Assembly: GCF_015751765.1 (NCBI RefSeq)
Contig: NZ_JADOTX010000001.1
Coordinates: forward strand, 372,001-436,000
Length of the DNA stretch: 64,000 nt
Origin: Micromonospora ureilytica
GTDB lineage: Bacteria; Actinomycetota; Actinomycetes; Mycobacteriales; Micromonosporaceae
Direction of reading: 5' to 3'
Shown here: in pieces, positions 1-64,000 of the stretch
Layout of the letters: each line of letters begins with the position of its first letter
How positions within the stretch are numbered: position 1 is the first letter of the stretch
Notes under the pieces: generated by a model
Databases searched by the model: none
Told to the model about the DNA's origin: nothing
What the model saw: only the letters and a program-made list of their open reading frames with translations
Program-made: the position numbers and the translations under genes

Positions 1-417
1 GCGGCGCTGCTGGTGACCGCCGACCACGGGCAGCTCGACATCCCCGCCGCGCACCGCTTCGACCTGGACACCGATCCGCGACTGCGGGCCGGGGTGCGGC
101 TGGTGGCCGGCGAGGCCCGGGTGCGCTACCTGCACGTCGAGCCGGGCGCGGTCGAGGACGTGCGGGCCACCTGGTCGGAGGTGCTGGGCGCCGCAGCCCG
201 GGTACGCACCCGCGCGGAGATGGTGGCCACCGGCTGGTTCGGGCCGGTGCCCGAGGAGCACCTGGGCCGGATCGGCGACGTGGTGGTGACCTGCAACGAC
301 ACGTACGCGGTCATGGCCAGTCGCACCGAGCGGCCGATGGCGTCGAAGTTGGTGGCCTACCACGGGTCGGACACCGCCGCCGAGCTGACCGTGCCGCTGT
401 TGGTGGTCCGGGGCTGA
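1..417 (+). CDS. Alkaline phosphatase superfamily protein, C-terminal part (5' truncated)
   Basis: The reading frame is open from base 1, so the gene begins upstream of the window; 138 codons and the stop remain. Residues V-T-A-D-H-G near the visible start match the metal-binding D-H-G motif near the C-terminus of alkaline-phosphatase/nucleotide-pyrophosphatase (type I phosphodiesterase) proteins. The family hydrolyses phosphate esters or diesters at a two-metal site. The tail ends V-P-L-L-V-V-R-G, the usual closing strand of the fold. The exact substrate cannot be read from this fragment. It lies 62 bp upstream of dinB on the same strand, but dinB appears to have its own promoter. Confidence 0.72.
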   Translation, partial: AALLVTADHGQLDIPAAHRFDLDTDPRLRAGVRLVAGEARVRYLHVEPGAVEDVRATWSEVLGAAARVRTRAEMVATGWFGPVPEEHLGRIGDVVVTCNDTYAVMASRTERPMASKLVAYHGSDTAAELTVPLLVVRG

Positions 418-467
418 TCCGGGGACGGTTCGGCACGCTGGCCGATGGTGGTGTCGTACCCCCGGGT

Positions 468-473
468 TAACCT
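468..473 (+). promoter_or_regulatory. -10 box for leaderless dinB transcript
   Basis: TAACCT lies 6 nt before the dinB ATG, and no Shine-Dalgarno sequence precedes the ATG. The spacing would start the transcript at or next to the ATG. No convincing -35 is seen. Confidence 0.5.
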
Positions 474-479
474 GCCGGG

Positions 480-1739
480 ATGGGCCGCAGTCAGTCGTTG
501 CCCCGGGGCGACGATCCGCGCTTCGGGCCGGACGCCGACGACTCCGCCAGCCCGATCCTGCACGTCGACATGGACGCCTTCTTCGCCGCCGTCGAGGTGC
601 GCCGCCGCCCCGAGCTGCGCGGCCAGCCGGTGGTCGTCGGCGGCGTCGGGCCGCGCGGGGTGGTCAGCTCGGCCAGCTACGAGGCCCGCCGGTACGGCGT
701 ACGCAGCGCGATGCCGACCAGTCAGGCCCGGGCCCGCTGCCCCCACGCGGTCTACCTGCCACCGGATTTCTCCGCCTACACGGCCGCCTCCCGGGCCGTC
801 ATGCAGATCTTCCGGGACGTCACGCCGCTGGTCGAGCCGCTCTCCCTCGACGAGGCGTTCCTCGACGTGACAGGCGCCCGTCGGCTCTTCGGCTCCCCGG
901 CCACCATCGCCCGGCTGATCCGTCGCCGGGTCGCCGACGAGCAGGCGCTGACCTGCTCGGTAGGGGTGGCGCCGACGAAGTTCGTGGCCAAGCTGGGCTC
1001 CACCCGGGCCAAGCCGGACGGCCTGCTGGTCGTGCCCCCGGGGCAGGTGCTCGACTTCCTGCACCCGCTGCCGGTGGACGCCCTGTGGGGGGTGGGGGAG
1101 CGCGCCGCCGAGGCGCTGCGCCGGCTCGGCCTGACCACAGTCGGCGACCTCGCCGAGGCGCCGGTGGGCATGCTCCGCCGAGCTGTCGGTGCCGCCTCGG
1201 CGTCGCACCTGCACGAGTTGGCCTGGGGGCGCGACCCGCGCGGGGTCAGTCCCGAGCACGTCGACAAGTCGATAGGCGCCGAGGTGACCTTCGACGTCGA
1301 CGTGGCCGACCCGCTGGAGATCCGCCGTGCGTTGCTCGCGCTCAGCACGAAGGTCGGCGTCCGGTTGCGCGGCTCCGGTCAGGTCGGGCGCACCGTCTCG
1401 CTCAAGGTCCGGCTGGCCGACTTTCGCACCGTCAGCCGATCTCGCACCCTGGACGTTCCCACCGACACCGCCCGCGAGATGTTCGAAACGGTCTGGGCGC
1501 TCTACACCGCCTTGGACCCGGGTGAGCGGATCCGACTCGTCGGTGTCCGGGTGGAAGGGCTCTCCTCGGCGCAGGGTGCTCCCCGGCAACTCACCCTCGG
1601 CGCGCCCGAGCGCGGTTGGCGCGAAGCGGAAGCTGCCGCGGACGCCGCCGCTGCCCGTTTCGGGCGGTCCGTCATAGGTCCGGCCAGTCTGATGGGCGAC
1701 CGTGACGCCCGTCGAAACGAAAATCCACCCCGCCCATAG
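480..1739 (+). CDS. dinB: DNA polymerase IV (Y-family translesion polymerase)
   Basis: 419 aa. Y-family polymerase that copies damaged templates with low fidelity. The N-terminal palm motif H-V-D-M-D-A-F-F-A-A-V-E (about residues 23-34) supplies the first metal-binding Asp. S-L-D-E-A-F-L-D-V (about 121-129) supplies the second acidic pair. Helix-hairpin-helix residues (W-G-V-G and following, about 203-230) and the little-finger domain (about 250-370) follow in normal order, and the length is typical for actinobacterial DinB. The ATG at 480 sits 6 nt after TAACCT, which suggests a leaderless message. There is no clear beta-clamp motif at the extreme C-terminus, where the tail is basic and low in complexity. 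SOS control is not evident: I saw no LexA-type box. Confidence 0.95.
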   Translation: MGRSQSLPRGDDPRFGPDADDSASPILHVDMDAFFAAVEVRRRPELRGQPVVVGGVGPRGVVSSASYEARRYGVRSAMPTSQARARCPHAVYLPPDFSAYTAASRAVMQIFRDVTPLVEPLSLDEAFLDVTGARRLFGSPATIARLIRRRVADEQALTCSVGVAPTKFVAKLGSTRAKPDGLLVVPPGQVLDFLHPLPVDALWGVGERAAEALRRLGLTTVGDLAEAPVGMLRRAVGAASASHLHELAWGRDPRGVSPEHVDKSIGAEVTFDVDVADPLEIRRALLALSTKVGVRLRGSGQVGRTVSLKVRLADFRTVSRSRTLDVPTDTAREMFETVWALYTALDPGERIRLVGVRVEGLSSAQGAPRQLTLGAPERGWREAEAAADAAAARFGRSVIGPASLMGDRDARRNENPPRP

Positions 1740-1750
1740 GTCGTCCCGCT

Positions 1751-1778
1751 TTCCGACGCGCGACCCCCCTCGTAGACT
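1751..1778 (+). promoter_or_regulatory. Candidate promoter for the DUF3040 gene
   Basis: TTCCGA (1751-1756), a 16-nt spacer and TAGACT (1773-1778) resemble a sigma-A promoter. This gives a 5' leader of about 70 nt before GTG 1856. Confidence 0.4.
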
Positions 1779-1855
1779 TGCGGGTAAGCAGCCGGTTGGC
1801 TGCCACGGTCTGTCGGCCCGAGTGGGCCCGACCAACGTGACCGGGGAGGAGTGCC

Positions 1856-2257
1856 GTGCCGCTCTCGGAGCACGAGCAGCGGCTGTTCGAGCAGATCGAG
1901 CGGTCGCTTGCCGAGGACCCCAAATTCGCCTCGGCCGTGCGCGCCAGCGATCCGCGCTTCCATGCGCGGCGTCGCCTGCTCGTCGCCGCCGGCGTCATCA
2001 TCGCTGGCTTGGCTCTACTGGTCTATGGCGCGGTGATCAAGACTCCACCGCTGGCGGTGGCGGGCTTTGTCGTCATGCTGGCGTCGGCCGCGTTCGCGGT
2101 GCAGTCGCACCGGCGGGCGCAGTCACCCGACCTGCACGTGGTGGGCGGCACGACGAGTCGTCGTCGTCCCCGCGGCGGTGGCCGATCCGGTCGCCGGTCG
2201 TCAATCCTGGACCGCATGGAGGACAGGTGGCGGCAGCGCCCGGAGGGGCACCGCTGA
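1856..2257 (+). CDS. DUF3040 family membrane protein
   Basis: 133 aa, GTG start with a strong GGGGAGGA ribosome site 6 nt upstream. The N-terminus, M-P-L-S-E-H-E-Q-R-L-F-E-Q-I-E, is the DUF3040 signature: a short amphipathic cytoplasmic segment starting with L-S-x-x-E. Two hydrophobic helices follow (about residues 42-60 and 66-84), then an Arg/Gly-rich cytoplasmic tail. DUF3040 proteins are small actinobacterial membrane proteins of unknown role, often near division or cell-wall genes. The gene is flanked by its own promoter and a terminator, so it is probably monocistronic. Confidence 0.85.
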   Translation: MPLSEHEQRLFEQIERSLAEDPKFASAVRASDPRFHARRRLLVAAGVIIAGLALLVYGAVIKTPPLAVAGFVVMLASAAFAVQSHRRAQSPDLHVVGGTTSRRRPRGGGRSGRRSSILDRMEDRWRQRPEGHR

Positions 2258-2263
2258 GCCGGT

Positions 2264-2280
2264 CCCGCCGCTGAGGCGGG
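2264..2280 (+). terminator. Hairpin after the DUF3040 gene
   Basis: CCCGCC, a 5-nt loop and GGCGGG form a 6-bp GC stem 7 nt after the stop codon. There is no U tract, as is common in high-GC actinomycetes. Confidence 0.55.
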
Positions 2281-2372
2281 CCGTACGCCGCGACGAGCGG
2301 TCGCCGGGCACCAGCCCCGGCGACCCCTGTCGTATCCGCGCGCCCTTCTCCGCCGCGCCCCCTCCCGCATGA

Positions 2373-2441
2373 TCGTGCTCGATCCTGGAAGTAGTGGCAT
2401 CGCGCGCGAGGCGAAGGGCCTCTTTCCTGGATCGAGCACGA
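2373..2441. repeat. Inverted repeat, 13-bp arms
   Basis: TCGTGCTCGATCC (2373-2385) is repeated in reverse complement at 2429-2441. After one mismatch the pairing continues for 4 bp, around a 43-nt loop. It resembles dispersed intergenic hairpin elements more than a simple terminator. The intergenic stretch 2258-2554 holds this element and the two terminator-like hairpins; I see no gene in it. Confidence 0.6.
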
Positions 2442-2523
2442 CCTTGGGTGGCCCGCCCGGTAGTCGCTGAGCCGCCGCGCCCCCGGTCGCATCCGCGCAG
2501 GACGACGTCGACCCGACGAACCC

Positions 2524-2551
2524 AACCCCACCCCGGCGCCGGGGTGGGGTT
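2524..2551 (-). terminator. 28-nt perfect palindrome ending the moxR operon
   Basis: Bases 2524-2551 form a perfect GC-rich palindrome (AACCCCACCCCGGC and its complement). It starts 3 nt after the stop of the minus-strand transglutaminase gene. It could stop transcription from both directions. Confidence 0.7.
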
Positions 2552-2554
2552 CGG

Positions 2555-5026
2555 TCAGCGAGCGGCCCGGTCGGCCAGCAGCCGTCGAGGGTTCCACCGC
2601 AGCAGCCGGTACCGGGTCCGCCCGGTGAGCGCCACCATGAGGCCGGACCTGTCCGCCAGGCTGGTACGCCAGCGCAGCAGCACCGAGGGCGGCAGGACGG
2701 CGGCGAGCAGCCGGGTCCGTCGATCCGCCCGCGTGGCGAGTGCCCCACGGACGGCGCGTAGCGCCGGCAGCAACCGCTCACCGGTCAGCGGATCCCGCGC
2801 GTAGCGGGCCCGCTCCTCCGCCCGGCCGAGCAGCCGCGCCGACCCGATCGCGTCGTCGTCGTCGAGGGTGTCCCGGACCAGCCGGTCCGCTGTCGCCCTG
2901 GGCGTCTCGGTCGGATCGACCGGGACCCGGAAGTCCACGAGCGTGTCGAGCAGCTCCGCCCAGGCGGCGTGCGCGTCCGCGCGGGCCCGGCTGGCGTCCA
3001 CGCCGACCACCACCTGTCGCGCCCCCGGCTCGCTGTCGCCGTCGACCCTGGCGGAGGTCATCGCCCCGCTCACCACGCGGCCACCCCGTCGACGGCGCAG
3101 GGCCATCCGGCGCAGAGCGGGCACCGCGAGCAGCGCCAGCAGGGCCACCAGGCCCGCCACCCACCAGGGCCAGACCGGTGGCTGCTCGTTCGGCGTCGTC
3201 CCACCGAGAGCAAGCCCGTCGTCGGTGTCCCGGTCGGCGTTGTCCGGGCTGGTCGGCCCGGCCGAGGCGCCCGGGTCCGACGGGGTGTCCGTGACGCCGG
3301 TGCCCGGGGTGGACGGCTCCGGCGCGTCAGTGTCCGGTGCCCAGGCCGACCGGGTGGAGCCGGGCACCCCGTACGCCGGGGTGGCGTCGAACGGCACCCA
3401 ACCGGCCCCGTCGAAGTAGACCTCGGTCCAGGCGTGCAGGTTGAGGTTGGTCAACGTGAAGGTGTCACCGTCGCGCTTGCTGCCGTTGGTGAACCCGAAC
3501 GCCACCCGGGCCGGGATGCCAGCCGCGCGGACCAGCCAGGCCATCGCGGCGGCGTACTGCTGGCAGTAGCCGACCTTGTTCGTCAGAAAGTTGACGATGT
3601 CCTGACCGCTGCTGCCGCTCTCGGTGCTCAACCGGTAGCTGAACCCGTTGTCCGCCGAGAAGTGCTGGTAGATCGCCAACACCCGGTCGTAGTCCGTGCG
3701 CTTGCCCTGGACCAACCCCTTGACCAAGTCCTCCACCTCGGGCACCGCCCCGGGAGTGGCGGTCATCTGTCGGCGTACCGGATGGTCGGTCGGCAGTGGT
3801 TGCGCGCCCCGCAGCGAGGTGGGCGTGAAGGTCGAGCGGACGTAGTCGAAGGAGTACTTCCGCCCCCGGGAGTTCTCCCGGTTGGAGAAGACGACCTGCT
3901 GGTTGGTGTCGTAGAGCCAGTTGTCGCTGAGGTTGTCGGTGCGGGTCGGCTCGGCGTACACCGGCATCAGCGACATGTTCAGGTTCTTGGTGACCTCGAC
4001 GGTCGCCTGGTAGGTGGTCTGCTTCACGCCCTGGCCGGCGCGGTCGGCCGGATCCGGGAGGTCCCGGTTGACCGACCGGCCGCTGGGGTTGCGCGCCTGG
4101 AAACCATTGGGGCGCAGCTCGTCGGCGACCGCGTAACGCAGGTAGAACGGGCTCTGCTCGGACGTCTTCACCTTGACCAGGTCGGCTACCTGGGACTGGT
4201 TGAGCTGGCCGGCGAGCGAGGCGAACAGGTCGATCCGACCCGACGTACCGCCCGAGCCGGCCCCGTTGCCGTTGCCGTTGCCCGGCGCTCGGCTGAGCGA
4301 GTCGAGCAGCCCGCCGGTCATGCCGGGCACCGCCAGCGGCAGCACCACCGCCAGGGCCACCCCGACCGCCGCGAGCCGGCGGCCGGCGGACGCCAGCGGT
4401 GAGGACTCCCACACGTCGACGTCGCGGCCGTCACCTGTGAAACGGCGCCCGAAGCGGCGTACCCGGTCGACGTTGTCGGTGACCAGCAGCCAGAGGTAAC
4501 CGGCGGCGCCCACCACGAACGGCGCCGCGGGGACGCTGTCCACGTAGACGGCGACCGGCACCGAGTAGATGGCGAGCATCGGCAGCCCCGCCAGCGCGGG
4601 CCGGCGCAGCCCCACGGCCAGGACGTCCACCAGTACGGCGACCCCGCCGACGCCGAGCACGGCGATGAACAGCAGCGGGTCCGTGTCCGGGACCTCGACC
4701 CCGTACGAGCGCATGTCCTGCATGGAGCCGGCGAGCAGATCGCCGAAGTACGCGAACGTGCCCGGGGTGGGCAGGATCGCGAGCAACTCCTCACCGCTGG
4801 GGAACAGCCAGGTCAGGGCGAGCATCAGGCCGGCCAGCATGCCCAGCACCTGACCCCACAGCGGTGCTCGGGCGAGGCGGGTCAACGCGGCGACCCCGGC
4901 CACCACGGCGACCGCGATGATGGACTCGATCAACCACGTCCAGCCCTGGAAGATGGCCGACAGCGGCGCGGCGGCCAGCAGCGTGGCAGCGGCCGCCACC
5001 ACGCCGATGTTCCGACTGCTGATCAT
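2555..5026 (-). CDS. Transglutaminase-like membrane protein (DUF3488/TgpA type)
   Basis: 823 aa from ATG 5026, which has GGAAGG 8-9 nt upstream; an in-frame start at 5104 would overlap the upstream gene. The N-terminal ~220 residues hold about six membrane helices (DUF3488-like). A large extracellular region follows with a transglutaminase-like core. Its catalytic triad is readable as C488 (in G-Y-C-Q-Q-Y), H531 (in L-H-A-W-T-E-V) and D547 (in F-D-A-T-P). A Ser/Pro/Thr-rich linker (~570-610) leads to another membrane helix and a cytoplasmic DUF4129-like tail. It is the last gene of a MoxR-DUF58-transglutaminase operon, a widespread arrangement thought to concern envelope protein processing or assembly. 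The substrate is unknown. Confidence 0.88.
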   Translation of the reverse strand: MISSRNIGVVAAAATLLAAAPLSAIFQGWTWLIESIIAVAVVAGVAALTRLARAPLWGQVLGMLAGLMLALTWLFPSGEELLAILPTPGTFAYFGDLLAGSMQDMRSYGVEVPDTDPLLFIAVLGVGGVAVLVDVLAVGLRRPALAGLPMLAIYSVPVAVYVDSVPAAPFVVGAAGYLWLLVTDNVDRVRRFGRRFTGDGRDVDVWESSPLASAGRRLAAVGVALAVVLPLAVPGMTGGLLDSLSRAPGNGNGNGAGSGGTSGRIDLFASLAGQLNQSQVADLVKVKTSEQSPFYLRYAVADELRPNGFQARNPSGRSVNRDLPDPADRAGQGVKQTTYQATVEVTKNLNMSLMPVYAEPTRTDNLSDNWLYDTNQQVVFSNRENSRGRKYSFDYVRSTFTPTSLRGAQPLPTDHPVRRQMTATPGAVPEVEDLVKGLVQGKRTDYDRVLAIYQHFSADNGFSYRLSTESGSSGQDIVNFLTNKVGYCQQYAAAMAWLVRAAGIPARVAFGFTNGSKRDGDTFTLTNLNLHAWTEVYFDGAGWVPFDATPAYGVPGSTRSAWAPDTDAPEPSTPGTGVTDTPSDPGASAGPTSPDNADRDTDDGLALGGTTPNEQPPVWPWWVAGLVALLALLAVPALRRMALRRRRGGRVVSGAMTSARVDGDSEPGARQVVVGVDASRARADAHAAWAELLDTLVDFRVPVDPTETPRATADRLVRDTLDDDDAIGSARLLGRAEERARYARDPLTGERLLPALRAVRGALATRADRRTRLLAAVLPPSVLLRWRTSLADRSGLMVALTGRTRYRLLRWNPRRLLADRAAR

Positions 5027-5042
5027 GAGGGGAGCCTTCCGT

Positions 5043-6341
5043 TCATCGCACACCACCGGCGACCGTCTCGGCCAGCGCGGCCCGCAGGGCGAACCCCTGG
5101 GCACCCCGGCCGACCTGCGGCCACAGCGTCGGCAGCCGGCCGCCGTGGTCGACGCCGACCACCCGCCAGCCGCTCTGCAGCATGGCGAGGACGGCGGCGG
5201 CGTGGGCGTGCTCCGCCTCGGCCCGGGCCTTCTCCGGCAGGCTGAGCCAGGTGGAGCTGTTCAGGAGGAAGCCGACGCAGGTGGCGCCGTTGCCTCGCAG
5301 CCCGGCCAGCAGCTCCGCCTCGGCCACGCTCACCGTGCCGAACAGGCCGATGATCAGACCGCCGTCGGCGCGTTGGCGGACCCGCTGCACGAGGCCGGTG
5401 AGTTCGGCGCGCTGATCCAGTCGTACCTCCGCGAGGTGGTCGAGCAGCGCGCCGTCCCCGCCGGCCTCCGAGGCGTCCACATCCGCCCCCGAGCCGGTGA
5501 CCAGGCGCAACTTGTAACCGGCCTGCCGCAGGTGGACGGCGATGCTCGCGGCGGCCGAGACCGACCACTCGAAACTGGCCGTCGGCCCCTCGCCGCGGTG
5601 CCCGTACGCCCGGGTGTCCAGGACGACAGTGGCCCGGCTCTCCCACGGTTGTTCCTCGCGGCGCACCATCAGCTCGCCGGTGCGGGCCGTGGACTTCCAG
5701 TGCACCCGGCGCAGGTCGTCGCCGCGCCGGTACTCCCGGGTCGCCGCGTCGTCCTCGCCGTGCACCGCCACCGAGCGGGCCCGGCTGTCGCCGCTGCCCG
5801 CGTACTCCCCGGGAAGCCGGACCGACGGCAGCGGGGTGACCTGCGGGATGACCGTCAGGTGGTCGGTGCTGGGGAAGGAGCGGGTGAGCTCGCAGAGACC
5901 GAACGGGTCGGTCATCCGGACGACCAGCGGGCCCACGTCGTAGCGGCCCCGCACGTCGGCCCGCACGGTGTACGCCACGGAGCTGGCCTGGTGGGCGCCG
6001 AGCCGCTCCAACACCACCCGGGGCCGGCTGCCCAGCGCGTAGGGCAGCCGGTCCTCCAGGAGCAGGGTGCCGGTCGGCAGCCGGGAGAGGTTCTGCAGGC
6101 GCAGCACCACCCGGGAGTTGGCGCCCACCGGAACCCGGTGCGGGTCCAGCGAACGGTTGCAGGCCAGCTTGTAGCGGCTCCGCCCGACGTAGGCGGCGGC
6201 CAGCAACGGCAGGATGGCCAACAGGACGGCCACCCGGAGCAGGTCCTTCTCGCCGAGGATGCCGGCCGAGATCGCCGCCGCGACCGCGGCGGCGAGGAAG
6301 GACCGCCCGCGGGTGGTCAGCCCGCGTAGCCCGGCACGCAC
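5043..6341 (-). CDS. DUF58 domain protein
   Basis: 432 aa from GTG 6341, which is preceded by GGAGG with 8 nt spacing and overlaps nothing; the moxR stop ends 1 nt before it. Two membrane helices lie at about residues 12-50. The DUF58 signature, including R-R-G-D-D-L-R-R-V-H-W-K-S-T-A-R, is at about 195-215, and the C-terminal half resembles a von Willebrand A fold. DUF58 proteins are partners of MoxR AAA+ ATPases. In this three-gene operon it probably links the MoxR chaperone to the membrane-anchored transglutaminase. That functional link comes from family context, not from a motif here. Confidence 0.9.
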   Translation of the reverse strand: MRAGLRGLTTRGRSFLAAAVAAAISAGILGEKDLLRVAVLLAILPLLAAAYVGRSRYKLACNRSLDPHRVPVGANSRVVLRLQNLSRLPTGTLLLEDRLPYALGSRPRVVLERLGAHQASSVAYTVRADVRGRYDVGPLVVRMTDPFGLCELTRSFPSTDHLTVIPQVTPLPSVRLPGEYAGSGDSRARSVAVHGEDDAATREYRRGDDLRRVHWKSTARTGELMVRREEQPWESRATVVLDTRAYGHRGEGPTASFEWSVSAAASIAVHLRQAGYKLRLVTGSGADVDASEAGGDGALLDHLAEVRLDQRAELTGLVQRVRQRADGGLIIGLFGTVSVAEAELLAGLRGNGATCVGFLLNSSTWLSLPEKARAEAEHAHAAAVLAMLQSGWRVVGVDHGGRLPTLWPQVGRGAQGFALRAALAETVAGGVR

Positions 6342-6342
6342 G

Positions 6343-7398
6343 TCATGGCCTCCGCGGCTCGTAGGGTGCGCGACCGTTGCCGGTGGCGGGGGGCCGGGTG
6401 TCGTACGGGTTGCGCTGCCGATCGTGGGGCAGCGGCAGGCGGTGCACCAGCTCGGAGACGATCGCGTCGGTGGTGCGCCGGGCGAGCTGCGCGTCGGCGG
6501 TCGGGATGATCCGGTGGGCGAGCACCGGCACCGCCAGGGCCTGCAGGTCGTCGGGGAGGACGTAGTCGCGCCCCTCCAGGGCGGCGACCGCCCGGGCGGT
6601 GCGCAGCAGTTGCAGGGTCGCCCGGGGGGACGCGCCGAGCCGCAGGTCGGGGGCCTCACGGGTGGCGGTGACCAGGTCGATCGCGTACTGCTTGACCGCG
6701 TCGGCGACGTGCACCTGCCGGACGGTGGCGATCAGCTGCCGGACGATGGCCGCGTCGGAGACCGCGCGCAGCTCGTTCAGCGGGTCGGTGGCGCCGTGCC
6801 CGTCGAGCATGGCCAGCTCGGCGTGGGAGTCCGGGTAACCCATCGCGATGCGGGCGGTGAACCGGTCGCGCTGCGCCTCCGGCAGCGGGTAGGTCCCCTC
6901 CATCTCGATCGGGTTCTGGGTGGCGATCACCATGAACGGGGTCTGGAGCTGGTACGTCACCCCGTCGACGGTGACCTGCCGCTCCTCCATGCACTCCAGC
7001 AACGCCGACTGGGTCTTCGGCGAGGCCCGGTTGATCTCGTCGCCGACCACCAGGTTGGCGAACACGGCACCGGGGCGGAACTCGAAGTCGTGCGTCTCCT
7101 GGTTGTAGACGCTGACCCCGGTGACGTCGCTGGGCAGCAGGTCGGGGGTGAACTGGATGCGCCGCACGGTGCAGTCGATGGACCGCGCGAGGGCCTTGGC
7201 CAGCTTGGTCTTGCCGACACCCGGGACGTCTTCGATCAGGAGGTGACCCTCGGCGAGCAGGACGGCCAGGGCGAGCCGCACGGTGGCGGTCTTACCCTCG
7301 ATGACCTGCTCGATGTTGGCCACGATGGCCTCGCTGGCGGCGCGGAACTCGTCGTGCGGCAACAGGCCGCCCACCTCGTCCCAGGTCTGTTGTGTCAC
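6343..7398 (-). CDS. MoxR family AAA+ ATPase
   Basis: 351 aa from GTG 7398. A GAGGAGGAGG tract lies just upstream. An in-frame GTG at 7422, 6 nt after TAGAGA, is an alternative leaderless start. Walker A is G-V-G-K-T-K (in E-D-V-P-G-V-G-K-T), Walker B is L-V-V-G-D-E-I-N-R-A, followed by sensor 1 (A-T-Q-N-P) and the arginine-finger region. MoxR ATPases act as chaperones for partner complexes containing vWA or DUF58 proteins. It is the first gene of the operon, with its stop 1 nt from the DUF58 start, so the two are probably co-translated. Confidence 0.93.
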   Translation of the reverse strand: MTQQTWDEVGGLLPHDEFRAASEAIVANIEQVIEGKTATVRLALAVLLAEGHLLIEDVPGVGKTKLAKALARSIDCTVRRIQFTPDLLPSDVTGVSVYNQETHDFEFRPGAVFANLVVGDEINRASPKTQSALLECMEERQVTVDGVTYQLQTPFMVIATQNPIEMEGTYPLPEAQRDRFTARIAMGYPDSHAELAMLDGHGATDPLNELRAVSDAAIVRQLIATVRQVHVADAVKQYAIDLVTATREAPDLRLGASPRATLQLLRTARAVAALEGRDYVLPDDLQALAVPVLAHRIIPTADAQLARRTTDAIVSELVHRLPLPHDRQRNPYDTRPPATGNGRAPYEPRRP

Positions 7399-7426
7399 GG
7401 GCCTCCTCCTCGTCGCCGTCACGGCA

Positions 7427-7440
7427 GCTCTCTAGAGAGC
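7427..7440. promoter_or_regulatory. 14-bp perfect palindrome upstream of moxR
   Basis: GCTCTCTAGAGAGC lies 28 nt upstream of GTG 7398 and overlaps TAGAGA read on the minus strand. It could be an operator or a hairpin in the moxR leader. No known regulator box matches it. Confidence 0.4.
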
Positions 7441-7634
7441 ACCTGGACCCGCCGTTGGGTTCGCGACGTCGAGCCTCGTTTGCCGCAGGAATCTCACTGG
7501 TCTCTCAGGCTAACCATGTTTGTCGTTATCGCCGACCCCCGCAGGTAGTCCGTCGGTTACGCACCGATATTCGCCAGCTCGGGGGAACGGGGTTCGCCCG
7601 ACGCGGGGGCCGGCAGGACGATCCGTGGGCAAGG
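7441..7634. other. Intergenic region between the moxR operon and the leuS leader
   Basis: No gene is seen. It carries the presumed divergent promoters. TAGCCT reads on the minus strand at 7507-7512 in a locally AT-richer stretch and could serve moxR. No recognisable T-box or known riboswitch core is present. Confidence 0.5.
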
Positions 7635-7640
7635 TACACT
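7635..7640 (+). promoter_or_regulatory. -10 box for the leuS leader transcript
   Basis: TACACT lies 7 nt before the ATG of the leader peptide. The transcript should start at or 1 nt before that ATG, giving a leaderless leader peptide. No good -35 is visible. Confidence 0.55.
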
Positions 7641-7647
7641 GCGGGGC

Positions 7648-7686
7648 ATGGCCGGAGTCTTCCTGCTTCTTACCGGGCCGTGCTGA
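7648..7686 (+). CDS. LeuS leader peptide, [12 protein letters not shown]
   Basis: Twelve codons and a stop encode [12 protein letters not shown], with three consecutive leucine codons (CTG CTT CTT) at 7663-7671. CTT is rare in this GC-rich genome, which would sharpen sensitivity to charged tRNA-Leu. A hairpin starts inside the 3' end of the reading frame and an intrinsic terminator follows. This is the layout of a ribosome-mediated attenuator. There is no ribosome site, but TACACT ends 7 nt before the ATG, so the message is probably leaderless. The role is inferred from architecture; translation is not proved. Confidence 0.68.
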
Positions 7687-7712
7687 TGCGCTGAACGCAG
7701 CGACAGCACGGC
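7677..7712 (+). promoter_or_regulatory. Leader hairpin (pause/anti-attenuator) of leuS
   Basis: GCCGTGCTG (7677-7685) pairs perfectly with CAGCACGGC (7704-7712), and an inner TGCG/CGCA stem extends it. The 5' arm overlaps the leader peptide's stop codon, so a ribosome stalled on the Leu codons would open the hairpin. The freed 3' arm abuts the terminator stem; CGCAG (7696-7700) can also pair with CTGCG (7721-7725) in the terminator loop. The switching details are inference. Confidence 0.55.
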
Positions 7713-7713
7713 G

Positions 7714-7739
7714 GCCCCTCCTGCGCGAGGGGCTTTTTT
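7714..7739 (+). terminator. Attenuator terminator upstream of leuS
   Basis: GCCCCTC (7714-7720), a 6-nt loop, GAGGGGC (7727-7733) and six T's form a textbook intrinsic terminator. Such a U tract is unusual in this GC-rich window. It lies 62 nt before the leuS start, so it must be read through for leuS to be expressed. Confidence 0.85.
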
Positions 7740-7801
7740 GTGCCCGCCGCCGGCCCGGCCCGGTGGTGCCGAGACGAAGCGAAGCGAAGCGAGGAGAGAC
7801 G

Positions 7802-10642
7802 ATGAGTGAGGCAGCCGCACCGGCGGGCGACATTCCCCCGTTCCGGTACACCGCGGCCCTGGCCGACGAGATCGAGATTCGTTGGCAGGACACCTGGGCG
7901 CGCGAGGGCACCTTCCACGCACCGAACCCGACCGGCCCGCTGGCCGACCCGACCCACCCCCGCGCCGGCGCGGAGAAGCTGTACGTGCTGGACATGTTCC
8001 CGTACCCCTCCGGGGCGGGCCTGCACGTCGGCCACCCGCTGGGCTACATCGGCACCGACTGCTACGCCCGCTACCAGCGGATGGCCGGCCGCAACGTGCT
8101 GCACGCGATGGGCTTCGACGCGTTCGGCCTGCCCGCCGAGCAGTACGCGGTGCAGACCGGCACCCACCCCCGGACCACCACTGTCGCGAACATCGAGCGG
8201 TACAAGGCGCAGCTGCGGCGCCTGGGGCTGGCCCACGACGAGCGCCGCTCGGTGGCCACCATCGACACCGACTTCTACCGCTGGACCCAGTGGATCTTCC
8301 TGCAGATCTTCAACTCCTGGTACGACCGCGACGCCGGCCGGGCCCGTCCTATCGCCGAGCTGATCGCCGAGTTCGAGGGCGGTAACCGGTCCACCCCGGA
8401 CGGCCGCGCCTGGGCCGAGCTGAGCGTCGCCGAGCGCCGCCAGGTCGTCGACGACCACCGCCTGGCGTACGTCTCGCAGGCGCCGGTCAACTGGTGCCCG
8501 GGGCTGGGCACCGTGCTGGCCAACGAGGAGGTCACCGCCGACGGCCGCTCCGACCGGGGCAACTTCCCGGTCTTCAAGCGCAACCTGAAGCAGTGGAAGA
8601 TGCGGATCACCGCGTACGGTGACCGGCTGCTGGACGACCTGGACAGCCTGGACTGGCCCGAGCCGATCAAGCTGATGCAGCGCAACTGGATCGGCCGCTC
8701 CACGGGCGCCCACATCGACTTCCCGACCAGCGCGGCGCCGGTGCGGGTGTTCACGACCCGCCCGGACACCGTCTTCGGCGCCACCTACATGGTGCTGGCG
8801 CCCGAGCACGAGCTGGTCGACACGCTGGCGCCGGGAACCTGGCCGAACGGCACGAGGGACGCCTGGACCGGCGGGCACGCCAGCCCCCGGGAGGCCGTCG
8901 AGGCGTACCGCAAGGCGGCGGCCGCCAAGACCGACGTCGAGCGGCAGTCCGACACCAAGGAGAAGACCGGCGTCTTCATCGGCGCGTACGCCACCAACCC
9001 GGTCACCGGCGGGCAGATCCCGATCTTCATCGCGGACTACGTGCTGGCCGGCTACGGCACCGGCGCGATCATGGCGGTGCCGGCGCAGGACGAGCGGGAC
9101 TGGGCGTTCGCCGAGGTCTTCGAGCTGCCCATCGTCCGTACCGTGCAGCCGGCGGAGGGCTTCGACGGCAAGGCGTACACCGGGGACGGTCCGGCGATCA
9201 ACAGCGCCGCGCCCGAGCGCGGCCTGGACCTGAACGGCCTGGGGGTCGCCGACGCCAAGGCGGCGATCATCGCCTGGCTGGAGGCGAACGGGCACGGCAC
9301 CGGCGCGGTGACCTACCGGCTGCGCGACTGGCTGTTCTCCCGGCAGCGGTACTGGGGCGAGCCGTTCCCGATCGTCTACGACGAGACCGGCGCGGCCATC
9401 GCCCTGCCGGAGGAGATGCTGCCTGTCGAGCTGCCGGAGGTGGACGACTTCTCCCCGAAGACGTTCGACGCCGACGACGCCAACAGCAACCCGGAGACCC
9501 CGCTGTCGCGGCGGCACGACTGGGTCGAGGTCGAACTGGACCTGGGTGACGGGCCGAAGCGCTACACCCGGGAAACCAACGTGATGCCGCAGTGGGCGGG
9601 CTCCTGCTGGTACGAGCTGCGCTACCTGGACCCGACCAACAGTGAGCGGTTCGTCGACGCGGAGAACGAGCGGTACTGGATGGGCCCGCGCGCCGAGGGT
9701 GACTGCGGGGGCACCGACCTGTACGTCGGTGGCGCCGAGCACGCCGTGCTGCACCTGCTGTACGCGCGGTTCTGGCACAAGGTGCTGTTCGACCTGGGGC
9801 ACGTGTCGTCGTTCGAGCCGTTCCGCAAGTTGTTCAACCAGGGCATGATCCAGGCGTACGCGTACACCGACTCGCGCGGCAGCTACGTGCAGGCCGAGGA
9901 GGTCTTCGAGCGCGACGGCGCCTACTACGTGGGCGATCTGGCGGTCAACCGCGAGTACGGCAAGATGGGCAAGTCGCTGAAGAACGTGGTGACCCCCGAC
10001 GACATGTGCGCCGCCTACGGCGCGGACACCTTCCGGGTGTACGAGATGTCGATGGGCCCGCTGGAGGTGTCCCGACCCTGGGAGACCCGGGCGGTGGTCG
10101 GTTCGTACCGGTTCCTGCAGCGGGTGTGGCGGGTCGTCGTCGACGAGCAGACCGGCGACCTGCGGGTCACCGAGGACCCGGCCGACGAGGCGACCCGCCG
10201 GCTGCTGCACAAGGTGATCGACGGGGTCCGTGGCGACATGGACGACATCCGGTTCAACACCGCGATCGCCAAGCTGATCGAGCTGACCAACGGGCTGACC
10301 CGCCTGTCGGCCACGCCTCGCGAGGTGGCCGAGCCGCTGGTGCTGATGGTGGCGCCATTCGCCCCGCACCTGGCCGAGGAGCTGTGGCGCAAGCTGGGCC
10401 ACGACACCTCGCTGACGTACGCGGACTTCCCGACCGCCGATCCGGCGCTGCTGGTGGCCGACACGGTGACCTACCCGGTGCAGGTCAACGGCAAGGTCCG
10501 TGGCCGCATCGAGGTCCCCGCCGACGCCTCCGAGGAGGCCGTTCGCGCGGCCGCCCTGGACGCGGTGGCGGCGACCCTGAACGGCAAGGAACCCCGCAAG
10601 GTCATCGTGGTCAAGGGCCGGATGGTCTCGGTCGTCGCCTGA
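7802..10642 (+). CDS. leuS: Leucyl-tRNA synthetase
   Basis: 946 aa. Charges tRNA-Leu with leucine. ATG 7802 was chosen because GAGGAGAG lies 3-10 nt upstream; the frame stays open further back through the attenuator, but that is not coding. The class I signature is H75-V-G-H78 and the KMSKS loop is K721-M-G-K-S725. The CP1 editing domain lies between (about 240-440), with T-T-R-P-D-T-V-F-G visible. The length fits bacterial LeuRS with a small actinobacterial insertion after the HIGH region. Expression is probably attenuated by leucine supply through the upstream leader. GAAGC is repeated three times at 7775-7790, just before the ribosome site. Confidence 0.98.
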
Positions 10643-10656
10643 CCCCGCCCTCCAAC

Positions 10657-10735
10657 CCCCGCGATCTTGCACTTTCTGTCGTCGACTTACCCCCTTCGAG
10701 GGGAATGTCGGTGCAGAAAGTGCAAGATCGCGGGG
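10657..10735. repeat. Large inverted repeat with 22-bp perfect arms after leuS
   Basis: The arms at 10657-10678 and 10714-10735 are exact reverse complements (CCCCGCGATCTTGCAC... and its mirror). The 35-nt loop holds a small CCCCT-TCG-AGGGG hairpin. It sits between the leuS stop and the convergent minus-strand gene and could end both transcripts. The conserved core around GCGATCTTGC looks like a dispersed intergenic element rather than an ordinary terminator. Confidence 0.8.
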
Positions 10736-10747
10736 TGGGTCGTCGGG

Positions 10748-11431
10748 TTAGACGGGCATGGTGCGGCGGCGGCGTTCGGCGCGCCACCACTTGTGGACGA
10801 GGACCAGGCTGGCGATCAGGCCCAGGCTGGCCGGGGCGGCGGCGTACCAGTTGACGTGGCCGGGGGAGCTGACCGCCGCGCCGATCGCCGCGTACCCGAA
10901 GGCGGTCGGCGCGGACGCGATCACGCTGCCGGCCAGGAACGGCAGCACCCGTGCGCCGGTCGTGCCGTAGCCGTAGCTGACCAGCCCGAAGCCGGCGATC
11001 GGCAGCAGCCGGACGGTGACCACACCGAGCACGCTCTGCCGGGCGAACCAGCCGTCGAGGCGGGCCAGGCGACCGCGAACCCGTTCGGCCACGAACTCCC
11101 GACCGAGCAACCGGCCGACAGTGAACCCGATCGCCGCGGCCACCAGCGCGGCGCCCAGGGCGTACGCGGCACCCTCCACGGGACCGAAGATCGCGCCCGC
11201 GGCAAGCGTGATGAAGGTCCGGGGCACCAGCGCGACAAGCAGCAGCGCGCCCCCGAGGATCGCCGCCACCGGGGCGAGGTCGCCCAGCCGGTCGGCGACC
11301 AGCGGCAGCTGCGCCGGGTCCGGCCGGGGCACCAGGAGCAGCAGTAGCCCGCACCCGCCGATCAGCAGCACGAGCAGGGCGAACCGCGCGGCCGACGGCT
11401 GCCGGAGCAGCCGCCGGACGGCACGGATCAT
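10748..11431 (-). CDS. TVP38/TMEM64 (DedA-like) membrane protein
   Basis: 227 aa. ATG 11431 overlaps the gatD stop (ATGA), fixing the start; longer readings would run inside gatD. About six membrane helices are visible. The conserved core is readable as A-A-G-A-I-F-G-P-V-E-G and R-L-L-P-I-A-G-F-G-L-V-S-Y-G-Y-G (SNARE-associated/VTT domain with G-x-x-x-G turns). Proteins of this superfamily include DedA and TMEM41B lipid scramblases. A role in moving polyprenyl or glycerophospholipid carriers would suit its place behind the peptidoglycan-modifying murT-gatD pair, but that is inference. Confidence 0.88.
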   Translation of the reverse strand: MIRAVRRLLRQPSAARFALLVLLIGGCGLLLLLVPRPDPAQLPLVADRLGDLAPVAAILGGALLLVALVPRTFITLAAGAIFGPVEGAAYALGAALVAAAIGFTVGRLLGREFVAERVRGRLARLDGWFARQSVLGVVTVRLLPIAGFGLVSYGYGTTGARVLPFLAGSVIASAPTAFGYAAIGAAVSSPGHVNWYAAAPASLGLIASLVLVHKWWRAERRRRTMPV

Positions 11432-12147
11432 GCCCGGGCGGCGGCCACCGCGGAGCGGCGCTCGTTGCGGAGCCGGTCCGACCAGGTGTCGTCCAACGGC
11501 GGGAGCTGGTGTGCCCCGGTGGCCCAGCGCAGCAGCAGGTCGGCCAGGGCCGGGTTGCGAGCCAGCGCCGGCCCGTGCGAGTAGGTGCCCAACAGCTTGC
11601 CGCGCCACGCGCCCTCGGTGGCGCCGTCGTTGCCCACCCCGGCGGTGACCCGGGCCAGCGGGGAGACCTCCGGGCCGAGGTGGGTGCGGCCGCCGTGGTT
11701 CTCGAAGCCGGTCAGCGGCGGCAGGCCCAGCCGAGGGTCGATCTCACCGGCCAGCTCGCCCACGGCCCGGCTCTCGCCCCGGTCGGACTGCAGGTCGAGC
11801 AACTCCAGCCCGCGGCACTGCACGCCCTTGGCGAAGAACGAGGTGCCGAGCAGTTGGTAGCCGGCGCAGACGCCGAACACGACCGAGCCCTGGGCGACCG
11901 CGCGGTGCAGGCCGCCGTCGGCGAGCAGCCGCTGGGCGCCGAGCGCCTGCGGGCCGTCCTCGCCACCGCCGACCAGGTAGATGTCGGCGGTCGCGGGCAG
12001 CCGCTGGTCGGAGCGGACCTCCAGCACCTCGACAGGCATCCCGCGTTGACGGGCCCGGCGGGCGAGGATCAGGGCGTTGCCCCGGTCTCCGTAGGTGGAG
12101 AGCAGGTCGGGGTAGATCCAGACGATGCGCAGACTCTCAGATGACAC
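11428..12147 (-). CDS. gatD: Lipid II isoglutaminyl synthase, glutamine amidotransferase subunit GatD
   Basis: 239 aa. Supplies ammonia from glutamine so that MurT can amidate the alpha-carboxyl of D-Glu in lipid II, giving D-iso-glutamine. The class I amidotransferase fold (CobB/CobQ-like) has the nucleophile C94 in F-G-V-C94-A-G-Y-Q-L-L-G and H191 in T-Y-S-H191-G-P-A-L. Start GTG 12147 overlaps the 3' end of murT by 11 nt, so the two are translationally coupled. An ATGA overlap links it to the next gene. The pair is typical of Gram-positives with amidated stem peptides. Confidence 0.93.
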   Translation of the reverse strand: MSSESLRIVWIYPDLLSTYGDRGNALILARRARQRGMPVEVLEVRSDQRLPATADIYLVGGGEDGPQALGAQRLLADGGLHRAVAQGSVVFGVCAGYQLLGTSFFAKGVQCRGLELLDLQSDRGESRAVGELAGEIDPRLGLPPLTGFENHGGRTHLGPEVSPLARVTAGVGNDGATEGAWRGKLLGTYSHGPALARNPALADLLLRWATGAHQLPPLDDTWSDRLRNERRSAVAAARA

Positions 12148-13399
12148 GGTCCAACTCCGCTCGGATGTCCTGGAACGCGGTGTAGTTCGCGATGACCTCC
12201 AGCCGCCCGGGCGGGACCGACCGGAGCGCGTCGTCGAACGTGCGGACGTGCTGGAACGGGACGTCGTTGACGTCCAGCCGGACAGCCAGGTCGTACGCCC
12301 GGTCGCCGGTGATCAACACCTGTCGGCCGCGGAGCGGGGCGAAGTCGACGTCGTACAGCCAGGAGGTGTCCAGACCGTCGGGGTCGCGCGCGTTGATGGA
12401 GAGCAGGGTCGGCGCGTCGTCGGCCATGTCGAACGCCTCCAGCCAACTGGCCGGGTTCTTGGCCAGCAGCAGCCGGATGTTGCGCCCGTCCTTGTCGACC
12501 TGCGCGTAGCGGCCGGCCACCGAGGTGACGATGCCGAGGCGGGACACCGCGTCGACCGGGCGGACGCCGAACTCGGCGGCCACCGCCAGCGCGGTCGCCG
12601 CGTTGCCGAGGTTGACCTTGCCGGGCAGTTGGAGGGAGACCTTGTGCCAGGCGCCGGTGGGGTCGAGCACGCCCTCGTCCTCGACGACCCAGTGCGGCTC
12701 CGGTCGGCGCAGCGGGCAGCCGGTGCACCACCACTGCTCGCCGGAGCGCTGGATCGTGGAGCCGCACTCCGGGCAGACCCAGGAGTCGTCGTGCCAGCGT
12801 TGGCCGGCACTGAACCACGTCACGTGCGGTGGCTTGATGCCCCGGGCGGGGTCGCCCGGCGGTGTGGCGGCCCACACCACCAGCGGGTCGTCGGCGTTGG
12901 CCACCACCCGTACGTCGGTGTGCCGGACCAGCGCCGCGCGCCAGAGCTGCGCCATCATGGCGACCTCCTTGGCGCGGTCGAGCTGGTCGCGGGAGAGGTT
13001 CAGCAGTGCGACCACGTGTGGCTCGGTCGCCTCCAGCACCTGGGCGAGGTAGTGCTCGTCGACCTCCAGCACCGCGTACGGGGTGCTGCCGGCCTTGGCC
13101 AGCGCCGAGGTGTGCCCGCTGGGCATGTTGGCGCCGAACGAGTTGGTGGCGACCCGGCCGAGCACGCCGACCGCGGCGGAGGTCAACCGGGTGGTGGTGG
13201 TCTTGCCGTTGGTGCCGGAGACGAGCGCGATCGCGCGCCCGGCCGACAGGTGGGCCAGCAGGTCCGGGTCGATCTTCAGGCCGATCCATCCGCCGATCAC
13301 CGAACCGTCGCCACGGCCGGCGGCCCGGGAGAGCGCCGCGGCGGTCCGTGACACGGAGCTGGCCACCTTGGCCCGTAGGGGCATTTTCGCGTCCGTCAC
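12137..13399 (-). CDS. murT: Lipid II isoglutaminyl synthase, Mur-ligase subunit MurT
   Basis: 420 aa from GTG 13399. Mur-ligase-like ATPase that activates the D-Glu alpha-carboxylate of lipid II. The P-loop is [12 protein letters not shown] zinc ribbon with two C-x2-C knuckles (C-P-E-C and C-T-G-C, 14 residues apart) is inserted in the central domain, as in known MurT proteins. GTG 13399 was preferred to ATG 13384 because TAACCT ends 7 nt before it and neither start has a clear ribosome site, which suggests a leaderless mRNA. First gene of the murT-gatD-TVP38 operon, divergent from mraZ. Confidence 0.92.
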
Positions 13400-13406
13400 G
13401 CGAGCG

Positions 13407-13412
13407 AGGTTA
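13407..13412 (-). promoter_or_regulatory. -10 box for leaderless murT
   Basis: TAACCT on the minus strand lies 7 nt before GTG 13399, with no Shine-Dalgarno sequence in between. Confidence 0.5.
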
Positions 13413-13551
13413 CCGGACCGCCGGCCCCACCAGATCGCCGCCGACTGTGAACCGTTCGGCCGTGGTGGCTGCGCGGGCGGCCGGGTCGGTGTCACCCGGA
13501 CGGAGTCGATCTATGTCGGAAAGCGGACCACGCCGAGGGGCGGTCGGAGCC

Positions 13552-13567
13552 CTCCACTCCGCTCCAC
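13552..13567 (-). promoter_or_regulatory. Two GTGGAG boxes on the minus strand
   Basis: CTCCAC at 13552-13557 and 13562-13567 read as GTGGAG on the minus strand with a 10-bp period. This is the same motif and spacing as the MraZ-type boxes 70 bp downstream on the plus strand. It lies in the murT-mraZ divergent region. Confidence 0.45.
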
Positions 13568-13623
13568 CCCTTGTGACGTGCGGTTTTGTCGCCGGGTCAG
13601 CCGCGCCACGCGGGCGAATTTGG

Positions 13624-13651
13624 TTGCGGGTGGAGGGAAGTGGAGTAGAGT
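13624..13651 (+). promoter_or_regulatory. mraZ (dcw operon) promoter
   Basis: TTGCGG (13624-13629), a 16-nt spacer and TAGAGT (13646-13651) fit a sigma-A promoter. It gives a leader of about 80 nt. The MraZ boxes overlap the spacer and -10, which suits autorepression. The rest of the 13413-13739 intergenic region shows no gene. Confidence 0.6.
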
Positions 13652-13669
13652 GGGGACCAATGGTGAGGC
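13630..13669 (+). promoter_or_regulatory. Tandem MraZ binding boxes
   Basis: Four copies in exact 10-bp register: GTGGAGGGAA, GTGGAGTAGA, GTGGGGACCA and a weaker ATGGTGAGGC. MraZ octamers bind tandem GTGG/TGGG-type repeats spaced one helical turn apart upstream of mraZ. These match that pattern and cover the promoter. Confidence 0.75.
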
Positions 13670-13739
13670 CGGGAGGGCTCACCGGCCCGGGGGGTCAGCG
13701 GCGCCGCGAACGCCGCTCAGGGGCGAGGGGGTTGGGCCG

Positions 13740-14171
13740 ATGTTTCTCGGCACCCACACTCCGCGCCTGGACGAAAAGGGCCGGTTGATCCTTCCGGCCA
13801 AGTTTCGGGATGAGCTGGCGGGGGGTGTCGTGGTCACCAAAGGGCAGGAGCGCTGCCTCTACGTCTTCCCGACCCCTGAGTTCCAGCGGATCGCGGAGCA
13901 GTTGCGCGCACAGCCGATGACACACAAGGCGGCCCGGGCCTACAGCCGGGTCTTCTTCGCCAGCGCGCACGACGAGGTTCCGGACAAGCAGGGTCGGGTG
14001 ACCATTCCGGCCCACCTGCGGGCCTATGCAGCGCTCGACCGCGAGTTGGTGGTGATCGGCGCGAGCACGCGGGTGGAGATCTGGGACAAGGTCGCCTGGG
14101 AGACCTACCTCGCCGACAGCGAAGACGACTTCGCCGACATCGAGGAGGGGGTGCTGCCCGGCGGTCTGTAG
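13740..14171 (+). CDS. mraZ: Transcriptional regulator MraZ
   Basis: 143 aa. ATG 13740 follows GGGCGAGGGGG. Two SpoVT-AbrB-like half-domains each carry the D-x-K-G-R motif: [14 protein letters not shown] (about residues 10-23) and [14 protein letters not shown] (about 80-93). The family forms ring octamers that bind tandem repeats upstream of mraZ and control the division and wall cluster. Such boxes are present in its own promoter here. The C-terminus is acidic, as in other actinobacterial MraZ proteins. Confidence 0.97.
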
Positions 14172-14377
14172 GGCGGTAACGGCGCCCGACGTACTGCGAG
14201 ATCTCCAGCCGCTTTCGAGTTCCTGGCATCACTTCCCCGGTGCCAGGCGCACGATCCAGTCATTGGGCGACGGTCCGGTGTCAGGCGGGAGCGGATGGGG
14301 ATCTGGCGGTACGACGGCAGCGCCGTCCGACGACAGGCGCACGAGAAGAACGGACGTTTCAACCAGTGGGGGTCAAC

Positions 14378-15418
14378 ATGGGGGAGTTGCGCGGCACGCA
14401 CGTGCCGGTGCTGCTCGAGCGGTGCCTCGAGCTGCTGGCCCCCGCGCTGGGTCGAGGCGGCCGGACGGTCTACGTCGACGCGACGCTCGGTCTGGCCGGG
14501 CACGCGGAGGCGGTGCTTGAGGCGCATCCGGAGACGGTCCTGATCGGGCTCGACCGGGACACCGAGGCGCTCGCCCACGCGCGGGTCCGACTGGCCCGGT
14601 TCGCCGATCGGGTGCACCTGGAGCACGCCGTCTACGACGAGTTGCCGGACGTGCTGGACCGGCTGGGCTATCCGGCCATCGACGGCATCCTGTTCGACCT
14701 GGGTGTCTCGTCGTTGCAGCTGGACGCGCCCGACCGCGGGTTCGCGTACGCCCAGGACGCGCCGCTGGACATGCGGATGGACCAGACCCGGGGGGTGACC
14801 GCCGAAGAGGTGGTCAACACGTACGGGCATCCGGACCTGGCCCGGGTGCTGCGGGTCTACGGCGAGGAGAAGTTCGCCGGTCGGATCGCCTCGGCGATCA
14901 TCCGGCAGCGGGAGCGGGCCCGGATCACCTCGTCCGCGCTCCTGGCGGAGTTGGTTCGGGACTCGATCCCGGCACCAGCCCGACGAACGGGTGGGCACCC
15001 GGCAAAGAGAACGTTTCAGGCTTTACGGATCGAGGTAAACAGAGAGCTGGCAGCGCTGGAGACAGCGTTGCCATCGGCACTCGACGCACTGACCGTGGGC
15101 GGTCGCATGGTGGTCCTGTCCTACCACTCGCTGGAGGACAGGCTCACCAAGGCGGCCCTCACGGACCGGGTCCGCAGTAAGGGCCCGATCGACCTCCCGG
15201 TCGAGCTTCCCGGGTCCGGTCCGACGTTCCGGCTGCTCAGCCGGGGCGCCGAACTGCCGGGGGAGGCGGAGGTCGCCGTGAACCCGCGGGCCGCCTCGGT
15301 GCGGCTGCGGGCCGCGGAGCGACTCGACCCGAACGCGACAGAGCAGGGGCGGACCGACCGCGAACGGTCTCGCCGACGGGTGAAGGGAATGCACCAACCG
15401 GGCACCGGGTCCGCCTGA
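14378..15418 (+). CDS. rsmH: 16S rRNA (cytosine-1402-N4)-methyltransferase
   Basis: 346 aa. SAM-dependent methyltransferase acting on C1402 in the decoding centre of 16S rRNA. Visible motifs are H-V-P-V-L-L at the N-terminus, the SAM-binding D-A-T-L-G-L-A-G-H region (about residues 30-38), [15 protein letters not shown], and [14 protein letters not shown] near the C-terminus. ATG 14378 is preceded by GTGGGGG at 5 nt. The gap 14172-14377 after mraZ is 206 nt with no gene seen, longer than usual for this pair, and could hold a second promoter. Confidence 0.97.
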
Positions 15419-15478
15419 TCCGTGGGGGGTCAGGGGCACCGGGGACGGCAGAGGGACGGATGTTGAGGGGGAGGGGAC

Positions 15479-16084
15479 ATGAGCATTGACAAGCGCGACC
15501 GCCGGGACGTCACCGGCGGCGGGCAGCGCGCACCGCGGTCGGGGGGCCGGACCGCGGCGGAGCGGGCTCCGCGCCTCGGGAACGGTACGCCACGCATCGA
15601 TCGAGTGAAGCAGCAGGGGGAGACTCGCGCCCGGGGGGCGCGCGAGTTCCCGACCCAGGGCACCGCCGCGCTGCGGCCGGTGGAGAAGGCGGCCAGCGCC
15701 ACCAGCGCGCGCCCGCCGCGGCTGCGGGTGGCGCCGCCGCCGCCGATCTCGGTGCCGCGTGCGCCGTTCGCGGCGCTGATCGTGGTGCTGGTGGTCGGTG
15801 GGGTGCTGGGCATCCTGGCGGTCAACACCAAGATCAATGAGAACGCGTTCCGGCTGGAGCGGTTGCAGCAGCAGCAGGCTCGACTGGACCTGGAGAAGCA
15901 GCAACTGGACAAGCAGATCGCCGACGCCGAGGCGCCGGGCAACCTGACCGCCAACGCGAAGCGGCTGGGCCTGGTCGACGCTGGCGAGCCGGGCTACATC
16001 CGGCTGCCGGACGGCAAGACCATCGGTGTGCCGCAGCCGGCGGACGGCCAGCCGTCGGTGACCAGCCAGGGTGCGGGAGGCTGA
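15479..16084 (+). CDS. ftsL: Cell division protein FtsL
   Basis: 201 aa, ATG after GAGGGGAC. A long basic, disordered cytoplasmic N-terminus (about residues 1-95) is followed by one membrane helix (about 96-118), then a leucine-zipper-like coiled coil rich in Gln/Leu (about 120-150) and a short periplasmic tail. This bitopic layout, between rsmH and ftsI, identifies FtsL, which with FtsB/DivIC and FtsQ activates FtsWI. The N-terminal extension is longer than in proteobacterial FtsL but usual for actinomycetes. Sequence conservation is weak, so the call rests on topology and position. Confidence 0.88.
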   Translation: MSIDKRDRRDVTGGGQRAPRSGGRTAAERAPRLGNGTPRIDRVKQQGETRARGAREFPTQGTAALRPVEKAASATSARPPRLRVAPPPPISVPRAPFAALIVVLVVGGVLGILAVNTKINENAFRLERLQQQQARLDLEKQQLDKQIADAEAPGNLTANAKRLGLVDAGEPGYIRLPDGKTIGVPQPADGQPSVTSQGAGG

Positions 16085-16087
16085 CCG

Positions 16088-18286
16088 GTGCCACCAAGGT
16101 CGGACGAGCCGCGCCGGGACCCTACGGGGTCCCGGCGCGGTTCTGCACGTGATGCCGGGCCCGCCGACGGCGAGCCGCGCACCGGTGAGCCCGGCATCGG
16201 GGGCATCTCCGGCGCCCGGGCGTACACCCCGAGGGGTCGGACCGTCCGCGAGGAGCGCGGCACGCCGGCGCGTGGTCAGGGCGCCGAGCAGCGGCGTACG
16301 CCGCGCAGCACCCGGTCCGGTGACCCGTTCCGGCCGGCGTTGCAGGTGCTCGACGGTGGCCGGGCCGCCGCCAGGGTCGGCCGGCGTGATGCGCCGGCCG
16401 CCGGACGCGGTCAGGTGGTGCGCACCGTCACGCCGCGTACCCCCCGTGGCCCGGGTGGGGACGAGCCGCCGCCGCGTCGCCGGGCCACGCCGGGCGGACC
16501 GCGTCGCGCCGACCGCCCGGCGGCCCGGCGGCCGTCCCGCAAGCCGCGACGTCCGCCGAAGCTTGCCGACTCGCGGCTGCGGCTGCGGCTGGGCACCGTG
16601 CTCGCCCTGACGCTCTTCGCCACCATCGGGATCCGGCTGATCTTCCTCCAGACCGTCGACGCCCCGGCGTACGCCGGGGGCGGCGTCACCGACCGCCTCC
16701 GCACGGTCGAGCTGCCGGCGCCGCGCGGCGCGATCTACGACAGCATCGGCGCGCCGCTGGCCCGCAGTGTCGAGGCCCGGTACGTGTACGCCGACCCGAC
16801 CGAGGTGGAGGCCCCGGCCGACGTCGCCAAGGCGCTCTCCCCGCTGCTCGGCATCGCGGCCTCGAAGCTCGTGGAGTTGATGAAGCCCCGCAAGCTGGAG
16901 GACGGCAAGATGTCCCGGTTCGTGTACCTGGCGCGGGGAGTGGAGATCTCGACCGCCAAGCGGGTTCAGGCGCTGGAACTGCCCGGCATCGGGGTGCACC
17001 GCGACGAGCGCCGTGAGGTGCCCGGCGGTGACCTGGCGGCCAACCTGATCGGCTTCACCAGCCAGGACATGGTCGGGCTGGAAGGGCTGGAGGCCCGCTA
17101 CGACGACGTGCTCGCCGGTCAGGACGGCAAGCGGGTGTACGAGGCCGGCCTCGGCGCACCGATTCCGGGCGGTTACAGCCGGACCACGCTCGCCAAGCCG
17201 GGTAGTTCGCTCGCCCTCACCATCAACCGCGACCTGCAGTTCCGGACGCAGCAGATCCTCAGCGCCGGCATGGCCCAGGTGCCGGGGGGCACCGGTGCGG
17301 CAGTGGTCATGGAGATCCCCTCCGGCGCGGTGCTGGCGCAGGCCAGCAACCCCACCTACAACGCGGCGAAGCCGACGCCCAGCGACCCGGTCGCCCGGGA
17401 GGACGCCGCGACCAGCTTTGTGGTCGACCCCGGCTCGGTGCACAAGGCGATCACCTACGGCGCGGCGTTGCAGGAGGGCGTGATCACCCCCGACACCACG
17501 CTGCCCATCGCCAACAGCATCAAGATGGGCGACACCTGGTTCCACGACACGCACCCGGCCAACGGCAAGCGGATGAGCGTGCCGGGGATGCTCGCCTTCT
17601 CGTCCAACGTCGGCACCATCACGATCGCCGACAAGCTCGGCCGGGACCGGCTGATCGACTACCAGAAGCGGTTCGGGCTGGGTAAGCCCACCGGCGAGGG
17701 GATGCCCGGGGAGGCCAGCGGCCGACTGCTGCCGGCCGACGAGTGGAGCGGCTCGTCGTACGGGTCGGTGCCGATCGGGCACAGCGTCGACGCCACACCG
17801 CTGCAGATGGCCGCCGCGTACGCCGCCATCGCCAACAACGGCACGTACGTGCAGCCGCACCTGGTCAAGGAGGTGATCGGCCCGGACGGCAAGCGCACCC
17901 CCGCGCCGGCCCCGGTGACCCGGTCGGTGCTCAGCCCGCAGAACGCGGCGGCCCTGCGCACCATGCTGGAGGCGGTCACCACCGTCGACGGCGCCACCGG
18001 CGTCACCGCCGCGGTCCCCAGCTACCGGGTCGCCGGCAAGACCGGCACCGGGTGGCGGCTGGTGAACGGCAAGAAGCAGCCCGGCGAGGTGTCCTCCTTC
18101 ATCGGGATGGCTCCCGCCGAGAACCCCCGCTACGTGATCGCCGTCTTCGTGTACGCGCCCAACGGCGGGGGCGCGGCGATCGCCAATCCGGCGTTCCGCG
18201 ACATGATGCAGTTCACTCTGCGTCACTATCGGGTGCCACCGTCCACCGGTGGATCCGCGCCCAAGTTCGTGGTCTATCCGCGCTGA
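16088..18286 (+). CDS. ftsI: Division transpeptidase FtsI (PBP3, class B)
   Basis: 732 aa. Cross-links septal peptidoglycan together with FtsW. The GTG start lies 3 nt after the ftsL stop. A basic Arg/Pro-rich cytoplasmic region of about 165 residues precedes one membrane helix (about 168-190). A pedestal domain (about 200-380) is followed by the transpeptidase domain with S450-V-H-K, S505-S-N507 and K651-T-G-T654. The active-site tetrad SVHK and the other two motifs are intact. There is no PASTA domain. The long N-terminus exceeds that of E. coli FtsI and probably carries actinobacterial interaction sites (inference). Confidence 0.96.
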   Translation: MPPRSDEPRRDPTGSRRGSARDAGPADGEPRTGEPGIGGISGARAYTPRGRTVREERGTPARGQGAEQRRTPRSTRSGDPFRPALQVLDGGRAAARVGRRDAPAAGRGQVVRTVTPRTPRGPGGDEPPPRRRATPGGPRRADRPAARRPSRKPRRPPKLADSRLRLRLGTVLALTLFATIGIRLIFLQTVDAPAYAGGGVTDRLRTVELPAPRGAIYDSIGAPLARSVEARYVYADPTEVEAPADVAKALSPLLGIAASKLVELMKPRKLEDGKMSRFVYLARGVEISTAKRVQALELPGIGVHRDERREVPGGDLAANLIGFTSQDMVGLEGLEARYDDVLAGQDGKRVYEAGLGAPIPGGYSRTTLAKPGSSLALTINRDLQFRTQQILSAGMAQVPGGTGAAVVMEIPSGAVLAQASNPTYNAAKPTPSDPVAREDAATSFVVDPGSVHKAITYGAALQEGVITPDTTLPIANSIKMGDTWFHDTHPANGKRMSVPGMLAFSSNVGTITIADKLGRDRLIDYQKRFGLGKPTGEGMPGEASGRLLPADEWSGSSYGSVPIGHSVDATPLQMAAAYAAIANNGTYVQPHLVKEVIGPDGKRTPAPAPVTRSVLSPQNAAALRTMLEAVTTVDGATGVTAAVPSYRVAGKTGTGWRLVNGKKQPGEVSSFIGMAPAENPRYVIAVFVYAPNGGGAAIANPAFRDMMQFTLRHYRVPPSTGGSAPKFVVYPR

Positions 18287-18363
18287 GCAGCGATGGCGGG
18301 ACATCATCGGTGAGTGCCGACGAACCACCGGGGCGGCTGTGCGGCCGGAACCGGACGACCGGG

Positions 18364-18369
18364 TAGGGT
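18364..18369 (+). promoter_or_regulatory. -10 box for a leaderless murE transcript
   Basis: TAGGGT lies 8 nt before GTG 18378 in the 91-bp ftsI-murE gap. It would give an internal dcw promoter with a leaderless message. Confidence 0.45.
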
Positions 18370-18377
18370 CTGACGCC

Positions 18378-19901
18378 GTGCCCGGCAATCCACGTCCACG
18401 TACCGTGACCGGAGTCCGGCTCGGTGATCTCGCCGTCCGGCTCGCCGTCGACCTTCCGGCGGAGGCCGCCGCGGTGGTCGTCACCGGGGTCACCCATGCC
18501 AGCCAGGAGGTTCGCGCCGGCGACCTGTACGCGGCGCTGCCCGGCACCCGTCGGCACGGCGCGGAGTTCGCCGCCGGCGCCGCCGAGGCGGGTGCCATGG
18601 CCCTGCTGACCGACGCGGCGGGTGCGGAGCTGGCGGCGGAGACCGGTCTGCCCGCCCTGGTGGTGCCCGACCCGCGCGCCGTGCTCGGCGAGCTGGCCTC
18701 GGCCGTCTACGGCGATCCGACCGCCGATCTCACAGTGATCGGGGTGACCGGCACCGCGGGCAAGACGTCCACCGCGTACCTGATCGAGTCGGGGTTGCGG
18801 GCGGCCGGACACACCACCGGACTGGTCGGGACGGTGGAGACCCGGCTCGGTGACCTGGTGATCGACAGTGTGCGCACCACCCCGGAGGCGACCGACCTGC
18901 ACGCGATGCTGGCCACTGCCCGCGAGCGTGGGGTCACCGCAGTGGTCATGGAGGTCTCCAGCCACGCGCTGGCCATGGGCCGGGTGGGCGGTGTGCGGTT
19001 CGCCGTCGGGGGTTACACCAACTTCGGCTCCGACCACCTGGACTTCCACGCCGACAGCGACGACTACTTCGCCGCGAAGGCCCAGCTCTTCGACGGGCGC
19101 TGCGGGGTCGAGGTGCTCAACCACGACGACCCGGCGTTGAAGCCGCTGCTCAAGCCGACCACCGTCACCTACTCGGCGGCCGGCGACCAGGGCGCGACCT
19201 GGTGGGCCGACGGTGTGGGCGGCGAGGGGTACGCGCAGCGGTTCACCGCGCACGGCCCGGACGGCGTGGCAGTGTCCGCCGGTGTCGCGTTGCCCGGCCG
19301 GCACAACGTGGCCAACGCGCTGCTGGCCATCGCCGCGCTGGTGGGCGCCGGGGTGGACCCGGTGACCGCAGCGGCCGGTGTGACCGCCTGCGGTGGGGTC
19401 CCGGGCCGGCTGGAGCTGGTCGACGTGGCCGCGCCGGTGCGCGGGGTGGTCGACTACGCGCACAAGTCGGACGCGATAGTGGCCGCGCTGGCCGCGCTGC
19501 GCGAGTTGAGCGCCGGCCGACTGATCTGTGTGATCGGCGCCGGCGGGGACCGGGACCGGGGCAAGCGGCCGGTGATGGGCGCCGCCGCGGCGGAGGGAGC
19601 CGACGTGGTGCTGGTGACCGACGACAATCCGCGTACCGAGGACCCGGCGGAGATCCGCGCCGAGGTGCTCGCCGGGGCGTACCGGGCCGGCACGGCCGCG
19701 CGGATCATCGAGGTGGCGGGCCGTCGCGCCGCGATCGACGAGGCGGTTCGGCTGGCCGAGCCGGGCGACGTGATCGCGCTGCTCGGCAAGGGGCACGAGC
19801 GCGGCCAGGAGGTGGCGGGCGAGGTGCTCCCGTTCGACGACAGTGTCGAGTTGGCCGAGGCGCTGCGGGCCCGCTTCGGGGACCTGGCGGGTCAGCGGTG
19901 A
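18378..19901 (+). CDS. murE: UDP-MurNAc-L-Ala-D-Glu:meso-diaminopimelate ligase
   Basis: 507 aa. Adds the third stem residue to the peptidoglycan precursor. The P-loop is G-V-T-G-T-A-G-K-T-S-T (about residues 123-133). The D-N-P-R motif (in V-T-D-D-N-P-R-T-E) marks meso-DAP as substrate rather than L-lysine. GTG 18378 was chosen over upstream in-frame codons because it has TAGGGT 8 nt ahead and lies downstream of the ftsI stop. murF overlaps its stop by GTGA, starting a run of coupled genes. Confidence 0.97.
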   Translation: MPGNPRPRTVTGVRLGDLAVRLAVDLPAEAAAVVVTGVTHASQEVRAGDLYAALPGTRRHGAEFAAGAAEAGAMALLTDAAGAELAAETGLPALVVPDPRAVLGELASAVYGDPTADLTVIGVTGTAGKTSTAYLIESGLRAAGHTTGLVGTVETRLGDLVIDSVRTTPEATDLHAMLATARERGVTAVVMEVSSHALAMGRVGGVRFAVGGYTNFGSDHLDFHADSDDYFAAKAQLFDGRCGVEVLNHDDPALKPLLKPTTVTYSAAGDQGATWWADGVGGEGYAQRFTAHGPDGVAVSAGVALPGRHNVANALLAIAALVGAGVDPVTAAAGVTACGGVPGRLELVDVAAPVRGVVDYAHKSDAIVAALAALRELSAGRLICVIGAGGDRDRGKRPVMGAAAAEGADVVLVTDDNPRTEDPAEIRAEVLAGAYRAGTAARIIEVAGRRAAIDEAVRLAEPGDVIALLGKGHERGQEVAGEVLPFDDSVELAEALRARFGDLAGQR

Positions 19902-21295
19902 TCAAACTGAGCCTGGCCGAGGTGGCCGCTGCGGTCGACGGACGGCTGGTGGCCGCCGACCCGGCCGCCACCGTCACCGGTTCCGTGGAGTTCGACTCGC
20001 GCAAGGTGGGGCCCGGTTCGCTCTTCGTGGCCTTCCCGGGGGAGAAGGTCGACGGGCACGACTACGCGGCGACGGCGGTCCAGGCCGGCGCGGTGGCGGT
20101 GCTCGGCAGCCGCGAGGTGCCCGGGGTGCCGATGGTGCTTGTCGACGACGCGCTGACCGCGATGGGCCGACTGGCCCGCGCCGCGGTGGACCGGCTGCCC
20201 GGGCTGACCGTGATCGGCGTGACCGGCTCGTCCGGCAAGACCACCACGAAGGATCTGATCGGCCAGTTGACCGCCCGACTCGGGGCCACTGTGGCGCCGC
20301 CCGGCTCGTTCAACAACGAGCTGGGGCACCCGTACACCGCCCTGCGGGCCGACCCGGACACCCGCTACCTGGTGATGGAGAAGGGTGCGCGCGGGGTCGG
20401 ACACGTGCGTTACCTGTGCGAGCTGGTGCCGCCCCGGATCTCCGTGGTGCTCAACGTCGGCACCTCACACATCGGCGAGTTCGGCTCGCAGGAGGCCATC
20501 GCGCAGGCCAAGGGGGAGCTGGTCGAGGCGCTGCCGCCGGACGGGCTGGCCGTGCTGAACGCCGACGACCCCCGGGTGGACGCGATGGCGAGCCGCACGC
20601 GGGCCCGGGTCGTCCGCTACGGCGAGGCGCCCGACGCCGACGTGCGCGCCGAGGACGTCACGCTCGACGAGCGAGGGCACGCGTCGTACACCCTGGTCAC
20701 CCCGGAGGGGCGCGCGCCGGTCCGGCTCCGGCTGGCCGGCCGCCACCAGGTCTGGAACACGCTCGCGGCGGCGGCGGTCGCCCGGGAGCTGGGCATGCCG
20801 CAGGCCGAGCTGGCCACGGCGCTCGGCGAGCTGGGGCTGGTCTCGACCCGACGGATGGACGTCTTCGACCGCCCCGACGGGGTGACGGTGATCGACGACT
20901 CGTACAACGCCAACCCGGCCTCGATGGCGGTCGCGGTGCGGGCGCTCGCCAGCATGGGCCAGGGGCGGCGTACCGTCGCGGTGCTTGGTTACATGGCCGA
21001 GCTTGGCCCGTTCGAGTACGACGGCCACGCCGAGGTCGGCCAACTCGCGGCCGAGCTGGGTGTCGACCGGCTGCTCGTGGTGGGTGAGCCGGCTGCGCCG
21101 ATCCACGAAGGCGCGACAGCTGTAGCAAACTGGGGAGGAGAGTCGGTGCTGCTCACCGATCAGGCGGCGGCCGTCGAGGTGCTGCGGAGCGAGCTACGAC
21201 CGGGTGATGTCGTCCTGGTCAAGGGTTCCCGGTACCGGACCTGGGAGGTGGCCGACGCCCTGCGCGCCGACACCGGTGGGGAGCCGACCCGATGA
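19898..21295 (+). CDS. murF: UDP-MurNAc-tripeptide:D-alanyl-D-alanine ligase
   Basis: 465 aa. Adds D-Ala-D-Ala to the UDP-MurNAc-tripeptide in the cytoplasm. Start GTG overlaps the murE stop (GTGA). The three Mur-ligase domains are in order, with the P-loop [12 protein letters not shown], the F-N-N-E-L-G-H-P motif typical of MurF, and D-D-S-Y-N-A-N-P in the C-terminal half. The canonical D-Ala-D-Ala enzyme is expected; nothing in the sequence suggests D-Lac use. Coupled to mraY by ATGA. Confidence 0.97.
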
Positions 21296-22416
21296 GGGCT
21301 GTCATCGTCGCCGTCGGGGTGGCCTTCCTCGTCTCGCTGTTCGGCACCCCGATCGCGATCAAGTTGTTCACCCGGCTCAAGGCCGGTCAGCCGATCCGGT
21401 CCGACGGCCCCGCGATGCACCAGGGCAAGAAGGGCACGCCCACGATGGGTGGGGTGGTCTTCATCCTGGCCACGGTGATCGCGTACGTGGCCGGGCACCT
21501 GGCCCTGACCAGCCTGCCGGACCAGCAGATCGCCCAGGTGGAGCCGACCATCACCGCGCTGGTGCTGCTGGGGCTGATGGTCTTCTCCGGCGCTGTGGGT
21601 TTCCTCGACGACTTCCTCAAGGTGCGCAAGCGCAACAGCGCCGGGCTGAACAAGCGCGGCAAGTTGCTCGGCCAGATCCTGGTCGGTGCGGTCTTCGGGG
21701 TGATCGCGCTGTGGTTCCCGAGCACGATGACAAACGGTTCGGGCCTGGCGACCAACACCGAGACGGTGGGCAGCACCACGCTGAGCTTCATCCGGGACAT
21801 CGACTTCCTGGAGGTCAGCAAGGTCGGCGCGGTGATCATCTTCATCTTCGTGGTGATGGCCGCGACGAACGGCGTCAACCTCACCGACGGCCTGGACGGT
21901 CTGGCCACCGGCGCGTCGGTGATGGTGCTCGCGGCGTACGCGTTGATCGCGTTCTGGCAGTACCGGCACTGGTGCGCCGACCCGAACTACACCCAGCCGT
22001 ACTGCTACGAGGTCCGCGACCCGTTGGAGATCGCGCTGATCGCCGGGGCGGCGGCCGGGGCCTGTGTGGGCTTCCTGTGGTGGAACACCTCCCCGGCGCG
22101 GATCTTCATGGGTGACACCGGGGCGCTGGGGCTGGGCGGTCTGATCGCCGGCATGGCGATGTCCACCCGCACCATCCTGCTGCTGCCGATCATCGGCGGG
22201 CTCTTCGTGATCATCACGATGTCCGTGGTGATCCAGATCATCTCCTTCAAGACCACAGGCAAACGGGTGTTCCGAATGTCTCCGCTCCAGCACCACTTCG
22301 AGTTGGCCGGCTGGAGCGAGGTCAACATCGTGGTGCGCTTCTGGATCATCGCCGGCATCGGCGTGGCCATCGCCCTGGGCCTGTTCTACAGCGAGTTCCT
22401 CGCCAACATGACCTGA
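21292..22416 (+). CDS. mraY: Phospho-MurNAc-pentapeptide transferase
   Basis: 374 aa, about ten membrane helices. Makes lipid I by moving phospho-MurNAc-pentapeptide from UDP onto undecaprenyl phosphate. Visible active-site features are the [12 protein letters not shown] loop near the N-terminus, the D-D-F-L-K motif, N-L-T-D-G-L-D-G-L, and [12 protein letters not shown]. The C-terminal P-L-Q-H-H-F-E motif is also present. The ATG overlaps the murF stop. The next gene is ftsW: the murD usually found here is missing. Confidence 0.97.
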
Positions 22417-22429
22417 TCCGCGGGGCCGA

Positions 22430-22465
22430 CACGCCCGAGGGGGCGTTCTGGGGGTGTCGGGCGTG
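22430..22465 (+). terminator. Hairpin spanning the ftsW start
   Basis: CACGCCCGA (22430-22438) pairs with TCGGGCGTG (22457-22465). The stem begins 13 nt after the mraY stop and its 3' arm begins right after the GTG start of ftsW. It could weaken ftsW translation or act as a partial terminator. The role is inference. Confidence 0.45.
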
Positions 22466-24082
22466 TTTAGCGGTGATGATGTCGGGGTGGGGGAGGACAT
22501 CGGCACTGAGGGCAGGGCAGGCGGGCGGGCGCGGCGGTCGCCGGGCGTGGCGGGGCGTACCGCGGAGGCGGTACCAACCGACGACGCGCGGGGGCCGGAA
22601 CCGGGCGCGTCGCCGCGTGCGGAACCGGCGGCACCGGTGCCGCTGCGCGGTATCGACGCCGCCGGCGGGCTCGCCGCGTTGCGCGGCCTGCTGGACCGGC
22701 CGCTGACCTCGTACTACCTGCTGCTGTCCTGCGCCGGCCTGCTGTTGCTGATCGGGCTGACCATGGTCTTCTCGGCGACCAGCGTGAAGGACTACGCCGA
22801 GGACGGCAACGCCTCGGCGTCGGTGACCAAGCAGGCCATCTTCGCGATGATCGGCATCGGCGCGTTCTGGGTCTGCCAGCGCCTGCCGGCCAGCACCTAC
22901 CGGTCGCTGGGCCGGCCGTTGCTGTTCACCTCGATCGGGTTACTGCTCCTGCTCAACCTGCTGCTCGCCTACGCCCGCCTGACCGACCAGGACTCGGGGC
23001 GGATCGGCCCGATCGAGGCGCGACTGAACTGGCTGTTCGTCGGCGGGATCCAGCTACAGCCCTCCGAGTTGGCCAAGTTCGCGATGGTGCTCTGGGGTGC
23101 CCACCTGGTCGCCCGCAAGGGCGCCGCGCTGGGCTGGTGGCGCGAGCTGGCCACCCCGCTCTTCCCGGTGGTCGGCCTGCTCTTCGTCCTGGTCGGCTAC
23201 AACGACACCGGCACCATGCTCTGTCTGCTGGCCCTGGTCGTGGGCCTGCTCTGGGCCGCCGGCGTGCGGATGCGGGTCTTCGGCGCCCTGGCCGCGGCCG
23301 GTCTGGTCGGGATCGGCCTGCTCGTCGCGGTGGCCTCGCTGGGCGCCGGCTCCGGCGAGCGCGGCGAGGACAACTACCGCTTCGCCCGGCTGGCCATGTT
23401 CTTTAATCCGCCGGACCCGGAGACCTGCAAGCTCGGCGACTGTCTCCAGTTCTACCAGGGACGGCTGGCCATCGAGCACGGTGGCTGGTTCGGTGTCGGG
23501 CTCGGCAAGGGCAGCCTGAAGTGGGACTGGCTGCCCGAGGCGCACAACGACTTCATCTTCGCGATCATCGCCGAGGAGTTGGGCGTGATCGGGTGCGTCG
23601 TGGTGCTCAGCCTGTTCGCTGTCATCGCGTACACCGGGTTCCGGATCGCCCGGCGGGTCGACGACCCGTTCCGCCGGCTCGCCGCCACCGCCGTGACCAC
23701 CTGGCTGGTCAGCCAGGCTGTGATCAACATCGGTGGGGTGGTCGGGCTGCTGCCGATCACCGGTCTGCCGCTGCCGTTCATCTCCGACGGCGGAAGTGCC
23801 CTGGTAGTGACGTTGGCCGGCATCGGCATGCTGGCGTCCTTCGCGCGCGCCGAACCCGATGCGGCCAGAGCACTGCATGCCCGTCCGCCGGCCCGGTGGG
23901 TCCGACTACTCTGGGCCCCGTTGCCGCCGCTTCCCGGCCGGCGTCGCCGACCGGCGACGCCGCCCGCTGGCCGAGGGTCCGTGCCCCGGTCCCGCGAGCG
24001 GCGCCACGACGATCAGGCCGCGCCGCGCGGGGTCCGACAGGACCGCAGCCGCAAGGGTACGGCGAGCGAGAGGAGACGCTGA
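22454..24082 (+). CDS. ftsW: Septal peptidoglycan glycosyltransferase FtsW (SEDS)
   Basis: 542 aa. SEDS-family membrane polymerase that extends septal glycan strands with FtsI as partner. An acidic/Ala-rich cytoplasmic N-terminus (about 80 residues) precedes ten membrane helices. Conserved features include the Q-P-S-E-L-A-K motif, the large extracytoplasmic loop with A-I-E-H-G-G-W-F-G-V-G-L-G-K-G, and P-L-P-F-I-S-D-G-G-S near the end. The C-terminal ~75 residues are basic and disordered. The start is uncertain: GTG 22454 gives the full frame, with in-frame GTGs at 22463 and 22487 also possible. The stop overlaps the murG ATG by 1 nt (TGATG). Confidence 0.95.
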   Translation: MSGVFSGDDVGVGEDIGTEGRAGGRARRSPGVAGRTAEAVPTDDARGPEPGASPRAEPAAPVPLRGIDAAGGLAALRGLLDRPLTSYYLLLSCAGLLLLIGLTMVFSATSVKDYAEDGNASASVTKQAIFAMIGIGAFWVCQRLPASTYRSLGRPLLFTSIGLLLLLNLLLAYARLTDQDSGRIGPIEARLNWLFVGGIQLQPSELAKFAMVLWGAHLVARKGAALGWWRELATPLFPVVGLLFVLVGYNDTGTMLCLLALVVGLLWAAGVRMRVFGALAAAGLVGIGLLVAVASLGAGSGERGEDNYRFARLAMFFNPPDPETCKLGDCLQFYQGRLAIEHGGWFGVGLGKGSLKWDWLPEAHNDFIFAIIAEELGVIGCVVVLSLFAVIAYTGFRIARRVDDPFRRLAATAVTTWLVSQAVINIGGVVGLLPITGLPLPFISDGGSALVVTLAGIGMLASFARAEPDAARALHARPPARWVRLLWAPLPPLPGRRRRPATPPAGRGSVPRSRERRHDDQAAPRGVRQDRSRKGTASERRR

Positions 24083-25188
24083 TGGGTCCGCTGCGTTCGG
24101 TGGTGCTCGCGGGAGGTGGCACCGGGGGGCACGTCTACCCGCTGCTCGCCTTCGCCGACTGCCTGCGCCGACACGACCCGGGCGTCCGGATCACCTGCCT
24201 CGGCACACCCCGGGGCATGGAGAACGACCTGATCCCGCCACAGGGCTACGACCTGCGGCAGATCCCGGCGTACCAGCTGCCCCGCTCGGTCAACATGAAC
24301 CTGGTCCGCACCCCGGGCCGGATGTGGACCGCGGCGCGCGCCGCGGGCAAGGTGATCGACGAGGTGCGCGCCGACGTGGTCGTCGGCTTCGGCGGGTACG
24401 TCTCGGTGCCGGCCTACCTGGCCGCGTGGCGTCGTGAGCTGCCCATGGTGATCCACGAGGTGAACGTGCCGCCGGGCGTGGCCAACAAGCTGGGCATGAA
24501 GTTCACCAAGAACGTGGCGGTCGGCTTCCCGAACCAGCCGAGCCAGGCCGAGTCACTGCGGGACGCCACAGTCGTCGGTGTGCCGCTGCGCCGCAGCATC
24601 GCCGGTCTGGACCGGTACGCGTTGCGTAACGCCGCCCGCGCCCACTTCGGGCTCCGCCCGGACCTGCCGGTGCTCTTCGTGTCCGGCGGTTCGTCCGGCG
24701 CCCGCTCGATCAACCTGGCGGTCTCCGGGGCGGCCAAGGAGTTGGCCCGCAACGGCGTGCAGGTGCTGCACGTGATGGGCGCCCGCAACGAGCCGGTGCC
24801 GATCCCCACCGACCTGCCGGTGCCGTACGTGACGCTGCCGTACCTGTCCGAGATGGAGCTGGGCTACGCCGCCGCCGATCTGATGCTGGCCCGGGGCGGG
24901 GCGATGACAGTCGCCGAGGTGGCCGCGATCGGGCTGCCCACGATCTACGTGCCGTACCCGCACAGCAACCAGGAGCAGCGGCGCAACGCGCTGCCCGTGG
25001 TGGAGGCCGGCGGTGGGCTGCTTGTCGACGACGGGGAGCTCACCCCGGACTGGCTGGAGCGGACCGTCATCCCCCTCATTCGGGACCCGCAGCGGCTCTA
25101 CAACATGGGTGCCGCCGCCGCGTCGTACGGCCGGCGCGACGGCGACGAGGCGCTGCGTTCCTTCGTGCTGGCGGCGGTGGCCCGATGA
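24082..25188 (+). CDS. murG: UDP-GlcNAc:lipid I GlcNAc transferase
   Basis: 368 aa. GT28 glycosyltransferase that converts lipid I to lipid II at the inner membrane face. The N-terminal G-G-G-T-G-G-H-V-Y-P loop (about residues 11-20) binds the diphosphate. The C-terminal half holds S-G-G-S-S-G-A and the donor-binding R-G-G-A-M-T-V-A-E-V. The start is fixed by TGATG overlap with ftsW and by A-G-A-G-G-style ribosome sequence (GAGAGGAGAC) just upstream. Confidence 0.97.
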   Translation: MGPLRSVVLAGGGTGGHVYPLLAFADCLRRHDPGVRITCLGTPRGMENDLIPPQGYDLRQIPAYQLPRSVNMNLVRTPGRMWTAARAAGKVIDEVRADVVVGFGGYVSVPAYLAAWRRELPMVIHEVNVPPGVANKLGMKFTKNVAVGFPNQPSQAESLRDATVVGVPLRRSIAGLDRYALRNAARAHFGLRPDLPVLFVSGGSSGARSINLAVSGAAKELARNGVQVLHVMGARNEPVPIPTDLPVPYVTLPYLSEMELGYAAADLMLARGGAMTVAEVAAIGLPTIYVPYPHSNQEQRRNALPVVEAGGGLLVDDGELTPDWLERTVIPLIRDPQRLYNMGAAAASYGRRDGDEALRSFVLAAVAR

Positions 25189-26750
25189 CGGCGCAGTTCA
25201 CGCCGGCCGGCACGCTCACGGCCGAGGACCTGGGCGCCGTCCACCTGATCGGAGTGGGTGGGGTGGGCATGCTCGGCGTGGCCCGCCTGCTGCTCACCCG
25301 CGGCATCCGGGTCTCCGGCAGCGACCTGCGGGAGTGGCCTTCGCTGGCGGGCCTGCGGGCGCTCGGCGGCACCATCCACCTCAGCCACGAGGTGACCAAC
25401 CTCGACGGTGTGGACACCGTCGTCTACTCGTCGGCAATCCCGCAGGACCACCTGGAGCTGGTCGAGGCGCGTCGGCGCGGCCTGCGCGTGCTGCACCGCT
25501 CGGAGGCGCTCGCCGCGGCGATGACCGGCCGTCGGGCGGTGGCGGTCGCCGGCACGCACGGCAAGACCACCACCACCTCGATGGTGACGATGGTGCTCCA
25601 GCAGGCAGGTGTGGACCCGTCGTTCGTGATCGGCGGGGAGATCTCCGAGGTCGGCTCGGGCGCCCACCACGGCACCGGTGAGCACTTCGTGGTCGAGGCG
25701 GACGAGAGCGACCGCTCGTTCCTCATCTACCGCCCGTACGTCTCGATCATCACGAACGTCGAGGCGGACCACCTGAACACCTACGGCGACTACGCGACGC
25801 TGGAGGCGGCGTTTGTGGAGTTCGCCGGCCTCACCGACCCGGACGGGTTCATCATCACCTGCGCCGACGACCCGGGCGGTCGGCGGCTGGCCGAGAGCCT
25901 GCGGTCCGAGGGACGACGGGTGTACACCTACGGCGAGGCGGCCGACGCCGACCTGCGGTTGACCGAGATGGTCTCCTCCGCACGTGGGGTGCGCTACCTG
26001 GCCGCGATCGACGGCCGGTCGCTCGGCGAGTTCCGGCTGCCGGTGCCGGGGCGGCACATGGGGCTGAACAGCGCCGCCGCGGTGCTGGCCGCGTACCTGC
26101 TGGAGCTGCCGCTGGAGGCGGCGGAGGCGGCGTTGGCGGTCTTCCCCGGCGTGCGGCGGCGCTTCGAGCGCAAGGGTGTCGCGGACGGTGTGCTGGTCTA
26201 CGACGAGTACGCCTACCACCCGACCTCGATGACCCTGGCGAACCAGACGTTGCGCGAGGTCGCCGGGGACGGCCGGCTGATCGTCGTCTTCCAGCCGTAC
26301 CGGCTGTACCGCACCCGCGACAACCAGGCGGAGATCGCCAAGGCGCTGGCCATCGCCGACGAGGTGGTGTTGTTGGAGGTGTTCGGGCCGGGTGAGTTGC
26401 GTCAGCCCGGCGAGGGCTCGGCCGCGCTGATCGCGGCGGTGGATCTGCCCGCCGACCGCAAGGTCTTCGTGGAGTCGTGGGAGCAGGCCCCGGTCGAGGT
26501 GGCCCGTCGCGCCCGCTCGGGAGACGTGGTGGTCACCATGGGCGCCCCGCCGATCTCGCTGATGGGCGACGAGCTGCTGGCCGCCCTGGGTGAGCGTACG
26601 GCCGGCTCGGCGCCGACCTCGACTGTCGACCCGGTGGCCACCACCCCGGCGATCGGTGATCCGGTGCCGGGTGGGGCCACGTCCGGTGGCGACGGCGCGG
26701 CTCTCGGTGGCACCGCCGTGCCCGGCGGCTCGGCGCCCGCGGCCGGATGA
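25185..26750 (+). CDS. murC: UDP-N-acetylmuramate:L-alanine ligase
   Basis: 521 aa. Adds L-Ala to UDP-MurNAc, the first stem-peptide step. The N-terminal G-V-G-G-V-G-M motif binds the UDP sugar, the P-loop is A-G-T-H-G-K-T-T-T-T, and E-A-D-E-S-D is the Mg site. The usual H-P-T motif is in Y-D-E-Y-A-Y-H-P-T and Q-P-Y-R-L-Y-R-T replaces the commoner Q-P-H-R-Y-x-R-T. The last ~55 residues are a Gly/Ala/Pro/Thr low-complexity tail not needed for catalysis. Both ends overlap neighbours by ATGA. Confidence 0.96.
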   Translation: MTAQFTPAGTLTAEDLGAVHLIGVGGVGMLGVARLLLTRGIRVSGSDLREWPSLAGLRALGGTIHLSHEVTNLDGVDTVVYSSAIPQDHLELVEARRRGLRVLHRSEALAAAMTGRRAVAVAGTHGKTTTTSMVTMVLQQAGVDPSFVIGGEISEVGSGAHHGTGEHFVVEADESDRSFLIYRPYVSIITNVEADHLNTYGDYATLEAAFVEFAGLTDPDGFIITCADDPGGRRLAESLRSEGRRVYTYGEAADADLRLTEMVSSARGVRYLAAIDGRSLGEFRLPVPGRHMGLNSAAAVLAAYLLELPLEAAEAALAVFPGVRRRFERKGVADGVLVYDEYAYHPTSMTLANQTLREVAGDGRLIVVFQPYRLYRTRDNQAEIAKALAIADEVVLLEVFGPGELRQPGEGSAALIAAVDLPADRKVFVESWEQAPVEVARRARSGDVVVTMGAPPISLMGDELLAALGERTAGSAPTSTVDPVATTPAIGDPVPGGATSGGDGAALGGTAVPGGSAPAAG

Positions 26751-27565
26751 GTCCCGGCCCGGCCCGAGGGCGGACCAGCGCCGCCGACGGCGGCGCCCCG
26801 CGCCGAGGTCCGGCCCGGCGGTGGCAGCTGGTCCGGGCCGGCCGCGACGCGGTACCGCCCTCGACCCGCCGGTTCATGGCCCGTGCCCGGCAGCGTCGCA
26901 TGCGTGCGGCGCTGCCGTGGGCGGTGGCCGCCGGGGTGCTCGCCCTGGCCGGGCTGGTCGCCTGGACGGTGCTCGGCACCGGCCTGTTCGGCGTGCGCGA
27001 GGTACGGGTGGAGGGCGCCGACCTGGTCACTCCGGTGCAGGTGCACGACGCGGTAGGCGTTCCGGACGGGGTGCCGCTGGCCCGGGTGGACCTGGCCGCC
27101 GCCGCCCGGCGGGTCGGCGCGCTGCCGGCGGTCGAGCGGGCCACGGTGTCCCGGGACTGGCCCGGCGCGTTGGTGGTGCGGGTGACCGAGCGGACCGCTG
27201 TGGCGCTGGTGCCGCAGGGCGAGGCGTTCGCCCTGATCGACCGGAGCGGGGTGGCGTTCCGGACGGTGGAGCGACGCCCCGCCGGGCTGCCGCAGGTGAC
27301 GGTGGCCCGTCCGGCCGCCGACGACCCGGGCACCCGGGCCGCGCTGGAGGTGCTCGTCGCGCTGACGCCGCAGCTGCGCGCGGAGTTGGTGGACGTGAAC
27401 GTGGAGGGGCTGGCCCGGATCAGCCTGCGGTTGCGGGGGGATCGGACGGTGGTCTGGGGCGACGCGAGCCGGGGCACGGACAAGGCCCGGGTGGCCACCG
27501 CGCTGCTCGGCGAGGACACCGACCGGATCGACGTGAGCGCGCCGGATGTGGTGACCTTTCGTTGA
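26747..27565 (+). CDS. ftsQ: Cell division protein FtsQ (DivIB)
   Basis: 272 aa. Bitopic division protein of the FtsQLB complex. A basic cytoplasmic N-terminus of about 65 residues leads to one membrane helix (about 66-88). A POTRA domain follows (V-R-E-V-R-V-E-G-A and on, about 90-160), then the FtsQ/DivIB beta domain ending D-V-V-T-F-R. ATG overlaps the murC stop. It is the last of the coupled run murE-ftsQ; a 244-bp gap with a strong promoter separates it from ftsZ. Confidence 0.95.
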   Translation: MSPGPARGRTSAADGGAPRRGPARRWQLVRAGRDAVPPSTRRFMARARQRRMRAALPWAVAAGVLALAGLVAWTVLGTGLFGVREVRVEGADLVTPVQVHDAVGVPDGVPLARVDLAAAARRVGALPAVERATVSRDWPGALVVRVTERTAVALVPQGEAFALIDRSGVAFRTVERRPAGLPQVTVARPAADDPGTRAALEVLVALTPQLRAELVDVNVEGLARISLRLRGDRTVVWGDASRGTDKARVATALLGEDTDRIDVSAPDVVTFR

Positions 27566-27674
27566 TCGGTGAGCGTGCGGGACGTGACAGGTCACGCTCC
27601 GCTCGGCGACACGCCGTCCGGGTCCTTGGCTCATCGGGCGGTGGCGCTTACGTTGCCCCGAAGAGCTTCAGTGG

Positions 27675-27703
27675 TTGACATAACTGTAAGCCTCTAGTAG
27701 AGG
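27675..27703 (+). promoter_or_regulatory. ftsZ promoter
   Basis: TTGACA (27675-27680), a 17-nt spacer and TAGAGG (27698-27703) form the best sigma-A-like promoter in the window. The -10 is the right half of the perfect palindrome CCTCTAGTAGAGG (27691-27703), a possible operator. The leader to ATG 27810 is about 100 nt. The rest of 27566-27809 shows no gene. Confidence 0.72.
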
Positions 27704-27809
27704 GTTAGGGTTCACCCCTGATCCTCGTTGGTGACAGCTGTCGTCGGCCGCTGGTCTGGCCACGCCGTACCCGGTCGGCCGAAGCCAATCTCGAAGGAAA
27801 GGACCGGAG

Positions 27810-28925
27810 ATGACACCTCCGCACAACTACCTGGCGGTCATCAAGGTCGTCGGCATCGGGGGTGGCGGCGTCAACGCCGTCAACCGGATGATCGAGGTTG
27901 GGCTCAAGGGCGTCGAGTTCATCGCGATCAACACCGATGCCCAGGCGCTGCTGATGAGCGACGCCGACGTCAAGCTCGACGTCGGCCGGGAGCTGACCCG
28001 TGGCCTGGGGGCCGGGGCCAACCCGGACGTCGGGAAGAACGCCGCCGAGGACCACCGCGACGAGATCGAGGAAGTGCTCAAGGGCGCCGACATGGTCTTC
28101 GTGACCTGCGGTGAGGGCGGCGGCACCGGCACCGGTGGCGCGCCCGTGGTGGCCAACATCGCCCGCAAGCTCGGCGCACTGACCATCGGTGTGGTGACCC
28201 GGCCGTTCTCCTTCGAGGGCAAGCGCCGTCAGGTGCAGGCCGAGACGGGGATCGACGAACTCCGCAACCAGTGCGACACGCTCATCGTCATCCCGAACGA
28301 CCGGCTGCTGGCCCTGGGCGATCGCAACATCAGCATGATGGACGCGTTCCGCACGGCCGACCAGGTGCTGCTCTCGGGTGTGCAGGGCATCACCGACCTG
28401 ATCACCACCCCGGGTCTGATCAACCTGGACTTCGCCGACGTCAAGAGCGTGATGAGCGGCGCCGGCAGCGCGTTGATGGGCATCGGCAGCGCCCGCGGCG
28501 AGAACCGCGCGGTCGAGGCGGCCGAGGCGGCCATCTCCAGCCCACTGCTGGAGCAGAGCATGGACGGCGCGCGGGGTGTGCTGCTCTCCATCGCCGGCGG
28601 CTCCGACCTGGGTCTGTTCGAGATCAACGACGCCGCCCAACTGGTCACCGACGCGGCCCACCCGGACGCCAACATCATCTTCGGCGCGGTCATCGACGAC
28701 GCGCTCGGTGACGAGGTGCGGGTGACGGTCATCGCGGCCGGCTTCGACGGCGGCACGCCCGCGTACAAGGCGGCCGAGCCGACCCGCAAGTCCAACACCA
28801 ACCAGCCGGCACCGCAGAGCACTCCGGCGCCGGCGCCGGCCACCAACCCCACTCCGGCCCAGTCGCCGCGTCGCGTGCTCTTCGACGACGTGGACGTTCC
28901 CGACTTTCTCAAGAACGGGTCCTGA
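27810..28925 (+). CDS. ftsZ: Cell division protein FtsZ
   Basis: 371 aa. Tubulin-like GTPase that forms the Z ring. ATG follows GGACCGGA. The GTP-binding G-G-G-T-G-T-G-G signature lies at about residues 105-112. The N-terminal [11 protein letters not shown] and the T7 loop N-L-D-F-A-D-V-K are intact. After a short Pro/Ala/Thr linker (about 320-350) the C-terminal peptide D-V-D-V-P-D-F-L-K is preserved; in actinobacteria this region contacts SepF and FtsW. It has its own promoter. Confidence 0.99.
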
Positions 28926-28934
28926 GCACCGCCG

Positions 28935-29678
28935 ATGACCGACAGCTCAGCCACGGTACGACCGGATCGGCACGCCGAACTCGCGGCCGGTCTGGCGCAG
29001 GTTCGGTCCCGGGTCGATGATGCCTGCGCGCAGGCCGGCCGGGACCGCGCCGACGTCACGATGATCGCGGTGACGAAGACCTACCCGGCCAGCGACGTGC
29101 TGGCGCTGGCCGGGCTCGGGGTGACCGACATGGGGGAGAACCGCGACCAGGAGGCAGCCGGCAAGGCCGCCGAGGTGGCGGCTGCCGGGGTGCGTCCCTG
29201 CTGGCACTTCATCGGCCAGTTGCAGCGCAACAAGGCCCGCTCGGTGGTCCGTTACGCCGACGTGGTGCACTCCGTCGACAGTGTCCGGCTGGCCCGGGCG
29301 TTGGCCACCGCGACCGCCGACCGGCAGGCGCCGCTCGACGCCCTGATCCAGGTGAGCATCGACGGCGACGCGGCCCGGGGCGGAGCACTGCCCGACTCCG
29401 CGGATCCGGGCGCGGGGTTGGAGCCGGTGGCCGAGGCTGTCGCCGACGCGTCAGGGCTGCGTCTGGTGGGTCTCATGGCGGTCGCTCCGCTGGGGTGGGA
29501 GCCGGAGCGGGCGTTCGCCCGGCTCGCGGAGGTTGCCGACGCGTTTCGGGCAGTCCATCCGGGAGCCATCGCGCTCTCCGCCGGTATGAGCGGAGATTTC
29601 GAAATCGCGATCCGTTACGGCGCGACACATGTCCGCGTCGGTAGCGCGTTGCTCGGAATGCGTCCCACGCTGCGGTAG
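28935..29678 (+). CDS. YggS/YlmE family PLP-binding protein
   Basis: 247 aa. PLP-homeostasis protein with an alanine-racemase-like barrel. The PLP lysine is in A-V-T-K-T-Y-P (about residue 50) and the conserved G-E-N-R motif follows (about 72). H-F-I-G-Q-L-Q-R-N-K and the late S-x-G-M-S-G-D-x-x-x-A-I motif are present. It begins 9 nt after ftsZ and probably shares its transcript. In most actinomycetes a ylmD/yfiH (laccase-domain) gene lies between ftsZ and this gene; none is present here. Confidence 0.95.
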   Translation: MTDSSATVRPDRHAELAAGLAQVRSRVDDACAQAGRDRADVTMIAVTKTYPASDVLALAGLGVTDMGENRDQEAAGKAAEVAAAGVRPCWHFIGQLQRNKARSVVRYADVVHSVDSVRLARALATATADRQAPLDALIQVSIDGDAARGGALPDSADPGAGLEPVAEAVADASGLRLVGLMAVAPLGWEPERAFARLAEVADAFRAVHPGAIALSAGMSGDFEIAIRYGATHVRVGSALLGMRPTLR

Positions 29679-29710
29679 CCTGACCGCGAGACATGCAAAT
29701 TACATCAGTG

Positions 29711-29739
29711 TTGTTTCAGGGGCGGGCGTCTCCTAGTCG
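29711..29739 (+). promoter_or_regulatory. Candidate sepF promoter
   Basis: TTGTTT (29711-29716), a 17-nt spacer and TAGTCG (29734-29739) lie in an unusually AT-rich patch of the 192-nt gap before sepF. Both hexamers are weak matches. Confidence 0.35.
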
Positions 29740-29870
29740 GGGGTCGTGGCGCGCGACGCGAATCGCGCGCCGGGGGGATTGCCGTTCCGGTCCGATGGGC
29801 ATGGTTGTCCACTCGCGACGGGCGACATGGCACGGGGGCGCGTGCCGCACGGCGGACGGAAGGGCGCGGG

Positions 29871-30563
29871 ATGGGTGCACTGCGCAAGGCGGGGGTCTGG
29901 CTCGGTCTGGTCGAAGAAGACGACGAGCGGGCCTACGACGACGGTGGCTACGAAAAGGGTGGCTACCGCGACTCGCGTTACCGGCAGAGCCGGTACGCCG
30001 AGGAGTTCGCCGACGACGACGAGGACGACAACGAGGAGCCACCGGCTCCCCGGCCGCGCGACAGCGGGCGGGGTCGACTCTCCGAGCGGCCGAGCGGGCG
30101 GTTGAGCGAGTCGGAGCGCGGTGACGGTGAGCGTCCGGAGCGGGTCGAGCGGTCCAGCGTACGGTCGATCACCAGGTCGTCGGCGGGTGAGACCTCCGGC
30201 GCGCTGACCTACCACACGCGGGACAACCTTGCCCTCGCGCCGCAGGTCACGTCGCGTGAGCGGGCCCTGCCCGAGGAGGAGCAGCGTTACCAGATCACCA
30301 CGCTGCACCCCACCACCTACCGGGAGGCGCGCACCATCGGTGAGCACTTCCGCGACGGGGTCCCGGTGATCATCAATCTCACCGAGATGGATGAGGCCGA
30401 TGCCCGCCGTCTGGTGGACTTCGCCGCCGGACTGGCGTTCGGCCTGCGCGGTACGATCGAGCGCGTGACCAATCGGGTGTTCCTGCTCTCACCGGCTAAC
30501 GTCCAGGTCACCGCTGAGGACAAAGCCAAGATCGCTGAGGGCGGCTTTTTCAGTCTGAGTTGA
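29871..30563 (+). CDS. sepF: Cell division protein SepF
   Basis: 230 aa. Membrane anchor of FtsZ in actinobacteria, which lack FtsA and ZipA. ATG 29871 gives the N-terminus [13 protein letters not shown], the amphipathic membrane-targeting helix. An acidic, Arg/Tyr-rich linker (about 20-120) follows, then the C-terminal SepF core (about 140-225) with H-P-T-T-Y-R-E-A-R and V-I-N-L-T-E-M. In-frame starts further upstream would hide the amphipathic helix and were rejected. Confidence 0.97.
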
Positions 30564-30593
30564 CCCCGCCCGACCCGAGGGACGTCGCTGACC

Positions 30594-30899
30594 GTGTTGT
30601 CGATCTTACTGCAAGTGCTGTACCTGATCCTTTATGTCTTCCTGCTCCTTCTTCTGTCCCGGTTCGTGTTGAGCGCCGTTCTGCAGTACGGCCGTCGCTG
30701 GCAACCGGGGCGTGGAGCATCGGCAGGATTGGAATCCGTGTGGAGCGTCACTGATCCCCCTCTCAACGCGTTGAGGCGTGTGATCCCTCCGCTGCGAATT
30801 GGTACCGTGAGCATCGACCTGGCCTCCCTTGTGCTCCTGGTTATCCTGTTCGTGCTGATGGAGTTCGTGTTAGGGCCGTCGATCAGGGCATCTGCCTGA
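30594..30899 (+). CDS. YggT family membrane protein (SepG/YlmG-like)
   Basis: 101 aa, GTG start with GAGGGA upstream. Two hydrophobic segments (about residues 1-28 and 76-96) flank a short loop containing [13 protein letters not shown], the YggT signature. In Streptomyces the counterpart between sepF and divIVA (SepG) helps localise FtsZ. Its stop overlaps an ATG (TGATG), but that ATG is not the likely divIVA start. Confidence 0.93.
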
Positions 30900-30943
30900 T
30901 GACCGACGCGCTTTCGCGGCCGCAACTGACCCGAGGAGTTTCG

Positions 30944-31753
30944 ATGCCGCTGACCCCGGCCGACGTCCACAACGTCGCCTTCAAAAAGCCGCCGATCGGC
31001 AAGCGGGGGTATGACGAGGAGGAGGTCGACGCCTTCCTGGACGAGGTCGAGCGCGAGCTCGCCCGTCTCATCGAGGAAAACAACGAGCTGCGCGCCCAGG
31101 TGGAGCGCGGCGGCCGCGGCGGTGCCCCCGCGGGCCCCGGCGGCGACGCCCGACTGGCGGCGGAGCTCAACGACGTCAAGGCCCAACTGGACCGCGTGCA
31201 GCGCGACAAGTCGGCGGCCGAGCAGGCTGCCCGCGCGATGCAGGCCGAGCTGGAGCAGGTCCGCGCGACCGGCGGCCCGGCCGGCGGCGTCACCGGTGAC
31301 GGTGAGCAGCAGGCCCTGCGCGTGCTGATGATGGCCCAGCGCACCGCCGACGACCACGTGTCCGACGCTCGCCGCGAGGCCGACCAGCTGCTGTCCGAGG
31401 CTCGCGGCAAGGCCGAGGAGGTGACCCGGGAGGCGCGCGCGAAGGCTGACGCCCTCGAGCGGGACGCCCGCCAGCGGCACCAGGAGGCCATGGGCGGCCT
31501 GGACGCCAAGCGCACGGCGCTGCAGAAGCACATCGAGGAGCTCAAGCAGTTCGAGCGCGAGTACCGCACCCGGCTCAAGGCGTACCTGGAGAGCCAGCTG
31601 CGTGACCTCGACGGTCGTGGCCAGGGCCTCGAGGCCGAGATGACCCGCTCCGAAGCCGGCCGGGTCGCTGGCGGCAACGGGCTGGCCGCAGCGGGCCTCG
31701 CTGGTTCATACGGCGGCGGCGGGCGCTCCGGCGCCCTCGAAGCCGGACGCTGA
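30944..31753 (+). CDS. divIVA: DivIVA / Wag31 polar growth protein
   Basis: 269 aa. Coiled-coil scaffold that marks curved membrane at poles and septa and directs polar wall growth. ATG 30944 was chosen because CGAGGAG lies 6-12 nt upstream and it gives the conserved [14 protein letters not shown]-terminus; an ATG at 30899 would add 15 residues. The N-terminal domain contains [14 protein letters not shown] long coiled coil (about 130-245) follows a Gly-rich linker, and the tail is Gly/Ala-rich. Confidence 0.97.
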
Positions 31754-31758
31754 GCACC

Positions 31759-31799
31759 GGCCGGCGATCGCTGTCCGCCAATGGTGACGGTCGCCGGCC
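31759..31799 (+). terminator. Terminator-like hairpin after divIVA
   Basis: GGCCGGCGA (31759-31767) pairs with TCGCCGGCC (31791-31799). It begins 5 nt after the divIVA stop and marks the likely end of the dcw transcripts. Confidence 0.55.
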
Positions 31800-31833
31800 C
31801 TGCCTGGACGGTTCGACGCGGCGGGGGTGAGCC

Positions 31834-32601
31834 GTGATAGTCGCAAGTCTTCTGCTCATCCTCGTCGCGGTGGTGCTGCTGGTGCTCGGCCTGGCCGGTG
31901 GCTCCAGCTTCTTGTTGGTCATCTCCATCGCGGCCAGTCTGCTGGCCGCCGTGGCGTTGGTGGTGGGCGCCCGCCAGGCAGCCGCCAATCGCGCCATGGC
32001 GGATCCCGGCCGGCCCGACCGGCGACACCCCGACGCACCCCGCACGGCCAGCCAGGCCACGCCGGGTGTCGCGTACGGGCCGCCGCTGGTCGAGCCGGAG
32101 GTGCCGGTCCAGCACGTGCCCACGACGTTTGGTACCGGCGGCACCGGGTGGCGGCAACCACCCGTGCCGCCGGTCGACCATGCGCCGCCGGTCGACTCGG
32201 GTGACGATGACGTGTCGCCGCGCGTCGACGAGGCGTCGCCGTACAACAAGGGGTCGTCGTTCGCGACTGCGGCGGACGAGGCGCCTTCGCGGGCCCGGCC
32301 GGTCAGCCCGGCGTCGCCGGTCGCGGCGTCGACCGACGACGTGTTCGACCCTGCGGTTTCGGCGGTCGACGAGCCGGCTGTCCAGCAGATCACGGCCGCC
32401 GAGGCGGCCCGGGTGGCGCGACTGCTCGACGCCGTCGAGGTCGTCGACGGCCGCCCGCGCTACCACCTCGACAGCTGTCCCCACCTGGTTGGCTGGCAGC
32501 CCGAGACGCTGCCGGTCGCCGAGGCCGTGGAGCTCGGCTTCACTCCGTGCGCGCACTGCGCGCCGGCGACCGCTCTCCTCGCCGACGCCCGGCCGATCTG
32601 A
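31834..32601 (+). CDS. Membrane protein with C-terminal Cys-rich domain, unknown function
   Basis: 255 aa, GTG start after GCGGGGGTGA. Two closely spaced membrane helices (about residues 3-25 and 27-48) are followed by a Pro/Val/Asp-rich disordered region (about 60-185). A conserved-looking C-terminal segment follows, with R-Y-H-L-D-S-C-P-H-L near 210 and G-F-T-P-C-A-H-C near 238. The H/C pattern (Y-H-x3-C-x-x-L then P-C-x-x-C) resembles small metal-binding modules such as the Ada N-terminal knuckle. I do not recognise the family. It sits directly after divIVA and may be envelope-linked, but no role is claimed. Confidence 0.7.
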   Translation: MIVASLLLILVAVVLLVLGLAGGSSFLLVISIAASLLAAVALVVGARQAAANRAMADPGRPDRRHPDAPRTASQATPGVAYGPPLVEPEVPVQHVPTTFGTGGTGWRQPPVPPVDHAPPVDSGDDDVSPRVDEASPYNKGSSFATAADEAPSRARPVSPASPVAASTDDVFDPAVSAVDEPAVQQITAAEAARVARLLDAVEVVDGRPRYHLDSCPHLVGWQPETLPVAEAVELGFTPCAHCAPATALLADARPI

Positions 32602-32611
32602 AGCGGCGCCG

Positions 32612-32917
32612 GTGCCCGCGCAGGACACGCTCACCGTGGCGGTACGGGTGAAGCCTGGTGCCTCCCGGGGCCGGGTGGGTGGCCGCTTCGACGGCCCGCA
32701 CGGGCCCGCCCTCGTGATCGCGGTCCACGAGCCGGCCGTCGACGGTCGCGCCACCGAGGCGGCCCGCCGGGCGTTGGCCGGCGCGTTGGGCGTCCGACCG
32801 GCCGCGGTGTCACTGCGTACCGGCGCGGCCAGCCGGGACAAGCTCTTCCTCGTCGATCGGCCCGGCCCGGAGATGCCCGGGGTGCTGCGCCGCCTGCGCG
32901 ACGGATCCGCCGAGTGA
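32612..32917 (+). CDS. DUF167 (YggU) family protein
   Basis: 101 aa, GTG start 10 nt after the upstream stop. The whole protein is one DUF167 domain: V-A-V-R-V-K-P-G-A-S, A-L-V-I-A-V-H-E-P-A-V-D-G-R-A-T-E-A, and S-R-D-K-L-F at the end. The family is small and widespread with no defined reaction. Genes of this family often lie near yggT/yggS, consistent with this neighbourhood. Confidence 0.9.
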   Translation: MPAQDTLTVAVRVKPGASRGRVGGRFDGPHGPALVIAVHEPAVDGRATEAARRALAGALGVRPAAVSLRTGAASRDKLFLVDRPGPEMPGVLRRLRDGSAE

Positions 32918-32939
32918 GGACAGCCCAGGCAAGGCAGCC

Positions 32940-34439
32940 GTGACGCCCGGGTTGGATATCGCGCTGCTGCTCGGTGCGGCCGTGCTGCTGGTCGCCGTCG
33001 GCGCGGTGCGGCTCTCCACCCGGCTCGGCGTGCCCAGCCTCCTGGTCTACCTGGCGTTGGGCGTGGCGATCGGCGAGGGCGGGTTGGGCATCCGTTTCGA
33101 CGATGTCGAGCTGACCCGGACCCTCGGCTTCTGCGCGCTGATCGTGATCATCGCGGAGGGCGGCCTCACCGCCCGGTGGAGCACGCTGCGCCCGGTGCTC
33201 GGGTTGGCCTCCGCGCTCTCCACGGTCGGCGTGATCGTCAGCATCGTGGTGGTCGGCGTCGCCGTGCACCTGCTGCTGGGGCTGGACTGGCGGTTGGCGC
33301 TGCTCTACGGCGCGGTGCTCTCGTCCACTGACGCGGCGGCCGTCTTCGCCACCCTGCGCCGGCTGCGGTTGCCGCCCCGGCTGGTGGCGACACTGGAGGC
33401 CGAGTCGGGGATGAACGACGCCCCGGTGGTGCTGCTGGTGGTGCTGCTGTCGCACCAGGGCTTTGCGCACCCGTGGTGGTACGAGCTCGCGCTTGTCTGC
33501 TACGAACTGGGCGTCGGTGCGGCGGTGGGCGTGGCCGCGGGCGTTGCCGGCACCTGGGCGCTGCGCCGGGCGGCGCTGCCCTCGGCCGGGCTCTACCCGA
33601 TCGCGGCGGTGGGCATCACGGTGCTGGCGTACGCCGCCGGGGCGGTTCTGCACGCCTCGGGGTTCCTCGCCGTCTACGTGGCCGGGGTGCTGCTGGGCAA
33701 TGCCCGGCTGTCGCACCGGCAGGCGATTCTCGGCTTCGCGGACGGGCTGGCCTGGCTCGCCCAGATCGGGTTGTTCGTCCTGCTCGGGTTGCTGGTCTCG
33801 CCGGGACGGCTGGACGCGGCGGTGCTACCCGCGGTGGTCGCCGGGCTGGCCCTGGTGCTGCTGGCCCGGCCGCTGTCGGTGGCCGTCACGGCGTTGCCGT
33901 TCCGGGTCGGCCTTCGAGAACAGGCGTTCCTGTCCTGGGCCGGGTTGCGCGGGGCGGTGCCGATCGTGCTGGCCACCATTCCGCTCTCCGAGCGGGTGCC
34001 CGGCGCGGAGCGGCTCTTCGACGTGGTCTTCGTGCTGGTGGTGATCTTCACGCTGGTGCAGACCGGGACGCTGGGGCCGTTCGCCCGCCGGTTGGGGGTG
34101 ACCGCGCCGGCTGAGGCCGCCGAGATCCACGTGGAGACCGCGCCGCTGGAGCGGATGCGGGCGGACCTGCTCCAGGTGGAGGTGCCGCCGGGCTCGCGAC
34201 TGGCGGGCGTGCACGTGGACGAGCTGCGGCTCCCGCTGGGCGCCTCGGTGACCCTGGTGCTGCGTGACGGCGTGGGCTTCGTGCCCGCACCGGACACCCG
34301 GTTGAAGACCGGCGACAGTCTGCTGATCGTGGCGACCGCCGGGGTACGGGACGCTGCGGAACGGCGGTTGCGGGCGGTCAGTCGGCGGGGTCGTCTGGCC
34401 CGATGGTTTGGTGAGTACGGGGATGAGGCGGTCGATTGA
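32940..34439 (+). CDS. Potassium/proton antiporter (CPA, NhaP2/CvrA-like)
   Basis: 499 aa, GTG start. About twelve to thirteen membrane helices (residues 5-385) contain the cation/proton-antiporter core motifs S-S-T-D-A-A-A-V-F and E-S-G-M-N-D-A-P, the transport aspartate being in M-N-D. A cytoplasmic RCK_C (TrkA-C) domain follows at about 405-475 with the typical P-L-G-A-S-V-T-L-V-L and L-K-T-G-D-S-L-L-I-V-A-T. That combination marks K+/H+ antiporters of the NhaP2 type. Substrate preference for K+ is family-based. Confidence 0.88.
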   Translation: MTPGLDIALLLGAAVLLVAVGAVRLSTRLGVPSLLVYLALGVAIGEGGLGIRFDDVELTRTLGFCALIVIIAEGGLTARWSTLRPVLGLASALSTVGVIVSIVVVGVAVHLLLGLDWRLALLYGAVLSSTDAAAVFATLRRLRLPPRLVATLEAESGMNDAPVVLLVVLLSHQGFAHPWWYELALVCYELGVGAAVGVAAGVAGTWALRRAALPSAGLYPIAAVGITVLAYAAGAVLHASGFLAVYVAGVLLGNARLSHRQAILGFADGLAWLAQIGLFVLLGLLVSPGRLDAAVLPAVVAGLALVLLARPLSVAVTALPFRVGLREQAFLSWAGLRGAVPIVLATIPLSERVPGAERLFDVVFVLVVIFTLVQTGTLGPFARRLGVTAPAEAAEIHVETAPLERMRADLLQVEVPPGSRLAGVHVDELRLPLGASVTLVLRDGVGFVPAPDTRLKTGDSLLIVATAGVRDAAERRLRAVSRRGRLARWFGEYGDEAVD

Positions 34440-34509
34440 TCTGCTAGCGTTCCCTTTGCCCCAGTTAGGCAGGGCTAGGGGCTGTTAGACGGTGCGACGG
34501 TGCGGCACG

Positions 34510-34538
34510 TTGTCGGACGCCTGTACGTTCCGTATTCT
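34510..34538 (+). promoter_or_regulatory. Promoter of the DksA/TraR-family gene
   Basis: TTGTCG (34510-34515), a 17-nt spacer and TATTCT (34533-34538) make a good sigma-A-like promoter. The predicted leader is about 120 nt. Confidence 0.65.
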
Positions 34539-34554
34539 TGCCAATCTCCGGAGT

Positions 34555-34584
34555 GCGCGGCCATCGTCGCCGCGCGCCCCTTTT
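34555..34584 (+). promoter_or_regulatory. Terminator-like hairpin in the DksA-family leader
   Basis: GCGCGGC (34555-34561), a 7-nt loop and GCCGCGC (34569-34575) are followed by GCCCCTTTT. It lies inside the predicted leader, 80 nt before the gene, so it may be an attenuator. Confidence 0.4.
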
Positions 34585-34664
34585 CGTACATAGGGGACGC
34601 CTGGTTGGCGCCCCCTGACCCAGGCGCCGCGGACCGCGCGGTTCCCCGGCCGAGGGAGCGACCC

Positions 34665-35096
34665 ATGGCGAAGCCATCCGACACCAGGACCGCCGGGCGC
34701 AAGCCGGCGGCCAAGCCGGTGGCCAAGGCCACCCGCAGCACTGCGGAGACCGAGAAGATCCGGGCGGCACTGGCGGCGCGTCGGGACGAGCTTCGTGCCG
34801 AGTACGATCAGACGCTGAGTGAGATCACCGAGCTGCAGCGCGATCGGCTGACCGACTCGGCCGGGGACGACCAGGCCGACACGGGCACCAAGACGCTCGA
34901 GCGGGAGCAGGAGATCTCTCTCGCCAACAGCATTCTGGAACGGATCACGCAGGTGGAGCGCGCTCTGGAGCGCCTCGACGAGGGTGGTTACGGCTGGTGC
35001 GAGCGGTGCGGCAACCCGATCCCGGTCGAGCGCCTCGCCGCCTTCCCGTCGGCCACCCAGTGTGTGACGTGCAAGCAGCTGGAGGAGCGGCGCTGA
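34665..35096 (+). CDS. TraR/DksA family zinc-finger protein
   Basis: 143 aa, ATG after GAGGGAGC. A basic Ala/Lys-rich N-terminus precedes a coiled-coil pair (about residues 25-100), then a four-Cys zinc finger: C-E-R-C-G-N-P-I-P at about 110-118 and C-V-T-C at about 133-136. Proteins of this family bind the RNA polymerase secondary channel. The coiled-coil tip residues of canonical DksA are not obvious, so an effect on stringent-type transcription is inferred only from the fold. It has its own promoter and lies upstream of lspA. Confidence 0.9.
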   Translation: MAKPSDTRTAGRKPAAKPVAKATRSTAETEKIRAALAARRDELRAEYDQTLSEITELQRDRLTDSAGDDQADTGTKTLEREQEISLANSILERITQVERALERLDEGGYGWCERCGNPIPVERLAAFPSATQCVTCKQLEERR

Positions 35097-35160
35097 GGTC
35101 CGTTCCCCGGCGGCGATGAGACGGTGAGCGATCACCGCCAAGACTGTCGATGGGGAGCGC

Positions 35161-35775
35161 ATGACCGCAGTACCGTCCGCCGAACCCGGCCGCACCGACC
35201 CGGGTGGCGGCACACGCCGACCCCGGGCCGTCGCGATTCTCGCCGGGGTCGCCCTGGTGGCCCTGCTGGCCGACCTGGTCACCAAGCACCTCGCGCTGGC
35301 CGCGCTGACCGACCGGGAGCCGGTCCGGCTGCTCGGCGGGTTCGTCTACCTGAGCCTGACCCGCAACAGCGGCGCGGCCTGGAGCATCGGCGCGGACCAC
35401 ACCTGGGTCTTCCCGCTGATCACCATCGGGGTGGTCGGCTGGATCGTCTGGATGGCTCTGCGTCTGCGCTCGCTGCCCTGGGCGATCTCCCTCGGCCTGG
35501 TGCTGGGCGGCGCGTTGGGCAACCTCGTCGACCGGATCTTCCGGGCGCCGTCCCCCTTCCACGGGCACGTGGTCGACATGATCAGCCTCTTCGACCCGTA
35601 CGGTCAGGTGTGGCCGGTGTTCAACCTGGCCGACAGTTCACTGGTCTGTGGCGTGCTGCTGGCCGTCCTGTTGGAGCTGACCGGCCGCCAGCGTGACGGG
35701 CGGCGGGCGGGACGCGACGGCGACCCGGCCACGACGGACGCCAAGCCGGGCGCCGAGCAGAGGGAGCGGGCATGA
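35161..35775 (+). CDS. lspA: Lipoprotein signal peptidase (signal peptidase II)
   Basis: 204 aa. Aspartic protease in the membrane that removes signal peptides of lipid-modified prolipoproteins. Four membrane helices are visible. Conserved segments are D-L-V-T-K in the first helix, [16 protein letters not shown] (first catalytic Asp), and F-N-L-A-D-S (second catalytic Asp). The C-terminal ~35 residues are a charged tail. ATG follows GGGGAGCGC. The stop overlaps the next start (ATGA), a lspA-rluD coupling also common in other bacteria. Confidence 0.96.
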
Positions 35776-36716
35776 CCTCCGCGTTCGCCGCTGGCGGCGA
35801 CCACCGTTCCCTTCCGGTCCCGGACGGCCTCGACGGCATGCGCCTCGACCAGGCGGTCTCCCGCCTGTTCGGGCTCTCGCGCACCGCCGCCGCAGCCCTG
35901 GTCGACGCCGGAGACGCGCTTGTCGACGGCTCCGCCCGACCCAACTCGCACAAGGTGAAGGCCGGCTCCTGGCTGGACGTCACGCTGCCCGCCCCGGTCG
36001 CACCGCCGACAGTGGTGCCACAGGCGGTGCCCGGCCTGCGGGTGGTCTACGCCGACGACGACATCGTCGTGGTCGACAAGCCGGTGGGGGTGGCCGCGCA
36101 CCCCAGCCCCGGGTGGACCGGGCCGACGGTGATCGGCGCGCTCGCCGCGATCGGGCACCGCATCTCCACCAGCGGCGCCGCCGAGCGGCAGGGCGTGGTG
36201 CACCGGCTCGACGTGGGCACCACCGGGATCATGGTGGTGGCCAAGAGCGAGCAGGCGTACACGGCGTTGAAGCGGGCCTTCAAGTACCGCGAGGTCGACA
36301 AGGGCTACCACGCGGTGGTGCAGGGTCACCTGGACCCGCTGCGCGGCACCGTCGACGCGCCGATCGACAGGCACCCCACCCACGACTACCGGTGGGCGGT
36401 CGTCTCCGGCGGCAAGCCGAGCATCACCCACTACGACACCCTTGAGGCGTTCCCGGCGGCGAGCCTGGTCGACGTCCGGCTGGAGACCGGCCGGACCCAC
36501 CAGATCCGGGTGCACTTCTCCACCCTGCGGCACCCCTGTGTGGGTGACCTCACCTACGGCGCCGATCCCACCCTCTCGGCCCGTCTCGGCCTGGCCCGAC
36601 AGTGGCTGCACGCCCGCGAACTGAGCTTCTTGCACCCCCGAACGGGGGACGAGGTCCGGTTCGTCAGCGACTACCCTGACGATCTGGACCGTGCGCTCCA
36701 GATCCTGCGTGACTGA
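35772..36716 (+). CDS. RluA/RluD family pseudouridine synthase
   Basis: 314 aa. Isomerises uridine in large-subunit rRNA. An N-terminal S4 RNA-binding domain ([12 protein letters not shown], about residues 20-80) precedes the catalytic domain with H-R-L-D-V-G-T-T-G, which holds the nucleophilic Asp, and [10 protein letters not shown]. The domain order and the pairing with lspA fit RluD (U1911/1915/1917 in helix 69), but the exact target is inferred. Start by ATGA overlap with lspA. Confidence 0.93.
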
Positions 36717-36758
36717 GCGGCGACCACCCGACACCGTTCCACAGAGGGGATCCCGCCC

Positions 36759-37790
36759 GTGCGCGCCGGCAACCTGCTGCGGCAGCTGGACCAGCGGCTG
36801 CTGCCGCCGCTGACCCGGGCGGTGGCCCGGCTGGGTGACCGGTCGGCGCGGTCCGGCGTGCTCAGCTGGGCGGCCGTGCTCTCCGCGGCGGCGGTGCTGG
36901 GCACCGCGGTCTGGGCCGTCGACGACACTCCGGTCGGCGACCGGACGGTCGGCGAGGTGACCCGGGTCGGCGTTGCCGACGGCGACTCCGTCCCCGGCTA
37001 CCTGCTGTCGGCCGCGGCCGACCTGGCCGCGCTGCCCGCGTCCGCCCCGGCCGCCGAGGGCGGGACGTACGCGCTGGTCACGCTCGAGGCGTACCTGCCG
37101 CCGCAGCGGCTGGCGACGGTGCTCGGCGACGTCGGGGTCTCGACCGTCTTCGGGCGGGTTCCGCTGCCCGGCCGACAGACCGAGATCGTCAAGATCCCCG
37201 CGCTGCGGGTGCCCGACGACGTGGTCGCCGGGATGGAACAGGTGGCGGCCCGCAAGGAGACCGAGGCCGCCGACTACCGGGCCAGGGCCGCCGCGGTCGA
37301 CGGCGACGGGGCGGGCGAGCGGGAGCTGCGGGAGCAGTACGCCAGCGGCGCCGAGGTGGCCGCCGCCGAGGCCGCCGCGTACCGCACCGGCTGCGCCTGC
37401 GTCTACGCGGCGGTGGTACGCGCGACCCCGGTGGCGCTGCGCGGCGTCGCGGCCCGGCCGGATGTGCGGGCGGTCGACCCCGCCCCCGAGGTGTACCGGC
37501 TGGACCGCACGGTCTTCACGCCACCCCTGCCCGAACAGCGCGACGTGGTGCGCCCGCCGGCCGACACCGGGCCGAGCGCCGCACCGACCGAGTCCGAGCG
37601 GCCGGTGCCGGTGATCAGCGCACCGGTGCCCTCCGCTTCCGTGGGCGAATCGTCGGAACCCGCACCAGTCGTGACGATTCCGTCACCCGAACCGTCGAAG
37701 CCGGTGCCCACCGAGTCGGCGCCGTCGAGCGTCACCACCTCGCCGAACGCCACCGTCGCCGAGCCGTCGTCGTCGCCGTCGCCGTCGTGA
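36759..37790 (+). CDS. Secreted/anchored protein of unknown function
   Basis: 343 aa, GTG after GAGGGGA. One membrane helix (about residues 33-54) follows a 30-residue basic N-terminus, so most of the protein is outside the cell. An Ala-rich, mixed alpha/beta region (about 60-250) contains a helical stretch likely to be coiled coil (about 160-200) and one C-A-C pair near 217. A Pro/Ser/Thr/Glu-rich tail (about 270-343) resembles a wall-spanning stalk. I do not recognise the family. It lies upstream of the MinD-like gene on the same strand and could be a partner, without direct evidence. Confidence 0.65.
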   Translation: MRAGNLLRQLDQRLLPPLTRAVARLGDRSARSGVLSWAAVLSAAAVLGTAVWAVDDTPVGDRTVGEVTRVGVADGDSVPGYLLSAAADLAALPASAPAAEGGTYALVTLEAYLPPQRLATVLGDVGVSTVFGRVPLPGRQTEIVKIPALRVPDDVVAGMEQVAARKETEAADYRARAAAVDGDGAGERELREQYASGAEVAAAEAAAYRTGCACVYAAVVRATPVALRGVAARPDVRAVDPAPEVYRLDRTVFTPPLPEQRDVVRPPADTGPSAAPTESERPVPVISAPVPSASVGESSEPAPVVTIPSPEPSKPVPTESAPSSVTTSPNATVAEPSSSPSPS

Positions 37791-37864
37791 TCTGCGCCGG
37801 CTGGTGTGCGCTCTGAGGTGTGGTCCGAATAGGGTTGGGTTCGTAGCCTGTCAGACGGAGATCG

Positions 37865-39568
37865 ATGGCGCTGGGAGGGCGGGCCGTGGAGGGCAGTGAG
37901 ACCGGCTGGGGCCGGCCGGCCGAACCAGCGCCGCGGTGGCGCGCGTTGTTGGACCGTGCCCGGCTGGGCGGTCGCGGCGCGGAGCAGACCGAGCCGGAGC
38001 GGCACGCCGACGAGCCGCCGCCGGACCCGCTGCCACGGCGTGCGGCCCCCAACGGCTACGCCGGGCGGGCGCCCGCCATTGGGCATCCGGCCGACCTGTC
38101 GTACGGCGCGGAGCCCGGTTACCGGGCCGAGGCGACCTACCGGGTCGACCCCGCGTACCGGGCTGAGCCCGCGTACCGGGCCGAGCCGGACTATCGGGCC
38201 GAGCCGGCGTACCGGACCGAGCCGAGTTACCGGGCCGAGCCGGACTATCGATCGGAGCCGGCGTACCGGACCGAGCAGCCGGACTACCGTGCCGAGCCGG
38301 ACTACCGCGCCGAGCCCAGCTACCGGGCCGAGCCGGAATACCGGGGCGAGCCCGGCTACCGCGCCGAGCCGGACTACCGCGCCACGCCCGGCTACCGGGC
38401 CGAGCCGGACTACCGGGCCGAGCCGACGTACCGGGCCGAGCCCGAGTCGCCGCCCCGCGGCCCCGACCCGGTCCCGTCGCGCTACGCCTTGCTGGACAAC
38501 GGCTACCGGCCCGGCGACCCACCGGTGGAGTCGCGGTACGCCCTGTTGGAGACCGGCTACCAGCCGGAGACCGGCTACCCTGCGGTCCCGTCACCGCCCC
38601 CGCCGGTCGCGCCGCCGCCGGCCATCCCGCCGGTCGCCCCGCCACCCGCGCCACCGGTCGCCCCGCCGGTTCCGCCGCCACCCGCCCCGACGGTCGGCTC
38701 GGCGGTCGCCGAGCGTGCCTACCCGACCCGGATCGAGTGGCGCCCACCGGCCGTCGACCAGGAGCAGGAGCGCGCCAACGGGGTGCTCCAACGGGACCTG
38801 GGCACGCCCCGGGTGTTCGCCTTCGCCAACCCCAAGGGCGGGGTGCACAAGACGACCGCCACCGTGCTCGCCGCGGCGACGGTCGGCAGCGTCCGCGGCA
38901 AGGGCGTGCTGGCCTGGGACGACAACGAGCTGCGTGGCACCCTCGGCCTGCGTGCCGGCAGCGCCCGGCACGCCCGGACGATCCGGCACCTGATCAGCGA
39001 CCTGGCCCAGATCGAGATCCTGGAGGGCGCGACCCTGCTGGACCGGCTGGACGACTACCTGCGGCACGCCTCCGACGGCTCGTACGACGTGCTGGCCGGC
39101 GAGGAGAGCCCGCGGTTCGCCCAGCGACTGGACCAGTTCACCGTCCGACGTGTGCTGGAGTTGCTGCGGCGCACCCACGACGTGGTCTGTGTGGACACCG
39201 GCAACAACGTGGAGAGCCCCAACTGGCGCACGGTGATGCAGGCCGCCGACCAGTTGGTGGTGACCACAGTGCCCCGGGAGGACGCGGCGTTCAGCGCGGA
39301 CTGGATGCTCGACCTGCTGCACGAGGAGGGCATGGGGGAGTTGGCGGACAACGCGATCACCCTCATCTCCTGCCCGACCCCGGGTCGCTCGACGCTCCAG
39401 GACGACCTGGAGCGGCACTTCGCCACCCGTACCCGTGGTGTGGCAGTCGTGCCGTACGACCCGGCTCTGGAGACCGGGTCGTCGATCGAGTACCACCAGC
39501 TCCAGCCGGAGACCCGGCAGGCGTGGCTGCGGGCCGCGGCGATGATGGTGGAGCCGTTCGCCCGGTGA
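37865..39568 (+). CDS. MinD/ParA-like ATPase with YRAEP repeats
   Basis: 567 aa, ATG with GGAG 5 nt upstream. Residues 80-194 hold 19 copies of a six-residue unit Y-R-A-E-P-x. A smaller duplication (S-R-Y-A-L-L, about 205-237) and a poly-Pro region (about 240-275) follow. The C-terminal ~260 residues are a ParA/MinD ATPase with deviant Walker A K324-G-G-V-H-K-T-T331 (His where Gly is usual), D-D-N-E-L-R-G-T-L-G, and C-V-D-T-G-N-N-V. Proteins with a disordered N-terminus and a MinD-like domain occur near mycobacterial ESX loci (EspI type), but no ESX genes are visible here. A role in positioning or envelope assembly is inference. Confidence 0.8.
   Translation: MALGGRAVEGSETGWGRPAEPAPRWRALLDRARLGGRGAEQTEPERHADEPPPDPLPRRAAPNGYAGRAPAIGHPADLSYGAEPGYRAEATYRVDPAYRAEPAYRAEPDYRAEPAYRTEPSYRAEPDYRSEPAYRTEQPDYRAEPDYRAEPSYRAEPEYRGEPGYRAEPDYRATPGYRAEPDYRAEPTYRAEPESPPRGPDPVPSRYALLDNGYRPGDPPVESRYALLETGYQPETGYPAVPSPPPPVAPPPAIPPVAPPPAPPVAPPVPPPPAPTVGSAVAERAYPTRIEWRPPAVDQEQERANGVLQRDLGTPRVFAFANPKGGVHKTTATVLAAATVGSVRGKGVLAWDDNELRGTLGLRAGSARHARTIRHLISDLAQIEILEGATLLDRLDDYLRHASDGSYDVLAGEESPRFAQRLDQFTVRRVLELLRRTHDVVCVDTGNNVESPNWRTVMQAADQLVVTTVPREDAAFSADWMLDLLHEEGMGELADNAITLISCPTPGRSTLQDDLERHFATRTRGVAVVPYDPALETGSSIEYHQLQPETRQAWLRAAAMMVEPFAR
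38102..38446 (+). repeat. Coding repeat: 19 units of ~18 bp (YRAEPx)
   Basis: Degenerate 18-bp units encode Y-R-A-E-P-x; one unit is 21 bp. Codons vary between units (TACCGG, TATCGG, TACCGT), so the peptide, not the DNA, is being conserved. Length variation between strains would be expected. Confidence 0.85.
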
Positions 39569-39624
39569 GCTGGTCTGCCGCCACCGGAGCCCCAGCCTCG
39601 CACCGGGCCTGAGAGGATCATCGG

Positions 39625-40455
39625 GTGAGCCCGGACAACCCCGACCCTGAGCGGCCCGTCGACGAGCCCGACCAACCCGCGCCACCCCGCACGCCGGACG
39701 CGAAACCGCTGGAGGCCGACCCGTCGGCCGAGGCGGCGTCGGGCGGGTTCGGCCCGGGTCAGTTGCCGGCCTCGGGGGCGTACCAGAGCTCGCTGGAGCT
39801 TCGGTTCGACGAGCCGCGCCGTCCGCTGCGTGCCGTGGCGACGGTGCTGGGCGCCGTGCTCGCGCTGGCCGCGCTTGGTGTCCCGCTCGGGCTGCTCTGG
39901 GCCGCGCTCGCGCCGGACACTCCGGTGCTCAAGACCGCCGAGGGGGCCATCTACGCCGAGCCGCAGCCGGAGCAGCCGATCGCCGCCGACGGCTGGTTCA
40001 GCCTTCTCGGGCTGGCCTTCGGGCTGATCGTGGCGCTCGCCCTGTGGTTCGTCCTGCGTCGGCGGCGCGGCCCGGTCGGGCTGCTCGCCGCGGTGCTCGG
40101 CACGCTGGTCGCCGCGCCGGTGGCCTGGCAGGTGGGCCGGCGGATCGGCCTGGCCACCTTCGACCGGTTGCTGGCCACCGCCCCGGCCGGGCAGGCCTTC
40201 AGCAAACCCGCCGACCTGCGCGCCGGTGGGGTGGACTGGCTGCTCGGCGTGCTGCCGGTGCCGCACGGCAACCTGCTGTTGCCGGCGTTCGGGGCCGCGG
40301 TCATGTACACCCTGCTGGCCGGCTGGTCGCGGTGGCCGGGGCTACGCCCGGAGCCCGAGCCGGGGGAGTTCAGTTGGGTGTCGGCGGGGACGCCAGCTCC
40401 GACAGCGGCACCGGAACCGCCCGCACCTGACGCAGCAGAGCCGCCTCGCGGTTGA
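39625..40455 (+). CDS. DUF2567-like membrane protein
   Basis: 276 aa, GTG start. An acidic/Pro-rich cytoplasmic N-terminus (about 70 residues) is followed by four predicted membrane helices (about 75-98, 130-148, 156-176, 218-238) and a Pro/Glu-rich tail. Layout and motifs such as A-D-G-W-F-S-L-L-G match the actinobacterial DUF2567 family of unknown function. Its last 86 nt overlap the convergent gene on the other strand, and the overlapping part encodes only the disordered tail. Confidence 0.75.
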   Translation: MSPDNPDPERPVDEPDQPAPPRTPDAKPLEADPSAEAASGGFGPGQLPASGAYQSSLELRFDEPRRPLRAVATVLGAVLALAALGVPLGLLWAALAPDTPVLKTAEGAIYAEPQPEQPIAADGWFSLLGLAFGLIVALALWFVLRRRRGPVGLLAAVLGTLVAAPVAWQVGRRIGLATFDRLLATAPAGQAFSKPADLRAGGVDWLLGVLPVPHGNLLLPAFGAAVMYTLLAGWSRWPGLRPEPEPGEFSWVSAGTPAPTAAPEPPAPDAAEPPRG

Positions 40456-41074
40456 GCAACCGCAGCTCGGCGCGGAGCCGGGAGGCGGTGTCGTCGATCG
40501 CCAGCAACCGTTGCCGGTCGTCGACGGTGAGCGCCGCGGTTGCCGCCACCAGGTGCGAGAGCACCGTCGGGTCCTCCGGCAGCTGCTCGGAGATCTCCTC
40601 CGGGTCGGAACGGATCAGGCCGAGGTACTGCCGGAACACCGCGATCACCCGGGCGGCCAGCAGATCGGCCACCTCGTCCGGGCCGCCCGGGTCGGGCAGC
40701 CACTCGACGTCGGCGGTCAGGTAGGGCTCGGCGCTGTCGTCGACCTCGGCGATCCGGAAACGACGGCGGCCGACAGTGACGATGTCGAAACCACCATCGG
40801 CCAGCTCGGTCACCTGGCGCAGCTCGGCGGTGCAGCCCACCTCGTGCAGGGTGACCTCGCCGACGCTCGGCGTCGCCCGGCCGCCGGGACCGGCGGGCGC
40901 GACCTCCCAGCCGGCCTGGATGGCCACCACGCCGAACTCACGCGGGGCGCCCTCGGGCAGGTCGACAAGGTGTCGGACCAGCGCCCGGTAGCGCTCCTCG
41001 AAGATGTGCAGCGGCAGCACCAACCCGGGAAAGAGCACCGTTGCGAGCGGGAACACCGGCAGCCGTGCGGTCAC
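40370..41074 (-). CDS. Lon N-terminal (substrate-binding) domain protein
   Basis: 234 aa, with an N-terminal Lon domain only: [25 protein letters not shown] is its signature. There is no AAA+ or protease domain, as in the stand-alone YbbQ/LonN-like family. GTG 41074 was chosen because TAGGCT ends 7 nt before it and it starts the conserved strand; the message is probably leaderless. It is divergent from hisD. Function unknown; a protein-recognition role is inferred from the domain. Confidence 0.9.
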
Positions 41075-41081
41075 ATGGTCG

Positions 41082-41087
41082 AGCCTA
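41082..41087 (-). promoter_or_regulatory. -10 box for the leaderless Lon-domain gene
   Basis: TAGGCT on the minus strand lies 7 nt before GTG 41074. Confidence 0.55.
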
Positions 41088-41167
41088 ACCAATCTCGCCC
41101 CCGGGGGCGTGGCCCGGCTCACCGTCCCGGCGGGCGGGCGGCTCGGGTGGCCGTCGGGCCGGCCGCC

Positions 41168-41173
41168 TAGACT
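41168..41173 (+). promoter_or_regulatory. -10 box for leaderless hisD
   Basis: TAGACT lies 7 nt before GTG 41181; no Shine-Dalgarno at the expected distance. Confidence 0.6.
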
Positions 41174-41180
41174 CGCAAGG

Positions 41181-44184
<3,004 letters not shown>

Positions 44185-44235
44185 TGAGCGCGAGGAGTGC
44201 AGCGCAGCGGAGCCCCGCAGTCGCGAATGGAAGGC
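44185..44235 (+). repeat. Dispersed 51-bp intergenic repeat, copy 1
   Basis: It begins TGAGCGCGAGGAGTGCAG and matches copy 2 (60414-60464) at 48 of 51 positions. It fills the gap between the hisB stop and the next small gene. CTCTGATG occurs on both sides of it. Confidence 0.8.
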
Positions 44236-44242
44236 GGCTCTG

Positions 44243-44413
44243 ATGGGTGGCGCGTTGCCGACGTTGTTGCTGATCCTGGCCGGGGTGCTGGTGGGTGGCA
44301 CCTGGTCGCTCTACCGGCAGGGTGCGCCGAAGGCCGCCGTGCTGGTCACCGCGGCGCTCGCGGTGCTCGCCACGGTTGCCGGGGTTCTGCGGCTGCTGCC
44401 GGAGAACGGGTGA
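44243..44413 (+). CDS. Small membrane protein in the his operon
   Basis: 56 aa, two hydrophobic segments (about residues 5-22 and 31-50) joined by a short loop with Y-R-Q-G-A. ATG is preceded by GGAAGGCGG. No motif is recognised. It sits between hisB and hisH, separated from hisB by the 51-bp repeat, and must be co-transcribed. No link to histidine synthesis can be read from the sequence. Confidence 0.65.
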   Translation: MGGALPTLLLILAGVLVGGTWSLYRQGAPKAAVLVTAALAVLATVAGVLRLLPENG

Positions 44414-44426
44414 TCGGGGTGACGAC

Positions 44427-45059
44427 GTGAGTGACGTGGTGGTGCTCGACTACGGCTCGGGCAACCTGCGGTCGGCGGAGCGGGCGCTGGCCGCCGCCGG
44501 AGCGGACGTCCGGGTGACCGACGACCTCGCCGCGGCGGCTGCCGCCGATGGGCTGGTGGTGCCGGGTGTGGGAGCGTACGCGGCGTGCATGGCGGGGATC
44601 GAGGCGCTGGGCGCCGGCCCGGTGATCGCCGAACGAGTGGCTGCTGGCCGGCCGGTGCTCGGCATCTGTGTGGGCATGCAGGTGCTCTTCGAGCACGGCG
44701 ACGAGCACGGCGTGGTGACCAAGGGGCTGGGGTTGCTGCCTGGCGGGGTGACCCGGCTGGCCGCGGCCCGGTTGCCGCACATGGGTTGGAACACGGTCCG
44801 GGCGCCCCGGGAGTCGGTGCTGTTCGCCGGGTTGACGCAGCAGAGTCGGTTCTATTTCGTCCACTCGTACGCCATGGGTGACCCGGCGGCGCTTGCCGCT
44901 GCCGGTGCCACGGTGACCACCGCCCACCACGACACGGACTTCGTGGCAGCGGTGGAGCGTGGCTCGTTGTCGGCGGCCCAGTTCCATCCGGAGAAGTCCG
45001 CCGACACCGGTGCCGCGCTGCTGCGCAACTGGCTCGCCACGTTGCCCAGCGGTGGCTGA
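44427..45059 (+). CDS. hisH: Imidazole glycerol phosphate synthase, glutaminase subunit
   Basis: 210 aa. Class I glutamine amidotransferase that feeds ammonia to HisF. The catalytic triad is readable as C81 (G-I-C81-V-G-M-Q), H187 and E189 (Q-F-H187-P-E189). The N-terminal D-Y-G-S-G-N-L-R-S signature is intact. Its partner hisF lies 3.6 kb downstream, separated by other genes. GTG 44427 was chosen because it begins the conserved first strand. Confidence 0.97.
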   Translation: MSDVVVLDYGSGNLRSAERALAAAGADVRVTDDLAAAAAADGLVVPGVGAYAACMAGIEALGAGPVIAERVAAGRPVLGICVGMQVLFEHGDEHGVVTKGLGLLPGGVTRLAAARLPHMGWNTVRAPRESVLFAGLTQQSRFYFVHSYAMGDPAALAAAGATVTTAHHDTDFVAAVERGSLSAAQFHPEKSADTGAALLRNWLATLPSGG

Positions 45060-45095
45060 GCGTCGTCGCGCGGCGTCCGATCGGCGGGCGTCGCG

Positions 45096-45419
45096 GTGAG
45101 CCGGGAGCGCGCCCGCCGACGGGCGGTGCGGGAGGCGGAGCAGGCCCGGGAGCGGGCGGTCCGGCAGCGCCAGGTCGCTCGCCGGCAGCGCCGTCGCGCG
45201 GTGGTCCGCGGGTTGACGCCGCGGCTGCGGCGGGGTCGCTCCGGGCGGCTGGCCCGGCACACTCGGGGTGAGCGGGCCGCGATCGTGCTGCTCACCGGCG
45301 CGGCGTTGATCCTGATCTGGACGTTCGTCGACAACCTGGCGTTGCGTATCGCGCTGATCGTGCTCTTGCTGCTCGTACTGCCGGCGATCGTCGTGATCGC
45401 CCTGGACCGTCGTACCTGA
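45096..45419 (+). CDS. Small basic membrane protein, unknown function
   Basis: 107 aa, GTG start. The first ~60 residues are extremely Arg/Ala-rich and look like a helical nucleic-acid- or phospholipid-binding region. Two hydrophobic helices follow (about 61-80 and 83-102). No family is recognised. It lies between hisH and priA on the same strand, 14 nt before priA, so it belongs to the operon. Confidence 0.6.
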
Positions 45420-45433
45420 TCGAGGAGAAGACC

Positions 45434-46159
45434 TTGAGCCTCACCCTGTTACCCGCCGTGGATGTCGCTGACGGCCGGGCCGTCCGGCTCGTGCAGGGCG
45501 CCGTCGGAAGCGAGAGCATCTACGGTGACCCGTTGGACGCGGCGCTGGCCTGGCAGCAGGACGGCGCCGAGTGGATCCACCTGGTCGACCTGGACGCGGC
45601 GTTCGGTAGGGGCACCAACGCGCACCTGCTCGCCGAGGTGGTGCGTCAGTTGGACGTGAAGGTGGAGCTCTCCGGGGGCATCCGTGATGACGAGTCGCTG
45701 CGCGCGGCGCTGGGCACCGGGGCGGCCCGGGTGAACATCGGGACCGCCGCCCTGGAGGACCCGGTCTGGTGTGACCGGGTGGTCGCGGAGTACGGCGACC
45801 GGGTGGCCATCGGGCTGGACGTGCGGGGTCACACGCTGTCGGCGCGGGGTTGGACCCGGGACGGCGGTGACCTGTACGAGGTGTTGGAGCGGCTGGACAA
45901 GGCGGGCGCGAGCCGGTACGTGGTCACCGACATCACCAAGGACGGCACGATGCGCGGGCCGAACCTGGATCTGCTGCGCGAGGTGTGTGCCCGTACCGAC
46001 CGGCCGGTGATCGCCTCCGGTGGGGTGTCCACCCTGGACGACCTGCGGGCGTTGGCGACCCTGGAGTCGGCCGGGGTGGAGGGCGTCATCGCCGGCAAGG
46101 CGCTCTACGCGGGTGCCTTCACGGTGGCCGAGGCGTTGCGGACGCTGGCCGAGGCGTGA
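45434..46159 (+). CDS. priA: Bifunctional HisA/TrpF isomerase (PriA)
   Basis: 241 aa. (beta/alpha)8 isomerase converting ProFAR to PRFAR. In actinobacteria that lack a separate trpF the same enzyme also isomerises phosphoribosyl-anthranilate; this dual role is inferred from lineage. Catalytic Asp is in A-V-D-V-A-D-G (residue 10) and D-I-T-K-D-G-T. It starts with TTG at 45434, with GGAGAAG 4-10 nt upstream and no in-frame ATG/GTG that would keep the first strand. Coupled to ridA by GTGA. Confidence 0.93.
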
Positions 46160-46545
46160 CGACGACCCGGCTGGGGTCGGGTGGCCCGTGGGAGCAGCGT
46201 TACGGGTACTCCCGGGTGGTCCGGGCCGGTGAGCGGGCCTGGACGGCCGGTTGCACCGCGACGGTGGACGGTCTGGTGGTGCACGTCGGTGACGCGGCCG
46301 CGCAGACCGCGCAGGCGTTGCGGATCGGGCTGGCGGCGCTCGCCGAGGTGGGCGCGGAGCCGGGTGACGTGGTCCGGACCAGGATGTACGTGACGGACCG
46401 GCTGCACGCTGACGAGGTGGGCCGGGCGCACAACGTGGTCTTCGGCGCGGTCCGGCCGGCGGCGACCCTGGTGGTGGTGGCCGGTCTGCTGGACCCGGAG
46501 CACCTGGTCGAGGTGGAGTTGGAGGCGTACCTCGGCGATCGCTGA
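46156..46545 (+). CDS. RidA family protein
   Basis: 129 aa. The RidA/YjgF fold hydrolyses reactive enamine/imine intermediates made by PLP enzymes. The conserved V-R-T-R-M-Y-V-T-D segment carries the substrate-binding Arg, and [11 protein letters not shown] and the final E-V-E-L-E-A-Y are typical. GTG overlaps the priA stop. RidA relatives in actinobacterial his clusters are common. No Shine-Dalgarno is needed because of coupling. Confidence 0.9.
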
Positions 46546-46590
46546 GGTACGCCGTCGGACGGCCTGCCGGTCGGTCCGCGGCCCGACAAG

Positions 46591-46619
46591 TTGTGCACAA
46601 TTTAATTGTGGGCTACGGT
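46591..46619 (+). promoter_or_regulatory. ohrR promoter
   Basis: TTGTGC (46591-46596), a 17-nt spacer and TACGGT (46614-46619) lie upstream of GTG 46626, with 6 nt between -10 and start (leaderless). The OhrR operator fills the spacer. Confidence 0.65.
46596..46610. promoter_or_regulatory. OhrR operator
   Basis: CACAATTTAATTGTG is a perfect 7-1-7 palindrome. It closely matches known OhrR operators (TACAATT-AATTGTA type). It lies between -35 and -10, so OhrR binding would block polymerase. Its AT richness stands out. Confidence 0.85.
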
Positions 46620-46625
46620 TCAGCG

Positions 46626-47072
46626 GTGACCGATGACCTGGTGCTGCGCCGGCAGGTGTGCTTCGCGCTCTACGCCGCGTCGCGCGCACTTACCGACGTC
46701 TACCGGCCGATCCTCGACGAGGTCGGGTTGACCTACCCGCAGTACCTGGTGCTGCTCGTGCTCTGGGAGCGCCCCGACGACGCACCCACGGTGTCCGAGC
46801 TGGGCGCCGAGCTGCGGCTGGACTCCGGCACGCTCTCCCCGCTGCTCAAGCGGCTGGAGGGGGCGGGTCTGGTGGTGCGGCGGCGGTCCGCCCGCGACGA
46901 GCGGCGGGTCGAGGTGGGCCTCACCGAGCAGGGTCGGGCGCTCCGCGAGCAGCTCTGCGACGTCCCACTGCGGATCGCGCAGGCCACCGGGCTGGGCCTC
47001 GGCGAGCTCGTCGCGCTGCGCGACACCCTCACCCGGGTCACCGACACCATCCACCGACAGAAGGAGCAGTGA
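46626..47072 (+). CDS. ohrR: Organic hydroperoxide repressor OhrR (MarR family)
   Basis: 148 aa from GTG 46626. Winged-helix repressor of ohr that is released when organic peroxides oxidise its N-terminal cysteine. The sensing C12 lies in Q-V-C12-F-A-L-Y-A-A-S-R. The conserved tyrosine region and [14 protein letters not shown] follow, and the wing helix is [14 protein letters not shown]. GTGs at 46593 and 46608 are in frame but lie inside the operator, so they were rejected. Only one Cys is near the sensor; a second Cys (about residue 116) could make it a 2-Cys type. Confidence 0.95.
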
Positions 47073-47077
47073 CCATC

Positions 47078-47509
47078 ATGCAGGTTCTCTACACCGCGTC
47101 CGCGACCGCCACCGGCGAAGGCCGGGACGGTCACGTCGAGACCTCCGACGGCACGCTCGCGCTCGACCTGGCCGTGCCGAAGGAGATGGGTGGCGCCGGC
47201 AGCGCGGCCAACCCCGAGCAGCTCTTCGCCGCCGGCTACGCGGCCTGCTTCCACAGCGCCCTGCGGGTGGTGGCCCGCCGGGCCAAGGCCGACGTGACCG
47301 GCTCCGTGGTCACCGCCGAGGTGGGCATCGGCCCGAACGGCAGCGGTGGCTTCGGGCTCACCGCGCAGCTCGTCGTCGACCTGCCCGCCGCGCCCCGCGA
47401 GGTCGCCGAGCAGCTGGTCGAGCAGGCCCACCAGGTCTGCCCGTACTCCAACGCCACACGTGGCAACGTCGACGTCACGCTGACCGTCCGCGAGACCCTG
47501 CCCGCGTGA
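47078..47509 (+). CDS. ohr: Organic hydroperoxide resistance protein Ohr
   Basis: 143 aa. Thiol peroxidase of the OsmC superfamily that reduces organic hydroperoxides. The two catalytic cysteines are C57 (A-A-C57-F-H-S) and C121 (V-C121-P-Y-S-N-A-T-R-G-N). ATG 47078 has AAGGAG 11 nt upstream; a GTG at 47069 overlapping the ohrR stop is an alternative that adds three residues. Co-transcribed with ohrR and under its operator. Confidence 0.95.
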   Translation: MQVLYTASATATGEGRDGHVETSDGTLALDLAVPKEMGGAGSAANPEQLFAAGYAACFHSALRVVARRAKADVTGSVVTAEVGIGPNGSGGFGLTAQLVVDLPAAPREVAEQLVEQAHQVCPYSNATRGNVDVTLTVRETLPA

Positions 47510-47555
47510 CGTCGCCTCCCCAGGCCCCCACCCCGGACGAGAGGACGACCACCCC

Positions 47556-48551
47556 GTGACCAGCAACCGCGAGATCCACCTGGCCAGCCGCCCCGTCGGC
47601 TGGCCCACCGAGGACGACTTCCGGCTCGTCGAAACCGACGTTCCGACGCCCGGGCCGGGCCAGATCGTGGTCCGCAACCAGTACCTGTCCGTCGACCCGT
47701 ACATGCGCGGACGGATGAACGACGTCAAGTCGTACGTGGCGCCGTTCGCGCTCGACGCGCCGCTCGACGGCGCCGCGATCGGCGAGGTGGTGGCCAGCGA
47801 GGCGGCGGACATCGCCGTCGGGGCCACCGTCCTGCACGGGCTGGGCTGGCGGGAGTACGCGCTGCTCGACGCCACCGCCGCCCGCCCGGTCGACCCGAGC
47901 ATCGCCCCGGTCAGCGCATACCTGAGCGTGCTCGGCATGACCGGCTTGACCGCGTACGCCGGGCTGCTGGAGGTGGCCGCGATGAAGCCCGGTGAGACGG
48001 TCTTCGTCTCCGCCGCGGCCGGCGCGGTGGGCAGCCTGGTCGGCCAGATCGCCAAGCTCAAGGGCGCCGGCCGGGTGGTCGGCAGCGCCGGCTCGCCGGC
48101 CAAGGTCGAACGGCTGCGGGCGCTGGGCTTCGACGCCGCCTTCGACTACCACGACGGGGTCCGCGAGTCGCTGCGGGCGGCCGCCCCGGACGGCGTCGAC
48201 GTCTACTTCGACAACGTCGGCGGCGACCACCTGGAGGCGGCGATCTCGGCCATGAACCTGCACGGCCGGGTCGCCATCTGCGGCATGATCGCCCAGTACA
48301 ACGCCACCGAACCGTCGGCCGCGCCGCGCAACCTGGCGCTGGTCATCGGCAAGCGGCTCACCCTGCGCGGCTTCCTGGTCAACGATCACAACGACGTGCG
48401 GGCGGCGTTCGTGCGCGACGTCGCGGGCTGGCTGCGCGACGGCACGCTGTCCTACGACGAGACGATCGTGGACGGCGTCGAGAACGCCCCGGCCGCGTTC
48501 CTCGGCCTGCTGCGCGGCGACAACCTCGGCAAGATGCTCGTCAAGGTGTGA
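47556..48551 (+). CDS. NADP-dependent MDR oxidoreductase (CurA/LTB4DH-like)
   Basis: 331 aa, GTG start after GAGAGGAC. Zinc-free medium-chain dehydrogenase/reductase. The N-terminal catalytic domain contains S-V-D-P-Y-M-R-G-R-M and the Rossmann fold has A-A-A-G-A-V-G-S-L-V-G-Q (about residues 150-161). Close relatives reduce the double bond of alpha,beta-unsaturated carbonyls with NADPH. Following ohrR-ohr, it may detoxify aldehydes and enones from lipid peroxidation; that is inference. A 30-nt palindrome ends the unit. Confidence 0.9.
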   Translation: MTSNREIHLASRPVGWPTEDDFRLVETDVPTPGPGQIVVRNQYLSVDPYMRGRMNDVKSYVAPFALDAPLDGAAIGEVVASEAADIAVGATVLHGLGWREYALLDATAARPVDPSIAPVSAYLSVLGMTGLTAYAGLLEVAAMKPGETVFVSAAAGAVGSLVGQIAKLKGAGRVVGSAGSPAKVERLRALGFDAAFDYHDGVRESLRAAAPDGVDVYFDNVGGDHLEAAISAMNLHGRVAICGMIAQYNATEPSAAPRNLALVIGKRLTLRGFLVNDHNDVRAAFVRDVAGWLRDGTLSYDETIVDGVENAPAAFLGLLRGDNLGKMLVKV

Positions 48552-48566
48552 CGTAGACCTCGTGCG

Positions 48567-48596
48567 CGGCGGTCGACCCGATCGGGTCGACCGCCG
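48567..48596 (+). terminator. 30-nt perfect palindrome between the MDR gene and hisF
   Basis: Bases 48567-48596 form an exact 15+15 palindrome (CGGCGGTCGACCCGA and its complement). It should end the upstream transcript before hisF. Confidence 0.75.
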
Positions 48597-48612
48597 TCGC
48601 GGGTGCGGAGGA

Positions 48613-48618
48613 TAGGCT
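48613..48618 (+). promoter_or_regulatory. -10 box for leaderless hisF
   Basis: TAGGCT lies 6 nt before ATG 48625. With the terminator just upstream, hisF is probably transcribed on its own. Confidence 0.6.
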
Positions 48619-48624
48619 CGCGGC

Positions 48625-49392
48625 ATGACGGTGGCGGTACGGGTGATCCCCTGTCTGGACGTGGACGCCGGGCGGGTGGTCAAGGGGGTCAACTTCCTCG
48701 ACCTACGTGACGCCGGTGACCCGGTGGAACTGGCCGCCGCGTACGACCGGGCCGGCGCGGACGAGTTGACCTTCCTCGACGTCACCGCGTCCTCCAGCGA
48801 CCGGGGCACCATGCTCGACGTGGTGCGCCGCACCGCCGAGTCGGTGTTCATCCCGCTGACCGTCGGCGGCGGGGTCCGGCAGGTCGCCGACGTCGACACG
48901 CTGCTGCGCGCCGGGGCGGACAAGGTCGGCGTCAACACCGCCGCCATCGCCCGTCCGGAGCTGATCGCCGAGATCGCCGACCGGTTCGGCCGGCAGGTGC
49001 TCGTGCTCTCCCTCGACGTGCGTCGGTCGTCGAACGGCGGCACGCCCAGTGGCTTCGAGGTCACCACGCACGGCGGTCGGCGCGGCACCGGCATCGACGC
49101 CGTCTGGTGGGCACACCGGGGCGCCGAGTTGGGCGCGGGGGAGATCCTGCTCAACTCGATGGACGCCGACGGCACCAAAGCCGGCTTCGACCTGGAGTTG
49201 ATCGCCGCGGTGCGAGCGGTCGTGGACGTACCGGTGGTGGCCAGTGGGGGCGCCGGCGAGGTGGCCCACTTTCCGCCAGCGATCGGCGCCGGCGCGGACG
49301 CGGTGCTCGCCGCCAGCGTCTTCCACTTCGGTGAGCTGACCGTCGCCCAGGTCAAGGACGCGCTGCGCCACAGCGGGCACCCGGTGCGCTAG
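48625..49392 (+). CDS. hisF: Imidazole glycerol phosphate synthase, cyclase subunit
   Basis: 255 aa. (beta/alpha)8 enzyme that forms the imidazole ring and AICAR from PRFAR and ammonia from HisH. Catalytic Asp12 is in I-P-C-L-D12-V-D; the second is in L-N-S-M-D-A-D-G-T. The phosphate-binding segments T-V-G-G-G-V-R and A-S-G-G-A-G-E are present. It is separated from the rest of the his operon by ohrR-ohr-MDR and has its own terminator and promoter signals upstream. Convergent with the next gene, overlapping by a few bases. Confidence 0.97.
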
Positions 49393-49580
49393 CCAGGCGG
49401 GGCCGCCGTCCGCGCCGGGCCCAGGTGGTACGCGTCGTGCGCGATCAGATTCGCGAACGCTCCCGCCCATGCCCAGCACCGGGCGCAGGTGCCGCAGATC
49501 GGACATCGCCCGTGTCGCTGCTCATGCTCGGTCAGAACCCGCCACCATCGGGCCAGTTGTTCCGGGGTGGGCGCACTCAC
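49389..49580 (-). CDS. Tiny Cys-rich protein (C-x2-C-x2-C-x2-C)
   Basis: 63 aa, GTG overlapping the stop of the upstream gene (GTGA). The centre, [12 protein letters not shown], has four cysteines in near-perfect C-x2-C spacing and probably binds zinc. The rest is helical with several Trp and His. No family is recognised. It is second in a two-gene unit divergent from an XRE regulator. Confidence 0.6.
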
Positions 49581-49825
49581 CGGGCTCCATCCGTGTTCGC
49601 GAGGATCGCCGCGACCGACACCTGCGCCTCGAAGCACCACCCGCCGGCACAATCCGGTACGGGGCCAGCGCACGTGTGCCCCCGCAACCGCACCATGCCG
49701 CCGACATGCTGCGGGTCCACCACCACCGCCCACACCAGTTCGTCGCGGTTGGTCGGATTCGGGCTGATCTCCCACGCCAGCAGGTGCAGCAGGGTGCCCG
49801 CAGGCACCTGAAGGCTGTCGGTCAT
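49577..49825 (-). CDS. Small Cys-containing protein divergent from the XRE regulator
   Basis: 82 aa, ATG 49825 with GGAG 7-10 nt upstream. Mostly beta-like, with three cysteines in H-T-C-A-G-P-V-P-D-C-A-G-G-W-C near residues 54-68. No family is recognised. It overlaps the next tiny gene by GTGA, so the two are co-translated. Position opposite an XRE regulator suggests a dedicated module, like the small partner genes of XRE proteins in other actinomycetes. Confidence 0.6.
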   Translation of the reverse strand: MTDSLQVPAGTLLHLLAWEISPNPTNRDELVWAVVVDPQHVGGMVRLRGHTCAGPVPDCAGGWCFEAQVSVAAILANTDGAR

Positions 49826-49966
49826 GTTCGGCTCCGAGGGCAAGGGGTGTCCGCCTTTCCGGTGATGTCCACAGTTCCCGTCGATCCCGTCGGAAGCTGC
49901 TGCGCCAGATGGACTGATACGTCGAGCGTGGCCGATAAGCTGGGCCTACGGCAGGCGTGCGCGGTG

Positions 49967-49988
49967 TGCACACGCTCCTGCACACGCT
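49967..49988 (+). repeat. Direct repeat TGCACACGCT before the XRE gene
   Basis: TGCACACGCT occurs at 49967-49976 and 49979-49988, 12 bp apart, ending 11 nt before the XRE start. TAAGCT at 49936-49941 could be the -10. The repeat is a candidate autoregulatory operator. Confidence 0.5.
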
Positions 49989-49999
49989 GGGGGTCGGAG

Positions 50000-51217
50000 A
50001 TGGACACCTTCGGGCAGCTACTCAGACGGCATCGCGAGAGCGCCGGGCTGTCCCTGCGGCAGCTCGGTTCGCTCATCCACTTCCAGTACAGCCACATCGC
50101 TCAGGTGGAGCGTGGTGGACGCCGTCCCACCGATGCGCTGGCCGCGGCCTGCGATCGGGCCTTGGACGCTGACGGCGCGCTCGTCGAGGCGTACCGGACC
50201 GACCGAGCCGGTGCCACCGACATGCACAGACGCACCATGCTGCGGGCCATGACCACCTTGGCCGCCGCCCCCGCCGTCGCGCCTCTGGCAGGGTTCGAAG
50301 CCCTTCGCCACGGCCTCGGCGACGCGGTGACGCCCGACCACGACGAGTGGGAGCAGATCGCGGCCGAGTACGGCCACAGCTACTACCGGCAAGCCCATCC
50401 CGCGCTGATGGCCCAGCTGAGAGCCGACCTAACCGTGCTGCAACACCAGGTCGCAGCCGACACTGGTAGGCGCCGACCTGGTCTCCTGCGGGCTGCCGCG
50501 CACCTATCCGTCATCGTCGCGTTGAGCCTTGTCGCGTCGGGGCAGACCGTGATGGGTCGCCGCTGGTGGCAGACCGCCCATCGCGTTGCCGGCGAATCCG
50601 GGGACACCGACACCCGAATGTTGGTGCGGGCGTGGGATGTGGTGAACGGCTGCTACGACGGACGCCGACCGTCGGCGATCGTCGCCCTGTCGGACAAGGC
50701 ATTGCCTCTGCTGGGCCGAGAGGCCACGTCGGCGGCGTGCGGGTTGCTCGCCGGCCGGTCCCAAGCCCTGTCGTTGGCCGGGCGGCATGCGGAGGCGGTG
50801 GCGACGGTGCGGCAACTCGCCGACCTGGCCCAGCAGCTACCAGCCGCGATCGCGGGCGACGTGGAGTCGTTGTGGGGGTGGCCGGAGCATCGGCTTCACC
50901 ACACCGAATCGTGGGTGTACACGCACGCCGGCCGTCTGGTCGACGCGGAGGCCGCGCAGGAGCGGGCCCTCGACCTGTACCCGGCGTCGCAGGTGCGGTT
51001 ACGTGCGCAGGTGCAACTGCATCAGGCTGCCCGGCTGATTCGGGGCGGGCACATTCCCGACGGGTTGCGGCATGCCGCCGACACCCTCGACGCGCTGCCG
51101 GTTCGCCTCCACAACCACCTGCTGCGGTCGGTGGCCGCCCAGGTCACGGCAGCCGTACCCACGACCGAGCGGTCAAGGCCGGCGTTCGCGGATCTCGCCG
51201 ACCGGGTTCGGGCCTAG
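50000..51217 (+). CDS. XRE-family regulator with TPR-like C-terminus
   Basis: 405 aa, ATG after GGGGGTCGGAG. A lambda-Cro-type helix-turn-helix covers residues 4-60 (L-L-R-R-H-R-E-S-A-G-L-S-L-R-Q-L-G through V-E-R-G-G-R-R-P-T). The remaining ~330 residues are Ala/Leu-rich helices with a TPR-like pattern. This layout is common in actinomycete regulators that sense small peptides or partner proteins. It is divergent from two tiny Cys-rich genes, its likely targets or partners. Confidence 0.85.
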   Translation: MDTFGQLLRRHRESAGLSLRQLGSLIHFQYSHIAQVERGGRRPTDALAAACDRALDADGALVEAYRTDRAGATDMHRRTMLRAMTTLAAAPAVAPLAGFEALRHGLGDAVTPDHDEWEQIAAEYGHSYYRQAHPALMAQLRADLTVLQHQVAADTGRRRPGLLRAAAHLSVIVALSLVASGQTVMGRRWWQTAHRVAGESGDTDTRMLVRAWDVVNGCYDGRRPSAIVALSDKALPLLGREATSAACGLLAGRSQALSLAGRHAEAVATVRQLADLAQQLPAAIAGDVESLWGWPEHRLHHTESWVYTHAGRLVDAEAAQERALDLYPASQVRLRAQVQLHQAARLIRGGHIPDGLRHAADTLDALPVRLHNHLLRSVAAQVTAAVPTTERSRPAFADLADRVRA

Positions 51218-51220
51218 GCT
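51215..51220 (+). promoter_or_regulatory. -10 box for the leaderless GNAT gene
   Basis: TAGGCT overlaps the XRE stop codon and ends 8 nt before ATG 51229. Confidence 0.45.
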
Positions 51221-51228
51221 CATCCGCT

Positions 51229-51771
51229 ATGCCGGTGACGTACAGCGTGCACACCGCCGAATCGGCCACGGCGGTGTTTCCGGCGCTGGTGCGTCTGTAC
51301 GCGGTCGTCTACGCCGAGCCACCGTACGCCGAGGGACCGGAGCAGGTGGCCGGCTTCGCCAATGGTTTGCCCGACGAGACGCGACGCGACGGGTTCACTC
51401 TCGTCGTGGCCGAGGACGGGGAAGTGCTGGTCGGTGCGGCGTACGGGTGGAGGTTGCCAGCCGGCCGTTGGTGGACGCGCGCCGACACCGAGCCTTCTAA
51501 CGATCTACGGGCCGCCGACAAGTTCGCGGTGATGGAGTGGATTGTGCATCCCGACCGGCGCGGTGCGGGCATCGGTGCGGAACTCATCCGTCGGCTCCTC
51601 GACGGGCGGCCCGAGCGGTGGGCAACTCTCGCGTCCAACCCGGCAGCGCCGGCCCGTGCCGTCTACCAGCGCGCGGGATGGCAGCAGGTCGGCGGGTCAG
51701 CGATGCCCGACGGCACGCCCATGCACCTGCTGGTCCTGCCGCTGCCCGTTGCGCCGGTCCGGCGTCGCTGA
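51229..51771 (+). CDS. GNAT family N-acetyltransferase
   Basis: 180 aa. The acetyl-CoA-binding motif is in V-H-P-D-R-R-G-A-G-I-G-A-E-L-I (about residues 105-119). A-R-A-V-Y-Q-R-A-G-W is the closing GNAT motif. The substrate is unknown. It lies 11 nt after the XRE gene, but a TAGGCT box suggests its own leaderless start as well. Confidence 0.88.
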   Translation: MPVTYSVHTAESATAVFPALVRLYAVVYAEPPYAEGPEQVAGFANGLPDETRRDGFTLVVAEDGEVLVGAAYGWRLPAGRWWTRADTEPSNDLRAADKFAVMEWIVHPDRRGAGIGAELIRRLLDGRPERWATLASNPAAPARAVYQRAGWQQVGGSAMPDGTPMHLLVLPLPVAPVRRR

Positions 51772-51814
51772 TCCCCGGCCGCCTCCGCCGCGCCGAGCAT
51801 CACGACGACAGAGG

Positions 51815-52276
51815 TCAGCGCTCGCCGGAGTGTCCCTCCGGTGACCGACGCGGGGTGGGGATCGAACGGACCGCGTACTCCTGGACGGCCGCCGCGTGGT
51901 CGGCCTCGTCCAGGATCCAGTCGGCGCTGCCGGGCGCGTGCCGGCGGGTCAACACACCCTGCACGGTGTCCACCATGGTCGCCACACCCGCGCGTGGGCG
52001 GGTACGCCACAGCTGCTCACCGTCGGCGGTGATCCGGAACCAGCCGTCGGCGACGCTGATCAGACCGGCGCCGACCAGCCGCTGGACCGCGGCCTCCACC
52101 TCGTGTCGCTGCGGGATCGCGTGGTTGAGGTGGTCGGCGGTGGAGAGCACGTCGGTCAGGCGGACGCCCTCCGGCCGTCGACTTGTCGCCGAACGACGGT
52201 GCCGTCCGGCCCCGCTCGCGATGACGAGCGACACGAAGATCCAGGCGTCCGTCCAGCGCCAACCGTTCTCCCCCAT
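51815..52276 (-). CDS. Hypothetical protein with a winged-helix-like core
   Basis: 153 aa, ATG 52276. After a W-R-W-T-D-A-W-I-F-V N-terminus, residues about 40-95 (L-T-D-V-L ... V-E-A-A-V-Q-R-L-V-G-A-G-L-I ... F-R-I-T-A-D-G) follow a winged-helix pattern. The C-terminus is Arg/Pro-rich. No specific family is recognised. It is a candidate DNA-binding protein with low certainty. Confidence 0.6.
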   Translation of the reverse strand: MGENGWRWTDAWIFVSLVIASGAGRHRRSATSRRPEGVRLTDVLSTADHLNHAIPQRHEVEAAVQRLVGAGLISVADGWFRITADGEQLWRTRPRAGVATMVDTVQGVLTRRHAPGSADWILDEADHAAAVQEYAVRSIPTPRRSPEGHSGER

Positions 52277-52377
52277 GCAGAGATGATGACGGCGCGCGTC
52301 GCGGAAGGGAACACCCACCCTCCAACCGGTACTCAGCACCACCAGGACGTACCGGTTCGCGGACGGTCGGTGAGGGT

Positions 52378-53112
52378 TCAGCCGGCGGGGGCGGCCGGCG
52401 CGGCACTGGCGGGCGGGGGAGCGGCGCTGTCGGGCGGGAGCGCGGCGCTGTCGGGCGGGAGCGCGGCGCTGTCGGGCGGGAGCGCGGCGCTGTCGGGCGC
52501 GGTTTCCTCCGGCACCGCGAACAGCGGGATGAAGAACTGGGCCAACGGGCCGATGGCCAGCGCGTACGCGACGGTGCCCAGGCCGACCGTGCCGCCGAGC
52601 AGCCAGCCCAGCGCCAGCACGATGACCTCGATGACGGTGCGCACCAGTCGGACCGACCGGCCGGGTCGACGGGCCACGTACCCGGTCATCAGGCCGTCGC
52701 GGGGGCCGGGCCCCAACCGGGCACCGAGGTAGAGAGCCGTGGCGGCGCCGTTGGCGACGATCCCGCTGATCAGCATGGCGATCCGGACGCTGAGCGGGCC
52801 ACCTGCTGGCAGCAGGGCCACTGTGGCATCCACCACCAGGCCGATCACCACGACGTTGCTGACCGTGCCGAGGCCGGGCCGCTGCCGCAGCGGGATCCAG
52901 AGCAGCAGGACCAGAGCGCCGACGCCGATGGTGACCGTGCCGAAGGAGAGCCCGGTCAGCTTGGAGAGCCCCTGGTGGAACACGTCCCACGGGTCAAGGC
53001 CCAGGTGGGAGCGGATCATCAGAGCCATGCTGACGCCGTAGAGCGCGAGACCGAGGTAGAGCTGGACCAACCGTCGAACCGGCCGGTGCCGCAGATTGCC
53101 AAGCAGTGCCAT
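52378..53112 (-). CDS. YczE family membrane protein
   Basis: 244 aa, about five to six membrane helices (residues 12-200) of the YczE/YyaS/YitT type; L-G-L-D-P-W-D-V-F-H-Q-G and R-L-G-P-G-P-R-D-G-L-M-T-G are typical. ATG 53112 has TAGGGT 7 nt upstream (leaderless). The last ~40 residues are a P-P-D-S-A-A-L repeat encoded by 21-bp tandem units. Divergent from a MocR-type regulator, which matches the known YczR-YczE pairing. Transport substrate unknown. Confidence 0.85.
   Translation of the reverse strand: MALLGNLRHRPVRRLVQLYLGLALYGVSMALMIRSHLGLDPWDVFHQGLSKLTGLSFGTVTIGVGALVLLLWIPLRQRPGLGTVSNVVVIGLVVDATVALLPAGGPLSVRIAMLISGIVANGAATALYLGARLGPGPRDGLMTGYVARRPGRSVRLVRTVIEVIVLALGWLLGGTVGLGTVAYALAIGPLAQFFIPLFAVPEETAPDSAALPPDSAALPPDSAALPPDSAAPPPASAAPAAPAG
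52421..52500 (-). repeat. 21-bp tandem repeat, ~3.8 copies
   Basis: Units start at 52421, 52442, 52463 and 52484 and are identical over three full copies. They encode P-P-D-S-A-A-L in the yczE-like tail. Exact identity suggests recent slippage, so copy number should vary between strains. Confidence 0.9.
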
Positions 53113-53119
53113 GCATGCC

Positions 53120-53125
53120 ACCCTA
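53120..53125 (-). promoter_or_regulatory. -10 box for leaderless yczE-like gene
   Basis: TAGGGT on the minus strand lies 7 nt before ATG 53112. Confidence 0.5.
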
Positions 53126-53128
53126 GGT

Positions 53129-53156
53129 GCCAATCCTCATCGAGGAAGAAGCCAAT
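53129..53156. promoter_or_regulatory. Candidate MocR/YczR operator: GCCAAT direct repeat
   Basis: GCCAAT occurs at 53129-53134 and 53151-53156, 22 bp apart (two helical turns), with CCTCATCGAGG between. MocR regulators usually bind direct repeats in divergent promoters. The site lies between the divergent yczE-like and mocR genes. Confidence 0.45.
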
Positions 53157-53171
53157 ATCCGAGGAGTGGCT

Positions 53172-54629
53172 ATGACCGGGCAGGTGCGCGGAGTCCAATT
53201 GGCCCGTCTGCTCGGGCAGTGGCATGCCCTACCGGGCCGCCGCCGCAGCCCGGACTACGCCGCTCTGGCCGGATCGGTGCGCGGGCTGCTCGCCGACGGC
53301 CGGCTACCGCTGGGCGTCCGCCTCCCGGCCGAACGGGAGTTGGCCGAGGCGCTCCGGATCAGCCGGACCACTGTCACCGCCGCCTACCGGCAGCTGCGCG
53401 AGACCGGGCACCTGGCCAGCCGTCGGGGTGCCGGCAGCTGGACGATGCTGCCCGGCAACCACCGGGTGGCCAGCACCGGCCTGTGGACCCCGCTGGACGA
53501 CCGGGAGATGCTCGACCTCGGCGTCGCGGCACTGGCCGCCCCGCCGCAACTGCTGTCGGCCGCCCGGGCCGCCACCGAGGACCTGCCCCGCTACCTGACC
53601 GGGGCCGGCTACCACCCGACCGGCATCATCGAGCTGCGCGAGGCCGTGGCCGACGCGTACACCGCCCGGGGTCTGCCCACCTCGGCCGACCAGATCATGG
53701 TCACCAGCGGCACCCAGCACGCCCTGGACCTGGTGTTGCGACTCGCTCTCGCCCCCGGCGGCAGCGTCCTGGTCGAGTCCCCGACCTATCCCAACGCGCT
53801 CGCCGCGCTGGCCGGCCGACGCGCCCGGATCACCACCCACGGCCTGGCCGCCGATGCCGGCGGTTGGGAACCCGACCTGCTGCTGGGCAGCCTCCGGCAG
53901 ACCCGGCCCAAGCTGGCCTACCTGATCCCGGAGTTCCAGAACCCGACCGGGCACCTGATGCCCGCCTCGCTGCGCGAGCGCGTGGTGGCCGCCGCACACG
54001 CGGTCGGCACCGACCTGATCATCGACGAGTCCTTCGTGGATCTGTCGATGGACGGCACCGAGCCGCCACCCCCGGTCGCCACCTACGACCGGCACAGCCG
54101 GGTGATCAGCATCGGCGGGATGAGCAAGCCCTACTGGGGTGGCCTGCGGATCGGCTGGGTGCGCGCGTCCGCGCCGCAGGTGCAGCGGCTGGCCGCCGTG
54201 CGGGTCGGGGTCGACATGGCCAGCCCGGTGCTTGACCAACTGGTCGCGGTGCACCTGCTCGCCGACGCCGAGGCCATCGTCGCCGACCGCCGCGTCCAGT
54301 TGGCCGTCCAGCGGGACGCCCTGCTCGGCGCGCTGGCGGACCGACTGCCGGAGTGGCGGGTCACCGTGCCACGGGGTGGCGTGACGCTCTGGGCCGAGTT
54401 GGACGGCCCGATCTCGAGCGCGCTGGCCCGGGCCGCGGAGGAGGTCGGCGTACGGCTGGCGCCCGGCCCCCGGTTCGGTCTGGACGGCACCCTGGAGCGC
54501 TTCCTGCGGCTGCCGTTCACACTGCCCGCGGCGGATCTCGTGGAGGCCGTCGGGCGGATCGCGGCGATCCGCTACGACCTGGACCGGGCCGGCCGCCAGC
54601 GGTGGCGCGAGCCGGCCGTCATCGCCTGA
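53172..54629 (+). CDS. MocR-type GntR regulator with aminotransferase domain (YczR-like)
   Basis: 485 aa, ATG 53172 after GAGGAG. A GntR winged helix (about residues 28-95, with L-P-A-E-R-E-L-A-E-A-L-R-I-S-R-T-T-V) is joined to a fold-type I PLP domain. The PLP lysine is in S-I-G-G-M-S-K-P-Y-W-G-G. The F-Q-N-P-T-G and D-E-S-F-V motifs are present. Such proteins sense PLP or an amino compound. The YczR subgroup is defined by pairing with the divergent yczE membrane gene, as here. Confidence 0.92.
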   Translation: MTGQVRGVQLARLLGQWHALPGRRRSPDYAALAGSVRGLLADGRLPLGVRLPAERELAEALRISRTTVTAAYRQLRETGHLASRRGAGSWTMLPGNHRVASTGLWTPLDDREMLDLGVAALAAPPQLLSAARAATEDLPRYLTGAGYHPTGIIELREAVADAYTARGLPTSADQIMVTSGTQHALDLVLRLALAPGGSVLVESPTYPNALAALAGRRARITTHGLAADAGGWEPDLLLGSLRQTRPKLAYLIPEFQNPTGHLMPASLRERVVAAAHAVGTDLIIDESFVDLSMDGTEPPPPVATYDRHSRVISIGGMSKPYWGGLRIGWVRASAPQVQRLAAVRVGVDMASPVLDQLVAVHLLADAEAIVADRRVQLAVQRDALLGALADRLPEWRVTVPRGGVTLWAELDGPISSALARAAEEVGVRLAPGPRFGLDGTLERFLRLPFTLPAADLVEAVGRIAAIRYDLDRAGRQRWREPAVIA

Positions 54630-54646
54630 GCGCCGGTGCCACGAAC

Positions 54647-54686
54647 GCCGGTGGCCCCGCACCCCAGCGGGTACGGGGCCACCGGC
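54647..54686. terminator. Bidirectional terminator between convergent genes
   Basis: GCCGGTGGCCCCG (54647-54659) pairs with CGGGGCCACCGGC (54674-54686), a 13-bp stem, between the convergent mocR-like and acyl-CoA synthetase genes. Confidence 0.8.
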
Positions 54687-54692
54687 GCCGCG

Positions 54693-56561
<1,869 letters not shown>

Positions 56562-56656
56562 GTCATGATGGTTACCGAAGAGTATTGCCTGTCGCCGTGC
56601 ATCGGCTAGCCCTGGTGATCGTCCGGCCGTCCCAACCCACCGACCGGTACGGTCGA

Positions 56657-57604
56657 TCAGGCGTACCGGGCGGCCACCACCGACCAGTCGTAGGTGGCCC
56701 GGACCCAGTTACGTCGAGCGGCCAGCGCGTCGCGGATCCCGTCGCCACCGGCGGCACGGAGCGCCTCCTCCGCGTCCAGGTACGTCGCCAGCCCCTGGTT
56801 GAACCGGTGTGCCGCACTCCGGAGCGAGGTCACCTCGTCCGCGTCGCTGTCCTGGGCGATCACCGTGACCAGGTTGTGCGCGTCCGGGTCGGTCTGGCTC
56901 TCCTTGCCGTAGGAGAACAGGTCGTTGCACCAGCAGACCAGGTCCACCGCCAGCAGGTCCAGGGCGACCAGCCCCGGGTCGGCGCGCTGGGTCGGCCCGG
57001 AGGGCCGCGTCGACGCCAGGTCGGTCAGGGTGAGGCAGGGGTGCACGCCTCCGATGTGCCGGCGCAGCTGCACGTACTCCGCCACCTCGGGGACGCGCCG
57101 ACGTTCCCGGTTGCCCGCCTCCCAGAGCAGCGCCAACAGGTACTCCCGCATCTGGCTGACGAATCGCAGCAGCAGTCCAGCCTGATCGCGCAGCCGGGTC
57201 CGGCGGCAGAGGTCGTGCAGCGCGTCACCCAGCGGACCGACGGCGGGCGGTACGACGTCCGGGTCACCGCACCGGTCGAGCACGTCGAGCAGGGTGCTGA
57301 TCGCCGGGCCCAGCCGGACCGGGTCGGCACCGAGGCCGTCCTCGTCGCAGGCGTCGTCCATCACGAAGAGCCAGCTGATCAGGTCGGTGAGCAGCCGCAG
57401 CCCCTCCACCGAGCCGTCCGGGCAGGCGCGGCCGGCCAGGCCGGCGGCGTCGGCCCGTTCCAAGCGGTGCACACGCTGGCTGGAATCGACCAGCCCGAAC
57501 GTGCGCGCCCACTCGAGGCTCTCACCCGCCACCTGGTCCGTGGCCCCATGGCGCCCCGTGGGGAACGGGGGTTCCCGCAGCGCCGAAATCGCGAAGTCCC
57601 GCAC
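56657..57604 (-). CDS. Class I terpene synthase (sesquiterpene-type)
   Basis: 315 aa, single-domain bacterial terpene cyclase, GTG after GTGGGGG. The aspartate-rich metal motif is D-D-A-C-D-E in W-L-F-V-M-D-D-A-C-D-E (about residues 82-87). The NSE motif N-D-L-F-S-Y-G-K-E (about 222-230) is canonical, and R-Y closes the protein. It ionises a prenyl diphosphate, most likely farnesyl diphosphate; the product cannot be told. There is no P450, prenyl transferase or methyltransferase gene beside it, so it is an orphan cyclase. Confidence 0.9.
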   Translation of the reverse strand: MRDFAISALREPPFPTGRHGATDQVAGESLEWARTFGLVDSSQRVHRLERADAAGLAGRACPDGSVEGLRLLTDLISWLFVMDDACDEDGLGADPVRLGPAISTLLDVLDRCGDPDVVPPAVGPLGDALHDLCRRTRLRDQAGLLLRFVSQMREYLLALLWEAGNRERRRVPEVAEYVQLRRHIGGVHPCLTLTDLASTRPSGPTQRADPGLVALDLLAVDLVCWCNDLFSYGKESQTDPDAHNLVTVIAQDSDADEVTSLRSAAHRFNQGLATYLDAEEALRAAGGDGIRDALAARRNWVRATYDWSVVAARYA

Positions 57605-57685
57605 AATGTGCCCCCACTTCGTGCCGCCCGGCGCGGAGCGGCGCGGTGAAGCGTACGGGAGGAGGTATCAGCGTGTTTCGCTGGG

Positions 57686-57735
57686 TGTGGGAAATTCCAC
57701 AGTTATTTGTGACCGTTTACGCACACACCGTCACA
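57686..57735. other. AT-rich intergenic stretch with two inverted repeats
   Basis: TGTGG-GAAATT-CCACA (57686-57701) is a palindrome with 5-bp arms. TGTGAC (57708-57713) and GTCACA (57730-57735) form a second pair. They lie upstream of the terpene synthase start on the minus strand and could be operators. No match to a known box. Confidence 0.35.
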
Positions 57736-58360
57736 TGCCCAGGTTGGCGGCGCGCAGTCGCCGAGCAGCCTCCGCCGAACCGTTCAGTTGGACCCGGGCC
57801 ACCCGTTGCCGGCCGGAGAAGAACAGCACCAACTCGGCCGGGGCGCCGACCAGGCGCAGCGGCTCACCACCGCGACCGACGGAGACCTCACCATGGCCGG
57901 GTGCCTGCACGTAGAGGTCCGCCGGGAAGCGGCGCAGTGCCAGCCGGGCCATCGGTGCCGCACGTTTCCACAGCGCGCTCTGCAGGCCGGTGGACAGATC
58001 GCGCGGCTGCCACCCGGAGCCGGCCCGCCGGACGTCCTCGTGATGGATGAAGAACTCCATCGTGTTGGCCAACTCGTCGGTCACCGGGTTGCTGACCGGG
58101 CTCCACAGCGGCGGTCGCCGGACCTGCGCCACCAACTCGGGGTAGGGCCGTGCGGCGAGTCGCCGACGGACCCGCTCGGCGTAGCCGCGCAGCGGCGGCA
58201 GCAGGATCCCACCCGCCGCGTCCGGACGGCGTTCCCGCAGCACCAGATGGGCGGCGAGGTCACGGGTCGCCCAGCCCTCGTTGATCGTCGGGGCGGCCGG
58301 CCCGAGGGCCAGCAGAAGATCGGCCAGCGCCTCGCGCTCGGCTCGGGCGTACCGCGGCAT
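57731..58360 (-). CDS. TIGR03085-like DinB/maleylpyruvate-isomerase-fold protein
   Basis: 209 aa. N-terminal R-A-E-R-E-A-L-A-D-L-L and the histidine segments D-L-A-A-H-L-V-L-R-E-R-R and F-F-I-H-H-E-D-V-R-R match the metal-binding TIGR03085 group of the mycothiol-dependent maleylpyruvate isomerase N-terminal superfamily. That suggests a metal- and thiol-dependent enzyme of unknown substrate. ATG 58360 has TACGAT 6 nt upstream (leaderless). It is divergent from the ABC transporter operon. Confidence 0.85.
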   Translation of the reverse strand: MPRYARAEREALADLLLALGPAAPTINEGWATRDLAAHLVLRERRPDAAGGILLPPLRGYAERVRRRLAARPYPELVAQVRRPPLWSPVSNPVTDELANTMEFFIHHEDVRRAGSGWQPRDLSTGLQSALWKRAAPMARLALRRFPADLYVQAPGHGEVSVGRGGEPLRLVGAPAELVLFFSGRQRVARVQLNGSAEAARRLRAANLGM

Positions 58361-58366
58361 GGCCCG

Positions 58367-58372
58367 ATCGTA
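58367..58372 (-). promoter_or_regulatory. -10 box for the leaderless TIGR03085-like gene
   Basis: TACGAT on the minus strand lies 6 nt before ATG 58360. Confidence 0.45.
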
Positions 58373-58532
58373 GGCCCGGTGACCCGCCGACGCGCGACAG
58401 CGGACGCCGGTCGGTGGCAGCGGCACGCCGCCGCGCGGTACGTGATGGTCGACATATCCGCTCAGGGTCGGCGGCACTGGCCCCGACCGGTAAGGATGAG
58501 GGAGATAATTGTGGCTTACGGCGGGGGAGAGC

Positions 58533-60416
58533 GTGGCGAGCAAGACAAGTCGGGACGTTCTCAGCCGAGGGCTGGGGGTCCTGCGGCAGGCGATCCGTGA
58601 GCAGCCGCGGATCTTCGCGGTGGCGGTCGTCGGCAGCGTGCTCTTCGGTGGGATGATCATCGTCAGCGCCCGGGTCGTCGGGTCGGTCATCGGTGAGGTG
58701 GCGCTTCCGGCCATCGAACGCGGCGAGGTGGGCGCAAGCACCCTGGCACTGGCCGCGGCCGCGTTGTTCGGGATCAGCGTGCTGCGGGTGGCCGGCATCT
58801 TCGGCCGCCGCCTCGGCGCCGGCTACATGCAGTACCGCCTCCAGGCCTCCTACCGTCGCAGGGTCACCCGTCGGTACCTGGAGCTGCCGCTGTCCTGGCA
58901 CCACCGCAACTCCACAGGCACGCTGCTGTCCAACGCCAACTCCGACGTGGAGGCGGCCTGGTACCCGATCGCGCCGCTGCCGTTCGCCGTCGGCACGTTG
59001 GTGATGCTGGTCGGCGCGATCGTGTCGCTGTTCGCCACCGACTGGGCGCTCGCCCTGGTCGGCCTCGCGGTCTTCCCCGCGCTGTTCGCGCTCAACGTCG
59101 TCTACTCCCGCCGGATGGCCCCCCGGCAGGCCCGCGCGCAGCGCCTGCGCGCCGAGGTCAGCGGGATCGCCCACGAGAGCTTCGACGGCGCCCTGGTGGT
59201 CAAGACGATGGGCCGCGAAGCCCAGGAGACCGCCCGGTTCGCGGGCCGCGCCGGCGAGCTGCGCGACTCGCTGATCGCGGTCGGCCGGCTGCGCGGCATC
59301 TTCGACCCGCTGCTGGAGACACTGCCCAGCCTCGGCACCCTCGCCGTACTGGTGGTCGGGGCGTTCCGGCTGCGCCAGGGCGCGATCAGCGTGACCGAGC
59401 TGGTCAGCGTGGCCTTCCTCTTCACCGTGCTGGCCTTTCCGGTGCGGGCCATCGGTTGGGTGCTGGCCGAGCTGCCGCGCAGCGTCGCCGGCTGGGACCG
59501 GGTCCGCCGGGTGCTCGACGCCACCGGCGAGATGCCGTACGGGCAGCGGGTGCTCGACCCGACCGGCTCCGGCCCGGCCACCCTCACCTTCAGCGACGTG
59601 CACTACTCCTACCCACCTGCCGAGGCGCACCCGCCCGGCGCGCAGGTCCTCGGCGAGGTCGGCTTCACGGTGCCGTCCGGTCGGACAGTGGCACTGGTGG
59701 GGCCCACCGGCGCCGGCAAGTCCACCATCGTGTCGCTGGCGGTGCGCCTCGTCGACCCGGACTCCGGCACGGTGATCCTGGACGGCGTGGACGTGCGCGA
59801 GCTGACCTCCGCGTCGCTGGCCGGCACGGTCGCCCTGGTCGCCCAGGTGCCCTTCATCTTCGACGACACGGTCCGCGCCAACATCGCCCTCGACCGGCCC
59901 GGTGTCGACGACGAGGTGGTCTGGGCGGCGCTGCGGCTGGCCGAGGCGGACGGTTTCGTCGCCGCGCTGCCCGAGGGTCTGGACACCATGGTCGGCGAGC
60001 GGGGCACCTCGCTCTCCGGCGGTCAGCGGCAGCGGCTCACCCTGGCCCGCGCACTGGCCGGTCGACCGCGCCTGCTGGTGCTCGACGACGCGACAAGCGC
60101 TGTCGATCCTCGAGTGGAGGCGGCCATCCTGGCGGGACTACGGTCGTCGACCGCGGAGGCGGGGGTTCCGGCCGCGTCGATCCTGGTGGTGGCGTACCGC
60201 CGGGCCACCATCGCGCTCGCCGACGAGGTCATCTACGTGGAGCAGGGACGGGTGATCGCCCGGGGCACCCACAGCGAGTTGTTGGCGACCGTGCCCGGGT
60301 ACGTCGACCTGGTCACCGCCTACGAGCAGGCCGAGGTCGAGCGCGCGCAGGAGAGTTCGTACGGCGACGACGTGGCGCCGCTGCCCTCGGGCCTGGAAAT
60401 CGAGGTGGACCGGTGA
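58533..60416 (+). CDS. ABC exporter half, degenerate-site subunit
   Basis: 627 aa, GTG after GGGGGAGA. Six membrane helices (about residues 25-320) followed by a nucleotide-binding domain: Walker A G-P-T-G-A-G-K-S-T (about 390), signature L494-S-G-G-Q498 intact. The catalytic Glu after Walker B is Asp (L-D518-D519-A-T-S) and the H-loop His is Tyr (V-A-Y555-R-R). These changes define the degenerate half of a heterodimeric type IV exporter such as TM287/288 or Rv1272c/Rv1273c relatives. The partner is encoded next. Substrate unknown. Confidence 0.92.
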   Translation: MASKTSRDVLSRGLGVLRQAIREQPRIFAVAVVGSVLFGGMIIVSARVVGSVIGEVALPAIERGEVGASTLALAAAALFGISVLRVAGIFGRRLGAGYMQYRLQASYRRRVTRRYLELPLSWHHRNSTGTLLSNANSDVEAAWYPIAPLPFAVGTLVMLVGAIVSLFATDWALALVGLAVFPALFALNVVYSRRMAPRQARAQRLRAEVSGIAHESFDGALVVKTMGREAQETARFAGRAGELRDSLIAVGRLRGIFDPLLETLPSLGTLAVLVVGAFRLRQGAISVTELVSVAFLFTVLAFPVRAIGWVLAELPRSVAGWDRVRRVLDATGEMPYGQRVLDPTGSGPATLTFSDVHYSYPPAEAHPPGAQVLGEVGFTVPSGRTVALVGPTGAGKSTIVSLAVRLVDPDSGTVILDGVDVRELTSASLAGTVALVAQVPFIFDDTVRANIALDRPGVDDEVVWAALRLAEADGFVAALPEGLDTMVGERGTSLSGGQRQRLTLARALAGRPRLLVLDDATSAVDPRVEAAILAGLRSSTAEAGVPAASILVVAYRRATIALADEVIYVEQGRVIARGTHSELLATVPGYVDLVTAYEQAEVERAQESSYGDDVAPLPSGLEIEVDR

Positions 60417-60464
60417 GCGCGAGGAGTGCAGCGAAGCGGAGCCCCGCAGTCGCGAACGAAAGGC
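60414..60464 (+). repeat. Dispersed 51-bp intergenic repeat, copy 2
   Basis: Matches copy 1 (44185-44235) at 48 of 51 bases. It starts in the stop codon of the first exporter gene and fills the gap to the second. GGTGAGCGCG occurs at both of its ends, and the right copy supplies the start codon of the next gene. Confidence 0.8.
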
Positions 60465-60471
60465 CAGCCCG

Positions 60472-62262
60472 GTGAGCGCGGTTACGGAAACGAGTGACAC
60501 GCAGGAGGCGCGGGAGGAGACGACCTGGCAGACCCTGCGTCGGGGTCTGGCGCTCTCGCCGGAGCTACGGATCGGTCTGGCCGGCACGTTGGGCCTGGCC
60601 CTGGTCTACATGATCGGTCGGGTCGCCGTGCCGGTCGCCGTGCAGCAGGGCATCGACAGGGGTCTCGTCGGTGGTCTGAATCTGAACGTGGTCTGGTCGG
60701 TGGTGGCGATCACCACGGCGATCCTGACGATCACCACGATCTGCGGCTACCTGATGATGCGCCGGCTGTTCACGGTCAGCGAGACGGCGCTGGCCAATGT
60801 CCGGACGCGGGCGTTCCGACACGTGCACGACCTGTCGATGTTGCACCAGCAGTCGGAGCGGCGGGGTTCGCTGGTTTCGCGGGTGACAAGCGACGTCGAC
60901 CAGATCACCCAGTTCCTCCAGTGGGGCGGGGTGATCCTGCTGGTCAACCTCGGTCAGCTGGTGGTCACCACGGCCGTCATGCTGGCGTACTCCTGGCAGT
61001 TGACACTTGTGGTGCTTGCCGCGTTCCTGCCGGCGGTGTTCGTCATCCGGCAGTTGCAACGCCGCCTCGGCAGCGCGTACGCGACGGTGCGCCAACGCAC
61101 CGGGACGCTGCTGGGCGCGATCGGCGAGAGCGTGGTGGGCGCCCCGGTTATCCGGGCGTACGGCATCGCCGGGCGTACCGAGCGGCGGCTGGACGAGGCG
61201 ATCGACAGGCAGCGTCTGGCGCAGCAGCGGGCGATCCGGATCAGCATCGTGGGCAGCTCGGTCGGGGAGTTGGCGGCGGGGCTGGCGCTGGCCGGGGTGG
61301 TGGTGCTCGGTGTGTTGTTGGGGGTGGACGGCACGTTGTCGATCGGCCAGCTGACCGCGTTCCTCTTCCTGGTGACGCTCTTCATCCAGCCGGTGCAGAT
61401 CGCCACCGAGGTGCTCAACGAGGCGCAGAACGCGATCGCCGGCTGGCGTCGGGTGCTGGATGTGCTGGACGTTGCCCCGGACGTGGCCGACCCGGGGGAG
61501 CAGGGGCGGAAGCTGCCGGGCGGGCCGCTGGACATCCGGTTCGACGGTGTGCGGTTCGCCTATCCGGGTGGTCCGTCGGTGCTGCACGACATCGACCTGG
61601 AGATCCCGGCGAAGAGCCGGGTGGCGGTGGTCGGTGAGACCGGCAGCGGCAAGACCACGTTCGCCAAGTTGCTGACCCGTCTGATGGACCCGTCGGCCGG
61701 GGCGGTGCTGCTGTCCGGGGTGCCGTTGACGGACGTCCGGTTCGACTCGCTGCGCTCCCGCGTGGTGATGGTGCCGCAGGACGGGTTCCTCTTCGACGCG
61801 ACGGTGGGGGACAACGTCCGGTTCGCCCGGCCGGAGCTGACCGACGAGCAGCTGAGCGCCGCCTTCACCGAGCTGGGCCTGTCGGACTGGCTGGAGGGTC
61901 TGCCGGCGGGCCTGGACACTCCGGTCGGGGAGCGCGGCGAGGCGCTCAGTGTCGGGGAGCGCCAGCTTGTCGCGTTGGCCCGCGCGTACGTGGCTGACCC
62001 GGACCTGCTGGTGCTCGACGAGGCGACAAGCGCGGTGGACCCGGCGACGGAGGTGCGGTTGCAACGCACGCTGGACGCGGTCACCCGAGGTCGGACGACC
62101 CTTGCGATCGCGCACCGGCTCTCCACCGCGCAGGCTGCCGACGAGGTGATCGTGGTGGACCGGGGTCGGGTGGTCCAGCGCGGCCCGCACGACGAGTTGG
62201 TCCGCGACGCCGACTCGGTGTACGGCCTGCTCTACGCCTCGTGGCTGGAGCAGACCCGATGA
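60472..62262 (+). CDS. ABC exporter half, catalytic-site subunit
   Basis: 596 aa, GTG start 8 nt after the 51-bp repeat. Six membrane helices precede a nucleotide-binding domain with Walker A G-E-T-G-S-G-K-T-T, Walker B with catalytic Glu (L-D516-E517-A-T-S) and H-loop H548 (A-H548-R-L-S-T). Its signature is altered to L492-S-V-G-E496. This mirrors the first subunit: the altered signature here faces the defective Walker B/H-loop there, so one ATP site is degenerate and one is intact. The pair therefore forms one heterodimeric exporter. Substrate unknown; drug or lipid export is typical of the family. Confidence 0.93.
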   Translation: MSAVTETSDTQEAREETTWQTLRRGLALSPELRIGLAGTLGLALVYMIGRVAVPVAVQQGIDRGLVGGLNLNVVWSVVAITTAILTITTICGYLMMRRLFTVSETALANVRTRAFRHVHDLSMLHQQSERRGSLVSRVTSDVDQITQFLQWGGVILLVNLGQLVVTTAVMLAYSWQLTLVVLAAFLPAVFVIRQLQRRLGSAYATVRQRTGTLLGAIGESVVGAPVIRAYGIAGRTERRLDEAIDRQRLAQQRAIRISIVGSSVGELAAGLALAGVVVLGVLLGVDGTLSIGQLTAFLFLVTLFIQPVQIATEVLNEAQNAIAGWRRVLDVLDVAPDVADPGEQGRKLPGGPLDIRFDGVRFAYPGGPSVLHDIDLEIPAKSRVAVVGETGSGKTTFAKLLTRLMDPSAGAVLLSGVPLTDVRFDSLRSRVVMVPQDGFLFDATVGDNVRFARPELTDEQLSAAFTELGLSDWLEGLPAGLDTPVGERGEALSVGERQLVALARAYVADPDLLVLDEATSAVDPATEVRLQRTLDAVTRGRTTLAIAHRLSTAQAADEVIVVDRGRVVQRGPHDELVRDADSVYGLLYASWLEQTR

Positions 62263-62311
62263 GGTGCGGCGGAGTGGTGGACGTCGGCGGGCGGGTGCTC
62301 TAGGCTCCGGC

Positions 62312-62330
62312 TTAGGTAAGCCTAACCTCT
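62312..62330 (+). promoter_or_regulatory. DtxR/IdeR-type iron box
   Basis: TTAGGTAAGCCTAACCTCT matches the 19-bp iron-box consensus (TTAGGTTAGSCTAACCTAA) at 15-16 positions, including the AGGT..ACCT core. It starts about 10 nt after a possible -10 (TAGGCT, 62301-62306), on the transcription start, so Fe2+-loaded repressor would block it. Confidence 0.78.
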
Positions 62331-62346
62331 GAAGGAGGTCGCGCCC

Positions 62347-63096
62347 ATGCGGCCCAACTCCGCCGAGATCGTCCGTACCCTCGTCGCCGGCCGCCTGCCC
62401 GGTCTCGTGCACCTGGCCCACCGGCCGGGCCCGCACCACGCCCGGCACGTCACCGACGTGGACGGGAGGGTGCTGCTGCTGGTGCCGGTGGCCAGCCACC
62501 TGGCCGCCGCCCTGCAACCGGCCGCCGGGGGCAGTGACGTCGCGGTGGTCCTCGACGTGCTCGACCTGCCGCCCGCCGCCGGCGCGCCCGGCCTGGGTCG
62601 TGCCTGGGTGTCCGGCTGGGCGGCCGAGCTGCGCGGCGACGAGGCCCGCCACGCGGCCGTCGACTTCGCCGCGGTGGAGCCGACCGGCGACCTGCTCGAC
62701 CTGGGCACCCGGTTCCGGTTGTTCCGCTTCGAGGTGGTCGAGGTCCGCTGGGAGCGGGCCGGCGTCGTGCACCGGATCGACCCGGTGGAGTACGCCGAGG
62801 CCGAGCCGGACCCGGTGCACCCGGTCGAGGCCCGTCTGCTCGCCGACCTCGCCGAGTGTCACGGCGCCCAGGTGACGGAGTACCTGCGCCGGCAGCTCGG
62901 GTTGACCGAGCAGACCCCGGACGGGCCGCCCCGGGTGGTGCGCATCGACCGCTACGGGCTGGTGGTGGCCCTCGGCCGCCCCGGTGCCCGGCGTCGGGTC
63001 CGGCTGGCCTTCCCCGGCCCGGTGGCGGACCCGGCCGAGCTGCCCCGGCTGCTACCGCCCCTGCGCCCGACAGCCGACGCCCGCCCACCCCGCTGA
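62347..63096 (+). CDS. DUF2470-domain protein, iron-box controlled
   Basis: 249 aa, ATG with a strong GAAGGAGG 9-16 nt upstream. The N-terminal half (about residues 1-150) resembles a split-barrel FMN-binding-like fold. The C-terminal part (about 158-245) fits DUF2470 (E-A-R-L-L-A-D-L-A-E-C-H and I-D-R-Y-G-L). Related proteins (HugZ/heme-utilisation group and chloroplast relatives) deal with heme. The iron box in its promoter supports a role in iron or heme handling; the exact reaction is not known. Confidence 0.75.
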   Translation: MRPNSAEIVRTLVAGRLPGLVHLAHRPGPHHARHVTDVDGRVLLLVPVASHLAAALQPAAGGSDVAVVLDVLDLPPAAGAPGLGRAWVSGWAAELRGDEARHAAVDFAAVEPTGDLLDLGTRFRLFRFEVVEVRWERAGVVHRIDPVEYAEAEPDPVHPVEARLLADLAECHGAQVTEYLRRQLGLTEQTPDGPPRVVRIDRYGLVVALGRPGARRRVRLAFPGPVADPAELPRLLPPLRPTADARPPR

Positions 63097-63136
63097 CCAG
63101 GTGCCGCCGCCGCGCTGACCGGCCGCCGCCGTCGGG

Positions 63137-63733
63137 TCAGGTGGGCAGCGGGTCGATGAGGTAACGCTGGATCGTGGGACCGATCGCGGCCACCAGGGTC
63201 TCCGGGTCCGCCGAGGCGACCGGCTCGAGGCGTACCACGTGGCGCATCATGGCCAGGCCGATCATCTGGGTGGCCACCAGGGAGCCCCGCAGCGGCAGCT
63301 CGGCCGGGTCGACGTCGAGGTTTTCGAGCACCCGGCGCAGCACCTGGGTGGTGACGAACTCACGCAGCAGTCGAGCGGTCCACTCGTTGCTCACCGCGGA
63401 GCGCAGCAGCGCCTGCGCGGCGCTGCCGACCGGGGAGTCCCAGATGCCGAGGAAGGTGCGCACCAAGCGTTCGCCGACGGCATCCCGGTCACCGGCGAGC
63501 ACCTTCGGCACCAGCTGACCGGGGTCGAACGGGAAGTTCATCGCGGCCAGGAACAGCTGGTCCTTGCTGCCGAAGTAGTGGTGCACCAGCGCCGGGTCGA
63601 CCTCCGCGGTGCCGGCGATGCCCCGGATCGAGGCGGCGTCGAAGCCACGTTCGGCGAACGCCGACCGCGCCGCGTCGAGAATCGCCTCCCGGGTGCCTGG
63701 TTTGCCGGGTCGCCGGCCGGTTCGCCGCGTCAT
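63137..63733 (-). CDS. TetR family transcriptional regulator
   Basis: 198 aa, ATG 63733 with AAGGGCGG upstream. N-terminal TetR helix-turn-helix at about residues 10-57 (T-R-E-A-I-L-D-A-A ... V-D-P-A-L-V-H-H-Y-F-G-S-K). The C-terminal ligand domain is unique. It lies downstream of the ABC-2 permease on the same strand and probably controls that transporter operon, a common arrangement. Confidence 0.92.
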   Translation of the reverse strand: MTRRTGRRPGKPGTREAILDAARSAFAERGFDAASIRGIAGTAEVDPALVHHYFGSKDQLFLAAMNFPFDPGQLVPKVLAGDRDAVGERLVRTFLGIWDSPVGSAAQALLRSAVSNEWTARLLREFVTTQVLRRVLENLDVDPAELPLRGSLVATQMIGLAMMRHVVRLEPVASADPETLVAAIGPTIQRYLIDPLPT

Positions 63734-63829
63734 CGCCGCCCTTCGTTCGTCCGCCTGGGCACATCGCGGGCCGGCCCGACCCACGACGGGGTCGGCGGCC
63801 ACGCTGGCCGCCGCCCCCGTCGCTGACGG

Positions 63830-64000
63830 TCAGCCGCTCCGTCGGCGCAGGGTGGCCGCCGCGAGCACCAGCGCCAGCACCACAGCGCCGAGCATCACCA
63901 CCACGTCCCGCCACATCCGGCCGGTCGGCTCGGCGTGGGCGCCGACCTCCTGCAACGCCTCGATGGCGTACGACAGGGGGAAGGCGTCACTGAGCGCCTG
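63830..64000 (-). CDS. ABC-2 type transporter permease, C-terminal fragment
   Basis: The last 56 residues and the stop are inside the window; the gene starts beyond base 64000. F-P-L-S-Y-A-I-E-A-L-Q-E-V is the ABC-2 permease family signature before the last helix (about 20 residues, M-L-G-A-V-V-L onward), followed by a short basic tail. Probably a drug or lipid exporter permease paired with an upstream ATPase and the downstream TetR regulator. Confidence 0.78.
   Translation of the reverse strand, partial: QALSDAFPLSYAIEALQEVGAHAEPTGRMWRDVVVMLGAVVLALVLAAATLRRRSG

Follow-up and report, generated by a model that had tools for sequence, protein, structure and literature searches.

What governs expression of leuS at this locus, and does the short interval in front of the gene hold a regulatory element? 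The window, that is, the whole 64,000-nt stretch of DNA analyzed, contains a plus-strand open reading frame (ORF) of 946 amino acids at 7802..10642, which from a reading of its protein we take to encode leucyl-tRNA synthetase (LeuS). It starts with ATG behind a purine-rich GAGGAG at 7791-7796, and in protein searches its relatives align over nearly the full length. Upstream, on the minus strand, lies an ORF at 6343-7422 whose product is presumably a MoxR-type AAA ATPase. Direct reading of the sequence places a unit of ~95 nt between the two genes, and because the upstream gene is divergent, a terminator in this unit can act solely on the leader-leuS transcript.

All parts of the unit lie on the plus strand. 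A −10 box, TACACT (7635..7640), has no −35 consensus in front of it and sits 7 nt 5′ of an ATG at 7648, which opens a putatively leaderless 12-codon leader ORF (7648..7686, stop TGA at 7684-7686) recognized from the sequence and its relatives. The leader contains the Leu codons CTG CTT CTT (7663..7671), of which the last (7669-7671) is the likely sensing codon. Starting 8 nt after the first base of that codon, the arm GCCGTGCTG (7677..7685) pairs over 9 bp with CAGCACGGC (7704..7712) to give a hairpin that we call P1; both arms are supported by covariation. An inner stem-loop within P1 (7689..7702, CGCTG/CAGCG at 7689-7693/7698-7702) appears in the fold and differs among species. P1 adjoins an intrinsic terminator hairpin, T (7713..7734), identified by pattern scan, fold, and covarying pairs, which is followed by a U6 tract (7734..7739, sequence and pattern scan) and a tail, GTGCCC (7740..7745), that is RTGYCC-like in many relatives by alignment and column make-up. 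A preliminary description of this DNA had placed the 12-codon leader, with three Leu codons including two of the rare CTT, 7 nt behind TACACT, and the sequence confirms those coordinates. The same is true, by sequence, fold, and pattern scan, of the 9-bp hairpin (7677-7685/7704-7712) and the U6 terminator that it reported before leuS. It had also proposed that the leader lacks a ribosome site, and we agree because just 7 nt between the −10 box and the ATG leave no room for one.

Several properties of the unit set it apart from shuffled sequence. The pattern scan picked up the terminator in two overlapping calls (shuffles, mean 0.4), and the minimum-energy fold of 7648-7742, which consists of P1, its inner stem, T, and a small 5′ hairpin, reached −47.3 kcal/mol vs −36 ± 3.4 for shuffles (z −3.3; 1 of 200 shuffles equaled it). 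No sigma-70-type promoter was found by a pattern scan whose pattern requires a −35 box. The CTT codon is rare nearby: it accounts for 1 of the 208 Leu codons counted in four other genes of the window and for none of the 70 in leuS.

How widely is the unit kept? Every one of the 24 genus relatives searched had a DNA match spanning it. A pattern search found leaders upstream of leuS in 87 of 137 loci (L031-L167), including 41 of the 80 named loci in that set. Named carriers were Micromonospora, Plantactinospora, Actinoplanes, Catellatospora, Hamadaea, Jiangella, Streptomyces, Actinacidiphila, Wenjunlia, Saccharopolyspora, Geodermatophilus, Blastococcus, Modestobacter, Knoellia, Micropruina, Occultella, and others, and the Mycobacterium/Mycolicibacterium, Gordonia, and Corynebacterium loci of the named set had no leader by pattern or model. 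We then counted matches to a covariance model built from 46 leaders (E ≤0.001, with stricter tool filters), taking the window's family and class from named neighbors to be Micromonosporaceae and Actinomycetes. The model matched 117 of 121 genomes in the family, 162 of 393 genomes and 58 of 122 genera in the class, and 19 of 246 genomes in the phylum, including five that do not belong to the class. The 231 class genomes without a match included all 20 genomes displayed for one family (f8). In the window's own genome, the leuS leader scored 95 bits and the next match 17, the remaining matches being noise at 16-17 bits.

Where the unit occurs, it nearly always precedes leuS. LeuS was encoded downstream on the same strand in 93 of 94 class-wide loci fetched from the class matches, a sample that left out most of a large group with Streptomyces-like peptides (f33), whose loci were already at hand. 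The 93 enzymes fell into two types, with 30 loci of the window type (≥60% identity) and 63 of another (<55%, and mostly 37-47% identical to the window's LeuS in the rows seen). Among genomes with two leuS genes, G113 and G114 carry the element before both copies and G093 before the second type. Because the leader precedes two unlike LeuS types, it travels with leuS function rather than with one LeuS lineage.

The relatives also bear out what the preliminary description had named as supportive, namely that the Leu codons are conserved and that both stems, P1 and T, show compensatory changes. When 91 leaders were aligned to the model, an alignment fitted to the structure, 12 of the 16 P1 and T pairs changed on both sides, with 135 both-side-changed cells vs 16.5 in shuffles and at most 3 pairs in slid controls. 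In an unfitted MAFFT alignment of 46 leaders, five of the 16 pairs changed on both sides, a count reached by 1 of 500 shuffles; further pair types on this alignment were no more numerous than in shuffles (385 of 500). A mutual-information scan given no structure ranked P1 and T pairs at the top and revealed no clear third helix. It also held a weaker pair-like signal between the base behind GAGGGG and a G in the tail 3′ of the U tract (score 0.33 vs 0.46-1.21 for the leading helix pairs), which may be an artefact of column layout or a hairpin formable only after read-through. The least variable part of P1 is its first five bases, GCCGY, and most compensatory changes lie farther in. In the structure-free scan, the fixity of the three CCG bases is by construction, since the anchor used to place leaders demands CCG; without that filter, these positions formed CG, CG, and GC pairs in 90, 91, and 87 of the 91 leaders. 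As the unit is both widely conserved and covarying, it exceeds what chance would give, and we conclude that the leader element is real and probably functional.

Conserved structure could mean that the RNA is itself a receptor for leucine, a tRNA, or a protein and works independently of translation, and the low sequence variation of the lower half of P1 (GCCG/CGGC) and of the T arms would suit such a role. Yet the P1 loop ranges in length between a few and ~60 nt in the alignments, the reading frame, start codon, and putative leaderless promoter are maintained, and Rfam gave no match at gathering score in the window, with low sub-threshold scores alone at 7500-7830. We therefore regard direct ligand binding as very improbable.

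Conservation of the leader ORF is focused on one codon. The model gave 143 matches, of which five lacked the CCG anchor (L040, an antisense match; L265 and L274, with CCA instead of CCG; L288, with Ile codons and no LeuS downstream; and L246) and one (L109) was out of register, leaving 137 readable leaders, 133 of them distinct. With the anchor requiring CCG at that place, P1 begins 8 nt past the first base of this fixed codon in 138 of the 143 matches. Nine bases 5′ of the CCG, the readable leaders have CTT (128) or CTC (9). Distinct leaders gave the same picture (124 and 9 of 133), as did 33 representatives below 75% identity (27 and 5, plus one misregistered row). The anchor-dropped leuS leaders have CTT (L265), CTC (L274), and CTG (L246) at this place, the last being an exception to the rule in a locus cut by a contig end, where CTT CTG CTG precedes P1. 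Eight of the 137 leaders have a further Leu codon after the fixed place, which makes "last Leu codon" strictly true of 129 only. The preceding codon is freer, with CTC in 77, CTT in 29, CTG in 28, and others in 4 of 138 rows.

This choice of codon is informative because CTG makes up 84-92% of Leu codons in leuS genes and CTT 0.1-0.8%. The tRNA that decodes CUU and CUC is tRNA-Leu(GAG). With CUU or CUC kept at the fixed place though CUG dominates the genes, the leader sequences therefore point to tRNA-Leu(GAG) as the tRNA that would be sensed. ARAGORN identified Leu genes with anticodons CAG (2), TAA (1), and GAG (1) among the long tRNA matches examined, out of 66 matches in the window's own genome.

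The codon rule also bears on whether the terminator is regulated at all. If T simply ended transcripts prematurely without regulation, or if the product were a short leaderless RNA with a function of its own, the Leu codons would be incidental. Either account would fit the strength of T, which is high in every state by folding, and the family member G069, which retains T and has lost the leader and P1. However, such accounts do not explain CTT or CTC at the fixed place in all 137 readable rows, leuS downstream in all but one of the 94 loci, or the similar leaders before ilvB and cimA, which bear Val/Leu/Ile codons instead. We hold them to be improbable.

In many leaders, the last residues ahead of the stop are P-C or P-R, raising the question of whether the peptide itself acts, as a TnaC-like arrest signal that stalls the ribosome at the stop codon. 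The stop codon falls five codons after the fixed codon in 93 leaders, two in 25, and six to eleven in 19, with P1 unchanged. Thus, 25 of 137 leaders stop before the Pro codon and keep the RNA that lies behind the stop, 19 others stop later, and the exchange of C and R is explained by a compensatory change in P1. Because the stop moves while P1 stays, we rejected peptide-level conservation of the P-[C/R]-stop ending and read it as a trait of the RNA; nascent-peptide arrest is scarcely credible here.

The predicted leaderless start recurs across the set. Of the 137 readable leaders, 135 have a TANNNT motif 6-7 nt 5′ of the start codon, although starts were sought with TANNNT at 5-9 nt and its presence is thus part of the definition. 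Start codons were ATG in 88 and GTG in 49. A −35 element is not kept, with TTGA or TTGC at that place in 3 of 137, and TGCGN-like letters are often seen 5′ of the −10 box.

Taken together, we consider it probable that leuS is controlled here by ribosome-mediated transcription attenuation, which raises LeuS when charged Leu-tRNA is short. Transcription would start at or next to the A of the ATG at 7648, and a ribosome would load straight onto the 5′ end. With ample leucyl-tRNA(Leu, GAG), it would finish the 12 codons and depart, P1 and then T would form, and most transcripts would stop before leuS. When this tRNA is uncharged, the ribosome would presumably wait, its A site positioned at the last CUU. 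Toeprints place the front edge of a ribosome ~12 nt ahead. A waiting ribosome would then cover the first five bases of P1, GCCGU, leaving P1 unable to close fully, and more polymerases would be expected to pass T into leuS. Our best guess is that P1 serves as an RNA polymerase pause hairpin and as a helper stacking on T, rather than as an arm of an antiterminator. The spacer between P1 and T is 0-4 nt in 134 of 136 leaders, the number remaining for the spacer, loop, and pause counts after a script found no terminator in L228 and L277. A pause-like Y-G stands 10-12 nt behind P1 in 125 of the 136 by a post hoc test (loop shuffles, mean 85, maximum 98) and in 29 of 33 representatives vs 19 for shuffled loops, also post hoc. 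We treat this possible pause signal as a lead.

The preliminary description had likened the region to trp-type attenuation. The regulatory codons in a leader ORF, the hairpin, and the terminator uphold that likeness, but we found no antiterminator that excludes T. In a classical switch of this type, the stalled ribosome would free the 3′ arm of P1 to pair with the 5′ arm or loop of T as a 2:3 antiterminator. Some of the evidence is favorable: Streptomyces leuS leaders have been called classical, with antiterminator and terminator (PMC1262725); P1 GCRCGG can pair with the T-loop CUGYGY in many members (89.8% of cells paired), reaching approximately −8 kcal/mol in Streptomyces-type members; and one leader, L238, behaves in folding as a classical switch, with T at 0.26 when stalled and 0.92 when released. 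However, no pair between the P1 3′ arm and the T loop changed on both sides, the commonest state of the middle pair of the candidate antiterminator was an A-C mismatch (31 of 78), many T loops differ among leaders, and T swapped in from other species folded at least as well (100 of 100 shuffles, and 300 of 300 for unusual loops).

Folding at successive stages left a similar impression. The folding and partner-swap tests omitted L287, L109, L131, L282, and L230, and the structure-free scan also L110 and L114. At equilibrium, T had an average probability of 0.97 in the stalled and released states alike. Before the 3′ side of T emerges, its 5′ arm showed higher pairing with a stalled ribosome than after release in 99 of 131 leaders, as a classical switch would have it. 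We nevertheless rejected species-specific antiterminators, because mean pairing of this arm (0.29 stalled, 0.18 released, 0.34 at the stop; n = 131) differed little and ran in the wrong direction in the window, where the arm was freer when stalled (0.15) than when released (0.42), opposite to the expected sign. By eye, the Leu codons CUYCUU could pair with the T 3′ arm GAGGGG in many members; as an antiterminator candidate, this pairing was rejected as G-U rich, of the wrong sign, and absent from the top scan pairs. A mutually exclusive antiterminator was thus not found by covariation, partner swaps, equilibrium folding, or the structure-free scan, tests beyond whose reach a short-lived competitor would lie. 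We consider the classical switch unlikely, and favor the attenuator in which the waiting ribosome holds P1 open.

Similar leaders occur before other branched-chain genes, which we name ilvB and cimA presumptively, from reading their proteins. The family search returned five second matches at 31-37 bits, all before branched-chain genes: three ilvB leaders (L298, L299, L302) reading V-L-I-I-stop and two cimA-like leaders (L300, L301) reading L-I-I. The five matches outside the class comprise one before leuS (L293), three before ilvB (L294, L295, L297), and one before no nameable gene (L296). The search for a start with TANNNT at 5-9 nt succeeded in L293 and L297 but in none of L294, L295, and L298-L302. 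In the window's own genome, the ilvB leader ends ...R-V-L-T-stop and the cimA leader ...V-L-I-I-A-T-stop, each followed, by eye, by a P1-like and a T-like hairpin. Locus searches used TIGR00118 and TIGR00977. A codon-run pattern was present in 24 of 30 cimA loci, some unconvincing, and in 6 of 29 ilvB loci, a group of six that does not include the ilvB of the window's genome. By these sequences, the leuS, ilvB, and cimA leaders are similar, and common descent may be one possibility. That a single ancestral leaderless scaffold of codon run, fixed spacing, P1, and adjoining T serves all three genes by codon exchange, reads the charging of the rare-codon isoacceptor tRNA-Leu(GAG) at CUU/CUC, and needs no antiterminator, because the ribosome on the codons takes away a helper or pause hairpin, is a tentative proposal that we think more doubtful than leuS attenuation itself. 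If true, leuS and the branched-chain genes ilvB and cimA share one type of switch.

How does this element compare with known systems? The trp and his attenuators of Escherichia coli combine regulatory codons, a pause-type first hairpin, an intrinsic terminator, a ribosome-binding site, and a 2:3 antiterminator. Our element shares the codons, first hairpin, and terminator, but it is predicted to be leaderless and no antiterminator was found. In actinobacteria, the LEU element lies before leuA, and LeuL1 was reported as leaderless; according to PMC1262725 and PMC8079986, this system likewise has a leader peptide with a Leu run, but differs in its pseudoknot over the leuA ribosome site, its lack of a typical terminator, and the gene controlled. 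Codon changes in Streptomyces coelicolor had no effect at ilvB and no classical-type effect at leuA (Craster 1999, as told in PMC1262725), which counts against attenuation here.

The closest relatives are other leuS leaders. The preliminary description had called this combination, in which a tRNA synthetase is controlled, worth testing. The combination is not new: leuS attenuators were already predicted in S. coelicolor and Streptomyces avermitilis by Seliverstov et al. in 2005 (PMC1262725), likewise with a Leu leader ORF, hairpins, and a U-tract terminator before leuS. Their prediction covered two Streptomyces only and was classical with an antiterminator, whereas the element described here is class-wide and an antiterminator is unsupported. 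In 2021, LeuL2 of Streptomyces lividans TK24, a 12-amino-acid peptide (MRAVRLLLSEPR) encoded before leuS, was reported as transcribed leaderless (PMC8079986). It shares with the window a 12-amino-acid leader before leuS with a hairpin and uridines behind and differs in its peptide N-terminus; the consulted part of that paper makes no cross-species comparison. Streptomyces-type loci, including L125, encode LeuL2's peptide, and their leaders align column by column with the window's and score up to 83.5 bits, although this score is not independent, as 6 of the 46 model-building sequences have MRAV-type peptides. By this alignment, the window element is homologous to the Streptomyces leuS leader of the leuL2 kind. 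The consulted part of PMC2965389 does not mention leuS. In the literature searched, which covered few subscription papers, we found no class-wide survey, covariation analysis, CUU/CUC rule, or cimA leader; breadth, covariation, the codon rule, and the similar leaders before ilvB and cimA are thus apparently new.

The window leader is, in short, a member of an already described kind of leuS leader and is notable for the breadth of that kind and for an antiterminator that our tests failed to reveal. Naming the codon also names the tRNA that should be sensed. Two questions become testable: how a terminator ~40 nt 3′ of the sensing codon is controlled by a ribosome starting on a bare 5′ end, and whether losing a helper hairpin, with no antiterminator involved, is enough for attenuation. 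A kind of leader hitherto represented by predictions for two Streptomyces and a single transcript map is now a widespread RNA element with covariation, open to automatic annotation.

Among the apparently leaderless leaders compared, the promoters commonly carried TGCGN 5' of the TANNNT pattern, the −10 box by which starts were sought. We found no conserved −35 box in these promoters; TTGA or TTGC stood at the −35 position in 3 of the 137 readable leuS leaders.

At the other end of the leuS leader, an RTGYCC(GG)-like tail (window 7740–7745) lies immediately 3' of the terminator U tract and was seen at the same position in many relatives. Between this tail and the edge of the terminator hairpin, there was a weak pair-like signal. 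Further downstream, short tandem CGAAG repeats (window 7774–7793) sit just 5' of the purine-rich site of leuS. In one family member (G069), the region upstream of leuS retained the terminator; the leader start appears to have been lost there, with ACG in its position, and the Leu codons and hairpin P1 seem to be gone as well.

Within the M. ureilytica genome itself, we also observed leaders before cimA and ilvB, whose peptides end in Val-Leu-Ile-Ile-Ala-Thr-stop and Val-Leu-Thr-stop, respectively. The Ile codon in cimA leaders was repeatedly ATT. By eye, both the cimA and ilvB leaders contain a GC hairpin followed by an abutting U-tract terminator, a build resembling that of the leuS leader.
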